Of a stretch of 64,000 nt of DNA, positions 1-64,000 are shown in pieces; within the stretch, counting starts at the first letter, position 1; each line of letters opens with the position of its first letter. A program made the position numbers and the translations under genes. The notes below the pieces were generated by a model. That model saw nothing but the letters and a program-made list of their open reading frames with translations, did no database searches and had not been told where the DNA came from. The stretch covers positions 3,720,001 through 3,784,000 of the forward strand of contig NZ_CP041372.2 of assembly GCF_006965545.2 (NCBI RefSeq). Reading direction: 5' to 3'. This DNA is from Paenalkalicoccus suaedae (GTDB taxonomy: Bacteria; Bacillota; Bacilli; Bacillales; Salisediminibacteriaceae).

Positions 1-1164
1 TTCAGCAAGAAGCTCACGAGCTCGCTCTTGGTCAAATTCTAATCCTTCAACTTCGTCAGAGAAACCAAATACGTTAGAACCGATTGGTCCAACAGCTGGT
101 GTAGCAGTTCCCTGCATAACACCTTCGTTTAGCATATCGTTATCAATTGCCATAGTAACAGCTTGACGTACTAGTGGGTCATCGAATGGCTCAGCTTCCA
201 CGTTGAATCCGATGTAAGAAAGGCTTAAGCTTTCTTGCGTATATACGCTAACACCTTCAGTGCCGTCTACGCGCTCTTGGTCACTTGGGCTTACTGGGTA
301 GATAATGTGAGCAGACCCAGTCTCTAGCTCAGAAATACGAGTTAGATCCTCTGGAGAAACTCGGAATGTAACAGACTCAACTCCTGCAGGCTCGCCCCAG
401 TAGTTATCGTTACGAGTAAGTACTACTTCAGCACCTGGATTCCAAGATTCAAATTGGAAGAAGCCAGTACCGATTGGATTTTCGTTTAGGTAGTCACCAG
501 GTTGTCCGCCTGCTTCCATCGCTTCGTAGTCAGAAGCAATAGCCTCTGGGCTAATCATACCGCCACCAGAGTGTGCAAGGTGAGATGGAAGTGGAGCGAA
601 TGGGTACTCTGTTACGAAATCAACAGTGAACTCATCTACTACGACAACTTCTTCAACCATTTCATAAAGAAAAGCACGCTGTGAAGCTACGTCTGGATCT
701 AAGACGCGGTCAAGGTTTGCTTTAACAGCCTCTGCGTTAAATGGAGTTCCATCAGTAAATTCAACATCGTCACGAAGCTCAAAGCGCCATACGTTGTCTT
801 CTGTCGCTTCCCATGAAGTAGCTAGAAGTGGCTCAAGCTCCATATCTTCTGATTGCATAAGAAGTGTTTCAAAAATGTTCGTTTGAACAGCACTAGAAGG
901 TACGTCGTTTGAACCGTGTGGGTCCAATGCAACGATATCAGAAGTTGTTGCGATAACTAAGTTACTGTCATCAACTTCAACGTCAGCTGCGTCTCCGTTT
1001 GTCTCCCCGTCAGTCTCAGTGTCTGTGTTCTCAGCACCGTTGTCTGGAGCATTTGTATCAGCACCAGTATCACCAGTGTTGTTTGGCTCACTTGCACAAG
1101 CAGCAAAAGTAAGTGCTACCGCTGTAGATGCAAGAACAGCCTTAAGTGTTTTACTCTTTAACAT
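1..1164 (-). CDS. Oligopeptide/dipeptide ABC transporter substrate-binding lipoprotein (partial, C-terminus beyond window)
   Basis: Extracellular solute-binding protein of the OppA/DppA family (SBP_bac_5), which captures peptides or nickel-type ligands for the ABC transporter encoded just downstream on the other strand. The 388 visible residues begin with a lipoprotein signal peptide (MLKSKTLKAVLAS...) whose lipobox FAAC puts the lipidated Cys at residue 23. An acidic, Asn/Thr-rich linker of about 35 residues follows, then the family pattern LDPHGSNDVPSS, with GTGFFQFESWNPG further on. The ATG at 1164 is preceded by a GAGGGGG ribosome binding site. The reading frame runs off the left edge, so the C-terminal part is missing. 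It is transcribed away from the permease/ATPase genes, an unusual layout for this type of operon. Confidence 0.9.
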   Translation of the reverse strand, partial: MLKSKTLKAVLASTAVALTFAACASEPNNTGDTGADTNAPDNGAENTDTETDGETNGDAADVEVDDSNLVIATTSDIVALDPHGSNDVPSSAVQTNIFETLLMQSEDMELEPLLATSWEATEDNVWRFELRDDVEFTDGTPFNAEAVKANLDRVLDPDVASQRAFLYEMVEEVVVVDEFTVDFVTEYPFAPLPSHLAHSGGGMISPEAIASDYEAMEAGGQPGDYLNENPIGTGFFQFESWNPGAEVVLTRNDNYWGEPAGVESVTFRVSPEDLTRISELETGSAHIIYPVSPSDQERVDGTEGVSVYTQESLSLSYIGFNVEAEPFDDPLVRQAVTMAIDNDMLNEGVMQGTATPAVGPIGSNVFGFSDEVEGLEFDQERARELLAE

Positions 1165-1584
1165 CAAGCTTCCCCCTCTTTATTGTTAGAAATTTGTAAC
1201 AACTTGCTTATACTAACGTACAATAATAATTCTAAAAAAACAAGATAAAAAATGTTCTAAATTATTATATTTCTCTAATATCGTGAAATAAACATATGTC
1301 TTTTCTAACTTTTACCGATTAACGCGCTAATAAATAGTTTCTTCTTTAATGTCAGAAAATCTGTCTATACAAGGGAACGTGTTTTCTCTTTCCAAAAGAG
1401 TGAATTATTATTATACTGTAAAAACATTTACCTTTTCACGAAAAAAACTTGTGAAAAAGTTTGAGAATGTTATAATTTTTCTCGTATCGACAAATTTCTT
1501 TCCTATATGTATATGTAATATTTTACAGAGGGACGTTCGACATTATCAGTCTATTTCGAGAATAAAGAAAGTGAGGTTAGGAGT
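1165..1584. other. Divergent intergenic region of the peptide transporter
   Basis: This AT-rich 420-bp region separates the binding-protein gene from the permease operon and must hold both promoters. I see one good sigma-A promoter for the rightward operon (listed separately). A weak CodY-like motif near 1345-1359 (TCAGAAAATC core, about 11 of 15 positions) could link the system to nutrient control, but it is too degenerate to call. No convincing gene is present: the 94-codon frame from 1349 has no ribosome binding site. Confidence 0.4.
1449..1476 (+). promoter_or_regulatory. Candidate sigma-A promoter for the oppC-oppB-oppD-oppF-like operon
   Basis: A -35 element TTGTGA at 1449-1454 and a perfect -10 element TATAAT at 1471-1476 are separated by 16 bp, about 110 bp before the first permease start. 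The assignment is by motif only. Confidence 0.55.
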
Positions 1585-2481
1585 ATGGAAGAAACAACGT
1601 TGCCAGCTCAACAAGAGCAGCAAAAGCGGGTAAACCCGCAAATCGAAAACTTGAAGATGGTTTGGCGCAAGCTAAAAAAGAACAAGCTAGCGATGGCCGG
1701 CGGTTTTTTAATTATCTTCTTCGTTTTAACATCCTTTATCGGACCACTACTCACAAATGATGAGCTCTTAAATCCGAACGTATCGGATCGCTTACAGGCC
1801 CCATCTGGAGAATATTGGTTTGGTACTGACCACCATGGTCGTGATATCTTTACTAGAATCATTCACGGAATGTCAATTACTCTCTATATCGGATTCTTCT
1901 CTGTTGTTATAGGGTTAATTGTCGGAGTATTCTTAGGATTAGTTTCTGGATACTACGGTCGTTTAACGGATACGATCATTATGCGTTTTATGGACGTATT
2001 ACTTGCATTCCCTGGTATTTTATTAGCGTTAGGTATCATTGCAGCACTAGGTAATGGTATTAATAACGTAATTATTGCGATCGCGATCTTCTCCGTACCA
2101 GTTTTCGCACGTATTGTGCGTGGTTCGGTTCTTTCCGTGCGAAAGCTCGAGTATATCGACGCGATGCGCGCATTAGGAGCATCTGATGCTCGTATTATCT
2201 TCAAACATATTTTACCGAATATCATGTCTCCAATTATCGTTCAAGCGACACTGTTCTTGGCGACAGCTATTCTAACAGCGACAGGACTTTCCTTCTTAGG
2301 TCTAGGTGCTCAGCCACCAACTCCAGAATGGGGTGCGTTACTTGCGGCAGGTCGTAACTATATCTTTGAATATCCGCATATCGCCTTCTTCCCTGGTATT
2401 TCTATTGTACTTGTCGTATTAGCATTCAACCTATTTGGTGATGGTGTGCGAGATGCCCTTGATCCTAAACTTAAATCGTAA
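1585..2481 (+). CDS. Peptide ABC transporter permease, OppC/DppC type
   Basis: Inner-membrane permease subunit (298 residues, usual length) of the OppC/DppC family. The N-terminus carries the OppC_N segment (WRKLKKNKLAMAG then a hydrophobic helix, about residues 25-50). Five further membrane helices follow, and the cytoplasmic EAA-like loop near residues 190-215 (DAMRALGASDARIIFKHILP) contacts the ATPases. The region GRDIFTRIIHG is typical of the family. Start ATG at 1585 has RBS GAGGTTAGGAG. It is the first gene of a four-gene rightward operon. Here the C-type permease precedes the B-type, the reverse of the common B-C order. Confidence 0.92.
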   Translation: MEETTLPAQQEQQKRVNPQIENLKMVWRKLKKNKLAMAGGFLIIFFVLTSFIGPLLTNDELLNPNVSDRLQAPSGEYWFGTDHHGRDIFTRIIHGMSITLYIGFFSVVIGLIVGVFLGLVSGYYGRLTDTIIMRFMDVLLAFPGILLALGIIAALGNGINNVIIAIAIFSVPVFARIVRGSVLSVRKLEYIDAMRALGASDARIIFKHILPNIMSPIIVQATLFLATAILTATGLSFLGLGAQPPTPEWGALLAAGRNYIFEYPHIAFFPGISIVLVVLAFNLFGDGVRDALDPKLKS

Positions 2482-2499
2482 GAAAAGAGGTGAAGCCTG

Positions 2500-3417
2500 T
2501 TGTTAATTTATACTATTAGACGACTTCTACAGTTAATTCCGACATTAATCGGGGTATCGTTAATGGTTTTCCTATTAATGCACTTAATTCCTGGTGATCC
2601 AGCACAAATTATGGCTGGTGAGCGAGCAGATGAAGCACAGGTCGAACAGATGCGTGAGCGTCTCGGCTTAAACGATCCACTTCCAGTGCAATATTTACGC
2701 TTTGTCGGGGATGCCGTCCAAGGTGACTTAGGTAACTCGATTCGAAATGGACGAGCAGTTACAGACGAAATCGGAGCTCGTATTTGGATTACGGTTGAGC
2801 TTGCCGTATATAGTACCATTTTGAGTATTTTTATCGGTTTGATAGCTGGAATTATTTCCGCTACACGTCGAGGTAGCTTTGCAGATATGGCGTTAATGGT
2901 TATTGCCTTGTTTGGACTTTCCATGCCTAACTTCTGGCTTGGGCTTATGTTAATTCAATATGTAGCACTTCGTTTTGAGGCAATTCCACCTTCTGGTTGG
3001 GGAGGAGCGGCAGTAATCCTTCCTGTTATCACACTTGGTACAGCCGGTGCCGCAGTTATTGCCCGAATGACACGATCTAGCATGCTCGAAGTTATTCACC
3101 AAGATTACATCCGAACAGCACGAGCAAAGGGTGTAAAAGAAAGACTCGTTATTTATAAGCACGCGTTACGTAACGCACTTATTCCAGTAGTAACAGTAGT
3201 AGGTTTACAGTTTGGTGGTTTACTAGGAGGTGCCGTACTTACTGAGACGGTATTTGCCATTAATGGTTTAGGTCGCTTTGTTGTTGACAACATCGCAGCC
3301 CGTGACTTCCCGAACGTACAAGGTGCCGTATTAGTCCTTGCTGTCCTATTCGTATTAGTTAACTTTGCTGTCGACTTATCGTATCGCTTCTTAAACAAGC
3401 GAGTAGAATTAGACTAA
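2500..3417 (+). CDS. Peptide ABC transporter permease, OppB/DppB type
   Basis: Second permease subunit (305 residues) pairing with the upstream OppC-like protein. It begins with the classic OppB start [18 protein letters not shown], followed by [15 protein letters not shown], and carries the EAA loop [24 protein letters not shown] (about residues 205-230). Six membrane helices are evident. The start is TTG at 2500, 18 bp after the previous stop, supported by RBS AAAGAGGTG at 2484-2492. Translation initiation from TTG in two consecutive genes suggests tuned, moderate expression. Confidence 0.92.
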
Positions 3418-3448
3418 ACTATTCCAGCATAGAAAGGTGGGAGACCTG

Positions 3449-4492
3449 TTGGAAATTAAAGATTCCATTATACACGTAGATGAATTACAAACTTCCTTCT
3501 TCACAGAACGTGGAGAAGTGAAGGCTGTTGATGGTGTTACATTTGACGTACCGGCCGGTAAAACACTCGGTATCGTAGGAGAATCCGGTTCAGGTAAAAG
3601 TATTACTTCTTTATCTATCATGCGGTTAATTGAGTCACCAGGTGAAACGATCGGTGGATCGATTACGTTTAACGGCGAGGATCTTCTTGCTAAATCGGAA
3701 GCGCAAATGCGCAAGATTCGCGGGAAAGAAATCTCGATGATCTTCCAAGAGCCAATGACGTCGCTAAACCCCGTATTTACGGTTGGTGACCAAATTGCGG
3801 AAGCATATCAGGTTCACGAAGGACTTTCGAAAAAAGAAGCATTGAAAAAGGCATTAGGCATGCTTGAATTAGTTGGTATCCCTTCTCCTAAAGCTCGTTT
3901 GAAGGCGTACCCTCACGAACTATCAGGAGGTATGCGTCAGCGTGCGATGATCGCCATTGCACTTGCTTGTCGCCCTCAGCTCCTTATTGCCGATGAGCCA
4001 ACAACCGCATTAGACGTAACGATCCAAGCTCAGATTCTTCGACTCATCAATGGGCTGCAAGAAGAGCTTGGTATGGCTGTATTACTAATCACTCACGACC
4101 TTGGTGTTGTTGCTGAAACTTGTGATTACGTAGCAGTTATGTATGCAGGTAAGGTTGTGGAATATGCAGATGTAAACACACTATTTGCTGATCCAAAGCA
4201 CCCTTACACTGTTGGACTATTGAAGTCGCTACCACGTCACGATATTGATATGGAAGGCGAAGATCTAGACGTTATTAAAGGAATGGTTCCAAGCCCTAAC
4301 GAATTACCGGAAGGCTGTCGCTTTGCTCCACGTTGCCCGTTTGCAACTGAGCTATGCCACAACGAGTTACCATCTTTAAGAGATTTAAATGACAAAGACC
4401 AAGTACGATGCTGGATCTATACAGACCAGTGGGATGGACCGGAGGTGAACGTGCAAAATGACTACTCAGCTGCTCAAAGTACAGAATCTTAA
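3449..4492 (+). CDS. Peptide ABC transporter ATP-binding protein, OppD/DppD type
   Basis: Cytoplasmic ATPase of the peptide transporter (about 347 residues). Walker A GESGSGKS lies at residues 44-51. The Q-loop is in [10 protein letters not shown], the signature is [12 protein letters not shown], Walker B is [12 protein letters not shown] and the switch His is in ITHDLG. The C-terminal oligopeptide/dipeptide extension contains the [10 protein letters not shown] cysteine motif seen in OppD/DppD, often able to hold an iron-sulfur cluster. The TTG at 3449 sits 6 bp after AAAGGTGGGAG and is preferred. An in-frame GTG at 3437 would give a four-residue extension but overlaps the RBS. Confidence 0.92.
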
Positions 4493-5474
4493 GCAATACT
4501 TCCCTATTAAAGGTGGTGTCTTAGGACGTAAAATCAATGATGTAAAAGCCGTTGACGACATTAGCTTTGAAATTAAAGCTGGTGAAACATTAAGTATCGT
4601 TGGGGAGTCTGGTTGTGGTAAATCGACAACTGGCCGCGCGATCCTTCGTTTAGACGAACCTACTTCTGGTTCTGTCGAGTTTGATGGGAAAGATCTTCTT
4701 GCCCTAAACAAAGGTCAAATGCGTAAAATGCGTAAGGATCTTCAGATCATTTTCCAGGATCCATATGCGTCTATTAACCCGCGTCAAACTGTTCGTCAGA
4801 TCTTGAGTGAAGCAATGGAGATTCAAAAGGTTGTCCCTAAAGATAAGATGGACGCTCGCATGAAGGAGCTTATGGAGACAGTTGGTCTCGGCGCTCACCA
4901 GCTTGACCGCTTCCCTCACGAGTTCAGTGGTGGCCAGCGTCAGCGTATTGGTATCGCACGTGCCCTATCTGTTGATCCAAAGCTTATCATCTGTGATGAG
5001 TCTGTATCGGCACTTGACGTATCGATTCAAGCACAGGTACTCAACCTGCTTAAAAAACTACAAAGAGAGCTTAATTTAACATATCTATTCATCTCACACG
5101 ATTTAGGTGTTGTTCGACACATTTCTGACCGCGTACTCGTTATGTACCTGGGTAAAATCGTGGAGATTGCAGATAAGAAGAGCCTTTTTGATAATCCGAA
5201 GCATCCGTATACGCAGACACTACTATCTGCTATTCCAGTTCCGGATCCAACAAAGAAGAAGGACCAGGTTATCCTCAAAGGTGACGTTCCTTCTCCAATC
5301 GATCCTCCATCTGGATGTCGTTTCCACACTCGTTGTCCATTCGCGACAGACAAGTGTAAAAACGAAGAGCCGCTTCTTCGCAACACAGAAGTAGCAGGCA
5401 TGGCAGAAGGCCATATGGCAGCGTGTCACTATATCGAAGAAATCGCTTCTGGAGAAATGAAGCGTCAGTACTAA
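4458..5474 (+). CDS. Peptide ABC transporter ATP-binding protein, OppF/DppF type
   Basis: Second ATPase (338 residues) forming the heterodimer with the OppD-like protein. Walker [10 protein letters not shown] lies at residues 49-57. [11 protein letters not shown], the signature [15 protein letters not shown], Walker [13 protein letters not shown] and ISHDLG follow. The C-terminal cysteine motif [10 protein letters not shown] is again present. ATG 4458 has RBS GGAGGTGA, and the gene overlaps the 3' end of the OppD gene by 35 bp, so translation is probably coupled. A strong terminator follows, which ends the operon. Confidence 0.93.
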
Positions 5475-5486
5475 AACAACTTATAA

Positions 5487-5536
5487 AAGCATCACATGTT
5501 GTAGCCTTCGTGCTAGGATATGTGGTGCTTTTTGTT
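5487..5536 (+). terminator. Rho-independent terminator after the peptide transporter operon
   Basis: Arms AAGCATCACAT and ATGTGGTGCTT pair around a 20-base loop and are followed by a T-rich run. Confidence 0.85.
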
Positions 5537-5560
5537 TGAAATAGTGAAGATTAAAAGCTT

Positions 5561-5616
5561 AAGTTCAAGTGCTTACGTTCAAGATCAGGACCTTCGGGGT
5601 CCTCAGTGACGGCTTA
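5561..5616 (+). repeat. Short interspersed repeat, family 2, copy 1
   Basis: A ~56-bp segment contains AAGTTCAAG, TTCAAGATCA, a small GGACC-TTCG-GGGTCC hairpin and then a TGACGG tail. The same order of blocks is found at 48827-48890, downstream of the NADH oxidase gene. Its last bases overlap the stop of the next gene on the minus strand. Function unknown. Confidence 0.6.
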
Positions 5617-5904
5617 GCTATTTTCTATTTCTTCGTGTTCTTTTTTAAAGATACCTACCAAAAGCAGAACTAGTCCGCTTACAAATAAAATTGGAAACAG
5701 ATAGACCATCAAAAATGCAACAAAACCATCTCCCACAGCAACAGCATAAGTGATGCCAATAGCAAAAGCTAAAGCCGGAGAAATTGGGATCATAAGAGCT
5801 ACACCCCATATCTTATATTTAGTCTTTTTTGGCTTATCCCTACTTAGAAAAAAAGCTATAACCCCACCTAACATAGCGATAATATATCCAAATACAATAG
5901 GCAC
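5614..5904 (-). CDS. Small membrane protein of unknown function
   Basis: A 96-residue protein with three predicted membrane helices (about residues 2-19, 35-57 and 66-87), a basic loop SRDKPKKTKYK between the first two, and a charged tail KKEHEEIENS. The start is GTG at 5904, supported by GGGGGATGA upstream. It stands alone between the peptide transporter terminator and a repeat-rich gap. I do not recognise the family, and nothing in the context assigns a role. Confidence 0.65.
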   Translation of the reverse strand: MPIVFGYIIAMLGGVIAFFLSRDKPKKTKYKIWGVALMIPISPALAFAIGITYAVAVGDGFVAFLMVYLFPILFVSGLVLLLVGIFKKEHEEIENS

Positions 5905-6148
5905 GTTCTCATCCCCCCTATCACTTCTCCACCTCGCAAATCATCTACTATAACCAAGAGAATAGACATAACAATTCCTAATTAAGATACTTATATACTA
6001 TCATATATTAGTAATTTTAAATCAAATTACCAATACATTTTTATCCTTTTCTCTCAATTAAAAAGAAGCAAGCGAGCTATTCACTCACTTACTTCACATA
6101 ACATGTTCTTATACTTATAGGGTTTCACTTATAAATGACTCCAGAGCT

Positions 6149-6362
6149 GGCAGACTCGGAGGACATTCGCAGACAATCCATAGGGGAAAGAGGTCTTTGA
6201 GATCCCACAGGAGGAATTTAGAGTGAGACGGCAGTCGAACTCTGCCGACGAGGAAGCTCAAAGGCCGGCCCTATGGATGTCGTAGAGTGTCTGTAGAGCT
6301 GACTGTTCTTACCTCATTTAATGCAACTAGTTGGCACTTGATCATCCTAAGCTCGAAGAGCT
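6149..6362 (+). repeat. Long-hairpin interspersed repeat, family 1, copy A
   Basis: The core at 6149-6310 begins GGCAGACTCGGAGGACATTC and ends with TGTAGAGCTGACTG. The two ends are imperfect inverted repeats (AATCCATAGGG against CCCTATGGAT). Inner arms CTTTGAG and CTCAAAG also pair, so the whole can fold into one long hairpin. The tail to 6362 carries AACTAGTTGGCACTTGATC and AGCTCGAAGAGCT, shared with the copies near 13.0 and 15.9 kb. It lies just 3' of the azoreductase gene (minus strand). The rest of the 5905-6379 gap holds nothing else that I see. Confidence 0.8.
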
Positions 6363-6379
6363 ACAGGTAAACTAATCAA

Positions 6380-6964
6380 CTAAAACCGCTCCGCCAACAC
6401 CTTCGCCTCTTTCACCTTCTCCTTCAACATCTCTTCTACCTGCTCCGGATACGTACTCGTACCCTCAATAAACAGATGCTCATAGTGCTTCACACCAACA
6501 AGCTTAAAAATCGTTCGTAAATAGCTGTCGCCGTGCTCAAAAGCTGCAAGCTTCCCTTCCGAGTAAATGCCACCACGGGACTGGATGTGCAGTACCTTCA
6601 ACTCACCTAGCAAGCCTTCCATCCCCTTTTCCGCAAAGCGAAACGTCTTGTTTGGGACGACGATTTGGTCGACGTACGCCTTCATCGGAGCTGGAATGCC
6701 CATATTCCAAAGCGGGGTTACGAGGACGAGCTTGTCGTGTGTGAGGAGCTGTTCCACGAGCGGATTAGTTACCGTTACGGAGCCTCCGCGTTCCCAAGCG
6801 GCGAGCGCTTGGCCCTCCATCGTTGGTACAGTTACATCGAATAAATCCAGTTGCTCGATTTTCTCCCCGGGATGTAGGGAGGTATAGGTCTCAAGAAATG
6901 CTTGGCCGATCTGTAGGCTGTTTGATTGGTGCAGTGGCTTTGGATTGGCGGTGACGTAGAGCAT
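6380..6964 (-). CDS. FMN-dependent NADH azoreductase family protein
   Basis: Flavodoxin-fold quinone/azo reductase of the AzoR family (194 residues, slightly shorter than the usual ~205). These proteins use FMN and NADH to reduce quinones or azo bonds by two electrons. N-terminal phosphate-binding region is NPKPLHQSNSLQIG. The flavin-site motif TPLWNMGIPAPMKAYVDQI is at about residues 82-100, and IQSRGGIYSEG is at about 128. ATG 6964 has a good GGAGG. It follows the phosphatidyltransferase gene by 13 bp and is probably the last gene of the CHY/Ynj-like operon, though its role there is unclear. Confidence 0.88.
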   Translation of the reverse strand: MLYVTANPKPLHQSNSLQIGQAFLETYTSLHPGEKIEQLDLFDVTVPTMEGQALAAWERGGSVTVTNPLVEQLLTHDKLVLVTPLWNMGIPAPMKAYVDQIVVPNKTFRFAEKGMEGLLGELKVLHIQSRGGIYSEGKLAAFEHGDSYLRTIFKLVGVKHYEHLFIEGTSTYPEQVEEMLKEKVKEAKVLAERF

Positions 6965-6977
6965 GGCATAGGCCTCC

Positions 6978-7559
6978 TTAGGCGAGTAGTCGTTTGGCGT
7001 GGAGGAGTCGTTGGATGGCTGTGATGATCTCCACGGCTAAAAATAGTAGGGTAAAGAAGAGTAAATAGTCGACGAAGATGATCATGAGGGAGAGTAGGAT
7101 GAAGCCTTCTGTGCGTTCGGCGAGTGCCGGCTGGTAGTAGAAGGACTTCTCGGTCTCCTCATCTGCGACTGCTCCGACGGTGAGAAAAATGGTGATGCAG
7201 TAAATAATGGAGCCAAGGAGCAATAGGCTCGCCCACATCGTATCTGGGTAGCGGAAGGCGAGTCCTAGGATGACAGCGACTTCGACGAGTCGATCAAAGC
7301 TGACGTCTAAGACCGTGCCGAACTTAGTCGACACGGTTTTCCGTGCCATCGTGCCGTCAACGGCGTCTAAGTATCCGGAGAACCAGAGGAGCGCGAGTCC
7401 GAGCATATACTGACCAAAGTAGACGGCGACACCGGCTGAGATGCCGATTAAAAAGCCGATGACGGTGACTTGATTTGCTGTCAGTCCTAGCTTTAGAGCG
7501 CGGTCGGCCGTTTTTTCGATGACTGGTTGGACGAGGTGACGTGCTTTTGTGTCGATCAT
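6978..7559 (-). CDS. CDP-alcohol phosphatidyltransferase family protein (YnjF-like)
   Basis: Integral membrane enzyme (193 residues) that transfers a phosphatidyl or similar group from a CDP-alcohol to an acceptor alcohol. The complete catalytic signature is visible: D65, D68-G69, A72-R73, G81, D85 and D89 (DAVDGTMAR... GTVLDVSFD). Its four aspartates bind the metal ions. About five to six membrane helices follow. The start overlaps the upstream ATPase stop by 4 bp (ATGA-type coupling). Co-operonic occurrence with a YnjBCD-like transporter mirrors the Escherichia coli ynjBCDEF cluster, where YnjF is the same kind of protein. The substrate is unknown. Confidence 0.88.
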   Translation of the reverse strand: MIDTKARHLVQPVIEKTADRALKLGLTANQVTVIGFLIGISAGVAVYFGQYMLGLALLWFSGYLDAVDGTMARKTVSTKFGTVLDVSFDRLVEVAVILGLAFRYPDTMWASLLLLGSIIYCITIFLTVGAVADEETEKSFYYQPALAERTEGFILLSLMIIFVDYLLFFTLLFLAVEIITAIQRLLHAKRLLA

Positions 7560-8536
7560 AGCTGTTCCTCACTTTCATGTACAAATACGGTGACATGCTC
7601 GCCTTCGTCAAAGCGCGTGTGCTTCGGTGCTCGGATGACCGTTGATTGGTTTAGGCTTGGTAACGTAACTCGGTAAAACGTATAGCCGTAGGCAAGGATT
7701 TGGTAGTCGATGGCGGCCTCGTAGTGCTCGAGGACGGTGGCTGTTGTCGCTTTTGTATTGTCAGCGATGTTGCCCTTTTGAAGCGATAGACGAGCGGCGG
7801 AGATAAACGTCTCGTTGCGGTAAATCCCGTCTGAGATCATGCCTGCGACGTGCTCGTTGTTCGGCTCTCTGTACACGTCCTCTGGCACACCCTGCTGCTT
7901 GAGCTCGCCGTCCTTCATGACGAGGAGCTTGTCACCCATCATCACCGCCTCCTCCTTATCATGCGTGACAAAGATCGCCGTTACCCCTTCCGCTTTTAAA
8001 AACTGGCGTAACCAGATTCGTAGCTGTGTGCGTAACGACGGATCTAAGCTACTAAATGGCTCATCTAAGAGGAGGAGCTTCGGCTTTAGCGCAAGGGCAC
8101 GTGCGAGAGCGACGCGTTGCTGTTGACCGCCTGATAGCTCATTTGGGTAGCGGTCTTTCAGATCTATAAGCTCTACTTTTTGTAAGAGCTCGTCTGCTAA
8201 CGCATTGCGTTTTTGCTTAGAGACCTTTTGCGCGCCATACGTCAGTCCATACGTGACATTTTGTTTTACCGTTAAGTGTGGGAAAAGCAGTGCCTGTTGG
8301 AACATGAGGACGATTGGCCGCTTATTTGCTTTTATGTTTTTGATAGATTGTTGCTCGAGCAACATATCTCCAGAGGAAGCTTCTGCAAGCCCTGCTAAGC
8401 ATCGTAAAAGCGTTGTTTTGCCACATCCAGATGGTCCAACAAGGCTCACTAACTCTCCTTCTGATACGGTGAAGGAAATGTCTTTAAAAACAGGTGTTTC
8501 GTGAAACGATTTAGATAGTTTCGTTACTTCCAGCAT
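7556..8536 (-). CDS. ABC transporter ATP-binding protein (YnjD-like)
   Basis: ATPase subunit (326 residues) of the importer encoded by this operon. Walker A GPSGCGKTT is at residues 34-42. Q-loop FQQALLFPHLTV, signature LSGGQQQRVALARAL, Walker B LLLLDEPFSSLD and VTHDKEEAV follow. Beyond residue ~235 is a ~90-residue TOBE-like extension (IRAPKHTRFDEGEHVTVFV). E. coli YnjD, from memory, lacks it, so this subunit is closer in build to iron/thiamine/sulfate-type ATPases. ATG 8536 has RBS AAAGGAT. It is tightly packed between the permease and phosphatidyltransferase genes. Confidence 0.9.
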   Translation of the reverse strand: MLEVTKLSKSFHETPVFKDISFTVSEGELVSLVGPSGCGKTTLLRCLAGLAEASSGDMLLEQQSIKNIKANKRPIVLMFQQALLFPHLTVKQNVTYGLTYGAQKVSKQKRNALADELLQKVELIDLKDRYPNELSGGQQQRVALARALALKPKLLLLDEPFSSLDPSLRTQLRIWLRQFLKAEGVTAIFVTHDKEEAVMMGDKLLVMKDGELKQQGVPEDVYREPNNEHVAGMISDGIYRNETFISAARLSLQKGNIADNTKATTATVLEHYEAAIDYQILAYGYTFYRVTLPSLNQSTVIRAPKHTRFDEGEHVTVFVHESEEQL

Positions 8537-8551
8537 GTATGGATATCCTTT

Positions 8552-9346
8552 CTACGCGCGTCGTAATACTCGCATATATAGTAGCATAGTCGCCTCCATT
8601 AATAAGAGAAAGACGATCGGCAGAAGCGCAAAAAGGACAGAGAATCCGGCTACAACTGCTTCGTTCGTACTTGAGAAGTATGGATAATAGATGAGAGGCA
8701 AGGTCGCAACGCGTCCGCCTCCAATAATGGCCGTCAGCACATATTGACTTAACGAAATAACAAACGTCAAGACAGCCATCGTCCGTAAGCTCGGTAGCAT
8801 CATAGGAAGAATGCCCGTTATAAAGGACTTCCATCCGTTTACTCCGAGCACTGCTCCCTGCTCAATCCAGGTTGGGGAAATGCGATCAAAGCCAGCTTTA
8901 AGTACTCGTACGGAATACGGTAGAGTTGGCAGAAGATGAATCAGGATGACTCCCATTATAGAATCAGCTAAACCAACTCGGATCATCGCAAGGTGCATCC
9001 CCATGGCGATTGCGAGGACTGGGATGAGGAGCGGTAGCAAAATGATCGTTTCTACAACCGCTTTTCCTCGGAAATAAAAATGACTTAACACGTACGCTGC
9101 AGGTGTTGCTAAAATCATGTTGAGAACGACCACACTTACTCCAATTATTAAGGTTGTTTGGAGAGCGCTTGTCAGCTGTGGATCCTGCCAAATGACCGCC
9201 CATGCTCGGAGCGTAAACGTGTCTGGAATTAGACTTGGCCATCGCAAGCTAAAGGTAAAGCTTTTGATAAACATAAACCCAACAGGTAGGACAAACAAGA
9301 CAATAAGTAACAGGAGCATGATCATCTGCAAAACACGTTTACTCAT
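8552..9346 (-). CDS. ABC transporter permease (YnjC-like, C-terminal half equivalent)
   Basis: Six-helix permease (264 residues) of the binding-protein-dependent type. The EAA loop WIEQGAVLGVNGWKSFITGILPMMLPS is at about residues 160-185. It overlaps the preceding permease by 8 bp, and the RBS GGGAGGACA precedes ATG 9346. As I recall it, the E. coli YnjC permease is one double-length protein. Here the two halves are separate genes. Confidence 0.88.
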   Translation of the reverse strand: MSKRVLQMIMLLLLIVLFVLPVGFMFIKSFTFSLRWPSLIPDTFTLRAWAVIWQDPQLTSALQTTLIIGVSVVVLNMILATPAAYVLSHFYFRGKAVVETIILLPLLIPVLAIAMGMHLAMIRVGLADSIMGVILIHLLPTLPYSVRVLKAGFDRISPTWIEQGAVLGVNGWKSFITGILPMMLPSLRTMAVLTFVISLSQYVLTAIIGGGRVATLPLIYYPYFSSTNEAVVAGFSVLFALLPIVFLLLMEATMLLYMRVLRRA

Positions 9347-10196
9347 ATGCCTGTCCTCCCTTCATCCATTTTCTTCTCGAAAGGGAGAAAAGTAGCCAAG
9401 CGGCAAGTAGGGACATCACAGATAGGAGAATCAGCATCGCCTGAGCAAGCGGACGATTCGTCCACGCGGCCTGATAAAACCACTCGTACGCGAGGATTGG
9501 TAGCATGGATGGGAATGTAACTCCTAGTAACGCCGGGACCTCAAACGCGCCTAAAATAAAGACGAAGAGGATCAAAAACACCTCAGCCGACACGGGACCT
9601 ACGTAAGGCAATTCCACGTGACGAAACGTTTGCCATGCGCCACCACCTAGTGTGGCATTTGCCTCCTCCATGCGCCAGTCGATCTCCTGATAAACAGGTA
9701 GGAGCATGAGAACGACAAACGGAATCTCCTTCCACACGTACGTTAAAATAACGCCTATATATAGCGGATCATTTACAATAACGGGAAAGCTAGCGATCGA
9801 GTCGATCCAACCAATCGAAGCCGTTACGGACGACAAATATCCGCTCGGCGCAAAAAATAGCACGATAATATACGCTGCTACAAAATGCGGGATCAACATA
9901 GGGAACCAGGCAAGTAACCGCCACTGTTGATCGCTACCTTTAAATAAACGAAACATCGCTCTCGTTAAAAGCGTACCTAAAACGAGAGAAATCGCCGTTG
10001 ATGTGAAGGCAACATAGACGCTGACACGAAACGAGCTCCAAAATTCATTGCGAGATAGCAACGCCTCGTAGTTAGAGAGAACCGGCGCACTCCCGTCCGT
10101 TACTAGGCTTTGGGAGAGCGCCGTCCATAGTCCTTGACCGACAAAAAGAAGCGTTATAACGACAATCGGCGCAAGAAGCAAAAGCCGTTTAGTCAC
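9339..10196 (-). CDS. ABC transporter permease (YnjC-like, N-terminal half equivalent)
   Basis: First permease subunit of the operon, about 285 residues from GTG 10196 (MTKRLLLLAPIVVITLLFVG...). The EAA-type loop is EEANATLGGGAWQTFRHVELPYV. The GTG overlaps the binding-protein stop as GTGACTAA, typical of coupled genes. An ATG at 10253 would add 19 residues but would overlap the binding-protein gene by 65 bp, and the extension has no hydrophobic or conserved character. I prefer the short start with moderate certainty. Confidence 0.85.
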   Translation of the reverse strand: MTKRLLLLAPIVVITLLFVGQGLWTALSQSLVTDGSAPVLSNYEALLSRNEFWSSFRVSVYVAFTSTAISLVLGTLLTRAMFRLFKGSDQQWRLLAWFPMLIPHFVAAYIIVLFFAPSGYLSSVTASIGWIDSIASFPVIVNDPLYIGVILTYVWKEIPFVVLMLLPVYQEIDWRMEEANATLGGGAWQTFRHVELPYVGPVSAEVFLILFVFILGAFEVPALLGVTFPSMLPILAYEWFYQAAWTNRPLAQAMLILLSVMSLLAAWLLFSLSRRKWMKGGQAYE

Positions 10197-11397
10197 CTTG
10201 CACCACTTCGCGCTGCCAGCCCTCTTGAATCCAGTCCACGTAGCGTGCATCAAGCTCTAAAAGAGCTGTGTCTGGAGCTACATACTGGGGACCACTGAGG
10301 GTTTCGATCGCCTCTAGCTCTTGGTCTGTCAGTGCGTTTAAGTCCAAAATATGCCCTTCTCCCCACATATCAGGATCGAGCTTTGCGATTTGCGCGTCTG
10401 GCGTTAACATAAAATTAACCGCGACAAGTGCTGCAGCTGGCTCTGGTGAATTGAACGGCATCGATAAATAGTGCGTACTACTAATCGAGCCTGACTCAAG
10501 TCCGACCGTCTCCGTTGAAGCTGGGAACGTGCCTTCTTCGATCAAGCTTTCCGCGCGATGCTCGTTAAAGCCCATCGTCATCGCGACTTCCCCATTTGCA
10601 AACAGCTGATCCTGTTGCGCTAGCGTCTCTGGATACGTATCCCCATTACGCCATAGGTTCTCACGAAGACTGCGGAGGCGTTCCCACACTTCCTCTCCGT
10701 TCTCCTCTAGCCACTCTTCGTTATATGTTTCTAAATCAGCTGGATCGTCCGCTACGTCATAGAGCACGTGACGCACGAAGGCATTGCCGGTAAAATCCGT
10801 GACGTTCGGATACGTAAATAGCCCTGGATTATCCTCCACCCACGTGAATAGTTCACTAAGCGTCGTCGGAGGTGTATCTACAAGCTCCGGATTGTATTGA
10901 AACGCGTACTGCACGTTGCCCCACGGCACTTGCATGCCGTCAATCTCCGTCCCCATATCAATATCAATGTATGGCGCCTGATCGACGTAGTCCGTCATAG
11001 CAGGTAGCTTCGACGCAAACTCTCCATAAAGGAGATCATTCTCCTTACCGTTACGGAAATTCTCACCGTTAATCCACAGGATATCAGCGGTACCATTCAT
11101 TTGGTCCGCTTCACGCTCCGTTAACAGTCGCGACATAAACTCAGACGCATCCATCGGGTAACGAGTCAGCGTAATGTCGTAGCGCTCCTCGAGCTCCGGT
11201 GCCACATACTGATCGATGTATGCATTCACCCCTTCGTCGCCACCCCACATGTATATCCCGACCTCAGACCCGGACGCAGTCTCTACAATCTCGTCCCAGT
11301 CCATTCCTTCTACATCTACACTTGCCGTGTCCTCTTCTCCATTCGAGCAAGCCGCAAGTATAGCAAGCGACATAAACCCAAGCCATAATTTCTTCAT
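10189..11397 (-). CDS. ABC transporter substrate-binding lipoprotein, YnjB-like (COG4134 type)
   Basis: Lipoprotein (402 residues) with signal peptide and lipobox LAAC, lipidated Cys17, followed by an acidic mature protein. The segment GTADILWINGENFRNGKENDLLYG and the later PWGNVQYAFQYNPE match what I recall of E. coli YnjB, the binding protein of an uncharacterised importer. A thiamine- or polyamine-like fold is likely; the ligand is not known. The ATG at 11397 directly abuts the TAG of the CHY zinc finger gene, whose 3' end carries the RBS AAAGGGAG, so the two are translationally coupled. Confidence 0.85.
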   Translation of the reverse strand: MKKLWLGFMSLAILAACSNGEEDTASVDVEGMDWDEIVETASGSEVGIYMWGGDEGVNAYIDQYVAPELEERYDITLTRYPMDASEFMSRLLTEREADQMNGTADILWINGENFRNGKENDLLYGEFASKLPAMTDYVDQAPYIDIDMGTEIDGMQVPWGNVQYAFQYNPELVDTPPTTLSELFTWVEDNPGLFTYPNVTDFTGNAFVRHVLYDVADDPADLETYNEEWLEENGEEVWERLRSLRENLWRNGDTYPETLAQQDQLFANGEVAMTMGFNEHRAESLIEEGTFPASTETVGLESGSISSTHYLSMPFNSPEPAAALVAVNFMLTPDAQIAKLDPDMWGEGHILDLNALTDQELEAIETLSGPQYVAPDTALLELDARYVDWIQEGWQREVVQGD

Positions 11398-11739
11398 CTA
11401 TTCGTCTCCCTTTTCTGTCTCAAAATAATAGTGGTTATGTCTGGCGCATAAGGGATTATAGGCCGCGCCACAGCTCGGACAGTGATCCTTTGCCGTCAAA
11501 TATGTATGTATATCATGCATCTGCCCGCAGGCACCGCAAAGAACCGCTTGCTCGTCAAAATACTCCTTCGGCCACACGACGATCTCGTGATCCGCATGTT
11601 CCTCATGACAGTGAACGCACGGATAAATCGCGTCACAGCAATAGAATTTTATTGCAATCCGGTCCACCTCACTGTGATAATGCGTACACCGCGTCTCGCG
11701 ATCAATCGCACCAGCCACATCTTTACCATGAATTTGCAT
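11398..11739 (-). CDS. CHY zinc finger protein
   Basis: Cytoplasmic protein of about 113 residues with the CHY-type zinc-finger pattern. The elements in order are CTHYHSEVD, KFYCCDAIYPCVHCHEEHADHE, LCGACG and HCPSCGAAYNP. At least nine Cys and several His are in ligand spacing, enough for two to three zinc ions. The ATG at 11739 sits 7 bp after AGAGGGGTG. The frame could begin at TTG 11760, but that lies before the RBS. It is the first gene of the Ynj-like transporter operon and its stop touches the next start, which suggests a metal- or redox-sensing role tied to transport (inference). Confidence 0.85.
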   Translation of the reverse strand: MQIHGKDVAGAIDRETRCTHYHSEVDRIAIKFYCCDAIYPCVHCHEEHADHEIVVWPKEYFDEQAVLCGACGQMHDIHTYLTAKDHCPSCGAAYNPLCARHNHYYFETEKGDE

Positions 11740-11893
11740 ACGCCACACCCCTCTAGACAACTAACGCCAAGTTAACTATGCTTATATCATCAGAATACCT
11801 GTTTTTGGGGGATTCGTCTAACACCTTCCCTTGAGAAACAACGATGCGTTTCATCCACTTAGAATACGAACAAAACATTGGGAGGGATCATTT

Positions 11894-12418
11894 GTGGAAG
11901 CCAAAACATGCAGAGAATCAAAGGTCATTAAAACCGGGCGCGTTTTCCCACAGGACACGAACAACCACAATACACTGTTTGGAGGAAAGCTGATGCGAGA
12001 TATCGACGATGTTGCTTCAATCTCCGCAGCACGACACTGCCGTACAGAATGCGTCACGGCATCAACAGACTCAGTCGATTTTCTCCACCCAATCAGTCAA
12101 ACGGACTCAGTCTGCTTAGAATCGCACGTATCATCTACCGGTAAAAGCTCTATGGAGGTTTTCGTCAAAGTGATTGCAGAGGACTTACGAACAGGCAAGC
12201 GTCGCCTTGCAGCAACGAGTTTTCTCACCTTTGTGGCACTTGATGACGATGGTCGTCCAGCACCTGTGCCAAAGGTGATTCCAGAGACAGAAGAAGAAGT
12301 GTATTTATATGAATCCGCTGAAGCACGTGTCGCCGTTCGTAAAGAGCGTCGCCTGCAAAGTAAGCAGCTAGCCTCTAAGGTATCCGATTTAAAGCCATGG
12401 GATAACGTGAAGGAATAA
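11894..12418 (+). CDS. Acyl-CoA thioesterase, hotdog fold (YkhA/BFIT type)
   Basis: Hydrolyses acyl-CoA to free acid and CoA. About 174 residues forming one hotdog domain, with the conserved FPQDTNNHNTLFGGKLMRDID. In that segment the Asn-His-x-x-Thr-Leu-Phe-Gly-Gly-x-Leu helix start and the catalytic Asp are typical. CVTASTDSVDFLHPI follows. GTG 11894 lies 8 bp after GGGAGG. An upstream TTG at 11831 would add 21 residues without an RBS. A basic tail (KERRLQSKQ) ends the protein. A hairpin terminator follows directly. Confidence 0.9.
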   Translation: MEAKTCRESKVIKTGRVFPQDTNNHNTLFGGKLMRDIDDVASISAARHCRTECVTASTDSVDFLHPISQTDSVCLESHVSSTGKSSMEVFVKVIAEDLRTGKRRLAATSFLTFVALDDDGRPAPVPKVIPETEEEVYLYESAEARVAVRKERRLQSKQLASKVSDLKPWDNVKE

Positions 12419-12420
12419 CA

Positions 12421-12457
12421 AAACGCCGCAGTGGATACATTCGCTGCGGCGCTTTTG
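12421..12457. terminator. Terminator between thioesterase gene and convergent membrane protein gene
   Basis: Arms CGCCGCAG and CTGCGGCG around a 12-base loop, with T-rich flanks on both strands, so it can serve both genes. Confidence 0.85.
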
Positions 12458-12467
12458 TATGGAGAGG

Positions 12468-12770
12468 CTAGCCTCTCATAATTCGATTAATTTTATTAAA
12501 TAACACTGCTGCCGGATAACGCTGATTGATAGTTTCGCCTAGCATCGTACCTCCGACAGTGATAATTCCAGCAAGCATGGCAGCTGCAAACAACCAATGA
12601 TTGTACGCTAACCCAAAAGCACCAAAGATCATAACGGAATGAAGGGACACGAGTGCGAGTGGGATCATGAGCAGTGTCAAACGCTGATCGCGTATGGCAT
12701 AGCCGGATCCAACTCCTACAACAAAGCTGACTAGAGGCATCATGTACAACACTAACCCAATAGATGTCAC
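12468..12770 (-). CDS. Small membrane protein of unknown function
   Basis: About 100 residues with three to four predicted membrane helices and a basic C-terminus (NKINRIMRG). The GTG at 12770 is preceded by GGGAGGGG at the right spacing. The ATG at 12788 would begin before that site, so the shorter form is preferred. It is convergent with the thioesterase gene. I recognise no family. Confidence 0.7.
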   Translation of the reverse strand: MTSIGLVLYMMPLVSFVVGVGSGYAIRDQRLTLLMIPLALVSLHSVMIFGAFGLAYNHWLFAAAMLAGIITVGGTMLGETINQRYPAAVLFNKINRIMRG

Positions 12771-12891
12771 GGTAAACCCCTCCCTCATGTTGATAGGTGT
12801 TGCTGTATCTCCATAATACCCGGTTTAGGTAGGGATTAAAACCAATTAGTTTTAATATTCTGATATTTTTAATCCTTAGAGATTTGTTTGA

Positions 12892-13145
12892 TCAAGTGCT
12901 AACTAATTTTTTTAGCTCTTCGAGCTTTGATTAATTAAGCGCTAACTAGTTACGTTCTGTTTGTTTCGATGCAAGTAGTAAAAGCAGTCAGCTCTACGGA
13001 CACTCTACGACATCCATAGGGTCTGGCCTTAAGCCTCCTCGAAAGGCAGAGTGCGGCTGTCGCCTTACCCTAAACGCCTTTCTGTGGGGTCTTAAGTTCC
13101 AGCCTATTCCTATGGGATGTCTCCGAATGTCCTCCGAGTCTGCCT
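12892..13145 (-). repeat. Long-hairpin interspersed repeat, family 1, copy B (inverted)
   Basis: The core at 12985-13145 is the reverse complement of the copy at 15766 onward and nearly identical to it. The tail (12892-12984) carries AGCTCTTCGAGCT and GCTAACTAGTTACGTTCTG, also shared. It lies 5' of the 665-residue membrane protein gene, facing copy C on the far side. The region 12771-13358 has no other feature that I can support. Confidence 0.85.
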
Positions 13146-13358
13146 GCTTTCGAGCTTCTAAATAGAAAGTTTAATTGGTTCGTATATTCTGCGATTTTTT
13201 TACGCTACTTTTTTGTGGCATCGTTCTCATAAGTTGCGTGTTACTTTCAGCTTGTTTCGATCTATTTCTTCTATGAATTTGAAACACTATTGCTTTTAAG
13301 TACGTATCCATCTTATACCTTAAGGGCGTTCGTATTTTATTTAGAGGAGCAGACCACT

Positions 13359-15356
13359 ATGACTGTTTTGTTTATGTTTATCGTTATTATTGTACTTAGT
13401 ATTACTCAAATCATTATGTATAGAAGGCGTAGTCCTAATCGAGCACTCGTTTATCGCGCGATTCATTTAGTGATTGCAAGCTTAATCTTTTCTGAAGTTT
13501 ATCAGGAAAGTGATGTGTTACTTGCTACTCAGATTGGATTATTCTATGCCACCGCCTACTGTTATTTTGGGAAAGTTTATAACCAAATTAGAGGTAGGGA
13601 TGTTGCAGAAAAGTTCCATGTGATTCGATTATTTTTCTTCTTTCTCTTTCTCGTAGCGACGTCCCTTGTCTTTTACTTCGGAACACGAGAAGCTGGCGAT
13701 CTATTAACGCCTATCATCTTTCTACTTGTTATAGAGCTAATAGTTGGTCGTATGGTGCGCGGCTTTGCTCGTTCTGCAAATAAGCGAGATGATAAATACC
13801 TTTCACGAACTCGTTTTGAAAACGATGAGGCTGCACAATTAAACGAAGAGTACCAAAATCCTTTTAATATAAATAAAGAGGTGCAGGATGCTCTAGACCG
13901 ACGCTATGAGGAAACCTACACGGATCAGGTCAAAAAGACGGATAAGCTTTTATATAAGGAGCTACCGCCTTTATGGACATCCACTACTTTTATGCCAATT
14001 CGCTCTGATGGCAGACGATATCAAGCTATTGGTGGCAGTCCTTCCGGCAATATCCTTCTCGTTCATTTTCTTGATGAATCGGGCCAAAAAGTTACGGATC
14101 CGGTACTTGCTAACAAGCTTCACCACACATTTTTCTATGTAAATACCGCGTTCTTACTCAGCTATGGGCCATTTAGGCAAATCGAGTATTTGTTTAGAAA
14201 TTGGGACTCCGAGCGTGTGAGAGAGCTTGCTCAACGCTTACCCATGCCGACAAACAACGGAGAAATGACCATGGGAGAGATGCTTGTCACACTCGACGGA
14301 TTCTTGCGCAATCAGCAGTCGATCATTGACAGCATTGAATCGCTAAAACAAAAGCTCGCGGGTTTGCGTGACGAGCTAACCCCGGATCAGGCTGACATCG
14401 TACGCGATTCCCTAATCCGCACGCATGAGCAATACATGGAGCGAATTCGATTTTTACTTACCTATCGATCTGAAATAATGCGTTTAGTAAAAGAACAATT
14501 AGTAACAGATCATTCTATTATCCAAACGTTGGATGGTTTTTATAAAGAGGCACTCTTATATGAGAATACTATATCTGATGTAGCTGGTTCTCTTGTCGAT
14601 ACCTCAGACCTCACGATGCTCCAACCTTTAGCATTTGAACGTAATTGGCTTGGTAAGGAGAAAACAGAAGCAATTCATTCTATTAAAACGAAAATGGCTC
14701 GTATGAAGCAACTCATTTTGGCTTCTATTATTGCCATTCCATTATATATAGCCGGTTGGGTCTGGAGTGGCTCTGATGCTCTTGTTATCCTTTTACTTTT
14801 CTTTGCGCTTTTACTTACTCCTATTATTATCGGAGCTATGTATGGTGTAATCCGAGCAAACGGGTCAGCCCGCTCCACACTTGCCTACTTAGATAGGATT
14901 CAAACACCTTGGCGCAAACCTGTCTATTATCGTGGCAAAATAATCAATAAGACGATGCGATATCTTGGTCCCTTCATGTTGGGTGGTTTCTTGATTGGCA
15001 TCGCACTTGCGTGGCAATCGTTTGATGGCAACATCCTTTATTATCTTGTCCCCGCTGCCATTTTACTAGTAGTAGGAGTCTATTTCTTTATGATCAATCC
15101 AACATCGACGGAGATGGAACATTTAGTCGTGTTCCATAAGTGCGGATTCTTTTATCATAATTTAGATCATCCTATGCAAAACATGCTGAAAACGAAAATT
15201 ACTCAAGACAAAGAGGAAATTCGTATCTATTACAGCTATATAAACCGTATTCAAGAAGTTACTATTTCTACTGGTGAAGGAGAAAGCTTTAAGGATGTTA
15301 CGGCCCGAGTAAAGGCATGGTCGGAGGATCACGGCATTAAGGTTGAGATCGCTTAG
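13359..15356 (+). CDS. Large membrane protein of unknown function
   Basis: A 665-residue protein. Four or five membrane helices occupy the first ~130 residues (for example RLFFFFLFLVATSLVFYFG). A long cytoplasmic part of about 300 residues follows, charged and helical, with a probable coiled coil around 330-400. Two pairs of helices come near residues 450-495 and 533-580, then a soluble tail of about 80 residues. ATG 13359 has RBS GAGGAG. An upstream ATG at 13290 would extend it by 23 residues without an RBS. I recognise no domain. The gene is bracketed by inverted copies of the long-hairpin repeat, so it may have moved as a block or simply sit between repeats. Confidence 0.8.
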   Translation: MTVLFMFIVIIVLSITQIIMYRRRSPNRALVYRAIHLVIASLIFSEVYQESDVLLATQIGLFYATAYCYFGKVYNQIRGRDVAEKFHVIRLFFFFLFLVATSLVFYFGTREAGDLLTPIIFLLVIELIVGRMVRGFARSANKRDDKYLSRTRFENDEAAQLNEEYQNPFNINKEVQDALDRRYEETYTDQVKKTDKLLYKELPPLWTSTTFMPIRSDGRRYQAIGGSPSGNILLVHFLDESGQKVTDPVLANKLHHTFFYVNTAFLLSYGPFRQIEYLFRNWDSERVRELAQRLPMPTNNGEMTMGEMLVTLDGFLRNQQSIIDSIESLKQKLAGLRDELTPDQADIVRDSLIRTHEQYMERIRFLLTYRSEIMRLVKEQLVTDHSIIQTLDGFYKEALLYENTISDVAGSLVDTSDLTMLQPLAFERNWLGKEKTEAIHSIKTKMARMKQLILASIIAIPLYIAGWVWSGSDALVILLLFFALLLTPIIIGAMYGVIRANGSARSTLAYLDRIQTPWRKPVYYRGKIINKTMRYLGPFMLGGFLIGIALAWQSFDGNILYYLVPAAILLVVGVYFFMINPTSTEMEHLVVFHKCGFFYHNLDHPMQNMLKTKITQDKEEIRIYYSYINRIQEVTISTGEGESFKDVTARVKAWSEDHGIKVEIA

Positions 15357-15413
15357 TTTTTGAGATTGGCACCTTAGGTCACCTACGGCTGGCAACGCTA
15401 AAATTTTATAAAC

Positions 15414-15449
15414 AAGACTAGGTGACAGTGTGTTACCTAGTCTTTTAAT
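15414..15449 (+). terminator. Terminator after the 665-residue membrane protein gene
   Basis: Perfect 14-bp arms (AAGACTAGGTGACA and its complement) with a 3-base loop followed by TTTT. Confidence 0.9.
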
Positions 15450-15765
15450 TGTTAAAGCTCTTTCTATAGCAATCGTACGTTACTAGTATAGATGCCAACT
15501 ATATACGATTTTGACTTAACTCCTTTCCGTCACCCTACTCTTCCCTTGCGTACTATTTCTGTTTCGACATGGAAAAGTGACCACCTTATTCATGTCACGC
15601 AACTGCACTCCTTCATACACACAACAAAAGCCCACTCCCCTCTTAGAAAAGAAGAAAGTGAGCTTTTTTAGTTCTTCATCTGTTTCTTATTCAGTATTAA
15701 TAATAAAGTGGTTTTGATCTTTCTAAAACCTTAAATCCTACTTCCCCTGAAGAAGAAGGAGAGCA

Positions 15766-16090
15766 GGCAGACTCGGAGGACATTCGGAGACAATCCATAG
15801 GAATAGGCTGGAACTTAAGACCCCACAGAAAGGCGTTTAGGGTAAGGCGACAGCCGCACCCTGCCTTTCGAGGAGGCTTAAGGCCAGACCCTATGGATGT
15901 CGTAGAGTGTCCGTAGAGCTGACTGCTCTTACTATTTGCATCGAAACAAACAGAGTGTCCGTAGAGCTGACTGCTCTTACTATTTGCATCGAAACAAACA
16001 GAATGTAACTAGTTAGCACTTCATCAATAAAAGCTCGAACAGCTTAGCATACTAATTGTCTCTTCATCATCTAAAGCTCGAAGAGCTTAT
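15766..16090 (+). repeat. Long-hairpin interspersed repeat, family 1, copy C, with a 48-bp tandem duplication
   Basis: The core runs from 15766 to about 15928. The segment beginning AGAGTGTCCGTAGAGCTGAC is repeated exactly as two 48-bp units at 15904-15951 and 15952-15999. The tail with AACTAGTTAGCACTT and two versions of AGCTCGAA(C/G)AGCT follows to 16090. It is nearly identical to copy B and inverted relative to it. Elsewhere in 15450-16116, a weaker hairpin near 15628-15670 (AAAGC-CACT arms) could be a second terminator. Confidence 0.85.
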
Positions 16091-16115
16091 AAAACTAGCT
16101 AATACTTTAACAACT

Positions 16116-16152
16116 AAAAAAAAGCGCTACCTCACATTCACAAGGTAGCGCC
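16116..16152 (-). terminator. Terminator of the gltB-gltD operon
   Basis: Arms GCGCTACCT and AGGTAGCGC with a 10-base loop. Read on the minus strand, the hairpin is followed by eight T residues. Confidence 0.88.
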
Positions 16153-16202
16153 TTTCCCATTTTCAATAAAGAACCAAAGGTTCTTACAAAGGTAACACTT
16201 CA

Positions 16203-17690
16203 TCAAGGCAACTGCGTTTCGCCCATTAAGAAACGATCACACTCACGTGCCGCTCCACGACCTTCGTTGATTGCCCACACAATAAGACTCTGTCCACGAC
16301 GCATGTCGCCAGCTGCAAATACGCCTTCGACATTAGTTGTGTACTTATTGTACTCAGCTCGCACCGTAGAGTTCGTCTTTGTTTCTACATTCAGTTGCTC
16401 AATTAGACCTTGCTCTGGTCCTTTGAAGCCAATTGCGACTAATACAAGCTCGGCTGGCCACACTTTTTCAGAGCCTGGGATTTCTTCACGAATCTTATTC
16501 CCGTTATCATCATAGCGAAGAGATACGTTTACTGTATGCACTTCTTTGACGTGACCATTCTCGTCTCCGACGAACTTCTTCGTCATAACGGCGTACGCAC
16601 GTGGATCGTCGCCAAATACAGAGGACGCTTCCTTTTGTCCGTACTCAATGCGGTGGATGACTGGATACTGTGGCCATGGATTCGCCATCATATCACGCAT
16701 ATCACCTTTTTTGTCATAGATATCAAACTGGACAAGGCTCTTACAGTTGTGGCGGATCGACGTTGCGATACAGTCTGTACCAGTGTCTCCACCACCGATT
16801 ACAACAACGTTCTTATCCTTTGCTGTAATGTAGTTGCCGTCTGATAGTCCAGAATCTAAGAGACTTTTTGTATTTGCATGGAGGAAGTCCATTGCATAGT
16901 GGACACCCTTTAGCTTATTATTTTCAGCCGGAACATCGCGATGAATCGTTGCTCCTCCGCATAAAATCGTTGCGTCAAACTCTTCCTTTAGGCGCTCGAC
17001 AGGGAAGTCCTTGCCGACCTCTGTGTTCGTGATGAACTCAATGCCTTCCGCTTCAAGAATCTTAATACGACGCTCGACAATGCGGTATGGTAGCTTCATC
17101 TCAGGGATACCGTACGTGAGAAGTCCGCCAACGCGGTCTGCTCGCTCAAATACCGTAACCTTGTGACCTGCTTTATTAAGCTGATCGGCAGCTGCAAGTC
17201 CAGCAGGACCAGAGCCAACAACCGCTACGCGCTTACCAGTGCGCTCTTGAGGCGGGTTTGGAACAACCCAGCCTTCTTCAAAACCTTTTTCGATAATTGA
17301 TTTTTCGACAGAACGAATAGCAACTGGGTCCTCGTTGAGACCTAGTACACATGCACCCTCACACGGCGCAGGACAGGCAAAGCCTGTGAATTCAGGGAAG
17401 TTGTTCATCTCATGTTCTTTCTCAAGAGCTTCCTTCCACTGACCTCTGTATACCATATCGTTCCATTCTGGAATCAGGTGATAAACAGGACAACCTGTTG
17501 TGACGCCATTGATCTCCATTCCAGTGTGGCAGGTAGGCACGCCGCAGTCCATGCAGCGTGCTCCTTGCTTTTGTGCTTCCTCGTCTGACATCGGGAGCGC
17601 GTATTCGTCCCAGTCCTTCGTACGTTCAGAAGGGTTACGCTCCGGAATAGACTGACGAGTGTATTCCATAAATCCTGTTGGCTTTCCCAT
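16203..17690 (-). CDS. gltD: Glutamate synthase small subunit (NADPH)
   Basis: Beta subunit (495 residues) that feeds electrons from NADPH through FAD and two iron-sulfur clusters to the large subunit. The N-terminal cluster cysteines are Cys46, 49, 54 and 67 and Cys106, 110 and 114. The FAD dinucleotide motif GSGPAG is at 159-164 and the NADPH motif GGGDTGTDC at about 300. The C-terminal [20 protein letters not shown] is the flavin-binding end typical of this family. ATG 17690 follows a good GGAGG 21 bp after gltB. Bacillus subtilis calls this gene gltB. Confidence 0.96.
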
Positions 17691-17711
17691 CGTGGTCCCC
17701 TCCTAAAAAGA

Positions 17712-20700
17712 TTATTTTGCAGCGACTGCCGGCTTCTTGCTGTCTTCGAACGCCGCCATTTCCGCATCGAACTTGCTTAATCCTTGAGATTGATGGTAAG
17801 CAATACGCTCACGCATCTTTAGGAAGTCCTTAGGAATTACCTTCACGAATTTTGATACGTAGTCATCCCACTGTGCTAAAATACGCTCTCCTTTAGGACT
17901 TAAAGTGTACTCTACATGCTTTTCAATCATCGTACGTAGTTCTTCGATTTCTTCTTTATCTGTCAGTGATTGAAGGAGAACGAGCTCCTTATTACACTTC
18001 TTCTCAAACGGAACTTCGTTCTCATCTAAGATATAAGCAATACCACCAGACATACCGGCAGCGAAGTTACGACCTGTCTCTCCAAGTATCACGACCTTAC
18101 CTCCAGTCATGTACTCACAGCCATGGTCTCCTACACCTTCCACAACAATTTGTGCGCCACTATTACGGACACAGAAGCGCTCTCCAGCGAGCCCACTAAT
18201 ATATGCCTCACCGCCTGTTGCGCCGTAGAATGCAACGTTACCTGCGATAATGCTGTGCTCCCAGCTAAACGATGACTTACGCGTTGGACGTGCAATGATT
18301 TTACCGCCAGAAAGTCCTTTACCGATAAAGTCGTTCGCATCTCCAATAAGCTTTAACGTCATCCCTTTAGGAATAAAGGCACCGAAGCTTTGACCAGCTG
18401 ACCCTTTAAAGTTTAGTCGGATTGTATCCTCCGGTAAACCTTCTAGACCGTAGCGACGTGTAACCTCACTACCAAGGATCGTACCAACTACGCGGTGAAT
18501 ATTTCGAATCGACGACGTACCTTTAACTGGTGTACCTGATTCTAATGCTTCCTCCGCGAATGGTAATAGCTCCTGATGGTCAAGAGACTTCTCTAAACCA
18601 TGATCCTGCTTACGACTTGCATACGCTGTAGTGCCTGGCGCAAGCTCTGGCTGATAAAGAAGTGCACCGATGTCGAGGTGTTTACCTTTCCAGTGGTCGA
18701 CTGCTTTATTCATTTCTAAAATATCGGTACGTCCAACCATCTCATTGATTGTGCGGAATCCAAGCTCTGCCATAAGCTCGCGAGCTTCTTGTGCAACAAA
18801 GCGCATGAAGTTTTCGACGGAATCAGCTGTCCCGATAAACTTTTTACGTAGCTCTGGATTTTGCGTTGCTACCCCTACTGGACATGTATCTAGGTGACAC
18901 ACGCGCATCATAATACAGCCTAATACCACAAGTGGTGCTGTGGAGAAGCCATACTCTTCCGCTCCAAGTAGTGTCGCAACGATAACGTCACGACCTGTCA
19001 TCATTTTCCCGTCTGTTTCTACAACAATTCGATCACGAAGACCGTTTAAGATAAGTGTCTGATGCGTCTCTGCAAGTCCAATTTCCCACGGTAAACCAGC
19101 GTGCTTTAAGCTTGTACGTGGAGCTGCTCCCGTACCGCCGTCGTAACCACTGATTAAGACAAGATCCGCGCGTCCTTTCGCAACACCAGCTGCAATCGTA
19201 CCTACTCCTGCTGCTGATACAAGCTTTACGCTAATACGAGCGCGTGGGTTTGCGTTCTTTAAGTTATGAATCAACTCAGCCAAGTCCTCGATCGAATAAA
19301 TATCGTGGTGAGGTGGGGGGGAGATAAGCTCTACACCCGTTGTTGATCCACGAACGTCTGCTACCCAAGGATAGACCTTCTTACCAGGTAAGTGTCCGCC
19401 TTCCCCTGGCTTTGCTCCTTGCGAAACTTTAATTTGAATCTCATCGGCATTAACAAGGTAATGACTCTTTACCCCGAAGCGTCCTGATGCTACCTGTTTG
19501 ATAGAGCTTCGACGAAGATCGCCGTTCTCATCTGGAGTGAAGCGCTCTGGATCCTCGCCACCTTCTCCACTGTTGCTCGCTCCGCCAATACGGTTCATCG
19601 CAATTGCGAGTGCCTCGTGTGCTTCTTGGCTGATCGCTCCAAATGACATCGCACCAGTCTTAAAGCGCTTCATGATGGCATCAATGGATTCGACTTCTTC
19701 AATTGGGATCGCCTTGCGCTCTTTAAATTTAATCAGACCACGTAGGGACTGTAAGTTATTTTTTTCTTCCGTAATAAGCTTGGAGTATTCCTTAAACGCC
19801 TCATAATCACCTGCGCGAGTTGAGTGCTGGAGCATATGGATCGTCCTTGGATTATACTGATGGTGCTCTCCGTTTTGACGATACTGGAATTCATCCCCGA
19901 TCTCGAGCTTCTTCGTTTTACCTCGTGCTGGCGCAAACGCTGGCTTATGGCGCAATAGTACTTCCTGCGCAATCAATTTAAGGCCAATACCATCGATCTT
20001 AGATGTCGTTCTGGAAAAATGACGGTCGATGACCTCTTTAGAAATACCAACTGCTTCAAAGATTTGCGCACCACGATAACTTTGAATCGTCGAGATACCC
20101 ATCTTAGACATAACTTTTACAACACCATCTGTAACAGATGCGATGTACTGATTGACCACATCGTCGTAGCTCATTGATGCATCTAATTCGTTACGTGCAT
20201 GTAAATCTTCTAAAGACGCAAACGCAAGATATGGGTTAATTGCTTGCGCACCATAGCCTAGTAATAGCGCGAAGTGGTGTACTTCACGAGCTTCTGCTGT
20301 CTCAATTAAAAGGCTTACTTTTGTACGAGTGCCCTGACGAATTAAATGATGGTGCAAGGCAGACACAGCAAGTAAGGATGGAATAGCAGCATGCTTTTCG
20401 TCAACGCCTCGATCTGATAGTACGAGTAACACATTGCCATCTTCAATCGCTTGATCAGCCTGATCGAATAGCGCTTCTAACGCAGGCTCCATTGCCTCTG
20501 CACCTTTTTCCACCTCAAATAAGATAGACATGGTTGTCGCTTTGAAACCATCTAAATTTTGGTCCTTTAACGTTTGAAGCTGTCTATTACTAACGACAGG
20601 GCTTTGTAATCGAATATGTCGACAGCTTAATGCGTCAGGATTAACGAGGCTTCCCTCTGCTCCGATAGTGGTACTAATTTGCGTCACAATCTCCTCACGA

Positions 20701-22304
20701 ATCGCATCGATCGCAGGGTTTGTTACCTGTGCAAACAGCTGCTTAAAGTAGTTAAATAGTAGCTGCGGCTTTTGTGACAGTACGGCAAGCGGCGAGTCAT
20801 AGCCCATCGATCCAACAGGATCCTTTTGCTCTACAACAAGCGGCTTTAGAATCTTTGTCATCTCTTCATTCGTATATCCGAAGGCAAGCTGTTGCTCGAC
20901 AAGACCTTCTAGGTCGTTTGCAAGCTCCGCTTTGCTCTCTTCTACATCTTCTAATTCACGTAAATTCTCATCTAACCATTCTCTATATGGTTGCTCTTTT
21001 GCAATTTGCATCTTAAGCTCTTCATCTGGAATGATTTTACCAGCCTCTAAATCAAGAAGAAGCATTTTACCTGGGCTTAAACGCTCTTTGTACTCAATAT
21101 CATCAGCAAAGATATCTAATGCTCCAACTTCAGATCCTAGGACAAGCATGCCGCTCTTTGTTACGTAATAACGAGCTGGACGAAGTCCGTTACGGTCTAA
21201 AATAGCACCTACGTGTCTTCCGTCAGTGAACCCAACTGCAGCAGGTCCATCCCACGGCTCCATAAGTGTACTGTGATATTCATAAAAATCGCGCTTTTCT
21301 GGCTTAATTAGATCATCGTTTGCCCAAGGTTCCGGGATCATCATCATCGCAGTGTGAGCGAGGGATCTGCCTGAGAGGTGTAAGAATTCAAAACAGTTGT
21401 CAAACATAGAGGAGTCACTACCGTTTTTATCGATAACTGGTAAGAGTTTATTTAGATCTTCATCGGAGAAATACTCTGATTGACACATCTTCTCTCGTGC
21501 CTTCATCCAGTTTACGTTACCGCGTAGAGTGTTAAACTCCCCATTGTGAATGGTGTAACGGTTCGGGTGCGCTCGCTTCCAGCTTGGGAACGTATTTGTA
21601 CTAAAGCGTGAGTGTACAAATGCGACAGCTGACTTGAAGTCCGGATGATTCAAATCAATATAGAATGAATTAAGCTGCTCAGGGATAAGCATCCCTTTAT
21701 AAATAATCGTTCTAGACGATAAACTACAGATGTAGAAATCTTGATCCTTCATCGATTTCGCGATTTCGATTTCTGTGCGCTTTCTAATAATATAGAGGCG
21801 ACGCTCAAAATCGTCTTGGTCTTTTATGTTTTCTCCTTGTGCAATTAACACTTGGCGGATAAAGGGTTCTGTCTTCTTCGCTTCTTCCCCAACAAAGGCG
21901 TCGTTCACTGGCACTGTGCGCCATCCAACTACTTCCTGACCTTCTTCTTCAATCACTCGTTCGAAAATCTTACGTGCATTTTTACGCGCGTAAGGGTCTC
22001 GAGGGAAGAACACCATCCCAATTCCGTATTTGCCTTCCTCGGGAATTTCAAGTTCTTCTTTATCGAATTGCTTTTCAAAGAAACGGTGAGGTATTTGTGT
22101 TAAAATTCCTGCTCCGTCACCAGAGCTGACGTCGGCGGATTGACCACCTCGGTGCTCGAGGTTACATAAGATTGTGATCGCATTTTGAACGATATCATGG
22201 GATTTCGTACCATTAATATTAGCAATCATCCCAATTCCACAAGCTTCATGTTCCTCTCTCGGATCGTAAAGCCCTTGAGCGATAGGATACCCGTTTTTCA
22301 TCAT
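17712..22304 (-). CDS. gltB: Glutamate synthase large subunit (NADPH)
   Basis: Alpha subunit (1530 residues, usual length) converting glutamine plus 2-oxoglutarate to two glutamates. The sequence opens with a 21-residue propeptide followed by Cys22 ([11 protein letters not shown]), the N-terminal nucleophile of the glutaminase domain. The FMN-binding synthase domain is central, with [19 protein letters not shown] and the [3Fe-4S] cysteines in [15 protein letters not shown]. The C-terminal beta-helix domain holds the repeated G-rich pattern ([20 protein letters not shown]). ATG 22304 has RBS AAGGAGGG. Bacillus subtilis names it gltA. Together with gltD it forms the main ammonium-assimilation operon. 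Confidence 0.97.
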
Positions 22305-22724
22305 GATAGCGTCCCTCCTTGAGTTTTCGAAAATATGAACAAATGAAAGAATACGGCGTTAATTCAACATATTCAACCATTTATACACATTTTTATGCAT
22401 TTTGACTAGTTTACCACAGAACATACTAAAGTAAAAATGATTGTAACTTGAAAGATTCAGAAATCAACGAATATTCTTTCTCGTATTTCAGAATAATACC
22501 ACCTTTTATTCGAAATACAAAGTCATTTTAAGCCAGATTTCAGGTTTTCCCGAATGAATATAGCAATATATCCGATAATATCAAGGTTTTTGCTTGTTAA
22601 AAAATTTTACACGAGCTTGCTCTTTTTCGATGGAAATTCGTATACCAGAATGAATAATGACAAAAGCATACAGAAGCAGTTAGTTTCTTCCTTTCCTTGC
22701 TAGTTATAGATTGGTCTACGTTTA

Positions 22725-22738
22725 TGTAAACGCTTACT
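22725..22738. promoter_or_regulatory. Candidate CcpA cre site
   Basis: TGTAAACGCTTACT matches 13 of 14 positions of the cre consensus TGTAANCGNTTNCA. It lies about 420 bp upstream of gltB and 250 bp upstream of the padR gene. Carbon control of glutamate synthase is known in Bacillus, but the distance is large. Confidence 0.5.
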
Positions 22739-22905
22739 ATTGAGTAAACATTCATATTCATACATAAAAGTATATAGATAATGCGTCACTTTAGTGTCTA
22801 CATAATAGGTATGATTATTCGGGAATTGCCACTAGTCTATTATCTGCAATTAGGACCTGACTATTAAATATGAAGAAACACGATTAATAGCGTGACGTTA
22901 TTTCC

Positions 22906-22958
22906 TTGTCAAATAGGTCATCATGACTTATATTTAAGAATAAATAGGTCATTATGAC
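22906..22958 (+). promoter_or_regulatory. Promoter and two palindromic operators of the padR-NAD(P)-binding protein operon
   Basis: The -35 element TTGTCA (22906-22911) and the -10 element TATATT (22929-22934) are 17 bp apart. The palindrome GTCATCATGAC (22917-22927) fills the spacer, and a second, GTCATTATGAC (22948-22958), lies just after the expected start of transcription. Both are preceded by AAATAG, and their centres are 31 bp apart, three helical turns. This layout fits autorepression by the PadR-type protein. Confidence 0.65.
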
Positions 22959-22975
22959 ACATGAGGAGGAATGAC

Positions 22976-23512
22976 ATGTATGAACTAATCATTCTGTCGA
23001 CGCTTATGACGGGGCAGGCACACGGGTATTCCATCGCGCAAACAATTAATAGCATTATCGGTCCTATTGCAAAGGCTAGTAATGGGCGCATTTATCCCCT
23101 ACTAGCAAAGCTTGAGAAGCAAGGATTTGTAAAAAATGTTGTCAAACAGATTAATGGACGACAGCAAAAAGTGTTTACGCTCACCCCTACTGGTAAAGAA
23201 CGATTCTTTGCTCTCATGCTAGACACCGAGTCGAATCCAAAGGAATACCAAGAGCTATTCTCATTTAAAGTGACCGTTTTTGACTTATTGCAGCAGGAGA
23301 AGAGGCTACAGCTCACAGAGCACTACGTGGAATATTGCGAAGCGCATATAGAGCATTTGAAAAAAGGAGTAGAGGCTTCGTCTTCTTATTTATTTGGAGA
23401 AGACAAACCATCCTATTTAAACAAAGTGATGACTCATCGTATTAACCAATGGCAAGTAGAAAAAGAGTGGGCACTAACAATAAAGAAACAACTAGAGGAG
23501 GATTTACAATGA
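22976..23512 (+). CDS. PadR family transcriptional regulator
   Basis: About 178 residues. The N-terminal winged helix-turn-helix follows the PadR pattern: LSTLMTGQAHGYSIAQTIN, then the recognition region NGRIYPLLAKLEKQGFVKN. The C-terminal half is a helical dimerisation domain of PadR subfamily 2 length. ATG 22976 follows AGGAGGAATGAC. An ATG at 22961 overlaps that RBS and is rejected. It overlaps the next gene by 4 bp (ATGA). The two palindromes around its promoter suggest autorepression relieved by a small molecule, perhaps a phenolic or other electrophile handled by the downstream reductase (inference). Confidence 0.9.
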   Translation: MYELIILSTLMTGQAHGYSIAQTINSIIGPIAKASNGRIYPLLAKLEKQGFVKNVVKQINGRQQKVFTLTPTGKERFFALMLDTESNPKEYQELFSFKVTVFDLLQQEKRLQLTEHYVEYCEAHIEHLKKGVEASSSYLFGEDKPSYLNKVMTHRINQWQVEKEWALTIKKQLEEDLQ

Positions 23513-24141
23513 AAATAGCAGTTTTTGGAGCATCAGGACGTAGCGGCATTCCGTTTGTAAAGCAAGCATTAGAACAAGGACATGAATTAACGGTCTTAGT
23601 TCGGACACCATCTAAATTAGGTGTGGAGCATCCACATTTAACTGTCCTCCAAGGTGATATTCTTAAGGAGAGTGATGTTTTGAAAACAATAGAAGGTAAT
23701 GATGCCGTTGTGAGTCTCATCGGTCACTCAAAGAACTCTCCAAAAGACTTACAGGCAACAGCTACCTCTTATGTGTTGAAAGCTATGCATACACATGAAG
23801 TGACTCGCCTTATAAGTCTTACTGGTGCTGCTGTGAAAGCACAAAAGGATGTCGCTCAAAAATGGTTTGGACGCATCATTGAAGGTGTAATGCAACTAGT
23901 AGCGAAAGATGTTCTAAATGATGGGAAAGCTCACGCTACTCTCATTGCTAAAAGCTCTGTTGATTGGACAATTGTCCGTGGACCTCGTCTTACAGAGGGA
24001 CCGTTAACAAAAGACTATAAAACAGGCTACTTTAAAATGGAATCACCTTTCGTATCACGTGCTGATATCGCGCACTTTATTTTACGAGAACTAGATAACC
24101 CTACGTATATCCATGAATATCCGTTAATTTCTGCTAAGTAG
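23509..24141 (+). CDS. NAD(P)-binding atypical SDR (NmrA/BVR-B-like)
   Basis: About 210 residues. The Rossmann dinucleotide motif GASGRSG begins at residue 7 (MKIAVFGASGRSG). DAVVSLIGH and the downstream SVDWTIVRGPRLTEGP are typical of the NAD(P)H-binding atypical short-chain dehydrogenases related to biliverdin reductase B and NmrA. Such proteins act as oxidoreductases or redox sensors. The ATG at 23509 overlaps the padR stop and has RBS GAGGAGG, so the two are co-translated, and this is probably the regulated target. Confidence 0.88.
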   Translation: MKIAVFGASGRSGIPFVKQALEQGHELTVLVRTPSKLGVEHPHLTVLQGDILKESDVLKTIEGNDAVVSLIGHSKNSPKDLQATATSYVLKAMHTHEVTRLISLTGAAVKAQKDVAQKWFGRIIEGVMQLVAKDVLNDGKAHATLIAKSSVDWTIVRGPRLTEGPLTKDYKTGYFKMESPFVSRADIAHFILRELDNPTYIHEYPLISAK

Positions 24142-24160
24142 TGTACCCTAAATGAGTGAA

Positions 24161-24196
24161 GAGCCCCTCTGATTACGGTCAGAGGGGCTCTAAAGG
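24161..24196 (+). terminator. Terminator after the PadR operon
   Basis: Perfect arms GAGCCCCTCTGA and TCAGAGGGGCTC with a 6-base loop. The T-run is short. Confidence 0.8.
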
Positions 24197-24273
24197 TGTG
24201 AGCTGGACATGTAAATTGGAAGTATATGCTTAAATCTCTAGCTTTGAACTTGGTTTATTATGTGTGGTGGTTT

Positions 24274-24460
24274 TTATGTTCCTCATTTTGGAGTTATGTT
24301 CGCCATTCTGATTTTATGTGCCGTATTTTAAAGTTATGGATTTCGCGCTTAACTTTAACTTAGTTATGTGCCCCATTACGAGTTTATGTGCCTTATCACA
24401 AAGTTATGTTCCTCGTTCAGATTTTATGTGCCCCACTTCTACCCTATGGACTTCGTTGAT
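24274..24460. repeat. Degenerate array with 20-bp period, motif TTATGTKCC
   Basis: TTATGT-type words begin at 24274, 24294, 24314, 24334, 24364, 24384, 24404, 24424 and 24444. The spacing is 20 bp, with one 30-bp step. The 11-12 bases between them are variable. No ORF explains the period. It fills most of the gap between two terminators. Confidence 0.7.
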
Positions 24461-24499
24461 TAAACAAATGCGCCACACTTAACCTTCTCCTACTAACAA

Positions 24500-24538
24500 G
24501 AAAAAAGACCAGCAACCGCACGTATGCGGCACTAGCCT
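24500..24538 (-). terminator. Terminator of the YlmA-like ATPase gene
   Basis: Bulged stem around CCGCA-TACG-TGCGG, extended by pairs of GGCTAG with CTGGTC, followed on the minus strand by TTTTTT. Confidence 0.75.
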
Positions 24539-24547
24539 AAACAGCTA

Positions 24548-25348
24548 TTATATCTTATTCAAACCCGCCTCTTTTTTCACACGAATCCACGGTCTCTCCT
24601 CATGCCACGACAAGCTCACTGGCACTTGGAAGGTCTTCGTAAGATTCTCTTCTGTGATGACATCCTTTTTAGGACCCGCCGCCACAATCTCTCCATCATG
24701 CAAGAGAAGCATGTGGCTAATCGATGGAATAATCTCTTCTAAGTGATGCGTCACATAAAGAAGCGTCGGCGCATTTTCGTCCGTCTTCATCACTTCAAGC
24801 GTATCCAAAAACTCCTCGCGTGCATACAGATCAAGCCCCGAGCAAGGCTCATCTAAAATCAAAAGCTCCAAATTAGACATCCACGCACGCGCCAAAAGCA
24901 CCTTCTTTCGCTCTCCTTGCGAAAAGAATTTTAGCGGCTCATTCGTCAAATGCGAAATATTAAACTTCGCTAGTAGCTCATGCGCACGATCCACATCCTC
25001 CGCCGTAATAGGCTCAAACAACCCGATCGATGCATGCTTCCCGCTAAGAACAATCTCCAAAGCCGTCTCTTCGTCGTGTCTGTTAAACTGTTGGTCGAGC
25101 GCTGCGCTCACCCAGCCGATTGATTTACGCAGTTCGGGCAGATTAACCATTCCGTATTGGTTACCGAGTACGTCAACCGTGCCTGCTGTCGCCCACATAT
25201 TTCCCGTAATGACCTTCAGTAAGGTTGTCTTTCCAGAGCCGTTCAACCCTAAAATCCCCCACTGTTGACCCTTCTCCGCATTCCATGTAACCCCTTTCAA
25301 AATTTCATTACCCTCACGCGTAACGTTGATGTTTTTGAGTGTAATCAC
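24548..25348 (-). CDS. ABC transporter ATP-binding protein, YlmA-like (COG1119)
   Basis: Stand-alone ATPase (266 residues) with no permease gene beside it. Walker A GLNGSGKTT is at about residues 35-43, the signature FSQGERKKVLLARA, Walker B LLILDEPCSGLD and VTHHLEEI. The Q at position 29 region (EKGQQWGILG) and overall length resemble Bacillus subtilis YlmA. Members of this group are annotated as molybdate/iron-type ATPases, but their role is unproven. GTG 25348 follows GGAGGAAG. It is monocistronic, with its own terminator. Confidence 0.88.
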   Translation of the reverse strand: MITLKNINVTREGNEILKGVTWNAEKGQQWGILGLNGSGKTTLLKVITGNMWATAGTVDVLGNQYGMVNLPELRKSIGWVSAALDQQFNRHDEETALEIVLSGKHASIGLFEPITAEDVDRAHELLAKFNISHLTNEPLKFFSQGERKKVLLARAWMSNLELLILDEPCSGLDLYAREEFLDTLEVMKTDENAPTLLYVTHHLEEIIPSISHMLLLHDGEIVAAGPKKDVITEENLTKTFQVPVSLSWHEERPWIRVKKEAGLNKI

Positions 25349-25509
25349 GTCACTTCCTCCTCTCAGCTCTCCTTTTCTGACTCTTCTTATATTTTAGTCT
25401 AGCCACCCCTATTTCGCAATTCACCTTTTACGAGAATTATGTAAACATCGAGCTTGCTCAGTAAGGTACAATGTAATTATTCCTATTTTCGAAATAAAGG
25501 AGCGTTCGC

Positions 25510-26406
25510 ATGTCTATCTTCATTAATGTCGTGTTACCGGTGCTATTAGTATTCGCCTCCGGATTTGCGATTCAAAAGTGGAAAAAAGTCGACATCAAAC
25601 CTGTATCCGTTGTCGCCTTATACATTGCCACACCAGCACTTGTTTTTCAAACTTTCTACAGCGCCACCATCGATCGTCAATATATGTATATCATCGTGTT
25701 CGCCTTCGCACTCCTATTTTCACTCATAATGGTCAATAAAGTCTTAGCATGGATTATGCGAAAGCCTGATGAGACGCAGAATAAATGGATTCTAGCCACT
25801 GCGTTCATGAACGCTGGTAACTACGGGGCGCCGATCATCCTATTTGCATACGGGCAGCAAGGCTTCGCCTACGCCGTTATTTTTATGGTGCTACAATCGA
25901 TCATCATGAATATTTTTGGCGTATATTATGCAGCAAAAGGCCAGGCCGGTGCACGCTATGCCATTCGAAGTGTCCTTCAAATGCCTGTTACATACGCGCT
26001 ATTGCTCGGTATTTTCCTTCAAGTCACAGGGCTTGAGATGCCAGCAAACGTTCTTGGGACAGTGGATATTATCGCAGCTGCAGCCATTCCCCTTGTGATG
26101 CTGATTTTAGGCATGCAGCTCGCGAATATGGAGTGGACAAACTTCGATTGGCCGTCCGTCTCATACGGAGTAGTGATTCGACTATTTGTCTCCCCTGCAA
26201 TTGCATTCGGTTTAACGACGATCCTCCCGATGGATCCACTATTGGCAAACGTCTTAATCGTTTCAGCCGCTATGCCATCCGCTGCAACCATCGTTATGTA
26301 TGCCTTACAGTTCGACAGCGATCCAAAATATATCTCAAGCGTCACGCTTATTTCGACGCTACTAAGCGTCATCACCATTACCCTCCTACTCACCCTTTTA
26401 GGATAG
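25510..26406 (+). CDS. AEC (auxin efflux carrier) family transporter
   Basis: A 298-residue integral membrane protein with about ten helices arranged as two five-helix repeats. The motif ATAFMNAGNYGAPIILFAYG (residues ~96-115), with Asn-Ala-Gly-Asn-Tyr-Gly-Ala-Pro, is the crossing region of AEC carriers. ATLVLLG-type and SAAMPSAATIVMYA segments are the second repeat counterpart. Bacterial members move small carboxylates or amino acids, and the substrate here is unknown. ATG 25510 has RBS AAAGGAG. It is monocistronic, with a terminator directly after. Confidence 0.9.
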   Translation: MSIFINVVLPVLLVFASGFAIQKWKKVDIKPVSVVALYIATPALVFQTFYSATIDRQYMYIIVFAFALLFSLIMVNKVLAWIMRKPDETQNKWILATAFMNAGNYGAPIILFAYGQQGFAYAVIFMVLQSIIMNIFGVYYAAKGQAGARYAIRSVLQMPVTYALLLGIFLQVTGLEMPANVLGTVDIIAAAAIPLVMLILGMQLANMEWTNFDWPSVSYGVVIRLFVSPAIAFGLTTILPMDPLLANVLIVSAAMPSAATIVMYALQFDSDPKYISSVTLISTLLSVITITLLLTLLG

Positions 26407-26413
26407 AAAAATG

Positions 26414-26465
26414 AGGCACCCTCTCTCTTTGTATGATCTACAAAGAAGGACGGTGCCTGATTTTT
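26414..26465 (+). terminator. Terminator after the AEC carrier gene
   Basis: Outer arms AGGCACC and GGTGCCT and inner arms CTTTGTA and TACAAAG, followed by TTTTT. Confidence 0.85.
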
Positions 26466-26484
26466 ATTCCATTTTCCTAAACAA

Positions 26485-26515
26485 CAAAAAACGCCCCCTT
26501 GTCTAAGGAGACGCT
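26485..26515 (-). terminator. Terminator of the polar amino acid ABC operon
   Basis: On the minus strand, CGTCTCCTT pairs with AAGGGGGCG (one wobble pair) and is followed by TTTTTT. Confidence 0.75.
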
Positions 26516-26520
26516 CGTTC

Positions 26521-27243
26521 TTACAATATTTTATCTAAAAACTCTTTTGCACGTACGGACTTAGGAGCAGTAAAGAATTCCACTGGCGGAGCGTCCTCTA
26601 CAAGCTTTCCTTCATCAAGAAATAGGACGCGGTCGGATACTTCCTTCGCAAAGCCCATCTCGTGCGTGACAATGACCATTGTCATGCCAGATTCAGCGAG
26701 TCCCTTCATGACATCCAACACCTCTTTGACCATTTCTGGATCAAGCGCCGAGGTCGGCTCGTCAAATAGCATGATTTCTGGATCCATTGCTAATGCACGA
26801 GCGATAGCCACACGCTGCTTTTGTCCGCCTGATAAACGATTTGGGTAGGCGTCCGCCTTATCCGAGAGTCCTACCTTCTTTAAAAGCCCATGTGCGATCG
26901 TGTCTGCTTCATTTTTACTGAGCTTTTTTACTTTTGTCGGAGCGTACGTAATATTTTCTAGCACAGTTAGGTGGGGGAAAAGATGAAAGTGCTGAAATAC
27001 CATGCCGATTTTTTCTCTAATCTGAGAGACTGGTGCATCTTTAGCCGTGATCGCGGCCTGATCAATCGTGATCTCGCCGCCTGATGGTGTCTCTAGAAGA
27101 TTCATACAACGCAAGAAGGTCGACTTACCGGAACCTGATGGACCAATAACCGTGACAACCTCCCCTTTTTTTATACTTGTTGTGATCTGAGAAAGGACCT
27201 CGTTATCTCCGAATGACTTGGATAAATGTTCAACGTTAATCAC
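26521..27243 (-). CDS. Polar amino acid ABC transporter ATP-binding protein (GlnQ/ArtM type)
   Basis: 240 residues, the standard size. Walker [10 protein letters not shown] is at about 34-42, Q-loop [12 protein letters not shown], signature [17 protein letters not shown], Walker [17 protein letters not shown] and [15 protein letters not shown]. These details are diagnostic of the glutamine/arginine/cystine class. The start GTG 27243 overlaps the permease stop by 8 bp. It is the last gene of a binding protein-permease-ATPase operon. Confidence 0.94.
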
Positions 27244-27895
27244 TTTGCATCAACCTTCTTTCTACCGCTTTCCCAAGAAGCGTAAGTCCCATGACTAGCA
27301 CGTAATAGATGATACCCGCAATAATAAGTGGCTCAAAGAATGCGTAGGTTTGGCCACCTACGATATAGGCACGGCGCATAATATCTAATGCGCCTATCGT
27401 GGTTACAATCGCCGATTCCTTCGTGAGCGTAATAAACTCATTCATAAGTGCCGGTAAAATATTTTTCATCGCCTGGGGAAGAATAATGTCTTTCATCATC
27501 TCTTGATAAGGGATGCCAAGCGCAAGTGCCGCTTCTGTTTGTCCCTTATCGATTGATTGAATACCCGCGCGGATAATTTCAGAAATGTAGGCAGCTGAGT
27601 TTAAACCAAACGCCGCCACTGCTGCAGCAAAGGCTGGAATATCATAGCCGATAAGCTGAGGCATCCCAAAATAAATAATCATAAGCTGAAGTACGAGCGG
27701 TGTCCCTCGGAAAACCGATGTATAGGCATCTGCTAAAAAACGTAGTGCTTTAATACGTCCAATTTTAAGTAAGCTAAGTAGAACCCCTAGAATAAATCCA
27801 ATGACGATGGCAACTGCTACAATTTGTAGCGTCACCCAAACCCCTTGCAGAATGTAAGGGAGCGAGGGCAACACCTGGGAAAAGTTTAAATTCAT
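27236..27895 (-). CDS. Polar amino acid ABC transporter permease
   Basis: 219-residue HisM/GlnP-class permease with five to six helices and the signature [29 protein letters not shown] followed by the EAA region. [25 protein letters not shown] is typical. ATG at 27895 lies 27 bp after the binding-protein stop (coordinates 27923 to 27895), with a GGAGGGGG site. A single permease gene suggests a homodimeric channel. Confidence 0.93.
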
Positions 27896-27922
27896 GCCCT
27901 TCCCCCTCCTCTCTATGTTGTC

Positions 27923-28687
27923 TTAGTTTTCGTTTTCTGTCATGTCTTGATCAAACCACTCAAGGATGAGCTCATCTAGCTCACCACTATCACGCATCTC
28001 TTGAATCACGCGGTTGAAGTCTTCCACAAGCTCGCTACCTTTTTCAAAAGCAATTGCATTTCCGTCTTCTTCTGATTGGTTAGGTAACTCAAAACCTGTA
28101 AGGCCTTCTGTTGCTTCTATATAGTTAGTTGCAACCGTGTCTGCAATAATGGCTGCATCAAAGCGCCCTGTGTTAATTTCCTGCACAAGCTCTGGGATTC
28201 GGTTACGCGACTCAATCGTCACATCCGGTACTGTCTCGCCAATCTCGTCCGCTTGCCCTTCTTGGATAGATCCAAGCTGCACACCTAGCGTCTTCCCTTC
28301 AAGATCCTCAATCGTTTGGATATCACTATCTGCAGCTGTTACGATCATGTGACCACCGAAGAAGTAAATATCGGAGAAGTCTGCATTCTCACGGCGTTCT
28401 TCAGTTGGTCTCATACCTGCCTGCACAAAATCAATTCGCCCTGACTGTAGCGCTGGAATAAGTCCGTTAAAGTCCATATCAACAATCTCTAATTCATAGC
28501 CGAGCTCTTCCGTAATCGCTTTGGCTAGATCTACGTCAAATCCGATGATTTCATCGCTATTCTCTGTATCTACGTATTCAAATGGTGGGTAATCTGCCGA
28601 TGTTCCCATTGTTAATGTGTTGTCGTCGCTCCCACAAGCTGCAAGTAATGCTGTCGCTCCAATGATAAATCCTACTTTTTTCTTCAT
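27923..28687 (-). CDS. Polar amino acid ABC transporter substrate-binding lipoprotein
   Basis: About 254 residues from ATG 28687, which follows GGGGGAG; a TTG at 28702 precedes that site and is rejected. Lipobox LAAC gives Cys18. The type-3 binding-protein fold is marked by TMGTSADYPPFEYVD, IIGFDVDLAKAI and GLIPALQSGRIDFVQAGMRPTEER. The pocket residues (acidic and Arg) suit a basic or polar amino acid, with arginine, cystine or glutamine all possible. Upstream, TGAATAAAGATTAA resembles an ARG box at about 12 of 14 positions, a weak hint of arginine control. Confidence 0.92.
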   Translation of the reverse strand: MKKKVGFIIGATALLAACGSDDNTLTMGTSADYPPFEYVDTENSDEIIGFDVDLAKAITEELGYELEIVDMDFNGLIPALQSGRIDFVQAGMRPTEERRENADFSDIYFFGGHMIVTAADSDIQTIEDLEGKTLGVQLGSIQEGQADEIGETVPDVTIESRNRIPELVQEINTGRFDAAIIADTVATNYIEATEGLTGFELPNQSEEDGNAIAFEKGSELVEDFNRVIQEMRDSGELDELILEWFDQDMTENEN

Positions 28688-29113
28688 GTCTGTCTCCCCC
28701 AAAGTTGTTTTGTATGTGAATGAGTATTTATTAATCTTTATTCATATTTATGATTCTATCATGTATTTTTATTAAATCAACCGCATAAATAATGTTTAAA
28801 TTTTCAGTTTTATTAATGATCACCTCTGGAAAATAAGGTTTTTTGCTAATTATGGATAATAGTCTATTCATTTTTTATACATTTATTAGGTTGTTTATTC
28901 GAGGGAGACCTATCTATAGAGGATGCAGTACGTTGAATAATACTATTTATTGTTTTCGTCTTACTTCTCGTAATTTGAGTGTTACTCCCTTCAAGTGCGA
29001 ATCCCAGCCTTTCAAGTCTTGCATATTCAATCATACACATTACTTCTATAGCATAATTTCCAATTTAAAGGATGTATGCTAAAATGGAGGCATCATAAAG
29101 GAGGCGGACCGTA
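28688..29113. other. Divergent AT-rich intergenic region
   Basis: The region holds promoters for the amino acid ABC operon (leftward) and the CXXC protein (rightward). An ARG-box-like word lies at about 28720-28745 on the minus strand. Three loosely similar 21-bp units start at 28961, 28982 and 29003 (TTACTTCTCG..., TTACTCCCTT..., CCCAGCCTTT...). The 79-codon frame at 28843 has no RBS and is not called. Confidence 0.35.
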
Positions 29114-29422
29114 ATGAGCTTAGAATTACCTACTTGTGAAGCGTGCAAGAAGCAACTCACGTATAAGCAGGCAATGAAGGCACAGCGATTTACATATGAG
29201 TACACTCACTGCCCTCACTGTAACGAAAAGCAATTTGTTAAGACGCGTAAATTTGGATATATCATTATTGCTCTTGTACCTGCTATGATTATTGGACCTA
29301 ATTTGTTTATTGATATAGCAATTGTTCCTTTTCTTATTTATCTTGTGATTGTAACGTCCACTTTTTTTGCCCTTCTGCCGTTTATGTCTAAATTCCGATC
29401 TACGTGGAACTCACATATTTAA
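29114..29422 (+). CDS. Small CXXC-20-CXXC membrane protein
   Basis: 102 residues. Two CXXC pairs lie 20 residues apart (CEACKKQ... CPHCNEKQ), the pattern of the TIGR04104 cxxc_20_cxxc family, and probably bind one zinc. Two membrane helices (about 48-68 and 72-92) follow. ATG 29114 has RBS AAAGGAGG. Function unknown. Monocistronic. Confidence 0.82.
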   Translation: MSLELPTCEACKKQLTYKQAMKAQRFTYEYTHCPHCNEKQFVKTRKFGYIIIALVPAMIIGPNLFIDIAIVPFLIYLVIVTSTFFALLPFMSKFRSTWNSHI

Positions 29423-29428
29423 TAAATA

Positions 29429-29483
29429 AAAAAGAGCACTGCATAAGTGAGCTGGTTCGGCTCCTCTTATGCAGTGCTTTTTA
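29429..29483. terminator. Bidirectional terminator between the CXXC protein and AgcS genes
   Basis: Perfect 13-bp arms (AGCACTGCATAAG and complement) with A-run on the left and T-run on the right. Confidence 0.9.
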
Positions 29484-29493
29484 CATTCAATCC

Positions 29494-30930
29494 TTATTTC
29501 TTCTTTTCATCCCAAGACTCAATGCCCTTAAGTCCTTTAACACTATCTCGGTAGAAGGTTGGATCGAGCCCTTGCTTCATTTGGCCTTGATAATGCTTGA
29601 GTGCTTTTATGGCAATATGCCCGAGTAAGAGAACGGCAATTAAGTTGACGACTGCCATGGATCCCATGAAGAAGTCAGCTGCTTCCCAAATATTCTCTAG
29701 TTGCGCTGTTGCGCCAACAAAGATCATTCCGATGAAAGCTAAACGGAATAGAAGTAAGAAGATCTTGTTTTGCGAAATAAATTCGATGTTCGCTTGTCCA
29801 TAGTAATAGTTACCTAGTAGAGAGCTGAATGCGAAGAAGAAGATCGCAATAGCTACAATAGGCGTTGCCCAGTCACCAATGTGCGCGGATAGCGCGTTTT
29901 GCGTAAGCTGGATACCCTCCATGTCACCGTATGTGTGTACATCGGCAAGTAGGATAATAAACGCTGTCGCACTACAGATAATAATCGTATCTACAAGTAC
30001 CCCTAATGATTGTACAAATCCTTGCTTAACAGGGTGATCGACATAAGCTGTAGCTGCTGCGTTTGGCGCACTACCCATACCTGCTTCGTTAGAAAACAGG
30101 CCGCGTTGCACACCGTTTACGATGGCTGCACCAATACCACCTGCAACGACCTCCTGCACCCCGAATGCATTCGCAAAAATTAATCCGAATACTTGCGGTA
30201 CAGCTGTAATATTCATAATCATAATGATTAACGCAGTGATCACATACACGATTGCAAAAATCGGTACAATGACTTCTGCCACTACTGCAATTCGACGAAT
30301 ACCACCGAAAATGATGATACCCATCGCTACTGCTAAAACAGTAGCTACAATCCAAGGCTCCACGCTATAGGCACCAGCGAATGCGTCGGCAATTGTGTTT
30401 GTTTGTAGTCCATTAAATAAGAGACCAAAACATAGAACTAAAAGGATCGCAAAAATAATACCCATCCAGCGTTGACCTAAGCCGCGTTCCATATAATAAG
30501 CAGGTCCGCCACGGAACCCGTCCTTATCCTTTACTTTATAAATTTGCGCTAGCGTACTCTCAATAAATCCAGTCGCTGCACCTATCAATGCCACGACCCA
30601 CATCCAAAAGATGGCACCAGGACCACCTACAGAGATAGCAATCGCCACACCTGCAAGGTTACCAGTTCCGACTCTTGCCGCTGTACTAATTGCGAAAGCC
30701 TGGAAAGGGCTTGTACCTTTTCCCTTTTTAAAGTCACTGCGGTCTGTTCCTTTAATAAGCTCCTTGACCATTGTAGGCAACATGCGAAACTGTACGAAAT
30801 TTGTACGAATCGTTAAGTATAATCCTAATCCTAAAAGAAATGCGATAAGTATGTATGTCCATAAAATTCCGTTCCCAGCAATAATAAAGTCACCGAGAAA
30901 TGTCCCTTCAGCAAACCACTGATCCACCAT
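29494..30930 (-). CDS. Alanine/glycine:cation symporter, AgcS family
   Basis: 478 residues, about 11 helices, taking up alanine or glycine with Na+ (or H+). Signature regions are GNLAGVAIAISVGGPGAIFWMWV and the conserved GLFSNEAGMGSAPNAAATA, the latter contributing to substrate binding. FRGGPAYYMERGLG is also typical. ATG 30930 follows GGGGGAG. Sodium coupling would suit an alkaliphile. Monocistronic, divergent from the flavin reductase gene. Confidence 0.95.
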   Translation of the reverse strand: MVDQWFAEGTFLGDFIIAGNGILWTYILIAFLLGLGLYLTIRTNFVQFRMLPTMVKELIKGTDRSDFKKGKGTSPFQAFAISTAARVGTGNLAGVAIAISVGGPGAIFWMWVVALIGAATGFIESTLAQIYKVKDKDGFRGGPAYYMERGLGQRWMGIIFAILLVLCFGLLFNGLQTNTIADAFAGAYSVEPWIVATVLAVAMGIIIFGGIRRIAVVAEVIVPIFAIVYVITALIIMIMNITAVPQVFGLIFANAFGVQEVVAGGIGAAIVNGVQRGLFSNEAGMGSAPNAAATAYVDHPVKQGFVQSLGVLVDTIIICSATAFIILLADVHTYGDMEGIQLTQNALSAHIGDWATPIVAIAIFFFAFSSLLGNYYYGQANIEFISQNKIFLLLFRLAFIGMIFVGATAQLENIWEAADFFMGSMAVVNLIAVLLLGHIAIKALKHYQGQMKQGLDPTFYRDSVKGLKGIESWDEKKK

Positions 30931-31059
30931 AATTACTCCCCCTACTTTTTATTTATTCACATTTTAATACCCTTTTTACTATGATTGGTAAACGCAATTA
31001 TTGTAACTTTTGCACAATTCATACGTTATTTTCGTACATACAAAAAGGAGTGAATGGCT

Positions 31060-31605
31060 ATGCGTACGTTAGTACTTTTAGGAAGCACAAGGAATGCGAG
31101 CAACTCTACACTACTTGCAGCTCGTCTCACACAAGGAGTTCCTCATACAACAGCACGACTAACCGATTATACCATTAATCCGATTGTTGACCAGCGTCAC
31201 GACGAGGGTGGCTTCACACCTGTAGACGACGACTTTAAGGAGCTCGCACGGCACATGATCAACCATGATAGGATAATATTTGCGACCCCCCTCTACTGGT
31301 ACGGGATGAGCGGTCCAATGAAGAATTTTGTCGATCGCTGGTCGCAGTATTTACGAGATACATCTATGCCCTTTAAAGCGTCATTGGCCGAAAAGGAGGC
31401 CTATGTCATTATCACTGGTGGCCCTCACTCAAAATCAAAAGGCCTGCCGTTAGTAACACAGTTCCACTACATTTGTGATTTTGTTGGCATGAAGCTAGTT
31501 GATTATGTCATCGGTCGAGGTGTAAGGCCTGGAGAAGTTACAAACGACTTGAATGCCCTTGCAACCATTGATAGATGGAATGATCATTTCAAAAAACAAC
31601 CATAA
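31060..31605 (+). CDS. NAD(P)H-dependent FMN reductase / flavodoxin-fold oxidoreductase
   Basis: About 181 residues. LLGSTRNASNSTLLAARL is the N-terminal FMN phosphate loop, and FATPLYWYGMSGPMKNFVDRW the flavin-ring motif common to NADPH-dependent FMN reductases and quinone reductases. ATG 31060 is at the best distance from AAGGAGTG. The ATG at 31054 is too close to it. Physiological substrate unknown. Confidence 0.87.
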   Translation: MRTLVLLGSTRNASNSTLLAARLTQGVPHTTARLTDYTINPIVDQRHDEGGFTPVDDDFKELARHMINHDRIIFATPLYWYGMSGPMKNFVDRWSQYLRDTSMPFKASLAEKEAYVIITGGPHSKSKGLPLVTQFHYICDFVGMKLVDYVIGRGVRPGEVTNDLNALATIDRWNDHFKKQP

Positions 31606-31645
31606 TAAAGCCCCATCTGCTTTTAATAGCGGATGGGGCTAAAAT
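31605..31645. terminator. Bidirectional terminator between flavin reductase and subtilisin genes
   Basis: Arms AGCCCCATCTGC and GCGGATGGGGCT with an 8-base loop, AT-rich on both sides. Confidence 0.85.
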
Positions 31646-31667
31646 AACTGCGGGGGACAGTTACGTG

Positions 31668-32783
31668 TTACCGGTTAATCGCATTTGCAGATTGGACGAG
31701 TCCAGATCCGTATTGGAAGGACGATCCAAGTGGCGTCGCTGTGCTATTTAACAGCTGACGTAATTGTACGTTAGATAGGTTAGGCTTTGCTTGCCAAACC
31801 TGTGCTGCTACACCTGCTACGTGAGGAGCGGCCATCGACGTTCCATTAAGAGAACCATAGCGGTTACCTGGAAGCGTACTTAGTACGCCTACCCCTGGAG
31901 CAGAAATTTCTACTGTTGGACCTGTGCTTGAGAAGCTTCCACGACGGTTATTTTGATCCGTCGCCGCTACTGCCATAGCGGAGCTATATCTAGCAGGGAA
32001 GTTAACAGTATCTGTATTACCTGCCGCATTACCACTGTTACCAGCAGCTGCAACGACTAAAATACCTCGTTGATAAGCCAAATCTGTATAAGCCTGAAGG
32101 ATAGAGGATCCTTGTGAACTACCTAAACTCATGTTGATGACATTCATGTTATTATTAACAGACCATTCAATGCCCTGCGCAATTCCTGCAAGAGAGCCTG
32201 AACCGTTGTTATTCAATACTTTTACAGCGTATAACGATGCATTCGGAGCAACTCCGATGACACCTACACCGTTACGAGCAGCTGCTACAGTACCAGCAAC
32301 GTGAGTCCCATGACCATCTCCATCAAAGTAAGGATCACGGTTTGCTACATCAGTAAATACAGAGTATCCTCCGCGTACATTAGCCTGTAGGTCTGGATGG
32401 CTGCGATCAATTCCTGTATCTAATACTGCTACACGGATTCCATTTCCATTAAAACCAGCGTTTTGCGCTGTTACACCTTGTACACGAGTAACTCCGTAAG
32501 GTACTTGACCTAGCTTTTGAACCTCAGCATTGTCCTCTAGTGCTTTAACCTGCGGATGACCTAATAATGCATCTGCTTGATCATCCGTAAGCTCTAGCTG
32601 ATAGACAGGAAGCAAGTCAAATTCATGGATAACCTGATCCTCTTCAATGCCGAACGCATTAAGTAACCCGTTCGCTGCGTTACCTTTAAACTGAACAATA
32701 TATTCATCATATTCTTCAGCTGCTCCTACGTATGTAGGAAGCATAAAAAATGCTACAATAAGTAATGCGAGTAATCTTTTCAC
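31668..32783 (-). CDS. Secreted subtilisin-family serine protease
   Basis: 371-residue pre-pro-enzyme. The signal peptide spans about residues 1-21 (cleavage after VGA-A). Inhibitor_I9 propeptide covers about 25-90 (YIVQFKG...), and the mature domain begins near residue 93 (QVPYGVTRVQ). The catalytic triad is Asp122 (VAVLDTGID), His158 (GHGTHVAG) and Ser316 (GTSMAAPHVAG), with oxyanion Asn249. The mature length of about 278 and the sequence around the active site resemble alkaline subtilisins of alkaliphilic bacilli. The start is GTG 32783 with RBS AAAGGAGAGGA. It lies 35 bp after the peptide gene in the same direction, so the two are probably co-transcribed and controlled by the divergent regulator. 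Confidence 0.95.
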   Translation of the reverse strand: MKRLLALLIVAFFMLPTYVGAAEEYDEYIVQFKGNAANGLLNAFGIEEDQVIHEFDLLPVYQLELTDDQADALLGHPQVKALEDNAEVQKLGQVPYGVTRVQGVTAQNAGFNGNGIRVAVLDTGIDRSHPDLQANVRGGYSVFTDVANRDPYFDGDGHGTHVAGTVAAARNGVGVIGVAPNASLYAVKVLNNNGSGSLAGIAQGIEWSVNNNMNVINMSLGSSQGSSILQAYTDLAYQRGILVVAAAGNSGNAAGNTDTVNFPARYSSAMAVAATDQNNRRGSFSSTGPTVEISAPGVGVLSTLPGNRYGSLNGTSMAAPHVAGVAAQVWQAKPNLSNVQLRQLLNSTATPLGSSFQYGSGLVQSANAINR

Positions 32784-32818
32784 GAATTGATCCTCTCCTT
32801 TGGCTTTTAAATTACGGC

Positions 32819-32947
32819 TTATGCTTCATAAGGTAAGTCATTCGGTGTTACGATGAAGTCAACAAACGCCTGTGGCTCAGCTGCACCAGCAGCTGTAGCA
32901 ACTGTAAGTAAAGTAGCAACGACAGCAAAGATAACTAGCTTTTTCAT
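32819..32947 (-). CDS. Secreted PapR-like signalling prepeptide (42 aa)
   Basis: A 42-codon gene. ATG 32947 is preceded by a near-perfect AAAGGAGGT at 9 bp. The product has MKKL, a hydrophobic stretch and two AXA cleavage sites (A17-T-A19, A20-G-A22), leaving about 19-23 residues ending TPNDLPYEA. The last seven residues NDLPYEA resemble the PapR pheromone core ADLPFEF of the Bacillus cereus group (established peptide; similarity judged by eye). It is divergent from the PlcR-like regulator gene and directly upstream of the subtilisin gene. In B. cereus, papR instead follows plcR. Export by Sec, trimming outside and re-import are inferred. Confidence 0.72.
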   Translation of the reverse strand: MKKLVIFAVVATLLTVATAAGAAEPQAFVDFIVTPNDLPYEA

Positions 32948-32975
32948 ACGATTACCTCCTTTCCGTCTTAGATTC

Positions 32976-32996
32976 ATTTATCATAGGTTGATAAAT
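32976..32996. promoter_or_regulatory. Perfect palindrome between prepeptide and PlcR-like genes
   Basis: Arms ATTTATCA (32976-32983) and TGATAAAT (32989-32996) are separated by TAGGT. The palindrome lies 28 bp before the peptide start and 33 bp before the regulator start. On the plus strand it is just upstream of a -10-like TATAAA (33005-33010). On the minus strand TTGTCA (about 33029-33024) and TATCCT could form a peptide promoter. It does not match the known PlcR box TATGNANNNNTNCATA, so this regulator would have its own site. Confidence 0.55.
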
Positions 32997-33029
32997 TAGC
33001 AGGATATAAACTTACTAGGGTGATGACAA

Positions 33030-33920
33030 ATGGATAAACTGACATTTGGTGCTACAATTGAACGTATACGTAAAGAACGTTTCATGTCGCAAAAGCAGCT
33101 TGCCGCTGGAATCTGTACACAAGCAGCAATATCCCGTATTGAAAAAGGGTTAGTCTATCCTAAAATTGATACGCTCTACTTAATTGCCACGAAGCTTGAT
33201 GTACCGATCGACTACTTTATCGACGTGCTAACAAACACACATCGTGCCGAACGTAACGCGTTCATTTCTATGATGGAAGATCTTTTAGCAGAGCAAAAGT
33301 TTGAAAAGATTTATCCAATCGTAGAAGAGCATCTTGAGAACGACGATGGCAATGACTATTGGCTCGCGGAGTTTATGCGCTGGCTCTATCATTTAAGCTC
33401 TTTTCATACAGAACGCACGACTCTTGAAGAGGCTGTGCTCCGTCTAAAGAAGCTACTAGATAAAAATGAGAACAACGCTGAGATGCAAGGCCAATTGTAC
33501 AAACGAATTAATAATTCGATTGCGTATTTACTTGCAACGAATGGGCAGTACGATACGAGCCTATACTATTTTGAGAAAGTACTTAAGAAGAAAGAAGAGC
33601 TCGAACATGTGAAGCCCACTTTACAAGCAGATATCTTCCGCATTCGTGTCATGTACAACAAAGCCAAGACACTTTTTGACATGGGCTCGTTTGAAGAATC
33701 TCTCAAAACCATTGAAGAAGGCATTGAAGAATCTCTAAACAGAGAGAACATGTCCTTACTAGGTCAGTTTTATTACTACAAAGGTCAATGCTACGAGCAA
33801 CTCAACTATAAAGAGGATGAGATCCGTGAGTGCTATCAAAAAGCTCTTTTCTTTTTCGAAACATTAGATAAAAAGCTCTATAGCAGATTGATCTGGCAAC
33901 ATAAAAAACAGTACCTGTAA
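33030..33920 (+). CDS. PlcR-like HTH/TPR quorum-sensing regulator (RRNPP family)
   Basis: 296 residues. The N-terminal XRE helix-turn-helix spans about 7-62 (ERIRKERFMSQKQLAAGICT, then QAAISRIEKGLVYPKIDTL). Helical TPR-like repeats follow from about 75 to the end. The C-terminal stretch MSLLGQFYYYKGQCYEQLNY with KALFFFETL closely matches the corresponding part of PlcR as I remember it (ALIGQLYYQRGECLRKLEY, KKASFFFDIL). Length is also close to PlcR (285). Proteins of this family bind a short re-imported peptide in the TPR groove and then DNA. ATG 33030 has AGGGTGA. The divergent secreted peptide gene is its probable partner. Confidence 0.88.
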   Translation: MDKLTFGATIERIRKERFMSQKQLAAGICTQAAISRIEKGLVYPKIDTLYLIATKLDVPIDYFIDVLTNTHRAERNAFISMMEDLLAEQKFEKIYPIVEEHLENDDGNDYWLAEFMRWLYHLSSFHTERTTLEEAVLRLKKLLDKNENNAEMQGQLYKRINNSIAYLLATNGQYDTSLYYFEKVLKKKEELEHVKPTLQADIFRIRVMYNKAKTLFDMGSFEESLKTIEEGIEESLNRENMSLLGQFYYYKGQCYEQLNYKEDEIRECYQKALFFFETLDKKLYSRLIWQHKKQYL

Positions 33921-34001
33921 GCAAATAATTGAATTTTTCAAACTATTTGATAGTTATACTACTCTCTCAAACAATTTTTCACAATAGCAATTCCAAACTT
34001 A

Positions 34002-34051
34002 AATATAACTGAAGTTATATTAAATGGAATTATATGTATCCAACATGCATA
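34002..34051. promoter_or_regulatory. Palindrome and PlcR-box-like half-sites upstream of the small lipoprotein gene
   Basis: Arms AATATAACT (34002-34010) and AGTTATATT (34013-34021) are separated by GA. Just downstream, TATGTA (34033-34038) and TGCATA (34046-34051) match both halves of the PlcR box, but with 7 instead of 4 intervening bases. Either could be the operator of the next gene, but this is sequence only. Confidence 0.35.
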
Positions 34052-34114
34052 CATCGCTATTTATCGACTAATTTTGAGTATTTACACCTATTTTTTTATA
34101 GAAAGCAGGCCTAG

Positions 34115-34525
34115 ATGATCATGCGTTATTTCTTTTTATTTTCGATGCTTTTGCTGTTGACAGCATGTGCCGACATCAGCACAGCAACTTATTATGATGA
34201 ATCCGAGCAGTGGTCCGTGATCATGGATCGCTCCACGTTACCTAGCCCACTTCGAAGCGAAGCAGCGATTACCTTCACGTATTTAGGTGATGAGGAACCT
34301 ATTTCTGGGATCACGGCAACATACGATTCCGAGGCAGCTTTTTACGAGCCATTGACACACGACATCGGGGAGATCCCAGACGGAAATGCCGTGCGCCAAA
34401 CGATGAACTACGATGAAGTAACACAGGTATACGAGGAAGGCGAAACGCTTATGGTGCTCCTCCAATGGCAAGTAAATGGTGAGACACGGTCCGAAGATTT
34501 TGAGCTCATGTATATCGACGATTAA
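34115..34525 (+). CDS. Small lipoprotein of unknown function
   Basis: 136 residues. Signal peptide MIMRYFFLFSMLLLLTAC with lipidated Cys18, then an acidic beta-rich domain (FTYLGDEEPISGITATYDS... MVLLQWQVNGETRSEDFELMY). The fold recalls YtkA/immunoglobulin-like extracellular domains, but I do not recognise the family. ATG 34115 is about 6 bp from a weak GCAGG, and an ATG two codons on is possible. It is in the same direction as the PlcR-like regulator, about 195 bp downstream, behind possible operators. Confidence 0.75.
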   Translation: MIMRYFFLFSMLLLLTACADISTATYYDESEQWSVIMDRSTLPSPLRSEAAITFTYLGDEEPISGITATYDSEAAFYEPLTHDIGEIPDGNAVRQTMNYDEVTQVYEEGETLMVLLQWQVNGETRSEDFELMYIDD

Positions 34526-34533
34526 CGTTGCAT

Positions 34534-34567
34534 AGAAAAAAACCGCTGAAACCAGCGGTTTTTTTCT
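34534..34567. terminator. Bidirectional terminator between two convergent lipoprotein genes
   Basis: Arms AACCGCTG and CAGCGGTT with a 4-base loop, flanked by A7 and T7. Confidence 0.93.
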
Positions 34568-34570
34568 TAC

Positions 34571-35467
34571 TTATTCTTCTCCATCAGGATTTAATCTGCT
34601 TGCAATATCCTCATAAGACCCTTCCGTTACCTCCATGCCTTCTGGAGCCATGAAGAGACTCTCGTCAAACTCCGGATTAACTTCAAATTCTAACACTTCG
34701 CGCGTTGTTGTCGCGCTACCTGCACCAGCATCGCCTTCACCAGTTAAGACTAAGTTTCCTTCTGAGCGCACCTCCATATAAGTTTCTTGATCAAACCACA
34801 AGGAGAGTGTTTGCCCTTCTAATTCAATGTCAATGTGATGCGTATTAAATCCATTGACCTCTTCCTCTCCCACATAGGTTAGCCCGGCATCCACCATATA
34901 AGAATCATAACGCTCGCCGTATGAGTTAAACCAAGCTATATCCTCTGCAGCAGTATTCTCTGCGGCTTCATAGCGGATCGCCTCTTCATCTCCCTCGGTA
35001 TAAAAAATATGGTAGGCAGGATCACTTTCATCCGTAAACATGATGTTTAAAGGGATGTCTGCTCCATCTTCAGTGCTTGTCATTGACTCTTCTCGCACAT
35101 ACGTAATGTCGCCCTCCACAAAGATCCATTCCATTTGATCTGTCGTCGTCATCTCTTCGCCTACCATCGATTCAGAAACGGAGTCTACGTATACGCTAGT
35201 TAAGCCTTCGTGGAATGAAATAGCTTGCTCTAATACGTCCACTGCTTCTTCATCCTGCGGTAAAGCTCCACCAACGTCGGGATCATTCGCATCGTTCTCT
35301 TGCTCCATATTCTCTTCATTGTTTTGATCAGGCTCATTCGCAGGCTCGTTATTCTCTACTTGAGCATTATTTACCGGCGCTTCCTCTCCATTGTTATCAT
35401 TCGAACCGCAGGCTGCGAGTAGTGCAACTGCCGTCATTGCTGAAAATGCTATGTTTGTTTTTTTCAT
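34571..35467 (-). CDS. LolA-like / DUF-type acidic lipoprotein
   Basis: About 298 residues from ATG 35467, preceded by AGGGGTG; a GTG at 35476 is rejected. Lipobox LAAC, Cys20, then a ~45-residue low-complexity linker rich in Asn, Glu and Asp. The folded part carries MEWIFVEGDITYVREES, a HIDIELEGQTLSLWFDQETYMEVRSE strand pair and a C-terminal FEVNPEFDESLF. This arrangement is that of the Bacillus DUF6612/LolA-like extracytoplasmic lipoproteins. No direct functional evidence. It is very acidic, as expected for a surface protein in an alkaliphile or halotolerant cell. Confidence 0.78.
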   Translation of the reverse strand: MKKTNIAFSAMTAVALLAACGSNDNNGEEAPVNNAQVENNEPANEPDQNNEENMEQENDANDPDVGGALPQDEEAVDVLEQAISFHEGLTSVYVDSVSESMVGEEMTTTDQMEWIFVEGDITYVREESMTSTEDGADIPLNIMFTDESDPAYHIFYTEGDEEAIRYEAAENTAAEDIAWFNSYGERYDSYMVDAGLTYVGEEEVNGFNTHHIDIELEGQTLSLWFDQETYMEVRSEGNLVLTGEGDAGAGSATTTREVLEFEVNPEFDESLFMAPEGMEVTEGSYEDIASRLNPDGEE

Positions 35468-35730
35468 GTTTGACACCCCTACTACTTATCTAAGATTTAT
35501 TTTCTTCATATGTGTCGTATTTCCGTTATAACGAATCTAAAAACGTGTTTTTTGTCATAGGGTGACGAAAAAGGTAGTAGCCTCCGTTTGTGTACTATAA
35601 CAACAAGGGCATAAAACTATTTAATTTTTGGGAATACTTAGCATAATTGTTGCATTTTCACCCGTTTTTCTATACGCTAAAAGGGTAATTTAGAAGATTT
35701 TGCAAAATAATCGATAAGAAGGGAGAAATT

Positions 35731-36984
35731 GTGTTGAAGAACAGATGGCTTATTGCACTCTCTGCCATTGCCATTCATTTGTCGATCGGAGCTGCCTACG
35801 CATATAGCGTATATACAAATCCGATCAATGAAGCGATGGGATGGTCGACAGCAGGTATTACATGGGCATTTACGATTATGATGGCATTAGCAGGTATCTC
35901 GGCTGCGTTTTTTGGGAGCTTTGTTGAACGACAAGGTCCACGCAGATCCGCTATTTACGCAGCAATTCTATTTAGTTTAGGTCAGGCCGGCTCGGGATTA
36001 GCCGTTGCAGTTGACTCACTACCATTATTCTTACTTATGTATGGACTTTTGAGTGGCTTAGGAATGGGGATTGGCTATATCGCACCTGTCTCGACACTCG
36101 TGAAGTGGTTCCCGGATCGTCGAGGGCTTGCCACTGGAATGGCTGTTATGGGATTTGGTATGGGAGCACTTATTACGGCGCCAGTAGCCGCAAATTTGAT
36201 GCAAACGATCACGATTCCATCAACGTTTTACATATTAGGCGCTGCCTATTTTGTCTTAATGATTTTTGGAGCCGCTTACATTGCTCCTCCTCCAGCTGGA
36301 TACATGCCTAAGAATATGAAAAAGGACTTGGCCAGCGGCAAAAAAGTCATCAAAAAAGACCTTGCACAGCTCTCTGCAAAGCAAGCCGTTCGCACACGTC
36401 GATTTTGGATGCTCTGGACGATGATGCTCATCAATACGAGTGCTGGAATTATGATGATTTCCGTTGCGTCGCCAATGGCACAGGAGACAGTTGGCCTTAC
36501 TGTCGCCGCTGCCGGTACGATGGTTGGAGTCATGGGTATCATTAACGGAGGAAGTCGTCTAGCGTGGGCTGCCGTCTCTGATTATATTGGACGCTCCAAC
36601 GTCTTTATGATCTTCTTTATCCTCCAAATAATTGCGTTTGCTACACTGCCGATTATGCAAAGCGTGCTATTATTTCAACTGCTTATTTTTATCGTTGTCA
36701 GCTGTTATGGCGGAGGATTCTCCAATCTACCAGCTTTTATTGGGGACTTATTTGGGACAAAGCAGCTTGGTGCGATTCATGGCTTCTTACTCACAACGTG
36801 GTCACTTGGTGGAATTATCGGTCCTCAAATTGTGACGCAAATTTATGGTCGTACCGACAGCTACCTACCTGTGTTTTATGTGTTTTTAGGGTTAGTTACT
36901 GTCGCTTTTGTAATTTCCCTTCTTATTAAACTCGACATTCGTCGTTTAGAAAAGGCGAAGCAGGAGAAAGTGAAGGTTGCATAA
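35731..36984 (+). CDS. MFS transporter, OFA (oxalate/formate antiporter) family
   Basis: 417 residues, 12 membrane helices. N-terminal IHLSIGAAYAYSVYTNPI with WAFTIMMALAGISAAFFG and the MFS motif GSFVERQGPRR in the first cytoplasmic loop place it in the OFA family. FGMGALITAPVA and IGRSNVFMIFFILQ are further conserved. Members exchange small organic acids; the substrate is unknown. Start GTG 35731 has RBS AAGGGAG; TTG three bases later is equally spaced. Monocistronic, with a terminator after it. Confidence 0.9.
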   Translation: MLKNRWLIALSAIAIHLSIGAAYAYSVYTNPINEAMGWSTAGITWAFTIMMALAGISAAFFGSFVERQGPRRSAIYAAILFSLGQAGSGLAVAVDSLPLFLLMYGLLSGLGMGIGYIAPVSTLVKWFPDRRGLATGMAVMGFGMGALITAPVAANLMQTITIPSTFYILGAAYFVLMIFGAAYIAPPPAGYMPKNMKKDLASGKKVIKKDLAQLSAKQAVRTRRFWMLWTMMLINTSAGIMMISVASPMAQETVGLTVAAAGTMVGVMGIINGGSRLAWAAVSDYIGRSNVFMIFFILQIIAFATLPIMQSVLLFQLLIFIVVSCYGGGFSNLPAFIGDLFGTKQLGAIHGFLLTTWSLGGIIGPQIVTQIYGRTDSYLPVFYVFLGLVTVAFVISLLIKLDIRRLEKAKQEKVKVA

Positions 36985-37015
36985 GTGCTAACTAGTTTAA
37001 ATCAGCTCTTCGTTT
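36984..37015 (+). repeat. Fragment of the family 1 repeat tail
   Basis: AAGTGCTAACTAGTTT followed by AGCTCTTCG repeats the two words that end the long-hairpin copies near 6.3, 12.9 and 16.0 kb. It starts within the MFS stop codon region. Confidence 0.5.
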
Positions 37016-37035
37016 GATTTAAGGGCTACCTATTG

Positions 37036-37072
37036 AAAGAGTCTTTCCTTAGTGATGGGAAGGCTCTTTTCT
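37036..37072 (+). terminator. Terminator after the OFA transporter gene
   Basis: Arms AAAGAGTCTTTCC and GGGAAGGCTCTTT, ending in TTTT. Confidence 0.82.
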
Positions 37073-37121
37073 AATGGGTTTGTGGTTTACGTTAAGTGGT
37101 TTTTGGGCAATTTGAGGTTTT

Positions 37122-37210
37122 ATGTACCGTATGAGGGCAGAATGTACCGTAAAAAATTTTATGTACGGTATGAAAAAAGAATGTACCGTATACAGAATTT
37201 ATGTACCGTG
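37122..37210. repeat. Degenerate array with ~20-bp period, motif ATGTACCGTA
   Basis: ATGTACCGT or a one-base variant begins at 37122, 37142, 37161, 37181 and 37201. Spacers are A/T- or G-rich and not conserved. It lies in the 411-bp gap between the MFS gene and the convergent hypothetical gene, with no gene of its own. Confidence 0.72.
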
Positions 37211-37342
37211 AGCACGATGTGCAACTAACCGCTTTAAAGCTCGTTCGAAAAACTAGGCAACAACCTTTCGCCTAGTAATCAAACTAAAAAGGTTATATTT
37301 GAGGGTTTAAAACAGTTACCTTAAACTGCCCCTTATGTTCAC

Positions 37343-37392
37343 AAAAAAGCAAGCAGCCTGAGAGTCTAACCCCCTCCCATTCTGCTTGCTTT
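37343..37392 (-). terminator. Terminator of the 170-residue hypothetical gene
   Basis: On the minus strand AAGCAAGCAG pairs with CTGCTTGCTT across a 24-base loop and is followed by TTTT. Confidence 0.8.
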
Positions 37393-37395
37393 CTT

Positions 37396-37908
37396 TTATT
37401 TGTCTCGAAATAACTCGTGGATCTGACTCAGTTTCTCTTTAGAATCACGTTCGAGCTTTCTTAGCTTGTCTACGTCTATTTTATGCCGGAAATGGTAGTG
37501 GTCCTCTTGTTTCATCTCATTAATCAGATAGCTGAAAAGCCCGTTCATATCTTGGATCCACCAGCCCTTTTTTACATAGGTGACATCGTGATCTTCTGGT
37601 TTATAGCTTGATAGACTTATCTGAGCAATTTCGATTCCATCCTCTTTCCCAAACTTGCCGTCGTCCCCTCGCTTGTGGACGTATACATTCATAAAGTTTG
37701 CTAGAGGCATGCGAAAAACAAAAAGAAAATCGTCATTTGATTCATAAAACACATATTTCCCCAAAGAGCCTGGTCCAGTCAGTACATCGTCCGCTCGCAC
37801 AAAGCTGTCGCGCTCCTGAATCGCCTGTACGATGAGGTGTGAATCCATAATATTAAACTCCGGTAGTTGCCAGCCTTCATACGTCCGTTTAAATAAACCA
37901 AATACCAT
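37396..37908 (-). CDS. Conserved-looking hypothetical cytoplasmic protein
   Basis: 170 residues, no signal peptide or membrane helix. Aromatic-rich middle (YVFYESNDDFLFVFRMPLANFMNVYVH) and a charged helical C-terminus (KIDVDKLRKLERDSKEKLSQIHELF). ATG 37908 has AAGGAGG. I recognise no family. It stands alone with its own terminator. Confidence 0.72.
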   Translation of the reverse strand: MVFGLFKRTYEGWQLPEFNIMDSHLIVQAIQERDSFVRADDVLTGPGSLGKYVFYESNDDFLFVFRMPLANFMNVYVHKRGDDGKFGKEDGIEIAQISLSSYKPEDHDVTYVKKGWWIQDMNGLFSYLINEMKQEDHYHFRHKIDVDKLRKLERDSKEKLSQIHELFRDK

Positions 37909-38058
37909 CTTACATCCTCCTTTTTAGTTGGGGAGGTGCAAAAACATAGATAGGTAGAAGCAGGATCTATAGCGATAACGTCCCGTAGCATGATTTGTAG
38001 CTTGCATGTGTTTATCTATTTTACCATAAGGCTACCGATATTAAGCTACATGAAGCGC

Positions 38059-38658
38059 TTAAAGCACAACAAAATGGTACCCTTTTTGTCGAAGCTCGTG
38101 CACGATAGCAGGCAATGCTACAAGCGTTTGAGGTAGCTCGTGCAATAAAACTATAGATCCACTCTTAACATTGTCTACAACTAGTCTCGTAATCTTCTCC
38201 GGATCCTCTTTCAGCTCCCAGTCAAAGGATGCCACATCCCACATAATCATGCGTAAGCCTAATTGGTCGACCGCACGCTGCGTCTCCTTATTATATTGCC
38301 CATAAGGCGGCCTTACGAGAGTAGCTTCATGATTCATCACAGTCGAAAACAGCGAGACACTCGTTTGCAAACTGTCAAACTGCTCCTCAAAGGAACGCTT
38401 CGTTAAATCACGGTGTTTATGCGCATGCGATCCAATCGAATGACCGTTAGCTAAGGCACGCTTAAATGGTCGCTTATGATGTAAGTACCTCGTTTGCCAA
38501 AAGAAGGTTGCTCCGACATCTAACTCTTCTAGACAATCTAGAAATGCTGACGTAAGTCTCCCTGGACCATCATCAAACGTTAGCGCAATGGCGTTTTCGT
38601 CTTTTACTTTCGTTATCACTTTATCCTCACTTGCGCTGTACACAGCGCTCGTTGCCAC
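38059..38658 (-). CDS. Polysaccharide deacetylase (NodB domain), possibly 5'-disrupted
   Basis: Carbohydrate esterase 4 enzyme acting on chitin, peptidoglycan or xylan acetyl groups. The metal site is TFDDGPG (Asp-Asp) with HSIGSHAHKH; RPPYGQYN and the late VLLHELPQT are the usual motifs 3-5. The 199-residue frame from GTG 38658 has no RBS. Six codons upstream, in the same frame, an ATG at 38679 has a good RBS (GGCGAGG), but a TGA at 38661-38659 separates the two. Either GTG is used by re-initiation or the gene has suffered a nonsense mutation. No signal peptide is visible, which is unusual for this family. Confidence 0.8.
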   Translation of the reverse strand: MATSAVYSASEDKVITKVKDENAIALTFDDGPGRLTSAFLDCLEELDVGATFFWQTRYLHHKRPFKRALANGHSIGSHAHKHRDLTKRSFEEQFDSLQTSVSLFSTVMNHEATLVRPPYGQYNKETQRAVDQLGLRMIMWDVASFDWELKEDPEKITRLVVDNVKSGSIVLLHELPQTLVALPAIVHELRQKGYHFVVL

Positions 38659-38802
38659 TCAAGGACTGTTTTTTGTCATGTTCTCTACCTCGCCTTCCAA
38701 ATAACCTTTTCTTATTTTAGCATGCCCGTAAGGTAATTCACTCACATGAGCAAACGTACTGTATAATACATGTACACACATTAGAATTAAGGGGATACGC
38801 TC

Positions 38803-40260
38803 ATGGCTCGCTGGTACAAAAAGAAACGCTTTTGGTTCTTACTCTTAAGCGTCCTTCTACTCATCTATATTGGTACGATCATTTATCATCAAGTAAAGGC
38901 TTTACCCGAAGGAGTTTCTGTCGCAACGGAGCCTAGGTCTCTGTCAGATGATGACGTGACGTTTTTAGTTGATCACACGTATCAGCAGGGGGACGACGAA
39001 ATCGTCGAGCATGAAATCTTTGACGAGCTTTATGCGGCAATTGAGAACGCGGAGGAGTTTTTGATCATCGATATGTTTATGGTCAATGAGACATCGAATG
39101 AGTCTCGCATGTATCCGCCACTCAGTAGCGAATTTTCCGAACGTATTGCCACGCAAATGGAGCGTCATCCGGACTTAAATGTTGTCTTTATAACTGACCA
39201 TTTAAACACGACCTACGGTTCGCATGAAGCCGAGCACATCGATTATCTAGCGGATCTAGGTGCCGAAATTATTTATACCGATTTAAGCCAGCTGCGCGAC
39301 CCGAACCCGCTTTACTCCGGTCTATGGCGCATGGGGCTTCAGTGGTTTGGACAACGTGGCACAGGTTGGATTACTAATCCACTTGGCGAAACGTCTCCAG
39401 AGGTTACCGTGCGGTCCTTGTTAAAGCTTACAAACATAAAAGCGAATCACCGGAAAGTGCTTATTACAGAGGATGCCGGCTACGTGCTATCTGCGAACCC
39501 GCATGATGCGAGCGGCTTCAACTCGAATATTGGGATTAAAGTGCAGGGCGAGTTCCTGTACGACCTTATCGAGTCAGAAAAGGCGGTTGCTGCTTTCTCT
39601 GGAGGGGACGTGTCCATGTTTCCGTCAGAAGAATCGCTTGCGTCACTCCTAGCGCCAACAGACGGCCCACTCTCCGCTCAGGTTGTGACAGAGCGTGAGA
39701 TCGAGTACGCAGTCATTGATGCGTTAGATGCCGCAACTCCTGAGGACACGGTATGGCTTGGCATGTTTTACTTATCAGACCGTCATATTATTGAAGCGAT
39801 GGAGCGCGCCGCCGATCGAGGCGTCCCACAGCGCATTATTTTAGATCCGAATCAAAATGCCTTCGGTCAAGAGAAGATCGGTTTGCCGAACATCCCCGTT
39901 GCCGAGGAGCTCGTCACCTTAGATAGCGATTCGATCGACATTCGCTGGTACAACACTAACCTGGAGCAGTATCATTCTAAAATCTTTTTCGTCGATCGCC
40001 CAGACAGCGCGCAAGTCATCGCCGGCTCGACGAATTTCACCGCCCGTAACCTAGACGACTACAACTTGGAGAGCAACCTCTCGATCGAGGGCCCTCCAGA
40101 CAGTGCCTTTCTTTCTGATGTGAGAAACTACTTTGAGCGTCTTTGGGAAAATGAAGATGGCGAATTTACCGTGGAATACGAAGAATACGAAGAGCCACTA
40201 GGCTGGGTAAAGTATGTGACCTACCGCATTCAAAAAGCGCTACGATTTACGACATATTAG
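38803..40260 (+). CDS. Phospholipase D family protein (cardiolipin synthase-like)
   Basis: 485 residues with an N-terminal membrane anchor (residues 10-28) and two PLD domains. The second HKD motif is canonical: His391, Lys393, Asp398, followed by GSTNFTARN. The first (His216, Lys218) has Glu223 then Asp224, so the acidic residue is Glu at the usual place or Asp one step on. The pairing of a membrane anchor with two HKD motifs fits a phosphatidyl transfer or lipid/nucleic acid phosphodiesterase. It lacks the usual two-helix N-terminus of housekeeping cardiolipin synthases. ATG 38803 has RBS AAGGGGA. Confidence 0.87.
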   Translation: MARWYKKKRFWFLLLSVLLLIYIGTIIYHQVKALPEGVSVATEPRSLSDDDVTFLVDHTYQQGDDEIVEHEIFDELYAAIENAEEFLIIDMFMVNETSNESRMYPPLSSEFSERIATQMERHPDLNVVFITDHLNTTYGSHEAEHIDYLADLGAEIIYTDLSQLRDPNPLYSGLWRMGLQWFGQRGTGWITNPLGETSPEVTVRSLLKLTNIKANHRKVLITEDAGYVLSANPHDASGFNSNIGIKVQGEFLYDLIESEKAVAAFSGGDVSMFPSEESLASLLAPTDGPLSAQVVTEREIEYAVIDALDAATPEDTVWLGMFYLSDRHIIEAMERAADRGVPQRIILDPNQNAFGQEKIGLPNIPVAEELVTLDSDSIDIRWYNTNLEQYHSKIFFVDRPDSAQVIAGSTNFTARNLDDYNLESNLSIEGPPDSAFLSDVRNYFERLWENEDGEFTVEYEEYEEPLGWVKYVTYRIQKALRFTTY

Positions 40261-40269
40261 AGAATAAGA

Positions 40270-40312
40270 AAGACTGGGGCAGCTCTATTGATGAGGCGGC
40301 CCCAGTTTTTTG
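40270..40312 (+). terminator. Terminator after the phospholipase D family gene
   Basis: Arms ACTGGGGC and GCCCCAGT followed by TTTTTT. Confidence 0.88.
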
Positions 40313-40356
40313 TTGTTTGAGGAGCTGTTGGAGGTGGAGTGTCGGGTAGGTTGGTT

Positions 40357-40500
40357 CGATTAACCGAAAGTACGATTCCATTATCCGGTTATGCCCTTCG
40401 ATTATCCGAAAGTACGGCTCCATTATCCGGTTATGTCCTTCGATTATCCGAAAGTACGGCTCCATTATCCGGTTATGTCCTTCAGTTATCCAAAAGCACA
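40357..40500. repeat. Tandem array, 42-bp units made of two 21-bp halves
   Basis: CCGAAAG (last copy CCAAAAG) begins at 40364, 40406, 40448 and 40490, an exact 42-bp period. Each unit is two 21-bp halves that both start ATTATCC (one ends TACGGCTCC, the other TATGTCCTTCG). The 106-codon minus-strand frame over it merely translates the repeat. The array separates two convergent genes. Confidence 0.82.
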
Positions 40501-40526
40501 AAAATGACAACTTAATCAATGTGGCG

Positions 40527-40877
40527 TTAAAATTTAGCTTTGTTTTTGTCATATGTTTTTTGATCAAATTGCCACTTATCTTGCTCCATCCTATTATCTT
40601 TAGATGGGTAATGGACTAAAAGTCCGGAGTCTTTCACGTTTGTTAAATATGTATGGATTTCCTCCACGCTTATTTTATTAGCAAAAACCTGCTCTCTTAA
40701 CTCCTCTGTAGTTAGTCTTTTACTAGATTTGCGTAAATGTACGAGGAGCTTCACTCGGTTCTTTTGACGTTTCTCTTCTTTATATTTTCCTGTAAAAAGC
40801 TTTTTAAGCGGGTCCGCTGCTAAGACGCCGATAATAATTCCAAACGCCACTAAAAAGAAGTCGTATAGTATTTCCAT
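40527..40877 (-). CDS. Small membrane-anchored protein with a winged-helix-like domain
   Basis: 116 residues. One N-terminal membrane helix (about 3-21: LYDFFLVAFGIIIGVLAAD), a basic linker (KEEKRQKNR), then a helical domain of winged-helix appearance (RLTTEELREQVFANKISVEEIHTYLTNVKDSGLLVHY). ATG 40877 follows AAAGGAGGGG. The function is unknown; a membrane-tethered regulator is conceivable. Confidence 0.72.
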   Translation of the reverse strand: MEILYDFFLVAFGIIIGVLAADPLKKLFTGKYKEEKRQKNRVKLLVHLRKSSKRLTTEELREQVFANKISVEEIHTYLTNVKDSGLLVHYPSKDNRMEQDKWQFDQKTYDKNKAKF

Positions 40878-41015
40878 GCTGGTTCCCCTCCTTTTGTTTT
40901 ACTTTACAGAAAGAGCAGGGGAATTTCTAGAGGAGATTATGGATGTGCCCGTTGATGTGAACTAACTTTGTGTGCATCAAGTGAAGGCCTGTTTGCGTCT
41001 CTTCATCCAATCACA

Positions 41016-41078
41016 TCAAAAACACCCTCTTAAAAAGTGACCGAATAGATTCCGATCACTCCATCAAGAGGGTGTGTG
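41016..41078 (-). terminator. Terminator of the alpha/beta hydrolase gene
   Basis: Outer arms ACACCCTCTT and AAGAGGGTGT with an inner imperfect stem around GTGATCGGAA, followed on the minus strand by TTTTT. Confidence 0.85.
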
Positions 41079-41088
41079 TGTCTATCTA

Positions 41089-41892
41089 TTATTTTAGTAG
41101 TTCAGCTAATTCTTTATGAAGCTTGTCTTTTTCGTCGTATTGCAGACCGTGTCCACTATTTTCGAAAGCCACGAGTGTAGCATTTGGAATTCGCTCTGCC
41201 ATATATTCGGAGAAAGCAAAATCGCAAATCTCGTCTTTTTTACCGTGGATCAGGACGGTTGGTACGTCGATCATGCCGATCTCATCGCGAAGATCCTCAT
41301 CTCGTAGAGCAGCTGCACTATCTAGTGTTGCCTGCTCAGAAGCCTGAAGACCCATACCTAATAACCACTCATCTACTTCCGCAGGGACGTCGGTACCAAA
41401 GAAGCCACTGCCGAAGTCTTTTAACGCCGCTTCGCGGTCTTCTTTAATCGCGTTCATTAGATCCGTTACCCCGTCTTTTTCCATACCATGATCGAATCCT
41501 TGGCGTTTTGTGAACGATGGCGCTGCAGCTCCAAGTAGGATCAGACGCTTTAACCTGTTATCAGCATGTTTTGTTGCAAATCGGATAGATATCGGACCAC
41601 CCATAGAGAAGCCTGCTAAATAATAAGAATCTACATTTAACTCATCAATAACCTTTTGGATATCCTTTGCGAATACATCATATGTGTAAGGAGAGTCCGG
41701 TTTGTCAGACTGCCCGTATCCTCTTAGGTCAATACCAATAAATCGGTAGCCGTGCTTAGGTAGTTCTGCCTTTTGATCGCGGAACATATCCGAGCTTAAA
41801 GGCCAGCCGTGGATGAAAATGATTGCTTGCCCTTCTCCTTCGTCCTCCACGTGTAGTGATACGTTCTCTTCTACTTCAATGCGATGTGCCAT
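41089..41892 (-). CDS. Alpha/beta hydrolase
   Basis: About 267 residues. HGWPLSSDMF (oxyanion region), nucleophile Ser in GFSMGG (about 96-101), acid in the VLIHGKKDEICDF strand and His in NSGHGLQYDE complete the triad. The build is that of the haloperoxidase/arylesterase-type serine hydrolases (FIGIDLRGYGQSDKP). The real substrate is unknown. ATG 41892 is at good distance from AAGGGAG. A TTG two codons earlier is too close. Confidence 0.88.
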   Translation of the reverse strand: MAHRIEVEENVSLHVEDEGEGQAIIFIHGWPLSSDMFRDQKAELPKHGYRFIGIDLRGYGQSDKPDSPYTYDVFAKDIQKVIDELNVDSYYLAGFSMGGPISIRFATKHADNRLKRLILLGAAAPSFTKRQGFDHGMEKDGVTDLMNAIKEDREAALKDFGSGFFGTDVPAEVDEWLLGMGLQASEQATLDSAAALRDEDLRDEIGMIDVPTVLIHGKKDEICDFAFSEYMAERIPNATLVAFENSGHGLQYDEKDKLHKELAELLK

Positions 41893-42018
41893 GTACAAAA
41901 ACTCCCTTCGTCAATTTATCTACATATTTCCGATTTCGAAAGAACCGAAACGCAAAACAGACAATATGCGTCAAAATGAGTATAATAAAAGGGACTTCAA
42001 AGATAAGGACGTGACTCC

Positions 42019-43806
42019 ATGTATCAGACTCTTCAAGAATGTTTAAAAGACTTAGAGGAACACGGACACCTCTTACGCATTAAGGAGGAAGTGGACCCTG
42101 ATTTAGAAATGGCATCAATTCATTTGAAGGCTTACGAAGCCGGTGAAAAGGCGATTTTGTTTGAAAATGTAAAGGGGTCAAAATACCCAGCTGTGTCCAA
42201 TCTGTTCGGCACATTGGAAAGAAGTAAATTTATGTTCCGCAAAACATGGAATCAAACACAAAATGTGATTAATCTGCGCAATGATCCGATGCAGGCATTA
42301 AAGCATCCTTTTAAAAATACTGCAGCTGGCCTAGCCGCTTCAAAAGCTCTCCCAATGAAGAAGAAAGGCCTCCCTTCTGATATGAAAGAAATTTCGATCA
42401 GCGACCTGCCACTCATTAAAAATTGGCCAGACGATGGAGGTGCGTTTGTGACACTTCCACAAGTTTACTCCGAGGATCCGGACAAGCCTGGCATCATGAA
42501 CGCCAATTTAGGTATGTATCGCGTACAGCTCAACGGTAACGAGTACGAGCTAAATAAAGAGATTGGCATGCACTATCAGATCCACCGCGGTATCGGTGTC
42601 CATCAGGCAAAAGCGACGAAAAAAGGCGAGCCACTAAAAGTATCTATTTTTATCGGCGGACCACCGTCTCACACGCTTTCTGCTGTCATGCCCCTGCCTG
42701 AAGGGTTAAGTGAAATGACATTCGCCGGCATGCTTGCAGGTCGTCGTTTCCGCTATGCGTATGTCGATGGATATTGCGTAAGCTTAGACGCCGACTTTGT
42801 GATAACAGGTGATATTTACCCGAATGAAACAAAGCCAGAGGGACCGTTTGGTGATCACCTTGGTTACTATAGTTTGACGCATGACTTCCCATTAATGCGT
42901 GTGCATAAAGTGTACGCACGAGATAATGCGGTGTGGCCATTTACCGTTGTTGGACGTCCCCCTCAAGAAGATACGTCCTTCGGTGCCCTCATCCACGAAC
43001 TAACAGGCGGTGCCATTAAGCAGGAGATCCCAGGAGTCCAGGAGGTTCATGCTGTTGATGCTGCTGGTGTTCATCCACTTTTATTCGCTATCGGAAGCGA
43101 GCGCTATACACCTTATCAAAAGGTGAAGCAGCCACAGGAGCTCTTAACGATTGCAAACCGAATTTTAGGCACAGGTCAGCTGAGTCTTGCTAAGTATTTA
43201 TTCATTACAGCAGAAGATGGCGAACCACTTACAACTCACGATGAAGCTGCGTTTATTCAATATATTTTAGAGCGTATTGATTTTCAACGTGATCTACATT
43301 TCCAAACAAATACGACGATTGATACGCTTGATTACTCCGGTACGGGCCTTAATACGGGTAGTAAGGTTATTCTGGCCGCTTATAGTGACAAGCGCCGTGA
43401 TCTCTGTACGTCCGTTCCACAAGAAGTACTCGACGTCGTGCCATCCGCAAAGCTTGTGATGCCTGGTGTTATTGCCATTGAAGGCGAGACATTTACGACC
43501 CATGACACAGCTAGTAAAGAGCTGGAGCTTTTGACAAGCAAGCTAAAGAGTCTTCCAACAGCACCACTTCTCGTCATGACGGATGACAGTGAGTTTTTAG
43601 CTGAATCTGTAGCAAACTTCTTATGGGTCACATTTACTCGAAGCAACCCGTCTCACGATATGTACGGGATCAATAGTACTATGACACATAAACATTGGGG
43701 ATGTGATTCTCTCATCATTGATGCTCGGATTAAGCCGCACCATGCGCCACCACTTCTCCCTGATCCAACTATAGAAACAAAAACGAAGGATTACTTCAAA
43801 AAATAG
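42019..43806 (+). CDS. UbiD family decarboxylase
   Basis: 595 residues, in the size class of the longer UbiD-like (de)carboxylases, which use prenylated FMN. Typical blocks are FENVKGSKYPAVSNLFGT, KEPLKVSIFIGGPPSHT, MPLPEGLSEMTFAGMLAG, PEGPFGDHLGYYS with the Glu-x-x-Gly of the active site, and a C-terminal HKHWGCDSLIIDAR. No UbiX flavin prenyltransferase gene is nearby, so the cofactor would be made elsewhere. The substrate may be an aromatic or alpha,beta-unsaturated acid; it is not indicated by context. ATG 42019 has an AAGGACGTGA site. Confidence 0.88.
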   Translation: MYQTLQECLKDLEEHGHLLRIKEEVDPDLEMASIHLKAYEAGEKAILFENVKGSKYPAVSNLFGTLERSKFMFRKTWNQTQNVINLRNDPMQALKHPFKNTAAGLAASKALPMKKKGLPSDMKEISISDLPLIKNWPDDGGAFVTLPQVYSEDPDKPGIMNANLGMYRVQLNGNEYELNKEIGMHYQIHRGIGVHQAKATKKGEPLKVSIFIGGPPSHTLSAVMPLPEGLSEMTFAGMLAGRRFRYAYVDGYCVSLDADFVITGDIYPNETKPEGPFGDHLGYYSLTHDFPLMRVHKVYARDNAVWPFTVVGRPPQEDTSFGALIHELTGGAIKQEIPGVQEVHAVDAAGVHPLLFAIGSERYTPYQKVKQPQELLTIANRILGTGQLSLAKYLFITAEDGEPLTTHDEAAFIQYILERIDFQRDLHFQTNTTIDTLDYSGTGLNTGSKVILAAYSDKRRDLCTSVPQEVLDVVPSAKLVMPGVIAIEGETFTTHDTASKELELLTSKLKSLPTAPLLVMTDDSEFLAESVANFLWVTFTRSNPSHDMYGINSTMTHKHWGCDSLIIDARIKPHHAPPLLPDPTIETKTKDYFKK

Positions 43807-43809
43807 ATT

Positions 43810-43853
43810 AAAAAGAGCCAGTCGCAGACAATTGTGCGACTGGCTCTTTTTTA
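43810..43853. terminator. Bidirectional terminator after the UbiD family gene
   Basis: Perfect 15-bp arms (AAAGAGCCAGTCGCA and complement), with A-run and T-run. Confidence 0.93.
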
Positions 43854-43875
43854 TTGTACAACTCTCTCTTTAAGA

Positions 43876-44823
43876 TCAATCTGCAAGTAAATCTCCCTCA
43901 AGCTCCATAGGCGCAGGCTGCCAAGCTAAAAGAGCATTCTTCAGCATGATTTTTCCCCACCGCATCACGTTATCATTTGGCTCCACTGTTGTGTGATGCA
44001 GAAGTATGATTGATACAGATACAGCTTTAAATATAGCAAGCTGCTTTGTTTCTTCGTCCACTTCCCCGTAGGTTTTATAAAATGGATCGTGTTTATCTGG
44101 TGATACTAGTTGGTACAAAATAGATAAATCAATTGCTGGATGACCAATATGAGCATCCCCCCAATCAATGACACCGTGTACAGCTCCGTCTAACATAATA
44201 ATGTTGTTCGGATGCATGTCCCCGTGTACAAGAGAGGTACCTTGTGGATTAGGCATTAATGGGATTTCTTTAAGGTAAGCGTGCGTTATATCAAAAAGTT
44301 CATGATCAATCATACCTCTAATATCTTCTAAGCGCTGTACTAAACTTTCTTGTCTAGCTTCTGTTGAAAGTCTATTTAACTCATCTCTACCTTGTGTAAA
44401 GTAATGTAACGGTAAATCATGGAGCTCACGTAAGAATGTGCCTAGATTTGCCAATTCATTCTCAAGAATACTGTCATCGCTTTCTTCCATCAGCGAATTC
44501 CCTTTAATATTTGTGAGTCCTATAAAAGGGAAATTATCACCGTCCGCAATCGCATAATAGCGAACTCTTGGAATATTATAAGCGGAATCAAAGGATGCTC
44601 GCTCAAGCTCCTTTAGGACACTATATTCAATCCTCATGGCATCGTATCCCATCTCACGTCTCGGGAAACGAAATACCCATCTATTATTTACTTCATAGAC
44701 AGTATGGTCAAAGCCCGTACCAATTAACTTAATATCAACTGGCTTTAAAGCAGGAAAAGCAGTTTCGATTTTTTGTTTGGCAAGTTCAAGTGTCATTGGG
44801 TGCGTAGCTTCAAAGTTTTGCAC
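43876..44823 (-). CDS. Aminoglycoside phosphotransferase (APH) family protein
   Basis: About 315 residues, protein kinase-like fold. VHGDMHPNNIIMLDG is the catalytic loop (His-Gly-Asp with Asn) and GVIDWGDAHIGHPAIDLSI the metal-binding Asp loop. N-terminal FDHTVYEVNNRWVFRFPRR supplies the ATP-binding Lys/Arg region. The family includes aminoglycoside, macrolide and homoserine or choline kinases. Without context the substrate is open, and a resistance role should not be assumed. GTG 44823 is 8 bp from AAGGAG. The GTG at 44832 overlaps that RBS. Confidence 0.85.
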   Translation of the reverse strand: MQNFEATHPMTLELAKQKIETAFPALKPVDIKLIGTGFDHTVYEVNNRWVFRFPRREMGYDAMRIEYSVLKELERASFDSAYNIPRVRYYAIADGDNFPFIGLTNIKGNSLMEESDDSILENELANLGTFLRELHDLPLHYFTQGRDELNRLSTEARQESLVQRLEDIRGMIDHELFDITHAYLKEIPLMPNPQGTSLVHGDMHPNNIIMLDGAVHGVIDWGDAHIGHPAIDLSILYQLVSPDKHDPFYKTYGEVDEETKQLAIFKAVSVSIILLHHTTVEPNDNVMRWGKIMLKNALLAWQPAPMELEGDLLAD

Positions 44824-44923
44824 GTATCTCACTCCTTCGAGTGTACTCTTGATGGTGTATAGTCAATAAACAACCTTAGTATAACCTTTATAGTATACAC
44901 AATAACATGGAATAGCAACATAC

Positions 44924-44956
44924 AAAAAACGCTAAATCTACTGATCCAGCGTTTTT
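44924..44956 (-). terminator. Terminator of the EAL/GAF protein gene region
   Basis: On the minus strand AACGCTGGATC pairs with GATTTAGCGTT and is followed by TTTTTT. It lies directly 3' of the EAL-domain gene. Confidence 0.82.
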
Positions 44957-44962
44957 CCTAGG

Positions 44963-47185
44963 TTATTTGACTCTTATTTGCATTTCTGCCATGACCCAAT
45001 GACTATATTCAGTTAATTTCGTAATATCATCAGATGATAGAACTCGAGGTTCTACATCTAATATACACAACGTACCAATTGCATACCCTTCGGAAGTAAA
45101 TAGCGGTACTCCCGCATAAAATCGTATCCCAAAGTTTTTTACATACTTATTACTCTTTAGTTCTTCATGCTTATACGTATCTTCTACTATAAAATAGTCC
45201 TTTTCATCTATCACCTTCGTACAAAACGATTGGTCTCTTGGAACGCTACGATTATTCCTAATCATGTCTCTATAGCTTGATGCGGACTTGATCCACTGCG
45301 TATCATCTGTTAAATATGTAATTAAACAGAGTGGTACTTGAAAGCTTTGACTGACTACTCTCGTAATGCGATCATACGCTTCCTCAAAATGGGTTCCTAA
45401 AATTTTTAGTGATTCCAATGCAAGTAGACGCTCTGCCTCCACCTTCTTCTGTCTTTTTTTATGCAGAATGTCTAAGTAAAGTGTACGTCTTTGACCAACA
45501 ATTAAATCACTAGCTTGTTCCGAAGCATGATAGAGTGCGTCTATTGCCATCGGCTTACTCAGATAGTAGCCCTGTAATTCATCACAACCTAAGTCTGTTA
45601 GTATTGTCAGCTGTGATTCTGTTTCTACTCCTTCTGCTGTTACATGAAGCCCTAACTTTTGAGCTAGCATTAAAATAAATGTAACAATCTCAATTTCCTT
45701 TGACTCTTCCTCATTATCAATTTGCTGAACAAAAGATTGATCAATTTTTATACCATCTAATGAAAATAGCTTTAAATAATTTAATGAAGAATAACTTACT
45801 CCAAAATCATCTATTACAACACGAAAACCTAATCCTCTTAAAAAATCTATCGTTTCCTTCCCACGTTCTACATCCTTCATAAGCGTATATTCGGTGATTT
45901 CAAGTTCAAAGCGATCTGGAGTGAGTCCATACTTTTTAATAATAGATACAATGCTATTTTGCACAATTTTTTCATCAAACATGGTAGAAGAAAGATTAAT
46001 TGATGTGATTGTCTTCTCAAAAATATCTGGAAAGCGAGTGATGTCTTCACAAACTTTTGTAACAACCCTTTCAGTCACTTTTTCTATAAGCGGAGACTTT
46101 TCCGCAATTGGTATAAATACTGACGGTGGAATTGTGCCTAACGATTGAGAAAACCACCTCACTAACGCTTCAACGTTAACATGTCCTGTTTGAGAGTGGA
46201 TTTTAGGCTGGTAATAAACGGTCAATTCCTCTGATTGAATAGCTTTCATAAGTTCTATTTCAAGAGTTAAATCATCTAAATACTTTTGCTGCTTAACAGT
46301 TTGATCATACACGTTTATAGAACCATTACCAGTGTGTTTTGCTTCTAGCATTGCATGTTGCGCATTAGTAATTAGAGTATTGGCACTTTTGTAATTTGTA
46401 CAAATACCGACACAACACGACAGAGGAATTTGCATGTTATTCACGTCATATGTGATCTGTTTGATGCTTTTAATGATTTGTTTAGCGACTTCTTTCGCAT
46501 CACTTAATGAGACATTTGTCAGGGCGACAATAAACTCGTCAGCCTCTACCCTTCCTATGATGGATCCTTTAGGTGAGACTCGCGATAGAGAATTTGCAAT
46601 TTGCTGAAGTAATACATTCGCTTTTTCAACGCCTAAAAATTCATTAGCCAATTTAAAACGATCAATATTGATATATAAGACATGAACGGATACATGCTCT
46701 TGAGACTGTAACAATATATTGACTTCCGCTTTCACCTTCACGATTGTCGGGAGCTTTGTTAAATAATCAATGTCCTCAATGGAGGCTAAAAGCTGGAGCA
46801 TCGCACGATCCGCCAGATCACTTGTGATGCCAAGCACATAGCGCACCTTGCCGGCTGTATCATGGATTGGCAAAAGTATGGAGGATGCGTATGTCGCTAC
46901 GTTTGTTTTTTTATTCATTTTATCTGAGTAAAAAACCGGCTCTTGTTCGTTGCAGGCCAGGTTATATTGATAGATTAAATTTTTCGCAACGTCTGGTGCG
47001 TAAACCTCCGCAATAGTTTTTCCTTTAAAACCCTCGGGAAGCGTTGCTAGTAATACTGCTTCCTCACTTGCCGCCTCATACACAACTCCTCGATCCGTTA
47101 CCTTCATAAGAAAGACCATGTTATAGAGCTTTGAGAAGAAATGAAATAAGTAGTGAGGATCTGCCTTCATATCGTATATCTCCAT
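44963..47185 (-). CDS. Cyclic-di-GMP phosphodiesterase with degenerate GGDEF, EAL and C-terminal GAF domains
   Basis: 740 residues. An N-terminal PAS-like region (about 15-125) is followed by a GGDEF domain (about 138-297) whose active site reads EADEF at 214-218, so diguanylate cyclase activity is probably lost. An intact EAL domain (about 305-555) has EAL at 339-341, FELEITE, DDFG, KIDQSF, AEGVE and QGYYLSKP. A C-terminal GAF domain covers about 585-740 (RDQSFCTKVI, FYAGVPLFTSEGYAIGTLCILD). The GAF placed after EAL is unusual, because sensors usually lead. The likely role is cyclic-di-GMP hydrolysis controlled by a small ligand. ATG 47185 has GGGGAGGGA. Confidence 0.92.
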   Translation of the reverse strand: MEIYDMKADPHYLFHFFSKLYNMVFLMKVTDRGVVYEAASEEAVLLATLPEGFKGKTIAEVYAPDVAKNLIYQYNLACNEQEPVFYSDKMNKKTNVATYASSILLPIHDTAGKVRYVLGITSDLADRAMLQLLASIEDIDYLTKLPTIVKVKAEVNILLQSQEHVSVHVLYINIDRFKLANEFLGVEKANVLLQQIANSLSRVSPKGSIIGRVEADEFIVALTNVSLSDAKEVAKQIIKSIKQITYDVNNMQIPLSCCVGICTNYKSANTLITNAQHAMLEAKHTGNGSINVYDQTVKQQKYLDDLTLEIELMKAIQSEELTVYYQPKIHSQTGHVNVEALVRWFSQSLGTIPPSVFIPIAEKSPLIEKVTERVVTKVCEDITRFPDIFEKTITSINLSSTMFDEKIVQNSIVSIIKKYGLTPDRFELEITEYTLMKDVERGKETIDFLRGLGFRVVIDDFGVSYSSLNYLKLFSLDGIKIDQSFVQQIDNEEESKEIEIVTFILMLAQKLGLHVTAEGVETESQLTILTDLGCDELQGYYLSKPMAIDALYHASEQASDLIVGQRRTLYLDILHKKRQKKVEAERLLALESLKILGTHFEEAYDRITRVVSQSFQVPLCLITYLTDDTQWIKSASSYRDMIRNNRSVPRDQSFCTKVIDEKDYFIVEDTYKHEELKSNKYVKNFGIRFYAGVPLFTSEGYAIGTLCILDVEPRVLSSDDITKLTEYSHWVMAEMQIRVK

Positions 47186-47360
47186 ATCCTGCTGTCCCTC
47201 CCCTAAAGATGTTAAGTAGACGTGCGAAAAAGATCTTAGTTTATCTAAATATTATCTATTGTAACAATAAATCGAACAAACGAACGACAAAATTTGCAAT
47301 ACAGAAAGTTTTTTTGCAACGCTCCCAATAAACTGTATAAAAGATGTGACAAATATTTAT

Positions 47361-47412
47361 TTGTGAAATGTTGAGCAAAAGTGTTGCAAGTGAAAATGAC
47401 ATATACTATACT
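47361..47412 (+). promoter_or_regulatory. Promoter of the NADH oxidase gene with a possible weak upstream Rex site
   Basis: The -35 element TTGCAA (47384-47389) and the -10 element TATACT (47407-47412) have an exact 17-bp spacer. Upstream, TTGTGAAATGTTGAGCAA (47361-47378) agrees with the Rex consensus at 14 of 18 positions and could be a second, weaker site. Confidence 0.6.
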
Positions 47413-47427
47413 AAGGTTAAGTTGATA

Positions 47428-47445
47428 TTGTGATTGTTTTCACAA
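47428..47445. promoter_or_regulatory. Rex operator
   Basis: TTGTGATTGTTTTCACAA has perfect arms (TTGTGA, TCACAA) and matches the established Firmicutes Rex site. It begins about 9 bp after the expected transcription start of the NADH oxidase gene, so Rex would block it when NADH is low. Confidence 0.78.
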
Positions 47446-47490
47446 ACAAGGATCATTCAACTTTTTTATACTTTTAGGAGGAATGTATCG

Positions 47491-48819
47491 ATGAAAATTG
47501 CAGTTATCGGAAGCACACACGCAGGCACGGCGGCAGTCACGAATATGGCTCAGCTTTATCCTGAGGCAGATATAACGGTTTATGAGCGTAACGACAATGT
47601 ATCCTTCCTGTCATGTGGTTTAGCGCTATATGTCGGCGGAGTGGTCGATGACCCGCAAGGTTTATTCTACTCCTCACCGGATAAGCTCCAATCACTTGGT
47701 ATAAACGTTAAAATGCAGCACGACGTGAAGAATATTGATACTGAAAATAAAACAATCGAAGCCATAAACCTTGTTACAGGTGAAGAGGTAATAGACCACT
47801 TTGATAAGCTTGTTATGTCTACTGGCTCATGGCCCATTCTCCCTCCAATTGAGGGAATGAAATTAGAAAACGTCTTATTAGCAAAGAACTACAACCAGGC
47901 TAATACGATTATTGAGCGTTCTAAAGATGCTGATCACGTAACCGTAGTTGGCGCAGGCTATATCGGCGTAGAGCTAGTAGAAGCATTTGAGCTTGCAGGG
48001 AAAAAAGTAACGTTAATTGATGGTGTCGACCGTATTTTAAATAAGTATTTAGATAAAGAGTTCACAGACACTGTTGAATCTGAATTTAAAGAGCGTGGCA
48101 TTGAACTACGACTTGGTGAAACAGTTGCTCGAATCGAAGGCACCGAGCATGTAGAAGCTGTCGTAACCGACAAAGGACGTATTGAAACAGACCTTGTTAT
48201 TATGTGCGTTGGCTTCAGACCAAACACAGATCTATTAAAAGGTAAGGTTGATATGCTAGCAAACGGCGCAATCAAGGTTGATGAATATATGCGCACGAGT
48301 AACCCGGATATTTTAGCAGCTGGAGACTGCGCGGCCGTTAAATATAACCCAACAGGCTCTCACACGTATATTCCACTTGCGACAAATGCCGTTCGAATGG
48401 GTACACTTGTTGCAAAGAACATTATGCAACCAACTGTTAAAAATGTCGGTACACAGGGTACATCCGGCTTACACATTTATGACTTAAACATGGCGTCTAC
48501 TGGTCTTACTGAAACGTCGGCAGAAGCGCTGGGCATTAATGTGAAAAGTATCACAATCAATGAAAAACACCGTCCTGAATTCATGCCAACATCCGAGAAC
48601 GTACAGCTTAAGGTCAGCTACGATCCTGCCACTCATAAGATTTTAGGTGCACAGGTCATCTCTAAAGCAGATGTTACGCAGTCTATTAATACGCTAAGTG
48701 TATGTATTCAAACTGGTATGACAATCGATGAACTAGGCTATGTAGACTTCTTCTTCCAGCCACACTTTAACCAGCCGTGGAACTTCTTGAATAAGGCGGG
48801 ACTTGCGGCAGGTCGGTAG
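47491..48819 (+). CDS. NADH oxidase / CoA-disulfide reductase family flavoprotein
   Basis: About 442 residues. N-terminal FAD motif begins MKIAVIGSTHAG, the single redox Cys is Cys42 in FLSCGLALYVGG, and the NADH motif is VVGAGYIGVELVEAF. The second FAD motif is LAAGDCAAV. The C-terminal dimerisation domain ends NFLNKAGLAAGR. A single catalytic Cys places it with water-forming NADH oxidases and CoA-disulfide reductases. The Rex box ahead of it makes NADH oxidase the better call. ATG 47491 follows AGGAGG; an ATG at 47434 is inside the promoter/Rex region. Confidence 0.9.
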   Translation: MKIAVIGSTHAGTAAVTNMAQLYPEADITVYERNDNVSFLSCGLALYVGGVVDDPQGLFYSSPDKLQSLGINVKMQHDVKNIDTENKTIEAINLVTGEEVIDHFDKLVMSTGSWPILPPIEGMKLENVLLAKNYNQANTIIERSKDADHVTVVGAGYIGVELVEAFELAGKKVTLIDGVDRILNKYLDKEFTDTVESEFKERGIELRLGETVARIEGTEHVEAVVTDKGRIETDLVIMCVGFRPNTDLLKGKVDMLANGAIKVDEYMRTSNPDILAAGDCAAVKYNPTGSHTYIPLATNAVRMGTLVAKNIMQPTVKNVGTQGTSGLHIYDLNMASTGLTETSAEALGINVKSITINEKHRPEFMPTSENVQLKVSYDPATHKILGAQVISKADVTQSINTLSVCIQTGMTIDELGYVDFFFQPHFNQPWNFLNKAGLAAGR

Positions 48820-48826
48820 GTTATTT

Positions 48827-48890
48827 AGTTCAAGATCAAGTTACTAAGTTCAAGATCAAGTGCGGGACCTTCGGTCCCCTACGTAACGGT
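48827..48890 (+). repeat. Short interspersed repeat, family 2, copy 2
   Basis: AGTTCAAGATCAAG occurs twice in tandem (from 48827 and 48847). It is followed by a GGGACC-TTCG-GTCCC hairpin and TACGTAACGG. The order of blocks matches 5561-5616. A looser relative may lie at about 15369-15397. Confidence 0.62.
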
Positions 48891-48928
48891 TCGATTGATA
48901 ACTATACCCTTCCTTTTTATGGAGATTA

Positions 48929-48958
48929 CTGGGCGACAATTCGTTGCCCAGCTTTTCT
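48929..48958 (+). terminator. Terminator after the NADH oxidase gene
   Basis: Arms CTGGGC(G)A and TTGCCCAG with a TTCG-type loop, followed by CTTTTCTCTT. Confidence 0.75.
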
Positions 48959-49017
48959 CTTGTAGAGGGGTATGTATTTGGTAATAAATCGAATTGTGGC
49001 ATACTTCCTTAGTCCGT

Positions 49018-49235
49018 ATTACTTCTATCTATGTTTTGTTCTACTTCTTCCACCTTGCGTTTCATTTCTTCGAATTTCATTCTACTTCTTGTTTGCGACA
49101 CATTTGAACCAATTTCCGTGCTGTTTCCTGATCGTTCTGTACTACTTTTAGTAATTGCCTTCTTACTTCTCATAGTTTGCGAACTACTTCTTTTCTAACG
49201 TACTTCTCTCACGCTGCGTTCTACTTATACTAAAA
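49018..49235. repeat. Degenerate array with ~20-21-bp period, motif YTACTTCTT..TTGCG
   Basis: TACTTCT or close variants occur at 49020, 49042, 49062 and 49083 and again at about 49143, 49163, 49185 and 49200, with TTGCG-like words between. The period is 20-22 bp. It lies in the gap between the NADH oxidase terminator and the structured element and has no gene. Confidence 0.6.
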
Positions 49236-49269
49236 TTTGCTTTTCTTCACCCATTTTACGTTTAACATC

Positions 49270-49506
49270 CATTCTACCAAAACAAATACTCGCCCTCCTG
49301 AAGGCGAGCATCAATTAATTTACCGTAACCGCAGGTGCCACGTAGCGGTGTTTGCGTACTACCAGTGGTAGCCCTTACGCGAAGCGAAAATCCTTTTGTC
49401 CGCCCATTGGTTTGGCCGGACAAAATAGTTGAGTAAGCCACCGGTAGTTGCAAACTCCGCATAGGGGCACCGGAAGATGACCGCATTTGAACTTACTCAC
49501 ACTCCG
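49270..49506 (-). ncRNA. Candidate structured RNA / 3' region of the lipase transcript
   Basis: On the minus strand this segment can form five consecutive hairpins. They are GAGTAAG...CTTACTC with an inner CCGGTG/TACCGG; TTTTGTCCG...CGGACAAAA; GCGTA-CTACCA...TGGTAG-TACGC; ACCGC...GCGGT; and a terminator-like CTCGCC-TTCAGGAG-GGCGAG followed by TATTTGTTTT. It starts right after the lipase stop codon. The 70-codon frame here is uninteresting. No known RNA family is recognised, so this may be a processed 3' UTR RNA, an untranslated mobile-element relic or a strong terminator region. Confidence 0.4.
49278..49309 (-). terminator. Terminator closing the lipase transcript
   Basis: Arms CTCGCC and GGCGAG around an 8-base loop, followed on the minus strand by TATTTGTTTT. 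Confidence 0.7.
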
Positions 49507-51066
49507 CTAATACGTATTTCCTTCTTCGTCGATATAAATAGATGTAATAAGCGTTCGCTCAAAGCGTGTGCCTGATGCTGACTCTCCTTCGACATCAGCA
49601 GTAACCGTGTACAGCCCTTCACCAAGCTCCGGAACCTTCACCTGGTTACTTTGTTCATTAATCGCTGTTTGACGTTGTCCAAACAGATTTGTCTCTGCCT
49701 CTTCTTCAGGCGTAAACGTGATGTCGTAGTCAAGCATGACGTCGCGACTTACACCTCGTGCTTGTGCTCTATCAGGTGCATCCTGCTCTACCGTAATTTC
49801 TTTTAAATCCCCTGATTGCGTAACGTGTAACTGCTCGTTTAGAAGTGAATCAAAGGTGACAAGCATCGCATAGGCCGACGCCTCCTCCGTTGCAGTTGAA
49901 ACCGTCCACTCACCCGCTAACGGATCGTCCAGTTCAACTGTGTGGTGATACGCCCCCTCAAAAAACATTGTCTCATCCGCGACTGATTCCACGTGGAACG
50001 TCTCTACTGTTGTTTCGCCTGGAGCAAGAAGGTCTAGGGTATCGTGCTCTGTTGCACTGAGCCAGTTAATGACGATTCCTGTTGCTTCCTCCTCGACATA
50101 AAAAGTCTCTGATGCCTCACCAAACTGCTCACCTCCGCGTACGAGCACCTGTAGCTCTTCTTCTGCTACCTTAGCCTGCTCTCTCGCCGCTTCCTCCATC
50201 TGCGCTACTCTAAAGCTTCCGATCGTGAGCTGAGGACGGAAAATAGAGAAGACATTCGATCCAATGTTGACCTCTCCGTGATTCCAATTCCCAACGGCAA
50301 GCATTGGTGCATACGGAAGAGTCGCACTTGCAACGGATACAACGCCATCGCTCGGTCCGCTAATAAATCCGCTACCAAACCAGTAGCTACTAAAAGCCGG
50401 ACCTGTGCGGTTACCCGCAATGGTGTAGTAATTATTTTGCGAACGCTCAAATCGGTTGTCGGTAATAGAGCGGAAATAGTTCATCGTTGCTGTTTGTAAG
50501 CTTTGTGTACCTGGGCTGTTTTGACCAATTAAATCCGCAAGCCAGCCAAGGCCTGAGCTATTTGCTAAGTCCGCAAGCTCACTTCCATAGTGAGGGGATC
50601 CTAGTGTAATTACATTGGAGACTAACGGATATTTCCCTTCGTGGATGAGCGCAACCTGTGTGTCGACTCCACCTTTACTGTAGGCTACGACCGTGAGTTT
50701 TTTCCCACCAAAGTAATTGGAGATTTGCTGTAGCTGGTCGGCCAGTAACGCACCATTATCCCAATAGCTTTGCGGTGTTCCGCCTGAATCAAATAATTCC
50801 ACAAATGCAGTCTGATAGCCCGCCTGCACGGCGAGATTATACATATTGTTATTTTGATACCAAACGGTAGAGTCGTTTGTCAGCCCTTGAACAAATACAA
50901 TGACTGGCTTATTCGGATCAACTACCGCCGGAGTCGCCCCAATACTAATCGCCCCTGGCTCCAAATCATTCCCCGGCGACTTAAAGCCTCCAGCTAATCC
51001 AACCGGCTGCACAAGCATCGACAACACTAGCATCACAACAAACCAAACAGTAAATTGCCTCTTCAC
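49507..51066 (-). CDS. Secreted lipase/esterase, alpha/beta hydrolase fold
   Basis: 519 residues. Signal peptide about 1-25 (cleaved near LAGG). The N-terminal hydrolase domain has PVIVFVQGLTNDSTVWY (oxyanion strand) and the nucleophile Ser in VVAYSKGGVDTQVA. GSPHYGSELADLA and the His in VGNWNHGEVNIGS complete the pattern of lipases with an Ala-x-Ser-x-Gly-type elbow (here AYSKGG). A beta-rich C-terminal half of about 220 residues (VARGGEQFGEASETFYVEE... ADVEGESASGTRFERTLITSIYI) may be a calcium- or carbohydrate-binding module and is very acidic. Start GTG 51066 follows AAAGGGAGAGG. Confidence 0.85.
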   Translation of the reverse strand: MKRQFTVWFVVMLVLSMLVQPVGLAGGFKSPGNDLEPGAISIGATPAVVDPNKPVIVFVQGLTNDSTVWYQNNNMYNLAVQAGYQTAFVELFDSGGTPQSYWDNGALLADQLQQISNYFGGKKLTVVAYSKGGVDTQVALIHEGKYPLVSNVITLGSPHYGSELADLANSSGLGWLADLIGQNSPGTQSLQTATMNYFRSITDNRFERSQNNYYTIAGNRTGPAFSSYWFGSGFISGPSDGVVSVASATLPYAPMLAVGNWNHGEVNIGSNVFSIFRPQLTIGSFRVAQMEEAAREQAKVAEEELQVLVRGGEQFGEASETFYVEEEATGIVINWLSATEHDTLDLLAPGETTVETFHVESVADETMFFEGAYHHTVELDDPLAGEWTVSTATEEASAYAMLVTFDSLLNEQLHVTQSGDLKEITVEQDAPDRAQARGVSRDVMLDYDITFTPEEEAETNLFGQRQTAINEQSNQVKVPELGEGLYTVTADVEGESASGTRFERTLITSIYIDEEGNTY

Positions 51067-51622
51067 ACTACCCTCTCCCTTTTCATCGAATGATCAGACC
51101 CCCCTATCCTTTATTGGACAGAAAATAGGGTCCAAGGTATAACACAAACGTCTGTATATTTCGGGAAGAAGAGGAGATATTCCTTCTAAATTCGAAATGA
51201 AATGTAAGTTATTAGAAAATAACTAATACTAGATGGGTTTATTTAGCGTTAATTTTAGTAGTATTTGGTAGTTTGCGAGGTGATTTTCGGGATTGTGAAC
51301 ATAGTGTTACCAGAGTGGGAAGGAATTACGTGCAGGTTGAGGTGTCGAGGGGGGGATTTGCATCAAGTCCATTTTTCACCTTGATTGCTCAACAACCTAG
51401 TCTCAAATCTAGATGTAAAAGAGCCAAACAGTCTTGAGCAAGTTAATGAAGTCTCATTCTGCTAAAATCGAATGACAATCTGGCAGCAAATATTAGCTAC
51501 GAAGAGGCATGCAGGAAACGTATCAATCTAACACACAACCACAAAAAAAGCAGAAACCAGCTTATAAATCGCCAGATCCTGCTCCTCTTTACTACCCTCT
51601 ATTTAACTAAGTGCTAATATTC
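51067..51622. other. Intergenic region between lipase and aldehyde dehydrogenase genes
   Basis: 556 bp. Apart from the terminator at its right end I find no gene, operator or repeat. A G-rich patch (GAGGGGGGG) at about 51348 has no clear meaning. The lipase promoter must lie near 51070-51250 but has no unambiguous -35/-10 pair. Confidence 0.3.
51541..51592 (-). terminator. Probable terminator of the succinate-semialdehyde dehydrogenase gene
   Basis: Imperfect stem AGCAG...GC against GC...CTGCT, followed on the minus strand by TTTTTTT. Confidence 0.6.
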
Positions 51623-53047
51623 TTAAAGCAACTGAGAGATATACTTTGTTTCTAAAAAGGCCTCTAAGCCTTCGACGCCACCTTCTCGACCGAGTCCACT
51701 TTCCTTCATACCGCCGAACGGTGCTTCAGCTGCTGATGGACCTCCGTCGTTCCAGCCAACGATGCCATACTCGAGCGCTTCTGCCATTCGAGTGCCTCGT
51801 GTGAGATTTTCTGTAAAGAAGTAGGCCGCGAGTCCAAATCGCGTGTTGTTTGCTTTGCGAATGGCGTCCTCATCGGATTCAATCACTTGGACAGGTGCGA
51901 CTGGACCAAACGTTTCCTCTTGCATAATAATCATATCGTCCGTAATGTTTGATAACACCGTGGGTTTGTAGTAATGACCACCTTGATCCGTGTAACCTTC
52001 GCCTCCAGTTAACACGTTAGCGCCTTTTTTAATAGCGTCCTGTACGTGACGGTCCACTTTTTCATACGCACCTTCGTTAATTAGTGGGCCAATTTCTACG
52101 CCTTCCTCTAATCCATTTCCTACCTTTAGCTTGTTGACTTCGGCTGTGAATTTATCAAGAAACGAATCGAGAACAGATGCGTGTACATAAATACGATTTC
52201 CACATACGCATGTTTGACCTGCATTACGGAATTTAGAACCGATAACACCTTTTACTGCTTTATCTAAGTCTGCATCTTCACACACGATCATTGGTGCGTG
52301 CCCTCCAAGTTCTAAGGAAAGTGTGTGCATCTTCTCTGCACTTTGCTTCATAAGCGTTTTTCCTACTTGCGTAGATCCAGTAAAAGTAAGCTTTCTTACC
52401 TTTTCACTATTAGTAAACGTCTCGCCGATTTCTTTAGGATCACCTGTGACAAGGTTAATGACTCCCTTTGGAATCCCAGCCTCTACACTAAGCTCCGCTA
52501 ATTTAAATGCGGTTAGCGGCGTTAACTCTGCTGGCTTCCCTACAAATGTACATCCAGCTGCAAGAGCTGGTGCCATTTTTCTTGCAATCATAGCGGCTGG
52601 GAAGTTCCAAGGGGTAATGGAGGCAACGACACCGACCGGTTGCTTAATAACATGAAGGCGCTTATCTGCATTCGGCGTCGGAATGATGCGGCCATAAGAG
52701 CGACGCGCCTCTTCACTGAACCATTTGATAAACGATGCCGAATAGGCAACTTCACCGCTCGCTTCTTTAAGCGGCTTCCCCATTTCGCGAGTTAACATAT
52801 CTGCAATTTCGTCTGTTTGCTCTAAAATAAGGTCGTGCCATTTCATCAAATATGTAGCTCTCTCTGCTGCCGGGAGTGCTGCCCAATCAGCCTGCGCGTT
52901 GTGCGCAGCCTCAATTGCTGCCTCCGCTTCCTTCGCTCCACCTTTAGGAACCGTGCCAACTAGCTCGCCGTTTGCAGGGTTGTGCACCTCTATTTTTTCT
53001 AAATCCTTTCCCGTCCACTCGCCATTAATAAAAAGCAATGTATCCAT
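51623..53047 (-). CDS. gabD: NAD(P)-dependent succinate-semialdehyde dehydrogenase
   Basis: About 474 residues, aldehyde dehydrogenase superfamily. Oxidises succinate semialdehyde to succinate (GABA pathway) or a related aldehyde. SITPWNFPAAMIARKMAPALAAG and LTFTGSTQVGK bind the cofactor. Catalytic Glu lies in LELGGHAP and the nucleophile Cys in FRNAGQTCVCGNRIYV, where the QTCVC pair is characteristic of the SSADH group. ATG 53047 follows AAGGAG; an ATG at 53089 lies upstream of it. No gabT or GABA regulator is adjacent, so the exact substrate is inferred. Confidence 0.9.
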   Translation of the reverse strand: MDTLLFINGEWTGKDLEKIEVHNPANGELVGTVPKGGAKEAEAAIEAAHNAQADWAALPAAERATYLMKWHDLILEQTDEIADMLTREMGKPLKEASGEVAYSASFIKWFSEEARRSYGRIIPTPNADKRLHVIKQPVGVVASITPWNFPAAMIARKMAPALAAGCTFVGKPAELTPLTAFKLAELSVEAGIPKGVINLVTGDPKEIGETFTNSEKVRKLTFTGSTQVGKTLMKQSAEKMHTLSLELGGHAPMIVCEDADLDKAVKGVIGSKFRNAGQTCVCGNRIYVHASVLDSFLDKFTAEVNKLKVGNGLEEGVEIGPLINEGAYEKVDRHVQDAIKKGANVLTGGEGYTDQGGHYYKPTVLSNITDDMIIMQEETFGPVAPVQVIESDEDAIRKANNTRFGLAAYFFTENLTRGTRMAEALEYGIVGWNDGGPSAAEAPFGGMKESGLGREGGVEGLEAFLETKYISQLL

Positions 53048-53144
53048 GTAGATCGACTCCTTCATTGTTAATTTAGGCAAATTATTCACTTTAGAACGAT
53101 TCCCTCTCTTGTATTAATTGAATCATCCGATTCATACGTCGATT

Positions 53145-53160
53145 TGTTTCATGTGAAACA
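53145..53160. promoter_or_regulatory. parS-like site
   Basis: TGTTTCATGTGAAACA agrees at 15 of 16 positions with the ParB/Spo0J site TGTTNCACGTGAAACA (one C to T change in the core). It lies in the gap between gabD and xylB. Confidence 0.5.
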
Positions 53161-53234
53161 TTTACTTGGGATATGAGACCAATTCTCAAGAAGGAAAATA
53201 CGAAAGTATTGCCTTTTAGAGCTAGCAGATGGAG

Positions 53235-53252
53235 TTATTCACATGTGGATAA
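53235..53252. promoter_or_regulatory. Two abutting, inverted DnaA boxes
   Basis: TTATTCACA (53235-53243) and TGTGGATAA (53244-53252, reverse complement TTATCCACA) are both perfect to the TTATNCACA consensus and touch each other. They are 75 bp from the parS-like site. Confidence 0.5.
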
Positions 53253-53392
53253 GTTCTATTTATTGATAGCTGAAGGAGGATACTAACAGATTCGTGTTAA
53301 TAAAAGATGAAGCTTGTTGATAGTCTTTCATGTATGAAGGAGGAAAATGGCTTGTTAGTGGTTCTTATTGACCGCATAATACCAAGCTTCAT

Positions 53393-53438
53393 TAAAAAAG
53401 CCCTTTTCGAGCAAACTCCTCGCTCGAAAAGGGCTTTA
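53393..53438 (-). terminator. Terminator of the xylB gene
   Basis: Perfect 16-bp arms (AAAGCCCTTTTCGAGC and complement), followed on the minus strand by TTTTT. Confidence 0.95.
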
Positions 53439-53448
53439 CCACACTTAT

Positions 53449-54972
53449 TTAATCGACGCTTACCTTATCTTCGGCAATTACTCCTGCGTGACGGAAGGGT
53501 TCTAAGTCGTAGCTTAGTTGCTTCGTTGTTTCGTACACGCGTTGGTAAAGCTTAAATAAATCTGCATATGCTTCTACTTGAGATGGGATTGGCTTATAGA
53601 CGCGCTTCACTTCTGTCCACGTGTCTGCAATTTTTTCTAACGAATTATAGAGACCTACTCCATAGGCTGCGAGCATAGCGGCACCAATGCCTGGCCCTTG
53701 CTCATTTGTGAGCTGAACGACCTCTGCTTGATAAATATCAGCCTGCATTTGCATCCACGCATCACTTTTAGCACCACCGCCCGTTGCAATAACACGATCG
53801 ATTTGAATGCCTTCTTCTCGGAAAGCAACAACAGACTCGTTTAAAGAAAACGTAATGCCTTCCATGACTGCGCGAGTTAAATCACCGATTTCGTGAGAGG
53901 CATGTAAGCCTATAAAGCTCCCTCTAATGGCTGAATCCGCGTGAGGAGAACGTTCGCCAGATAAGTAAGGGGTAAATAAAAGCCCTTTTGCACCAATTGG
54001 AGACTGTTCTGCCAATGACACTAAGTTGTCGAATGACGTTTCTTTCGCAGCTGTTTCTTTTAGCCATGTTAAGCTATGTCCGGCTGCAAGAGTAACTCCC
54101 ATCGTGTAGTGAGCATCAGGTGCGGCGTGCGCAAAATAGTGAACCGTCCCGCTAAATGACTTTGTTGCTGACTGCTCAAACGCTAAAACTACTCCGGACG
54201 TTCCGATGCTACTTAGGAGCGTACCTTCCTTTAAGATTCCTGTTCCGATTGCACCACATGCATTATCTGCGCCACCTGCCACAACCTTTGCGCTAGCCAT
54301 TCCTGTTTTTGCAACAAGATCGGCCTTCAAACTCCCCACTACTTCGTGTGAATCAATGAGCGGAGGGCAAAGCGATAGAGGAAGGCCAACGGCATTTGCT
54401 ACTGCGTGACTCCACTCCCTTTTCTCGACGTCTAAAAGCAATGTCCCAGCCGCGTCAGAAAATTCCATGTGAAGCTCGCCAGTTAAAGCAAGGCGTACGT
54501 AATCTTTTGGTAAAACGAAGGTTGCCGCTTGCTCAAATATCTCCGGTTCATGCTCCTTCACCCAAAGCAATTTTGGTAACGTAAATCCCTCTAGAACAGG
54601 GTTTTTAATCGATGTACGAATGATATCTGAAGCCACATCCTCAATAAATCGGCATTGCTCCGTTGTCCGCGTATCATTCCATAAAATCGCGCGGCGCAAA
54701 GGCTTATGCGCATCATCTAGTAGCACCAATCCATGCATTTGACCCGAGAAGCTAATTCCTTTAATTTCATTTGGATTTACATTTGCTGATACTTCCTCTA
54801 ATGCCTCGACTGTCGCTCTGACCCAATCATCTGGATCCTGTTCGCTATAGCCCGGCTTATCGTGATAGAGCGGATAGCTTTTGCTCACGGACGAAACGAC
54901 AGTTCCGCCTTTAGCTACAACTAATACTTTTACAGCACTTGTCCCAAGATCGACTCCAATGACATATTCCAT
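53449..54972 (-). CDS. xylB: Xylulokinase
   Basis: About 507 residues, FGGY carbohydrate kinase that phosphorylates D-xylulose to xylulose 5-phosphate. N-terminal YVIGVDLGTSAVKVLV (ATP phosphate loop), SGQMHGLVLLD and RRAILWNDTRT, catalytic Asp in VAGGADNACGAIGTG, then LFTPYLSGERSPH and the C-terminal ATP loop VIATGGGAKSDAWMQMQADI match XylB. ATG 54972 has AGGGAGGAAG; an ATG at 55014 lies before it. It is downstream of xylA with a 69-bp gap, and a strong terminator closes the operon. Confidence 0.95.
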   Translation of the reverse strand: MEYVIGVDLGTSAVKVLVVAKGGTVVSSVSKSYPLYHDKPGYSEQDPDDWVRATVEALEEVSANVNPNEIKGISFSGQMHGLVLLDDAHKPLRRAILWNDTRTTEQCRFIEDVASDIIRTSIKNPVLEGFTLPKLLWVKEHEPEIFEQAATFVLPKDYVRLALTGELHMEFSDAAGTLLLDVEKREWSHAVANAVGLPLSLCPPLIDSHEVVGSLKADLVAKTGMASAKVVAGGADNACGAIGTGILKEGTLLSSIGTSGVVLAFEQSATKSFSGTVHYFAHAAPDAHYTMGVTLAAGHSLTWLKETAAKETSFDNLVSLAEQSPIGAKGLLFTPYLSGERSPHADSAIRGSFIGLHASHEIGDLTRAVMEGITFSLNESVVAFREEGIQIDRVIATGGGAKSDAWMQMQADIYQAEVVQLTNEQGPGIGAAMLAAYGVGLYNSLEKIADTWTEVKRVYKPIPSQVEAYADLFKLYQRVYETTKQLSYDLEPFRHAGVIAEDKVSVD

Positions 54973-55041
54973 GTTCGCTTCCTCCCTCGTAGGTAAAGGA
55001 GCTACTCCACACAAAGTCAGAGCAGCTCCTCAAGTTGGTTC

Positions 55042-56379
55042 TTATAGTTGATTTACTCGTAGTAAATAATTGTTGAGTTGCGCTTTAATTTTTTCGACCT
55101 GACCAGACGCATGATCAATCTCACCAAGACCTAGTGCGTGTTTCTCTAGCTCATGGAAATCTGTTTTACCTTCTACAATTTTCTTACCAATACCCTCTTG
55201 GAAGGTTTCATAACGCTTTCCAACGATTGATTCAAAGAAGTTATCCTCAATCATTTTGTTCGCTACTTTAAGACCAATTGCGAAGCTGTCCATTCCTGCA
55301 ATATGGGAGTGGAAGAGATCCTCTGGATCAAAGGAGCCACGACGTACTTTTGCATCAAAGTTTAGACCACCTTTGCCTAAACCACCGTTCTTTAAGATCT
55401 CGTACATAGCAAGTGTTGCAGAATAAAGGTCTGTTGGGAATTCATCTGTGTCCCATCCTAATAGTGGGTCACCTTGGTTTGCATCCACAGATCCGAGCAT
55501 TCCTTGAATACGAGCTGTGCGTAGCTCATGCTCGAACGTATGACCAGCAAGCGTCGCGTGGTTAGCCTCAATATTAAACTTAAAGTGGTCCTGCAGGTCG
55601 TACTGGTGAAGGAACGCTGTAGCAGTCGCTACATCAAAGTCATATTGATGCGTAGAAGGCTCTTTTGGCTTCGGCTCGATAAGGAATTGTGGGTTAAAAT
55701 TAATTTCCTTTGAGTATGCGATTGCCATATGATAGAAGCGAGCCAGGTTATCAAGCTCTAGCTTTAAATCTGTGTTAAGCAAGGATTCATACCCTTCTCT
55801 TCCGCCCCAGAAAACATAGTTTTCGGCACCTAACTCTTTTCCTACCTCAAGTCCCTTTTTCACCTTCGCCGCAGCGTAAGCGTATACATTTGCATTTGAA
55901 GAAGTCCCTGCACCTGACACAAAACGTGGGTGCGTAAACATGTTCGCCGTGTTCCAAAGTAGCTTCACGTTTGATGTTTGCATGTAGTCCTTGATCATCG
56001 CAACAATGACGTCTAAGTTTTTATTTGTTTCAGCAAGAGTTGATCCTTCTGGTGCAATATCGATATCGTGGAAACAGAAGAATGGCGCCTGCACTTTATC
56101 AATAAATTCAAATGCCGCTTCTACACGCGCTTTTGCCTGATCCATACCAGATAGATGATCCCATGGACGCTTTGCTGTACCTGCTCCAAATGGGTCAGCA
56201 CCATCTTGTGTTAATGTATGCCAGTATGCAACAGAAAAACGTAGCTGTTCTGCCATCGTTTTGCCACCGACTACTTCGTCTGGATTGTAATATTTAAATG
56301 CGTATGGGTTTGTAGACGCTGCTCCCTCGTATTGAATCGTAGGTACGTCCTTAAAATAAGTAGTTGTTGTTTTCGTCAT
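55042..56379 (-). CDS. xylA: Xylose isomerase
   Basis: 445 residues, class II xylose isomerase size. Interconverts D-xylose and D-xylulose with two divalent metals. His in [12 protein letters not shown] is the catalytic base region, and [21 protein letters not shown] and [17 protein letters not shown] carry the metal ligands (Glu, His, Asp). [20 protein letters not shown] is the second signature. ATG 56379 has RBS GGAGGG. Promoter with XylR operator lies 45-90 bp upstream. It is the first gene of the xylA-xylB operon, divergent from xylR. Confidence 0.97.
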
Positions 56380-56425
56380 TGTAGATCCCTCCGAATAAGT
56401 AAGTTAAATTCGTCTTGATACGATT

Positions 56426-56469
56426 AGTGTAGCAGGGTATACTTAGTTTGTCCATTGAATTAACTAAGT
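56426..56469 (-). promoter_or_regulatory. xylA promoter overlapped by XylR operator (xylO)
   Basis: Arms ACTTAGTT (56441-56448) and AACTAAGT (56462-56469) with 13 bp between match the known XylR operator (TTAGTTT...AAACTAA). On the minus strand a -35 TGGACA (56454-56449) and a -10 TACACT (56431-56426) are exactly 17 bp apart, so the operator covers the -35. TTTAACCGCTTTCT at 56483-56496 matches 12 of 14 cre positions and may add CcpA control. Confidence 0.82.
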
Positions 56470-56653
56470 AAATCAAAATTAATTTAACCGCTTTCTTTCA
56501 CTAGGTAAAAGTACAGAAAATAGCGTATGATAGGAGTATTATTCTTTTCATATCCGTTAGGCAGATAGACCTTCTTAACAATCTATCAAGGTATAGAACA
56601 AAAATAGATAACCAAAACTATGCAATGACTAAACAATGTAAGGAGAAGATGAC

Positions 56654-57820
56654 ATGGCTAACTATCAGCAGGCTGTAAAGCTTACCAATAAATCGATCGT
56701 TTTAACATCTATCCGTCAATTAGAGCCTATTTCAAGAGCAGAGCTCGCACAAACGCTTGGATTAACAAAGGCTACCGTTTCGTCCCTAGTCGAAGAATTG
56801 ATCGCAGAGGAGTACATCTATCAGACAGGTCTAGGTAAATCAAGCGGAGGTAGACGTCCGCTAATGCTCCAATTTAATGAGAAGGCTGGCTACACGATCA
56901 GCTGCGACATTGGGGTCAATTACATCCTGACGGTCCTCACTGATCTACACGGGACCATTATTCACCACATCCATAAACCATTTAACACGAACGACTTCAC
57001 TCGGACAGTGATGGAGATTAAGTCCATGATCGACACGTGCATGTCTAACATGAATGAGTCTCCATTTGATCTCATCGGAATTGGGTTTGGTATTCCTGGA
57101 CTTGTAAATAAAGACGGCGCTATATTAAGCACCCCTAATTTGGACTGGGTTCAGTCAAATATTAAAGAGATTTTTGAGGATCAGTACAACGTGCCAGTTA
57201 TTATTGAGAACGAGGCAAATGCCGGTGCGTATGGGGAAAAAACGTTTGGAGCAGCAAAGTTAAATGAACATTTCATCTATGTGAGCGCAGGCATTGGAAT
57301 AGGTGTTGGTGTCGTTTTAGACGGTTCATTAGTTAGAGGTGCTAACGGCTTTTTAGGCGAGATCGGACACACCACTATCGTGGAAGGTGGAGACAAGTGC
57401 CGCTGCGGCAATCGTGGCTGCTTTGAAATGTACGCATCCGAAATGTCGTTATTAAATACGTTCCAAGATGATGTACCTGATTTGGAGAAATTACTTGTTA
57501 AAGCCGAGACAGATCAAGGTACAAGAGAAGCATTCGAAACAATCGGTCATTACTTAGGAGTTGGACTAACGAATATCATTCATACCTTTAACCCTGAGCG
57601 AATTATTATTGGTAATCGTCTTGCAAAGGCCAAAGCTTACTTACTGCCACATCTCATGAAGGTCATTGAGGAGCAAACCCTTCCTGAGCTGCGCACGGAT
57701 ACAGAGATTTTATTCAGTGATAACTATCAGTATGCAACTGCGCTTGGACTAACTGCATTTACGATTGAACATTTTTTGACGAAGCAGTTTGAAGGTAGTG
57801 CTACGGCTAAAACAATTTAA
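56654..57820 (+). CDS. xylR: Xylose operon repressor, ROK family
   Basis: 388 residues. N-terminal helix-turn-helix (about 20-65: ISRAELAQTLGLTKATVSSLVEELIAE) followed by a ROK sugar-binding domain. IGIGFGIPGLV, ENEANAGAYGE, the ROK loop VSAGIGIGVGVVLDGSLVRGANGFLGEIGHT and the zinc site CRCGNRGCFEMYAS are intact. Xylose binding releases DNA. ATG 56654 has AAGGAGAAG. It is divergent from xylA, and the xylO site between them supports the assignment. A perfect hairpin terminator follows. Confidence 0.95.
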   Translation: MANYQQAVKLTNKSIVLTSIRQLEPISRAELAQTLGLTKATVSSLVEELIAEEYIYQTGLGKSSGGRRPLMLQFNEKAGYTISCDIGVNYILTVLTDLHGTIIHHIHKPFNTNDFTRTVMEIKSMIDTCMSNMNESPFDLIGIGFGIPGLVNKDGAILSTPNLDWVQSNIKEIFEDQYNVPVIIENEANAGAYGEKTFGAAKLNEHFIYVSAGIGIGVGVVLDGSLVRGANGFLGEIGHTTIVEGGDKCRCGNRGCFEMYASEMSLLNTFQDDVPDLEKLLVKAETDQGTREAFETIGHYLGVGLTNIIHTFNPERIIIGNRLAKAKAYLLPHLMKVIEEQTLPELRTDTEILFSDNYQYATALGLTAFTIEHFLTKQFEGSATAKTI

Positions 57821-57845
57821 ATAGTTACGTTTTTCTAGTCATAAC

Positions 57846-57886
57846 AAAACAGGCGAATCATGCGCACATGATTCGCCTGTTTTGCG
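57846..57886. terminator. Bidirectional terminator between xylR and uxuB
   Basis: Perfect 15-bp arms (AACAGGCGAATCATG and complement) with a short CGCA loop and A- and T-rich flanks. Confidence 0.95.
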
Positions 57887-57902
57887 TTCATAAAAGAATT
57901 CT

Positions 57903-58745
57903 CTACACACCAGAATACGCCATAAATCCACCATCAACAGGCATCGTAATCCCCGTGACAAACCCACTGTATGTATCGTCCACAAGAAACAATAGTGCTC
58001 CATGTAAGTCAGATGCTTCCCCTAATCGTTTCATCGGTGTGTGCGCCAAAATCTTTTCCGATCGTTCTGTAGGACTACCATCTTCGTTTGTTAAAGCACG
58101 CCTGTTTTGATCGGTGAGAAAAAATCCAGGTGCAATGGCATTTACGCGAATGTGTTGATTTGCAAAATGTACAGCTAACCACTGTGTAAAGTTATCAATA
58201 GCTGCCTTAGCTCCACTGTATGCGGGCACTTTTGTCATAGGAGATGGCGCGCTCATTGAGGAGATGTTAATGATGGACCCTCCACCTTCAATCATATGCT
58301 TAGCAAACGCCTGAGTTGGTAGAAAAGAGCCGATAAAATTCACATCAAAGACATGTCTAAACCCCTCCACCTTTAGATCAAAGAATGTTTTTAGGGATGC
58401 ATCTTCTAGATCGTTTGTCTGGAAAGTCTCATTAGTTGTAGAACCATCTGGATGATTGCCACCAGCTCCATTAATAAGTACGTCTACCCTATTATACGTT
58501 GCAACTACTTGTTCACAAGCCGCTTTTACGCTCTCTTCGTCGGTTACATCACAAGCTACAGCAAGGGCTTCTCCACCAGCTGAAGTAATAGCATCTACGA
58601 CAGCCTCTGCTTTTTCTTGCGTTCGATTAAGTACAGCTACCTTCATTCCATTTTGAGCAAGAAGTTTAGCCATAGAGCCACAGAGAACTCCACCACCTCC
58701 TGTGACGACGGCTACCTTTCCTTTAAGCGTTTCGTGACGTCTCAT
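57903..58745 (-). CDS. uxuB: D-mannonate oxidoreductase (fructuronate reductase), SDR type
   Basis: About 280 residues, classical short-chain dehydrogenase. [17 protein letters not shown] is the cofactor loop, NGAGGNH the strand after it, and catalytic Ser (ISSMSAPSP) and Tyr-x-x-x-Lys (YSGAKAA) follow. The C-terminal [12 protein letters not shown] is shared with Bacillus subtilis UxuB (YjmF). It reduces D-fructuronate to D-mannonate. ATG 58745 follows AGAGAGGGGCG and overlaps the uxuA stop by 23 bp. A longer start at 58808 would be deep in uxuA and is rejected. Confidence 0.88.
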
Positions 58746-59829
58746 ATTCGCTACGCCCCTCTCTTTGGTTTGCAAAAGAATCCCATTGCCCTTGAATATA
58801 CATAGCACCTAACGCACGATCATAAAGGCCATAGCCAGGTCGTGCTTTCTCTCCCCAAATCATACGTCCATGGTCCGGGCGAATGAAGCCTTGATAGTTG
58901 TACGTTGATAAAAGCTTGATTAAATGTGTCATTGGTACCGATCCTGCCTCATCGCAGTGAGCCGTTTCATAAAAATCTCCATTAGGCTCATGACGAATAT
59001 TACGAAGGTGGACAAAGGCTACTCTGTCTCGCTCTAAAAATGTTTGAAAAATATCTGATAAATCATTGGTTAAGCTTGCTCCCAATGAACCACTGCATAA
59101 CGTCAAACTGTTCGAGGGATGATCAACAGCTTCAATAATTCGTATAAGGTCGCTCTTATTTTTGACAATACGAGGTAATCCAAATACTGGCCAAGGTGGA
59201 TCATCTGGATGGATGGCAAGTTTCACTCCACATTCTGCTGCGACTGGCACCGTCTTTTCTAAAAAATAGGTAAGGTTTAAAAAGAGCTGCTCCTCGGTGA
59301 TGTGTTGATATGCCTCTAAGAGGGGGACAATTTCTTGCAAACGTTCAGGCTCCCATCCTGGTAAAGAGAAGCCACCAGCCCCCCCTGTTAGATGACTTAA
59401 TAAACTATTTGGATCGATCGCTTCTACCTTTGCGCGTTCATAAGCAAGAACTGTCGATTTATCAGGTAACACCTTGGCTAAGTCGGACCTAGTCCAATCA
59501 AACACTGGCATAAAATTATAACAAATCACTTTTACACCAACAGATGCTAAACGACGAATAGTCTCAATATACGCTTCGATATATTTGTCCCGTGACGGTA
59601 ATCCTAGTTTAATGTCTTCATGTATATTGACACTCTCGATTACCTCAAGTGAGAATCCTTCTAAAGTGACCTCCCGATGAAGTGCTCTAATACGTGATAA
59701 CGGCCAAGCTTCCCCAGCTTTAAGGTCGTTTAACGTGCCGACGATTCCACCTACTTTAGGTATTTGCTTGATTTGCTTTAGTGTTACACTATCGTCAAGA
59801 TGGCCAAACCACCTTAGAGTCATATTCAC
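58723..59829 (-). CDS. uxuA: Mannonate dehydratase
   Basis: 368 residues; dehydrates D-mannonate to 2-keto-3-deoxygluconate, metal-dependent TIM barrel. [15 protein letters not shown] matches the UxuA N-terminus. [18 protein letters not shown] and [20 protein letters not shown], the latter with the metal-binding His, are family hallmarks, as are [13 protein letters not shown] and [19 protein letters not shown]. The start is GTG 59829, overlapping the GntR-type gene by 35 bp; ATG 59823 is an alternative. Confidence 0.95.
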
Positions 59830-60532
59830 TTTTGCCCTCAGCCCCTTCTATATGAGTGATAAAGTAATTAGGATACTCAGACATGATTGCCCCTTTCTCA
59901 AAATCCACTAGGCGTAAATGTTGTTTCATCCGCTCCGCTGCAGCAATCTCATCCTTCTCTAAAATAAGTCGGAATATTTCTTTATGATCCTCAACTAAAT
60001 TACCCCAGTCTAATGACTCTGATCGAAGTCTAAGCATTCGTATTCGCTCAAACTGCGTATTCATTTGTTTAGACATCTCCCAAGAACGCCCTTTCTTACT
60101 CGCTAAAAATAGTAGTTGGTGAAACGCCTCATCCAGAGTAAACATTGTTCTTGGATCCTCTACATGATTAAAGTCCTGTAATAGTAAGTTCTCCTCGATT
60201 TTACGTGCAAATTCGGGAGGTAAAGAGTGACAAGCTTCGCGGACAATTGCCGTTTCTAACTGCTCACGTACAAACCTGCCCTCCTCTACAATTGCGAGAT
60301 CAATCCTGGCAACGACACTGCCACTCTGAGGAACAATATCTAAAAGCCCCTCTTCTGAGAGCTTCAAAAAAGCCTCGCGTACAGGGGTGCGGCTAACTTC
60401 AAGCTTTTGTGACCATTCTTTTTCGGATAGCTTCCGGCCTGGTTCAAGCTCCATGGTGAGAATCTTATCTCTCATCATTTTATAAATAGACTCTCTAATA
60501 GATTGCTTAGGCTTTCCGTAGCTAGGTTGCAT
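59795..60532 (-). CDS. GntR family regulator (FadR/FCD type) of the glucuronate genes
   Basis: 245 residues. Winged helix at about 10-75 (SIRESIYKMMRDKILTMELEPGRKLSEKEWS... VSRTPVREAFLKLSEEGLLDIVPQSG), then an all-helical FCD ligand domain. The FCD metal-site residues can be seen around LDEAFHQLLFLA and HKEIFRLI. It sits between aguA and uxuA on one strand, tightly packed, so it probably represses this operon until a uronate binds. ATG 60532 has AAGGAGG. It is related to the hexuronate regulators UxuR/ExuR only by context. Confidence 0.9.
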   Translation of the reverse strand: MQPSYGKPKQSIRESIYKMMRDKILTMELEPGRKLSEKEWSQKLEVSRTPVREAFLKLSEEGLLDIVPQSGSVVARIDLAIVEEGRFVREQLETAIVREACHSLPPEFARKIEENLLLQDFNHVEDPRTMFTLDEAFHQLLFLASKKGRSWEMSKQMNTQFERIRMLRLRSESLDWGNLVEDHKEIFRLILEKDEIAAAERMKQHLRLVDFEKGAIMSEYPNYFITHIEGAEGKSEYDSKVVWPS

Positions 60533-60543
60533 AGGCTGCCTCC

Positions 60544-62595
60544 TTATTCGTAGATTTTTCTTTGATGGATGTCCTTTATTCCTGACTTCCTATAGAAGTA
60601 GGTGTTTATGATATCTCTCCATTCTATCGCATGAGATAGCTGGTGCTTAAGTCTCTCTAATACATCGCTAAAGCGTTTATCATCTATTTTCCCTTCTAGA
60701 GCCTCCCAATTTGCGACCATGCTTTCTACACCTTTTACACCCTCAAAATGAGTGTCATAAATATGCTGAATGATCGTCTTTCCGCTTGTTAACTCATAGT
60801 TATAAGGCATATGGTGGAAAAATAATAGTAGTTCCTCTGGACATGTGTTTGGATCATTATAAATCTTAGCATTCTGCTCTGCATACTGAGAGGTATACCC
60901 TGTCCCAGTCTCCACTGTGCGATCCACACCAAGTCCATTACGATCAGCAAAGTGATAGGTCCCCCAAGCATCATATTCATACCCATCAATATTTGGTCCA
61001 TAATGATGGCCCGGATTAATCATCCAGCCTATACCTAACGGAGATGTATAACGTTCGTAGGTTAGCCATGACGGTAAAAGAATCGCTTCAAGTAATTGTT
61101 GTATGTGCTCTTCTTGACCAAAAGTGAGATCAGACCACTCCGATAAAATATCATCCTCATTTAAAGTAGGGTCCCATGTTAAGCGGCCATATCCATAAAG
61201 GTTGACCTGGGCTAATGTGTGCCCTGTCCAATTATAATCGTCGCCTAAGTTACCAACAGCTGCTATACCACTATGTGTTGGGTTATACGTTTTCCCACTT
61301 GCAATATCCTTTACGAATGTTCCTTCTCCTTCATGGCCAGTATCAAAATTTAATATCTCCTTCCACTGTGGCAATAGATAGACTGCATGACGTTGCTGTC
61401 CTAAATACTCTTGAGCAAGCTGAAATTCAACAATTACATTTGTTTGCTTAAGAGCGCCAATAAGAGGCGAAACAGGCTCCCTTACTTGAAAATCCATTGG
61501 TCCATTTTTGATTTGTAAAATCACGTTGTCTTTAAATGCACCATCTAGGGGCATGAAGTGATCATAGGCCGCACGCGCTCTATCTGTTGTTCTATCTCTC
61601 CAGTCCTGATGACAGTCGTAAACAAAACACCGCCAAATAACAATCCCGTTATGCGGGGCAATCGCATCAGCAAGCATATTTGCCCCTTCTGCGTGAGTAC
61701 GTCCATACGTAAACGGTCCCGGTCGATTTTCAGAGTCTGCCTTTACAACAACTCCCAAAAAATCAGGAATAGCTTGATAAACATCATCAAATGCTTGCTT
61801 CCAAAAAGCCGCTACATCCTCTTCAAGAGGGTCTGCATGTGTTAATCCTCCAACTTCCATTGGCGAAGCGTAGTTTATGCTAAGCAGTAATCTAATTCCG
61901 TAAGCGCGAAAGATATCAGCAACTCGTGCAACATCTTTTAAATAACGCTCGGTGATTAAATAAGACTCTACTTTATGGACATTAACATTGTTAATTGAAA
62001 CAGCGTTTATTCCTACTGAAGCGAGTAGACGTGCATAATCCTTCCACCTTACAATATTTTCTCTAAAAGAATCATCTCGGTAAAACATAGATTCTCCAGC
62101 ATAGCCTCTCTCAACAGATCCGTCCATGTTGTCCCAATGATTAATAATACGAAGTGGATTCGCTGGCTTCTCCTTCATATTTAAAGAGTGTAAATCCCCT
62201 TGACGTTGAATATGCCTAAGTAACGTAAACACGGCGTAAAGTGCTCCCGCTTCACCACCAGCAAGTATTTGAATCCCATCCTCATTTTTTATATGAAAAG
62301 CTTCCTTCTCCATGCTATCCACATAGACGATTCGAAGTCCATTCCCTTTTACTTCAGGGACAACCGCTGGCTGAAAGCCTATCATCTTACGAATTGCGAA
62401 CGTCCACTCCTGTTCAATGGATTCACTTATGTCACTTCCATTTAGACACTCCATTTCTTTAAGAAGACTCATCACTTGCTCTCTGTATGTCGTTGATGTA
62501 ATAAATGTGTATTGTAGCCACGCCCTATAGCTTGTTGCATGGCTATTATTCACACCTGATACCGTTTTAATGTCTGGATAAAAAGATACTGTCAT
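60544..62595 (-). CDS. aguA: Alpha-glucuronidase, glycoside hydrolase family 67
   Basis: 683 residues, the usual length. Removes 4-O-methyl-D-glucuronic acid from the non-reducing end of aldouronates. The first part is the GH20b-like N-domain. The barrel carries [45 protein letters not shown] and the catalytic-region [25 protein letters not shown]. The C-terminal part holds [23 protein letters not shown]. No signal peptide, so the enzyme is intracellular and the oligomers must be imported by the adjacent permeases. ATG 62595 has AGGAGGAG. Confidence 0.96.
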
Positions 62596-62606
62596 CGTTA
62601 CTCCTC

Positions 62607-63488
62607 CTATTCTTTATCTGCTCCAAGTACAATTCCTTTCACAAAGAATCTCTGTAAGAATGGGTACACAATTAGCATCGGTAAGGCGGAAATAAAAATT
62701 TGAGCCGCTTGAACGGTTCGCTGGGAGAGATTTCGCATCATTTCGGCATCGACATCTACGTTTGAAAAATCTTGCTGAACAACGATTGTTTGTAAAAAGG
62801 TTTGCAGAGGGTAATTGGCTGCATTTGTATTATAGATAAGCCCGTCAAACCATGAGTTCCAGTGGAACACCATCGTAAATAGGGAGATAGTTGCAATGGC
62901 CGGGACAGAGATAGGTAAATAGATTTTGAGGAAGATTTTAAAATGACCCGCCCCATCAATAAACGCTGATTCCTCTAAAGACTTAGGTACAGACGTTCGG
63001 AAAAAATTAAGTAGTAAAATCATATTGAACGCGTTAATGGCAGGCGGTAGAACTAATGCCCAAATGGAGTCTCCTAATCCAAGTCGTGTGACAACAATAT
63101 ACGTTGGTACAAGCCCTCCATTAAAGAGCATCGTAAATACAAAAAACCACATGTAAATTTTTCTACCTTTAAAGTCACGATCACTTTTAGATAATGCATA
63201 GGCTGCACATAACAGTAATCCCATCGACACAATTGTCCCTAACACTACCCGATTCACAGATACCCAGAGAGCACGTAAAAAGTTCTCGTTTGCAAGTGTT
63301 CTCTCATACGCATCGATCGTAAAATCGACTGGCCATAGCCCTACGATGTTTGCAGTAGCTGGAGCCGATCCGCTGAGAGATACCGCTAAAATGTGTATGA
63401 GTGGAAACAAGCACAAAAATGAAACAATGATCATAAATGCATAGTTGAATATGGTAAATATCTTGTAGCCCTTGGTCTTATGATGCAC
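62607..63488 (-). CDS. Carbohydrate ABC transporter permease, LplC/YtcP-like
   Basis: 293 residues, six helices, of the MalG class used for oligosaccharides. EAA loop [24 protein letters not shown] at about 177-200. [22 protein letters not shown] and the closing [13 protein letters not shown] are characteristic of the LplC/YtcP subgroup that imports aldouronates in Paenibacillus and relatives. GTG 63488 follows AAGGGGGG. It lies 11 bp upstream of aguA and 12 bp after the preceding permease. Confidence 0.92.
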
Positions 63489-63500
63489 GGTAATCCCCCC

Positions 63501-64000
63501 TTAAAATATTCTCCAGTTCGCATAGCGATAGGCTAAATGGTAACCCAATACGATAAGAATCAATCCAATAAAGGATTTAAATAACCCTACAGCGGTACCA
63601 TAGCTAAAGTCTCCGCTAACTAGTCCAACCCTGTATACGTAAGTATCAATAATGTCCCCAGTTTGATAAACGAGCGGATTATATAAGTTAAAGATCTGGT
63701 CAAAACCAGCATTCAAAATATTACCTAATGACAGTGTTGCCACTACAATAATAATCGGTCTCATCGATGGTAGCGTAATATGCCATGTTTGCTTCCAACG
63801 ATTAGCGCCATCGACAACAGCCGCTTCATACAAGTTTGGGTTTACGACCGTGATCGCCGCTAAAAAGACAATCGTATTAAAGCCTGTTTCCTTCCAAAGG
63901 TCACTGATTACAACCGTTGTTCTAAACCAATCATTACTTCCTAAGAAAAAGATCGGATCAATTCCAAAAATACCTAAAAACTGATTGATAATCCCTCCAG
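63501..64000 (-). CDS. Carbohydrate ABC transporter permease, LplB-like (partial, N-terminus beyond window)
   Basis: The frame is open to the right edge, giving about 165 C-terminal residues. EAA motif YEAAVVDGANRWKQTWHITLP is followed by IIIVVATLSLGNILNAGFDQIFNLYNPLVY, typical of LplB. The closing helix ends LAYRYANWRIF. It partners the LplC-like permease. The binding lipoprotein (LplA type) is expected further upstream, outside the window. Confidence 0.9.
   Translation of the reverse strand, partial: GGIINQFLGIFGIDPIFFLGSNDWFRTTVVISDLWKETGFNTIVFLAAITVVNPNLYEAAVVDGANRWKQTWHITLPSMRPIIIVVATLSLGNILNAGFDQIFNLYNPLVYQTGDIIDTYVYRVGLVSGDFSYGTAVGLFKSFIGLILIVLGYHLAYRYANWRIF

Follow-up and report, generated by a model that had tools for sequence, protein, structure and literature searches.

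The 64,000-nt stretch of Paenalkalicoccus suaedae DNA analysed here (contig NZ_CP041372.2, forward-strand positions 3,720,001 to 3,784,000; hereafter the window) carries a small gene located between a subtilisin gene and a divergently oriented regulator gene. For this small gene, which lies below the usual length cut-off, a reading of the letters without database searches (the sequence-only reading) had proposed a secreted prepeptide whose last residues resemble those of PapR. The features, in window positions, are the following.

31668-32783, minus strand: S8 subtilisin gene, 371 aa, hydrophobic signal-like start (Peptidase_S8, 4.7e-69)
32819-32947, minus strand: papR-like gene for a 42-aa Sec-type propeptide; similar genes accompany 23 of the 31 other PlcR-like receptors examined
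32822-32842, minus strand: predicted mature heptapeptide NDLPYEA, residues 36-42 (from position and motif compared with PapR7)
32882-32947, minus strand: signal-peptide-like stretch, residues 1-22, AXA at 17-19 and 20-22 (by reading)
32954-32962, minus strand: Shine-Dalgarno sequence AAAGGAGGT, ending 6 nt ahead of the ATG
32976-32996, no strand: perfect palindrome ATTTATCA-TAGGT-TGATAAAT between the divergent genes, a weak candidate operator
33030-33920, plus strand: PlcR-like HTH-TPR receptor/regulator gene, 296 aa, transcribed away from the papR-like gene

The translation of the small ORF is MKKLVIFAVVATLLTVATAAGAAEPQAFVDFIVTPNDLPYEA (42 aa). A mechanical ORF list puts the start of this frame at an upstream ATG (32977; 52 aa), but we prefer the 42-aa start, since the Shine-Dalgarno sequence belongs to it. 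This sequence had already been recognized in the sequence-only reading, although its spacing to the ATG is 6 nt and not 9; the two AXA sites (ATA and AGA) and the 35 bp between the stop of the peptide gene and the GTG start of the subtilisin gene were given correctly. The signal of the propeptide was judged by reading, from its basic start, its hydrophobicity and the AXA sites. A Pfam search of the propeptide revealed no family, and an NCBIfam search gave only three matches, which cover the signal part at E 0.04-0.25. The pattern D-[LF]-P-Y-E occurs at three places in the 4.04-Mb genome, and only in the papR-like gene is it ORF-terminal. As PapR7 forms for comparison we used ADLPFEF, KDLPFEY and SDLPFEH, as reported in PMC3519770 and PMC10017872.

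The product of the divergent gene matches RNPP_C (1.4e-53) and HTH_3 (5.3e-12), and its best sequence match in the PDB is PlcR (2qfc, E 5.9e-45). The AlphaFold model (pLDDT 87.6) has its best fold match, spanning residues 3-292, in 3u3w, i.e. PlcR with PapR7 and DNA (TM 0.76/0.80); in a second fold comparison 3u3w (Z 28.1, rmsd 4.2 over 279 residues) was level with 2qfc. The protein has the N-terminal HTH and the TPR peptide-binding domain that characterize RRNPP receptors. In the receptor tree, which was rooted at the midpoint only and from which NprR, Rap and Rgg rows were left out, B. thuringiensis PlcR, the window and the loci with a D-x-P-x-E peptide share a 37-row group (100/100), six other RNPP receptors fall outside it, and the window lies in a ten-row group of its own family (100/100). 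Based on these sequence comparisons, we assign the receptor to the PlcR subfamily.

The peptide motif beside related receptors

We used a collection comprising 1 genome of the same genus, 35 of the family and 397 of the order. Receptor matches at E 0.001, mostly weak, were present in 32 of the 35 family genomes, and 175 of the 397 order genomes matched a 16-row receptor profile at 1e-30. The 32 loci (L numbers; from 27 genomes, G numbers) considered in the following represent all 15 family matches with E ≤7e-48, among them the window, together with 17 of the 20 remaining order matches with E ≤4e-64. The three order matches left out (G044, G153, G179) have peptides ending in DDPGIGWRY.

A peptide ORF was counted if it was small, preceded by a Shine-Dalgarno sequence and hydrophobic at its start, and if its final 14 residues contained D-x-P-[YFH]-E. 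Such an ORF was located within 500 bp of the receptor gene at 24 of the 32 loci, or 24 of 35 if the three omitted matches are included. Within this distance, 24 of 73 small hydrophobic ORFs with a Shine-Dalgarno sequence carried the motif, compared to 0 of 266 farther off in the same loci and 0 of 57 comparable ORFs in 25 other stretches of the window's own genome. The Fisher value of 3e-18 is optimistic, because the pattern was widened to D-x-P-[YFH]-E after some loci had been seen. The strict form DLP[FY]E, which was fixed beforehand by the window and PapR, was found at 17 of the 32 loci, corresponding to 16 of 31 without the window. When D-x-P-[YFH]-E(x) right before a stop codon was counted in all six frames, 22 occurrences were obtained in the 60 kb around receptors, compared to 2 in 322 kb of other sequence; the latter are an 8-codon frame and an additional peptide gene of L071, a copy located about 1.8 kb from the receptor that the small-ORF filter had missed. 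Peptide and receptor genes are divergent at 23 of the 24 loci, including the window, and tail-to-tail at one (L113). From the adjoining PlcR-type receptor and the recurrence of the C-terminal motif beside related receptors, the proposed unlisted prepeptide gene is supported.

At eight of the 32 loci no D-x-P-[YFH]-E peptide gene was found within 500 bp of the receptor. Among these, L099 has a same-strand peptide ending in DLKHEY and L115 a divergent one ending in TFPFEH. Outside the 32 loci, the weaker RNPP relatives L095-L098 (E > ~4e-64) have peptides with other endings. Two of the eight, the sister receptors L066:6001-6885 and L067:2323-3207, belong to the ten-row clade of the window, and L067 has kept the subtilisin gene. 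An ORF-terminal D-[LF]-P-Y-E was found nowhere else in their genomes (G001 and G008), and G001 encodes a second receptor (L068) with a peptide ending in DSPYEA. These two receptors look orphaned or dependent on another ligand.

At the 24 loci, the core residues D, L, P, Y/F/H and E are encoded by many different synonymous codons. Among three close relatives (G005, G006, G007), the pN/pS ratios of the peptide gene are 0.19, 0.28 and 0.26, and a further pair (G103, G061) gave 0.29; conservation in relatives, as opposed to frame decay, is thus borne out in four species pairs. The last eight codons differ among G005, G006 and G007 by synonymous changes only (2-3 per pair). At the level of sequence comparison, we regard the gene, the receptor, their linkage and the conserved C-terminal core as established, and we consider it highly probable that ORF 32819-32947 encodes the papR-type pheromone by which a quorum-sensing circuit of the PlcR type (RRNPP) operates.

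Some loci depart from the simple arrangement. L071 has two similar same-strand peptide genes near one receptor (one ending at L071:1731, the other at 3245-3385; endings MDLPYEG and SDFPYEG), and in L062:5771-5917 and L065:6960-7100 the core occurs twice in one propeptide (DLPYED ... MDLPYED), repeats within PlcR-type propeptides having been reported (PMC9765709). The PlcR-group receptors of L089, L090 and L093 are accompanied by divergent secreted peptides ending in DDPGIGWRY, possibly another pheromone code.

Ligand pocket, position 7 and the intergenic region

The sole specific contacts of PapR7 in PlcR are reported to be those of Glu6 with Lys89, Gln237 and Tyr275 (PMC6568020), which align with Q89, Q246 and Y284 of the window receptor; the Lys89 contact is not kept, Q89 being adjoined by K90. 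Across the 32 loci, the place of K89 is taken by Q in 15, H in 8, K in 5 and R in 4, that of Q237 by Q in 23 and N in 8, and that of Y275 by Y in 30, while the place of PlcR N201 is N throughout (32/32). The place of K204 is K in 29, and all three exceptions (L099, L101, L110) are among the eight loci without the motif (56/4960, ~0.011), L099 and L101 being sisters in the tree.

At position 7 of the peptide, 14 different residues (A, S, R, W, D, K, G, P, T, V, N, F, H, Y) were found across the 24 loci. In the window this residue is Ala, and exchange of Phe7 for Ala in PapR7 is reported to abolish activation of the PlcR regulon in B. thuringiensis (PMC6568020); therefore, the pocket of the window receptor must differ. 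With 14 kinds of residues, position 7 looks like a pherotype letter and not like a loss of function. By its sequence, the window peptide should represent a distinct pherotype.

Peptides can switch RRNPP receptors in either direction. The secreted signal might hence serve as an anti-activator, or act on a different receptor as Phr does on Rap. Such a reading would agree with the expectation that Ala7 makes the peptide inactive or inhibitory towards B. thuringiensis PlcR (PMC6568020), but the variety of residues at position 7 resembles a pherotype letter, and the window's genome holds a single match to this receptor at E 0.001. We consider this alternative unlikely compared to an activating pheromone of the PlcR type.

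Between the divergent genes, we searched for a potential operator. The PlcR box TATGNANNNNTNCATA was not found in window positions 32701-33050, the best site having 4 mismatches, and its core ATGNANNNNTNCAT occurs at 121 sites in the genome vs 104 for the reversed control; since this is near the control frequency, no regulon was drawn from it. Exact PlcR boxes were present in two of 21 relatives scanned (L087 and L092: TATGAAATTTTTCATA and TATGCATTTGTACATA), located less than 50 bp upstream of the receptor start, between the receptor and the papR-like gene. Since these relatives are distant, the operator may have changed in the lineage of the window.

The palindrome at 32976-32996 was considered as the operator as well. 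Its 8-bp arm length was reached in 30 of 2000 shuffles, which makes it unusual, but its 19-bp core has a single exact copy in the genome, and no counterpart was seen upstream in 15 relatives. Of 21 similar sites with one or two mismatches (L003-L023), none is located ahead of an obvious exoprotease gene and 14 fall within ORFs of ≥100 codons; L008 precedes a lipoprotein-like gene. The palindrome is kept as a weak candidate operator only.

The proposed circuit and the subtilisin

The PDB matches of the subtilisin are of the Carlsberg, BPN' and Savinase kinds. The papR-like gene lies between the subtilisin gene, 35 bp behind it, and the divergent receptor gene, and a peptide gene together with a co-directional subtilisin gene was found at 10 of the 32 loci. 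Seven of these belong to the ten-row clade of the window, in which L060 has the peptide gene only, L067 the subtilisin gene only and L066 neither; the others (L106-L108) are from another family. Based on gene starts estimated from alignments, the gap between the two genes is ~27-45 bp in the seven own-clade loci and ~230-250 bp in L106-L108. In the seven, the short gap makes a joint transcript of peptide and subtilisin genes likely. This expectation rests on the gap and its conservation, because scans of positions 31500-33200 revealed no excess of promoter-like sites (3 vs a shuffle mean of 4.2) or terminator-like sites (1 vs 1.5). A search of 30900-35600 against Rfam gave no match at the gathering threshold.

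By analogy to PlcR-PapR of B. cereus and B. thuringiensis, the propeptide would be exported by the Sec pathway, extracellular proteases would release the C-terminal NDLPYEA or a peptide of slightly different length, and an oligopeptide permease would re-import it. The peptide would then bind the TPR groove of the receptor via its glutamate, upon which the receptor would activate the divergent papR-like/subtilisin unit, resulting in a positive feedback, and perhaps other genes. The oligopeptide-binding-protein family PF00496 has seven matches in the genome. At the left edge of the window (1585-5474), an oligopeptide permease set of two permeases and two ATPases lies beside a binding-protein gene and represents a possible importer.

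We hypothesize that the subtilisin is most likely the output of the circuit, a digestive enzyme shared at high cell density. A weaker but plausible hypothesis assigns it a further role in maturing the pheromone, similar to that of NprB towards PapR. A protease adjoining its pheromone has a precedent, since NprB of B. cereus, often encoded beside plcR-papR, is reported to help mature PapR (PMC10017872, PMC4147580).

Alternatively, the peptide could serve the subtilisin instead of the receptor, as a secreted inhibitor, a chaperone or a propeptide-like helper. The gene order would fit, with the peptide gene 35 bp ahead of a co-directional subtilisin gene in the window and ahead of one at nine other loci. 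However, at 14 of the 24 peptide loci (L060, L068-L072, L100, L103-L105, L111-L114) there is no subtilisin match within 900 bp of the receptor start, and the conserved part of the peptide is its C-terminal core, which matches PapR; we therefore judge a helper function improbable. Finally, short ORFs with start codons are common and 49 of the 73 small ORFs near receptors lack the motif, but a chance or decayed frame is practically ruled out by the motif counts near and far from receptors (24/73 vs 0/266), the synonymous codon variation, pN/pS below 0.3 with the last eight residues identical in three species, and the only ORF-terminal D-[LF]-P-Y-E of the genome.

The pheromone circuit can be compared with known systems. 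In the NprR-NprX-nprA system of the B. cereus group, an RRNPP receptor gene, a peptide gene and a secreted protease gene are likewise clustered; NprR belongs to another RRNPP subfamily, its peptide is unlike the one described here, and the protease is a neutral metalloprotease. With PlcR-PapR of the B. cereus group, best known as a virulence switch, the window shares an HTH-TPR receptor of the same subfamily, a Sec-type propeptide of similar size (48 aa in PapR, 42 aa here) and a heptapeptide at the C terminus that contains D-L-P-(F/Y)-E. There, too, the gene of a secreted protease is often adjacent, namely nprB (PMC10017872), which encodes a metalloprotease and has the opposite orientation, whereas an S8 subtilisin gene directly follows the peptide gene here. 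In addition, papR is located downstream of plcR, while the papR-like gene is divergent from its receptor gene, and residues 5 and 7 are Tyr and Ala here, position 7 being aromatic or His in PapR of the B. cereus group. By sequence, the circuit therefore differs from that of B. cereus in gene order, residue 7 and the PlcR box, which was not found upstream here. PlcRa, a PlcR paralogue of B. cereus, has a peptide, PapRa, with a Tyr in its core as well (CSIPYEY), and its N205, K208 and Y280 correspond to N210, K213 and Y284 here by motif mapping; in contrast, PapRa is described as 93 aa long with an internal heptapeptide, and PlcRa as acting in oxidative stress and cysteine metabolism (PMC3519770).

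According to a survey, PlcR is found predominantly in Bacillus (PMC9765709), and thousands of candidate receptor-peptide pairs have been catalogued with RRNPP_detector (PMC10075063), whose supplementary tables may hold single pairs of the kind described here. Among the literature matches listed, there was no description of a PlcR/PapR-type system beside a subtilisin, and the string DLPYE led only to papers on other subjects, judged by title.

The placement of a PlcR-type receptor and peptide core beside an extracellular subtilisin in other lineages of the Bacillales suggests that density control of secreted digestion is a wider, perhaps older role of this system. Subtilisins of this kind include industrial enzymes, and whether a seven-residue peptide induces one can be tested directly. 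Moreover, the 24 receptor-peptide pairs, with a variable residue 7 on a fixed D-L-P-x-E, represent a natural data set on the evolution of pheromone specificity.

A second receptor type beside subtilisins

Via other close subtilisins, we found a second RNPP receptor type within the same family (RNPP_C 2.8e-20, PlcR 7.4e-21). Its gene is co-directional with and located ahead of the S8 subtilisin gene, and divergent from a small secreted ORF, e.g. in L139 (receptor at 1919-2722, peptide at 2896-3009). The peptides end in APP[EKRP]YTHG in nine loci (L135-L143) and in GDLP[YF]RHR in two (L144, with the peptide at 182-289, and L145). Of 20 subtilisin loci fetched, 11 have this receptor type and the other nine no receptor, which is not to be read as a frequency, because the 11 were picked for an already known adjoining RNPP gene.

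In the subtilisin tree, a group of 23 of the 35 rows (100/100, its deeper branching order being unresolved) contains PlcR-linked, second-type-linked and unlinked genes side by side; outside this group are L099, L069, L142-L145 and second copies, which are linked. The occurrence of one protease clade beside two pheromone systems speaks for a functional linkage, and the second type resembles another quorum-sensing code for this clade. We only tentatively put forward the full picture, in which the three genes form a self-contained circuit, the subtilisin being the common product and at the same time the enzyme that releases the pheromone, and in which the subtilisin clade has been re-wired within the family between a DLPYE/PlcR-type and an APPxYTHG/second-type code; on balance it is rather doubtful. 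At one further locus, for which no adjoining receptor was found, a small secreted ORF ending in PEPTSIEIEL (L146:1120-1251) precedes an S8 subtilisin gene.
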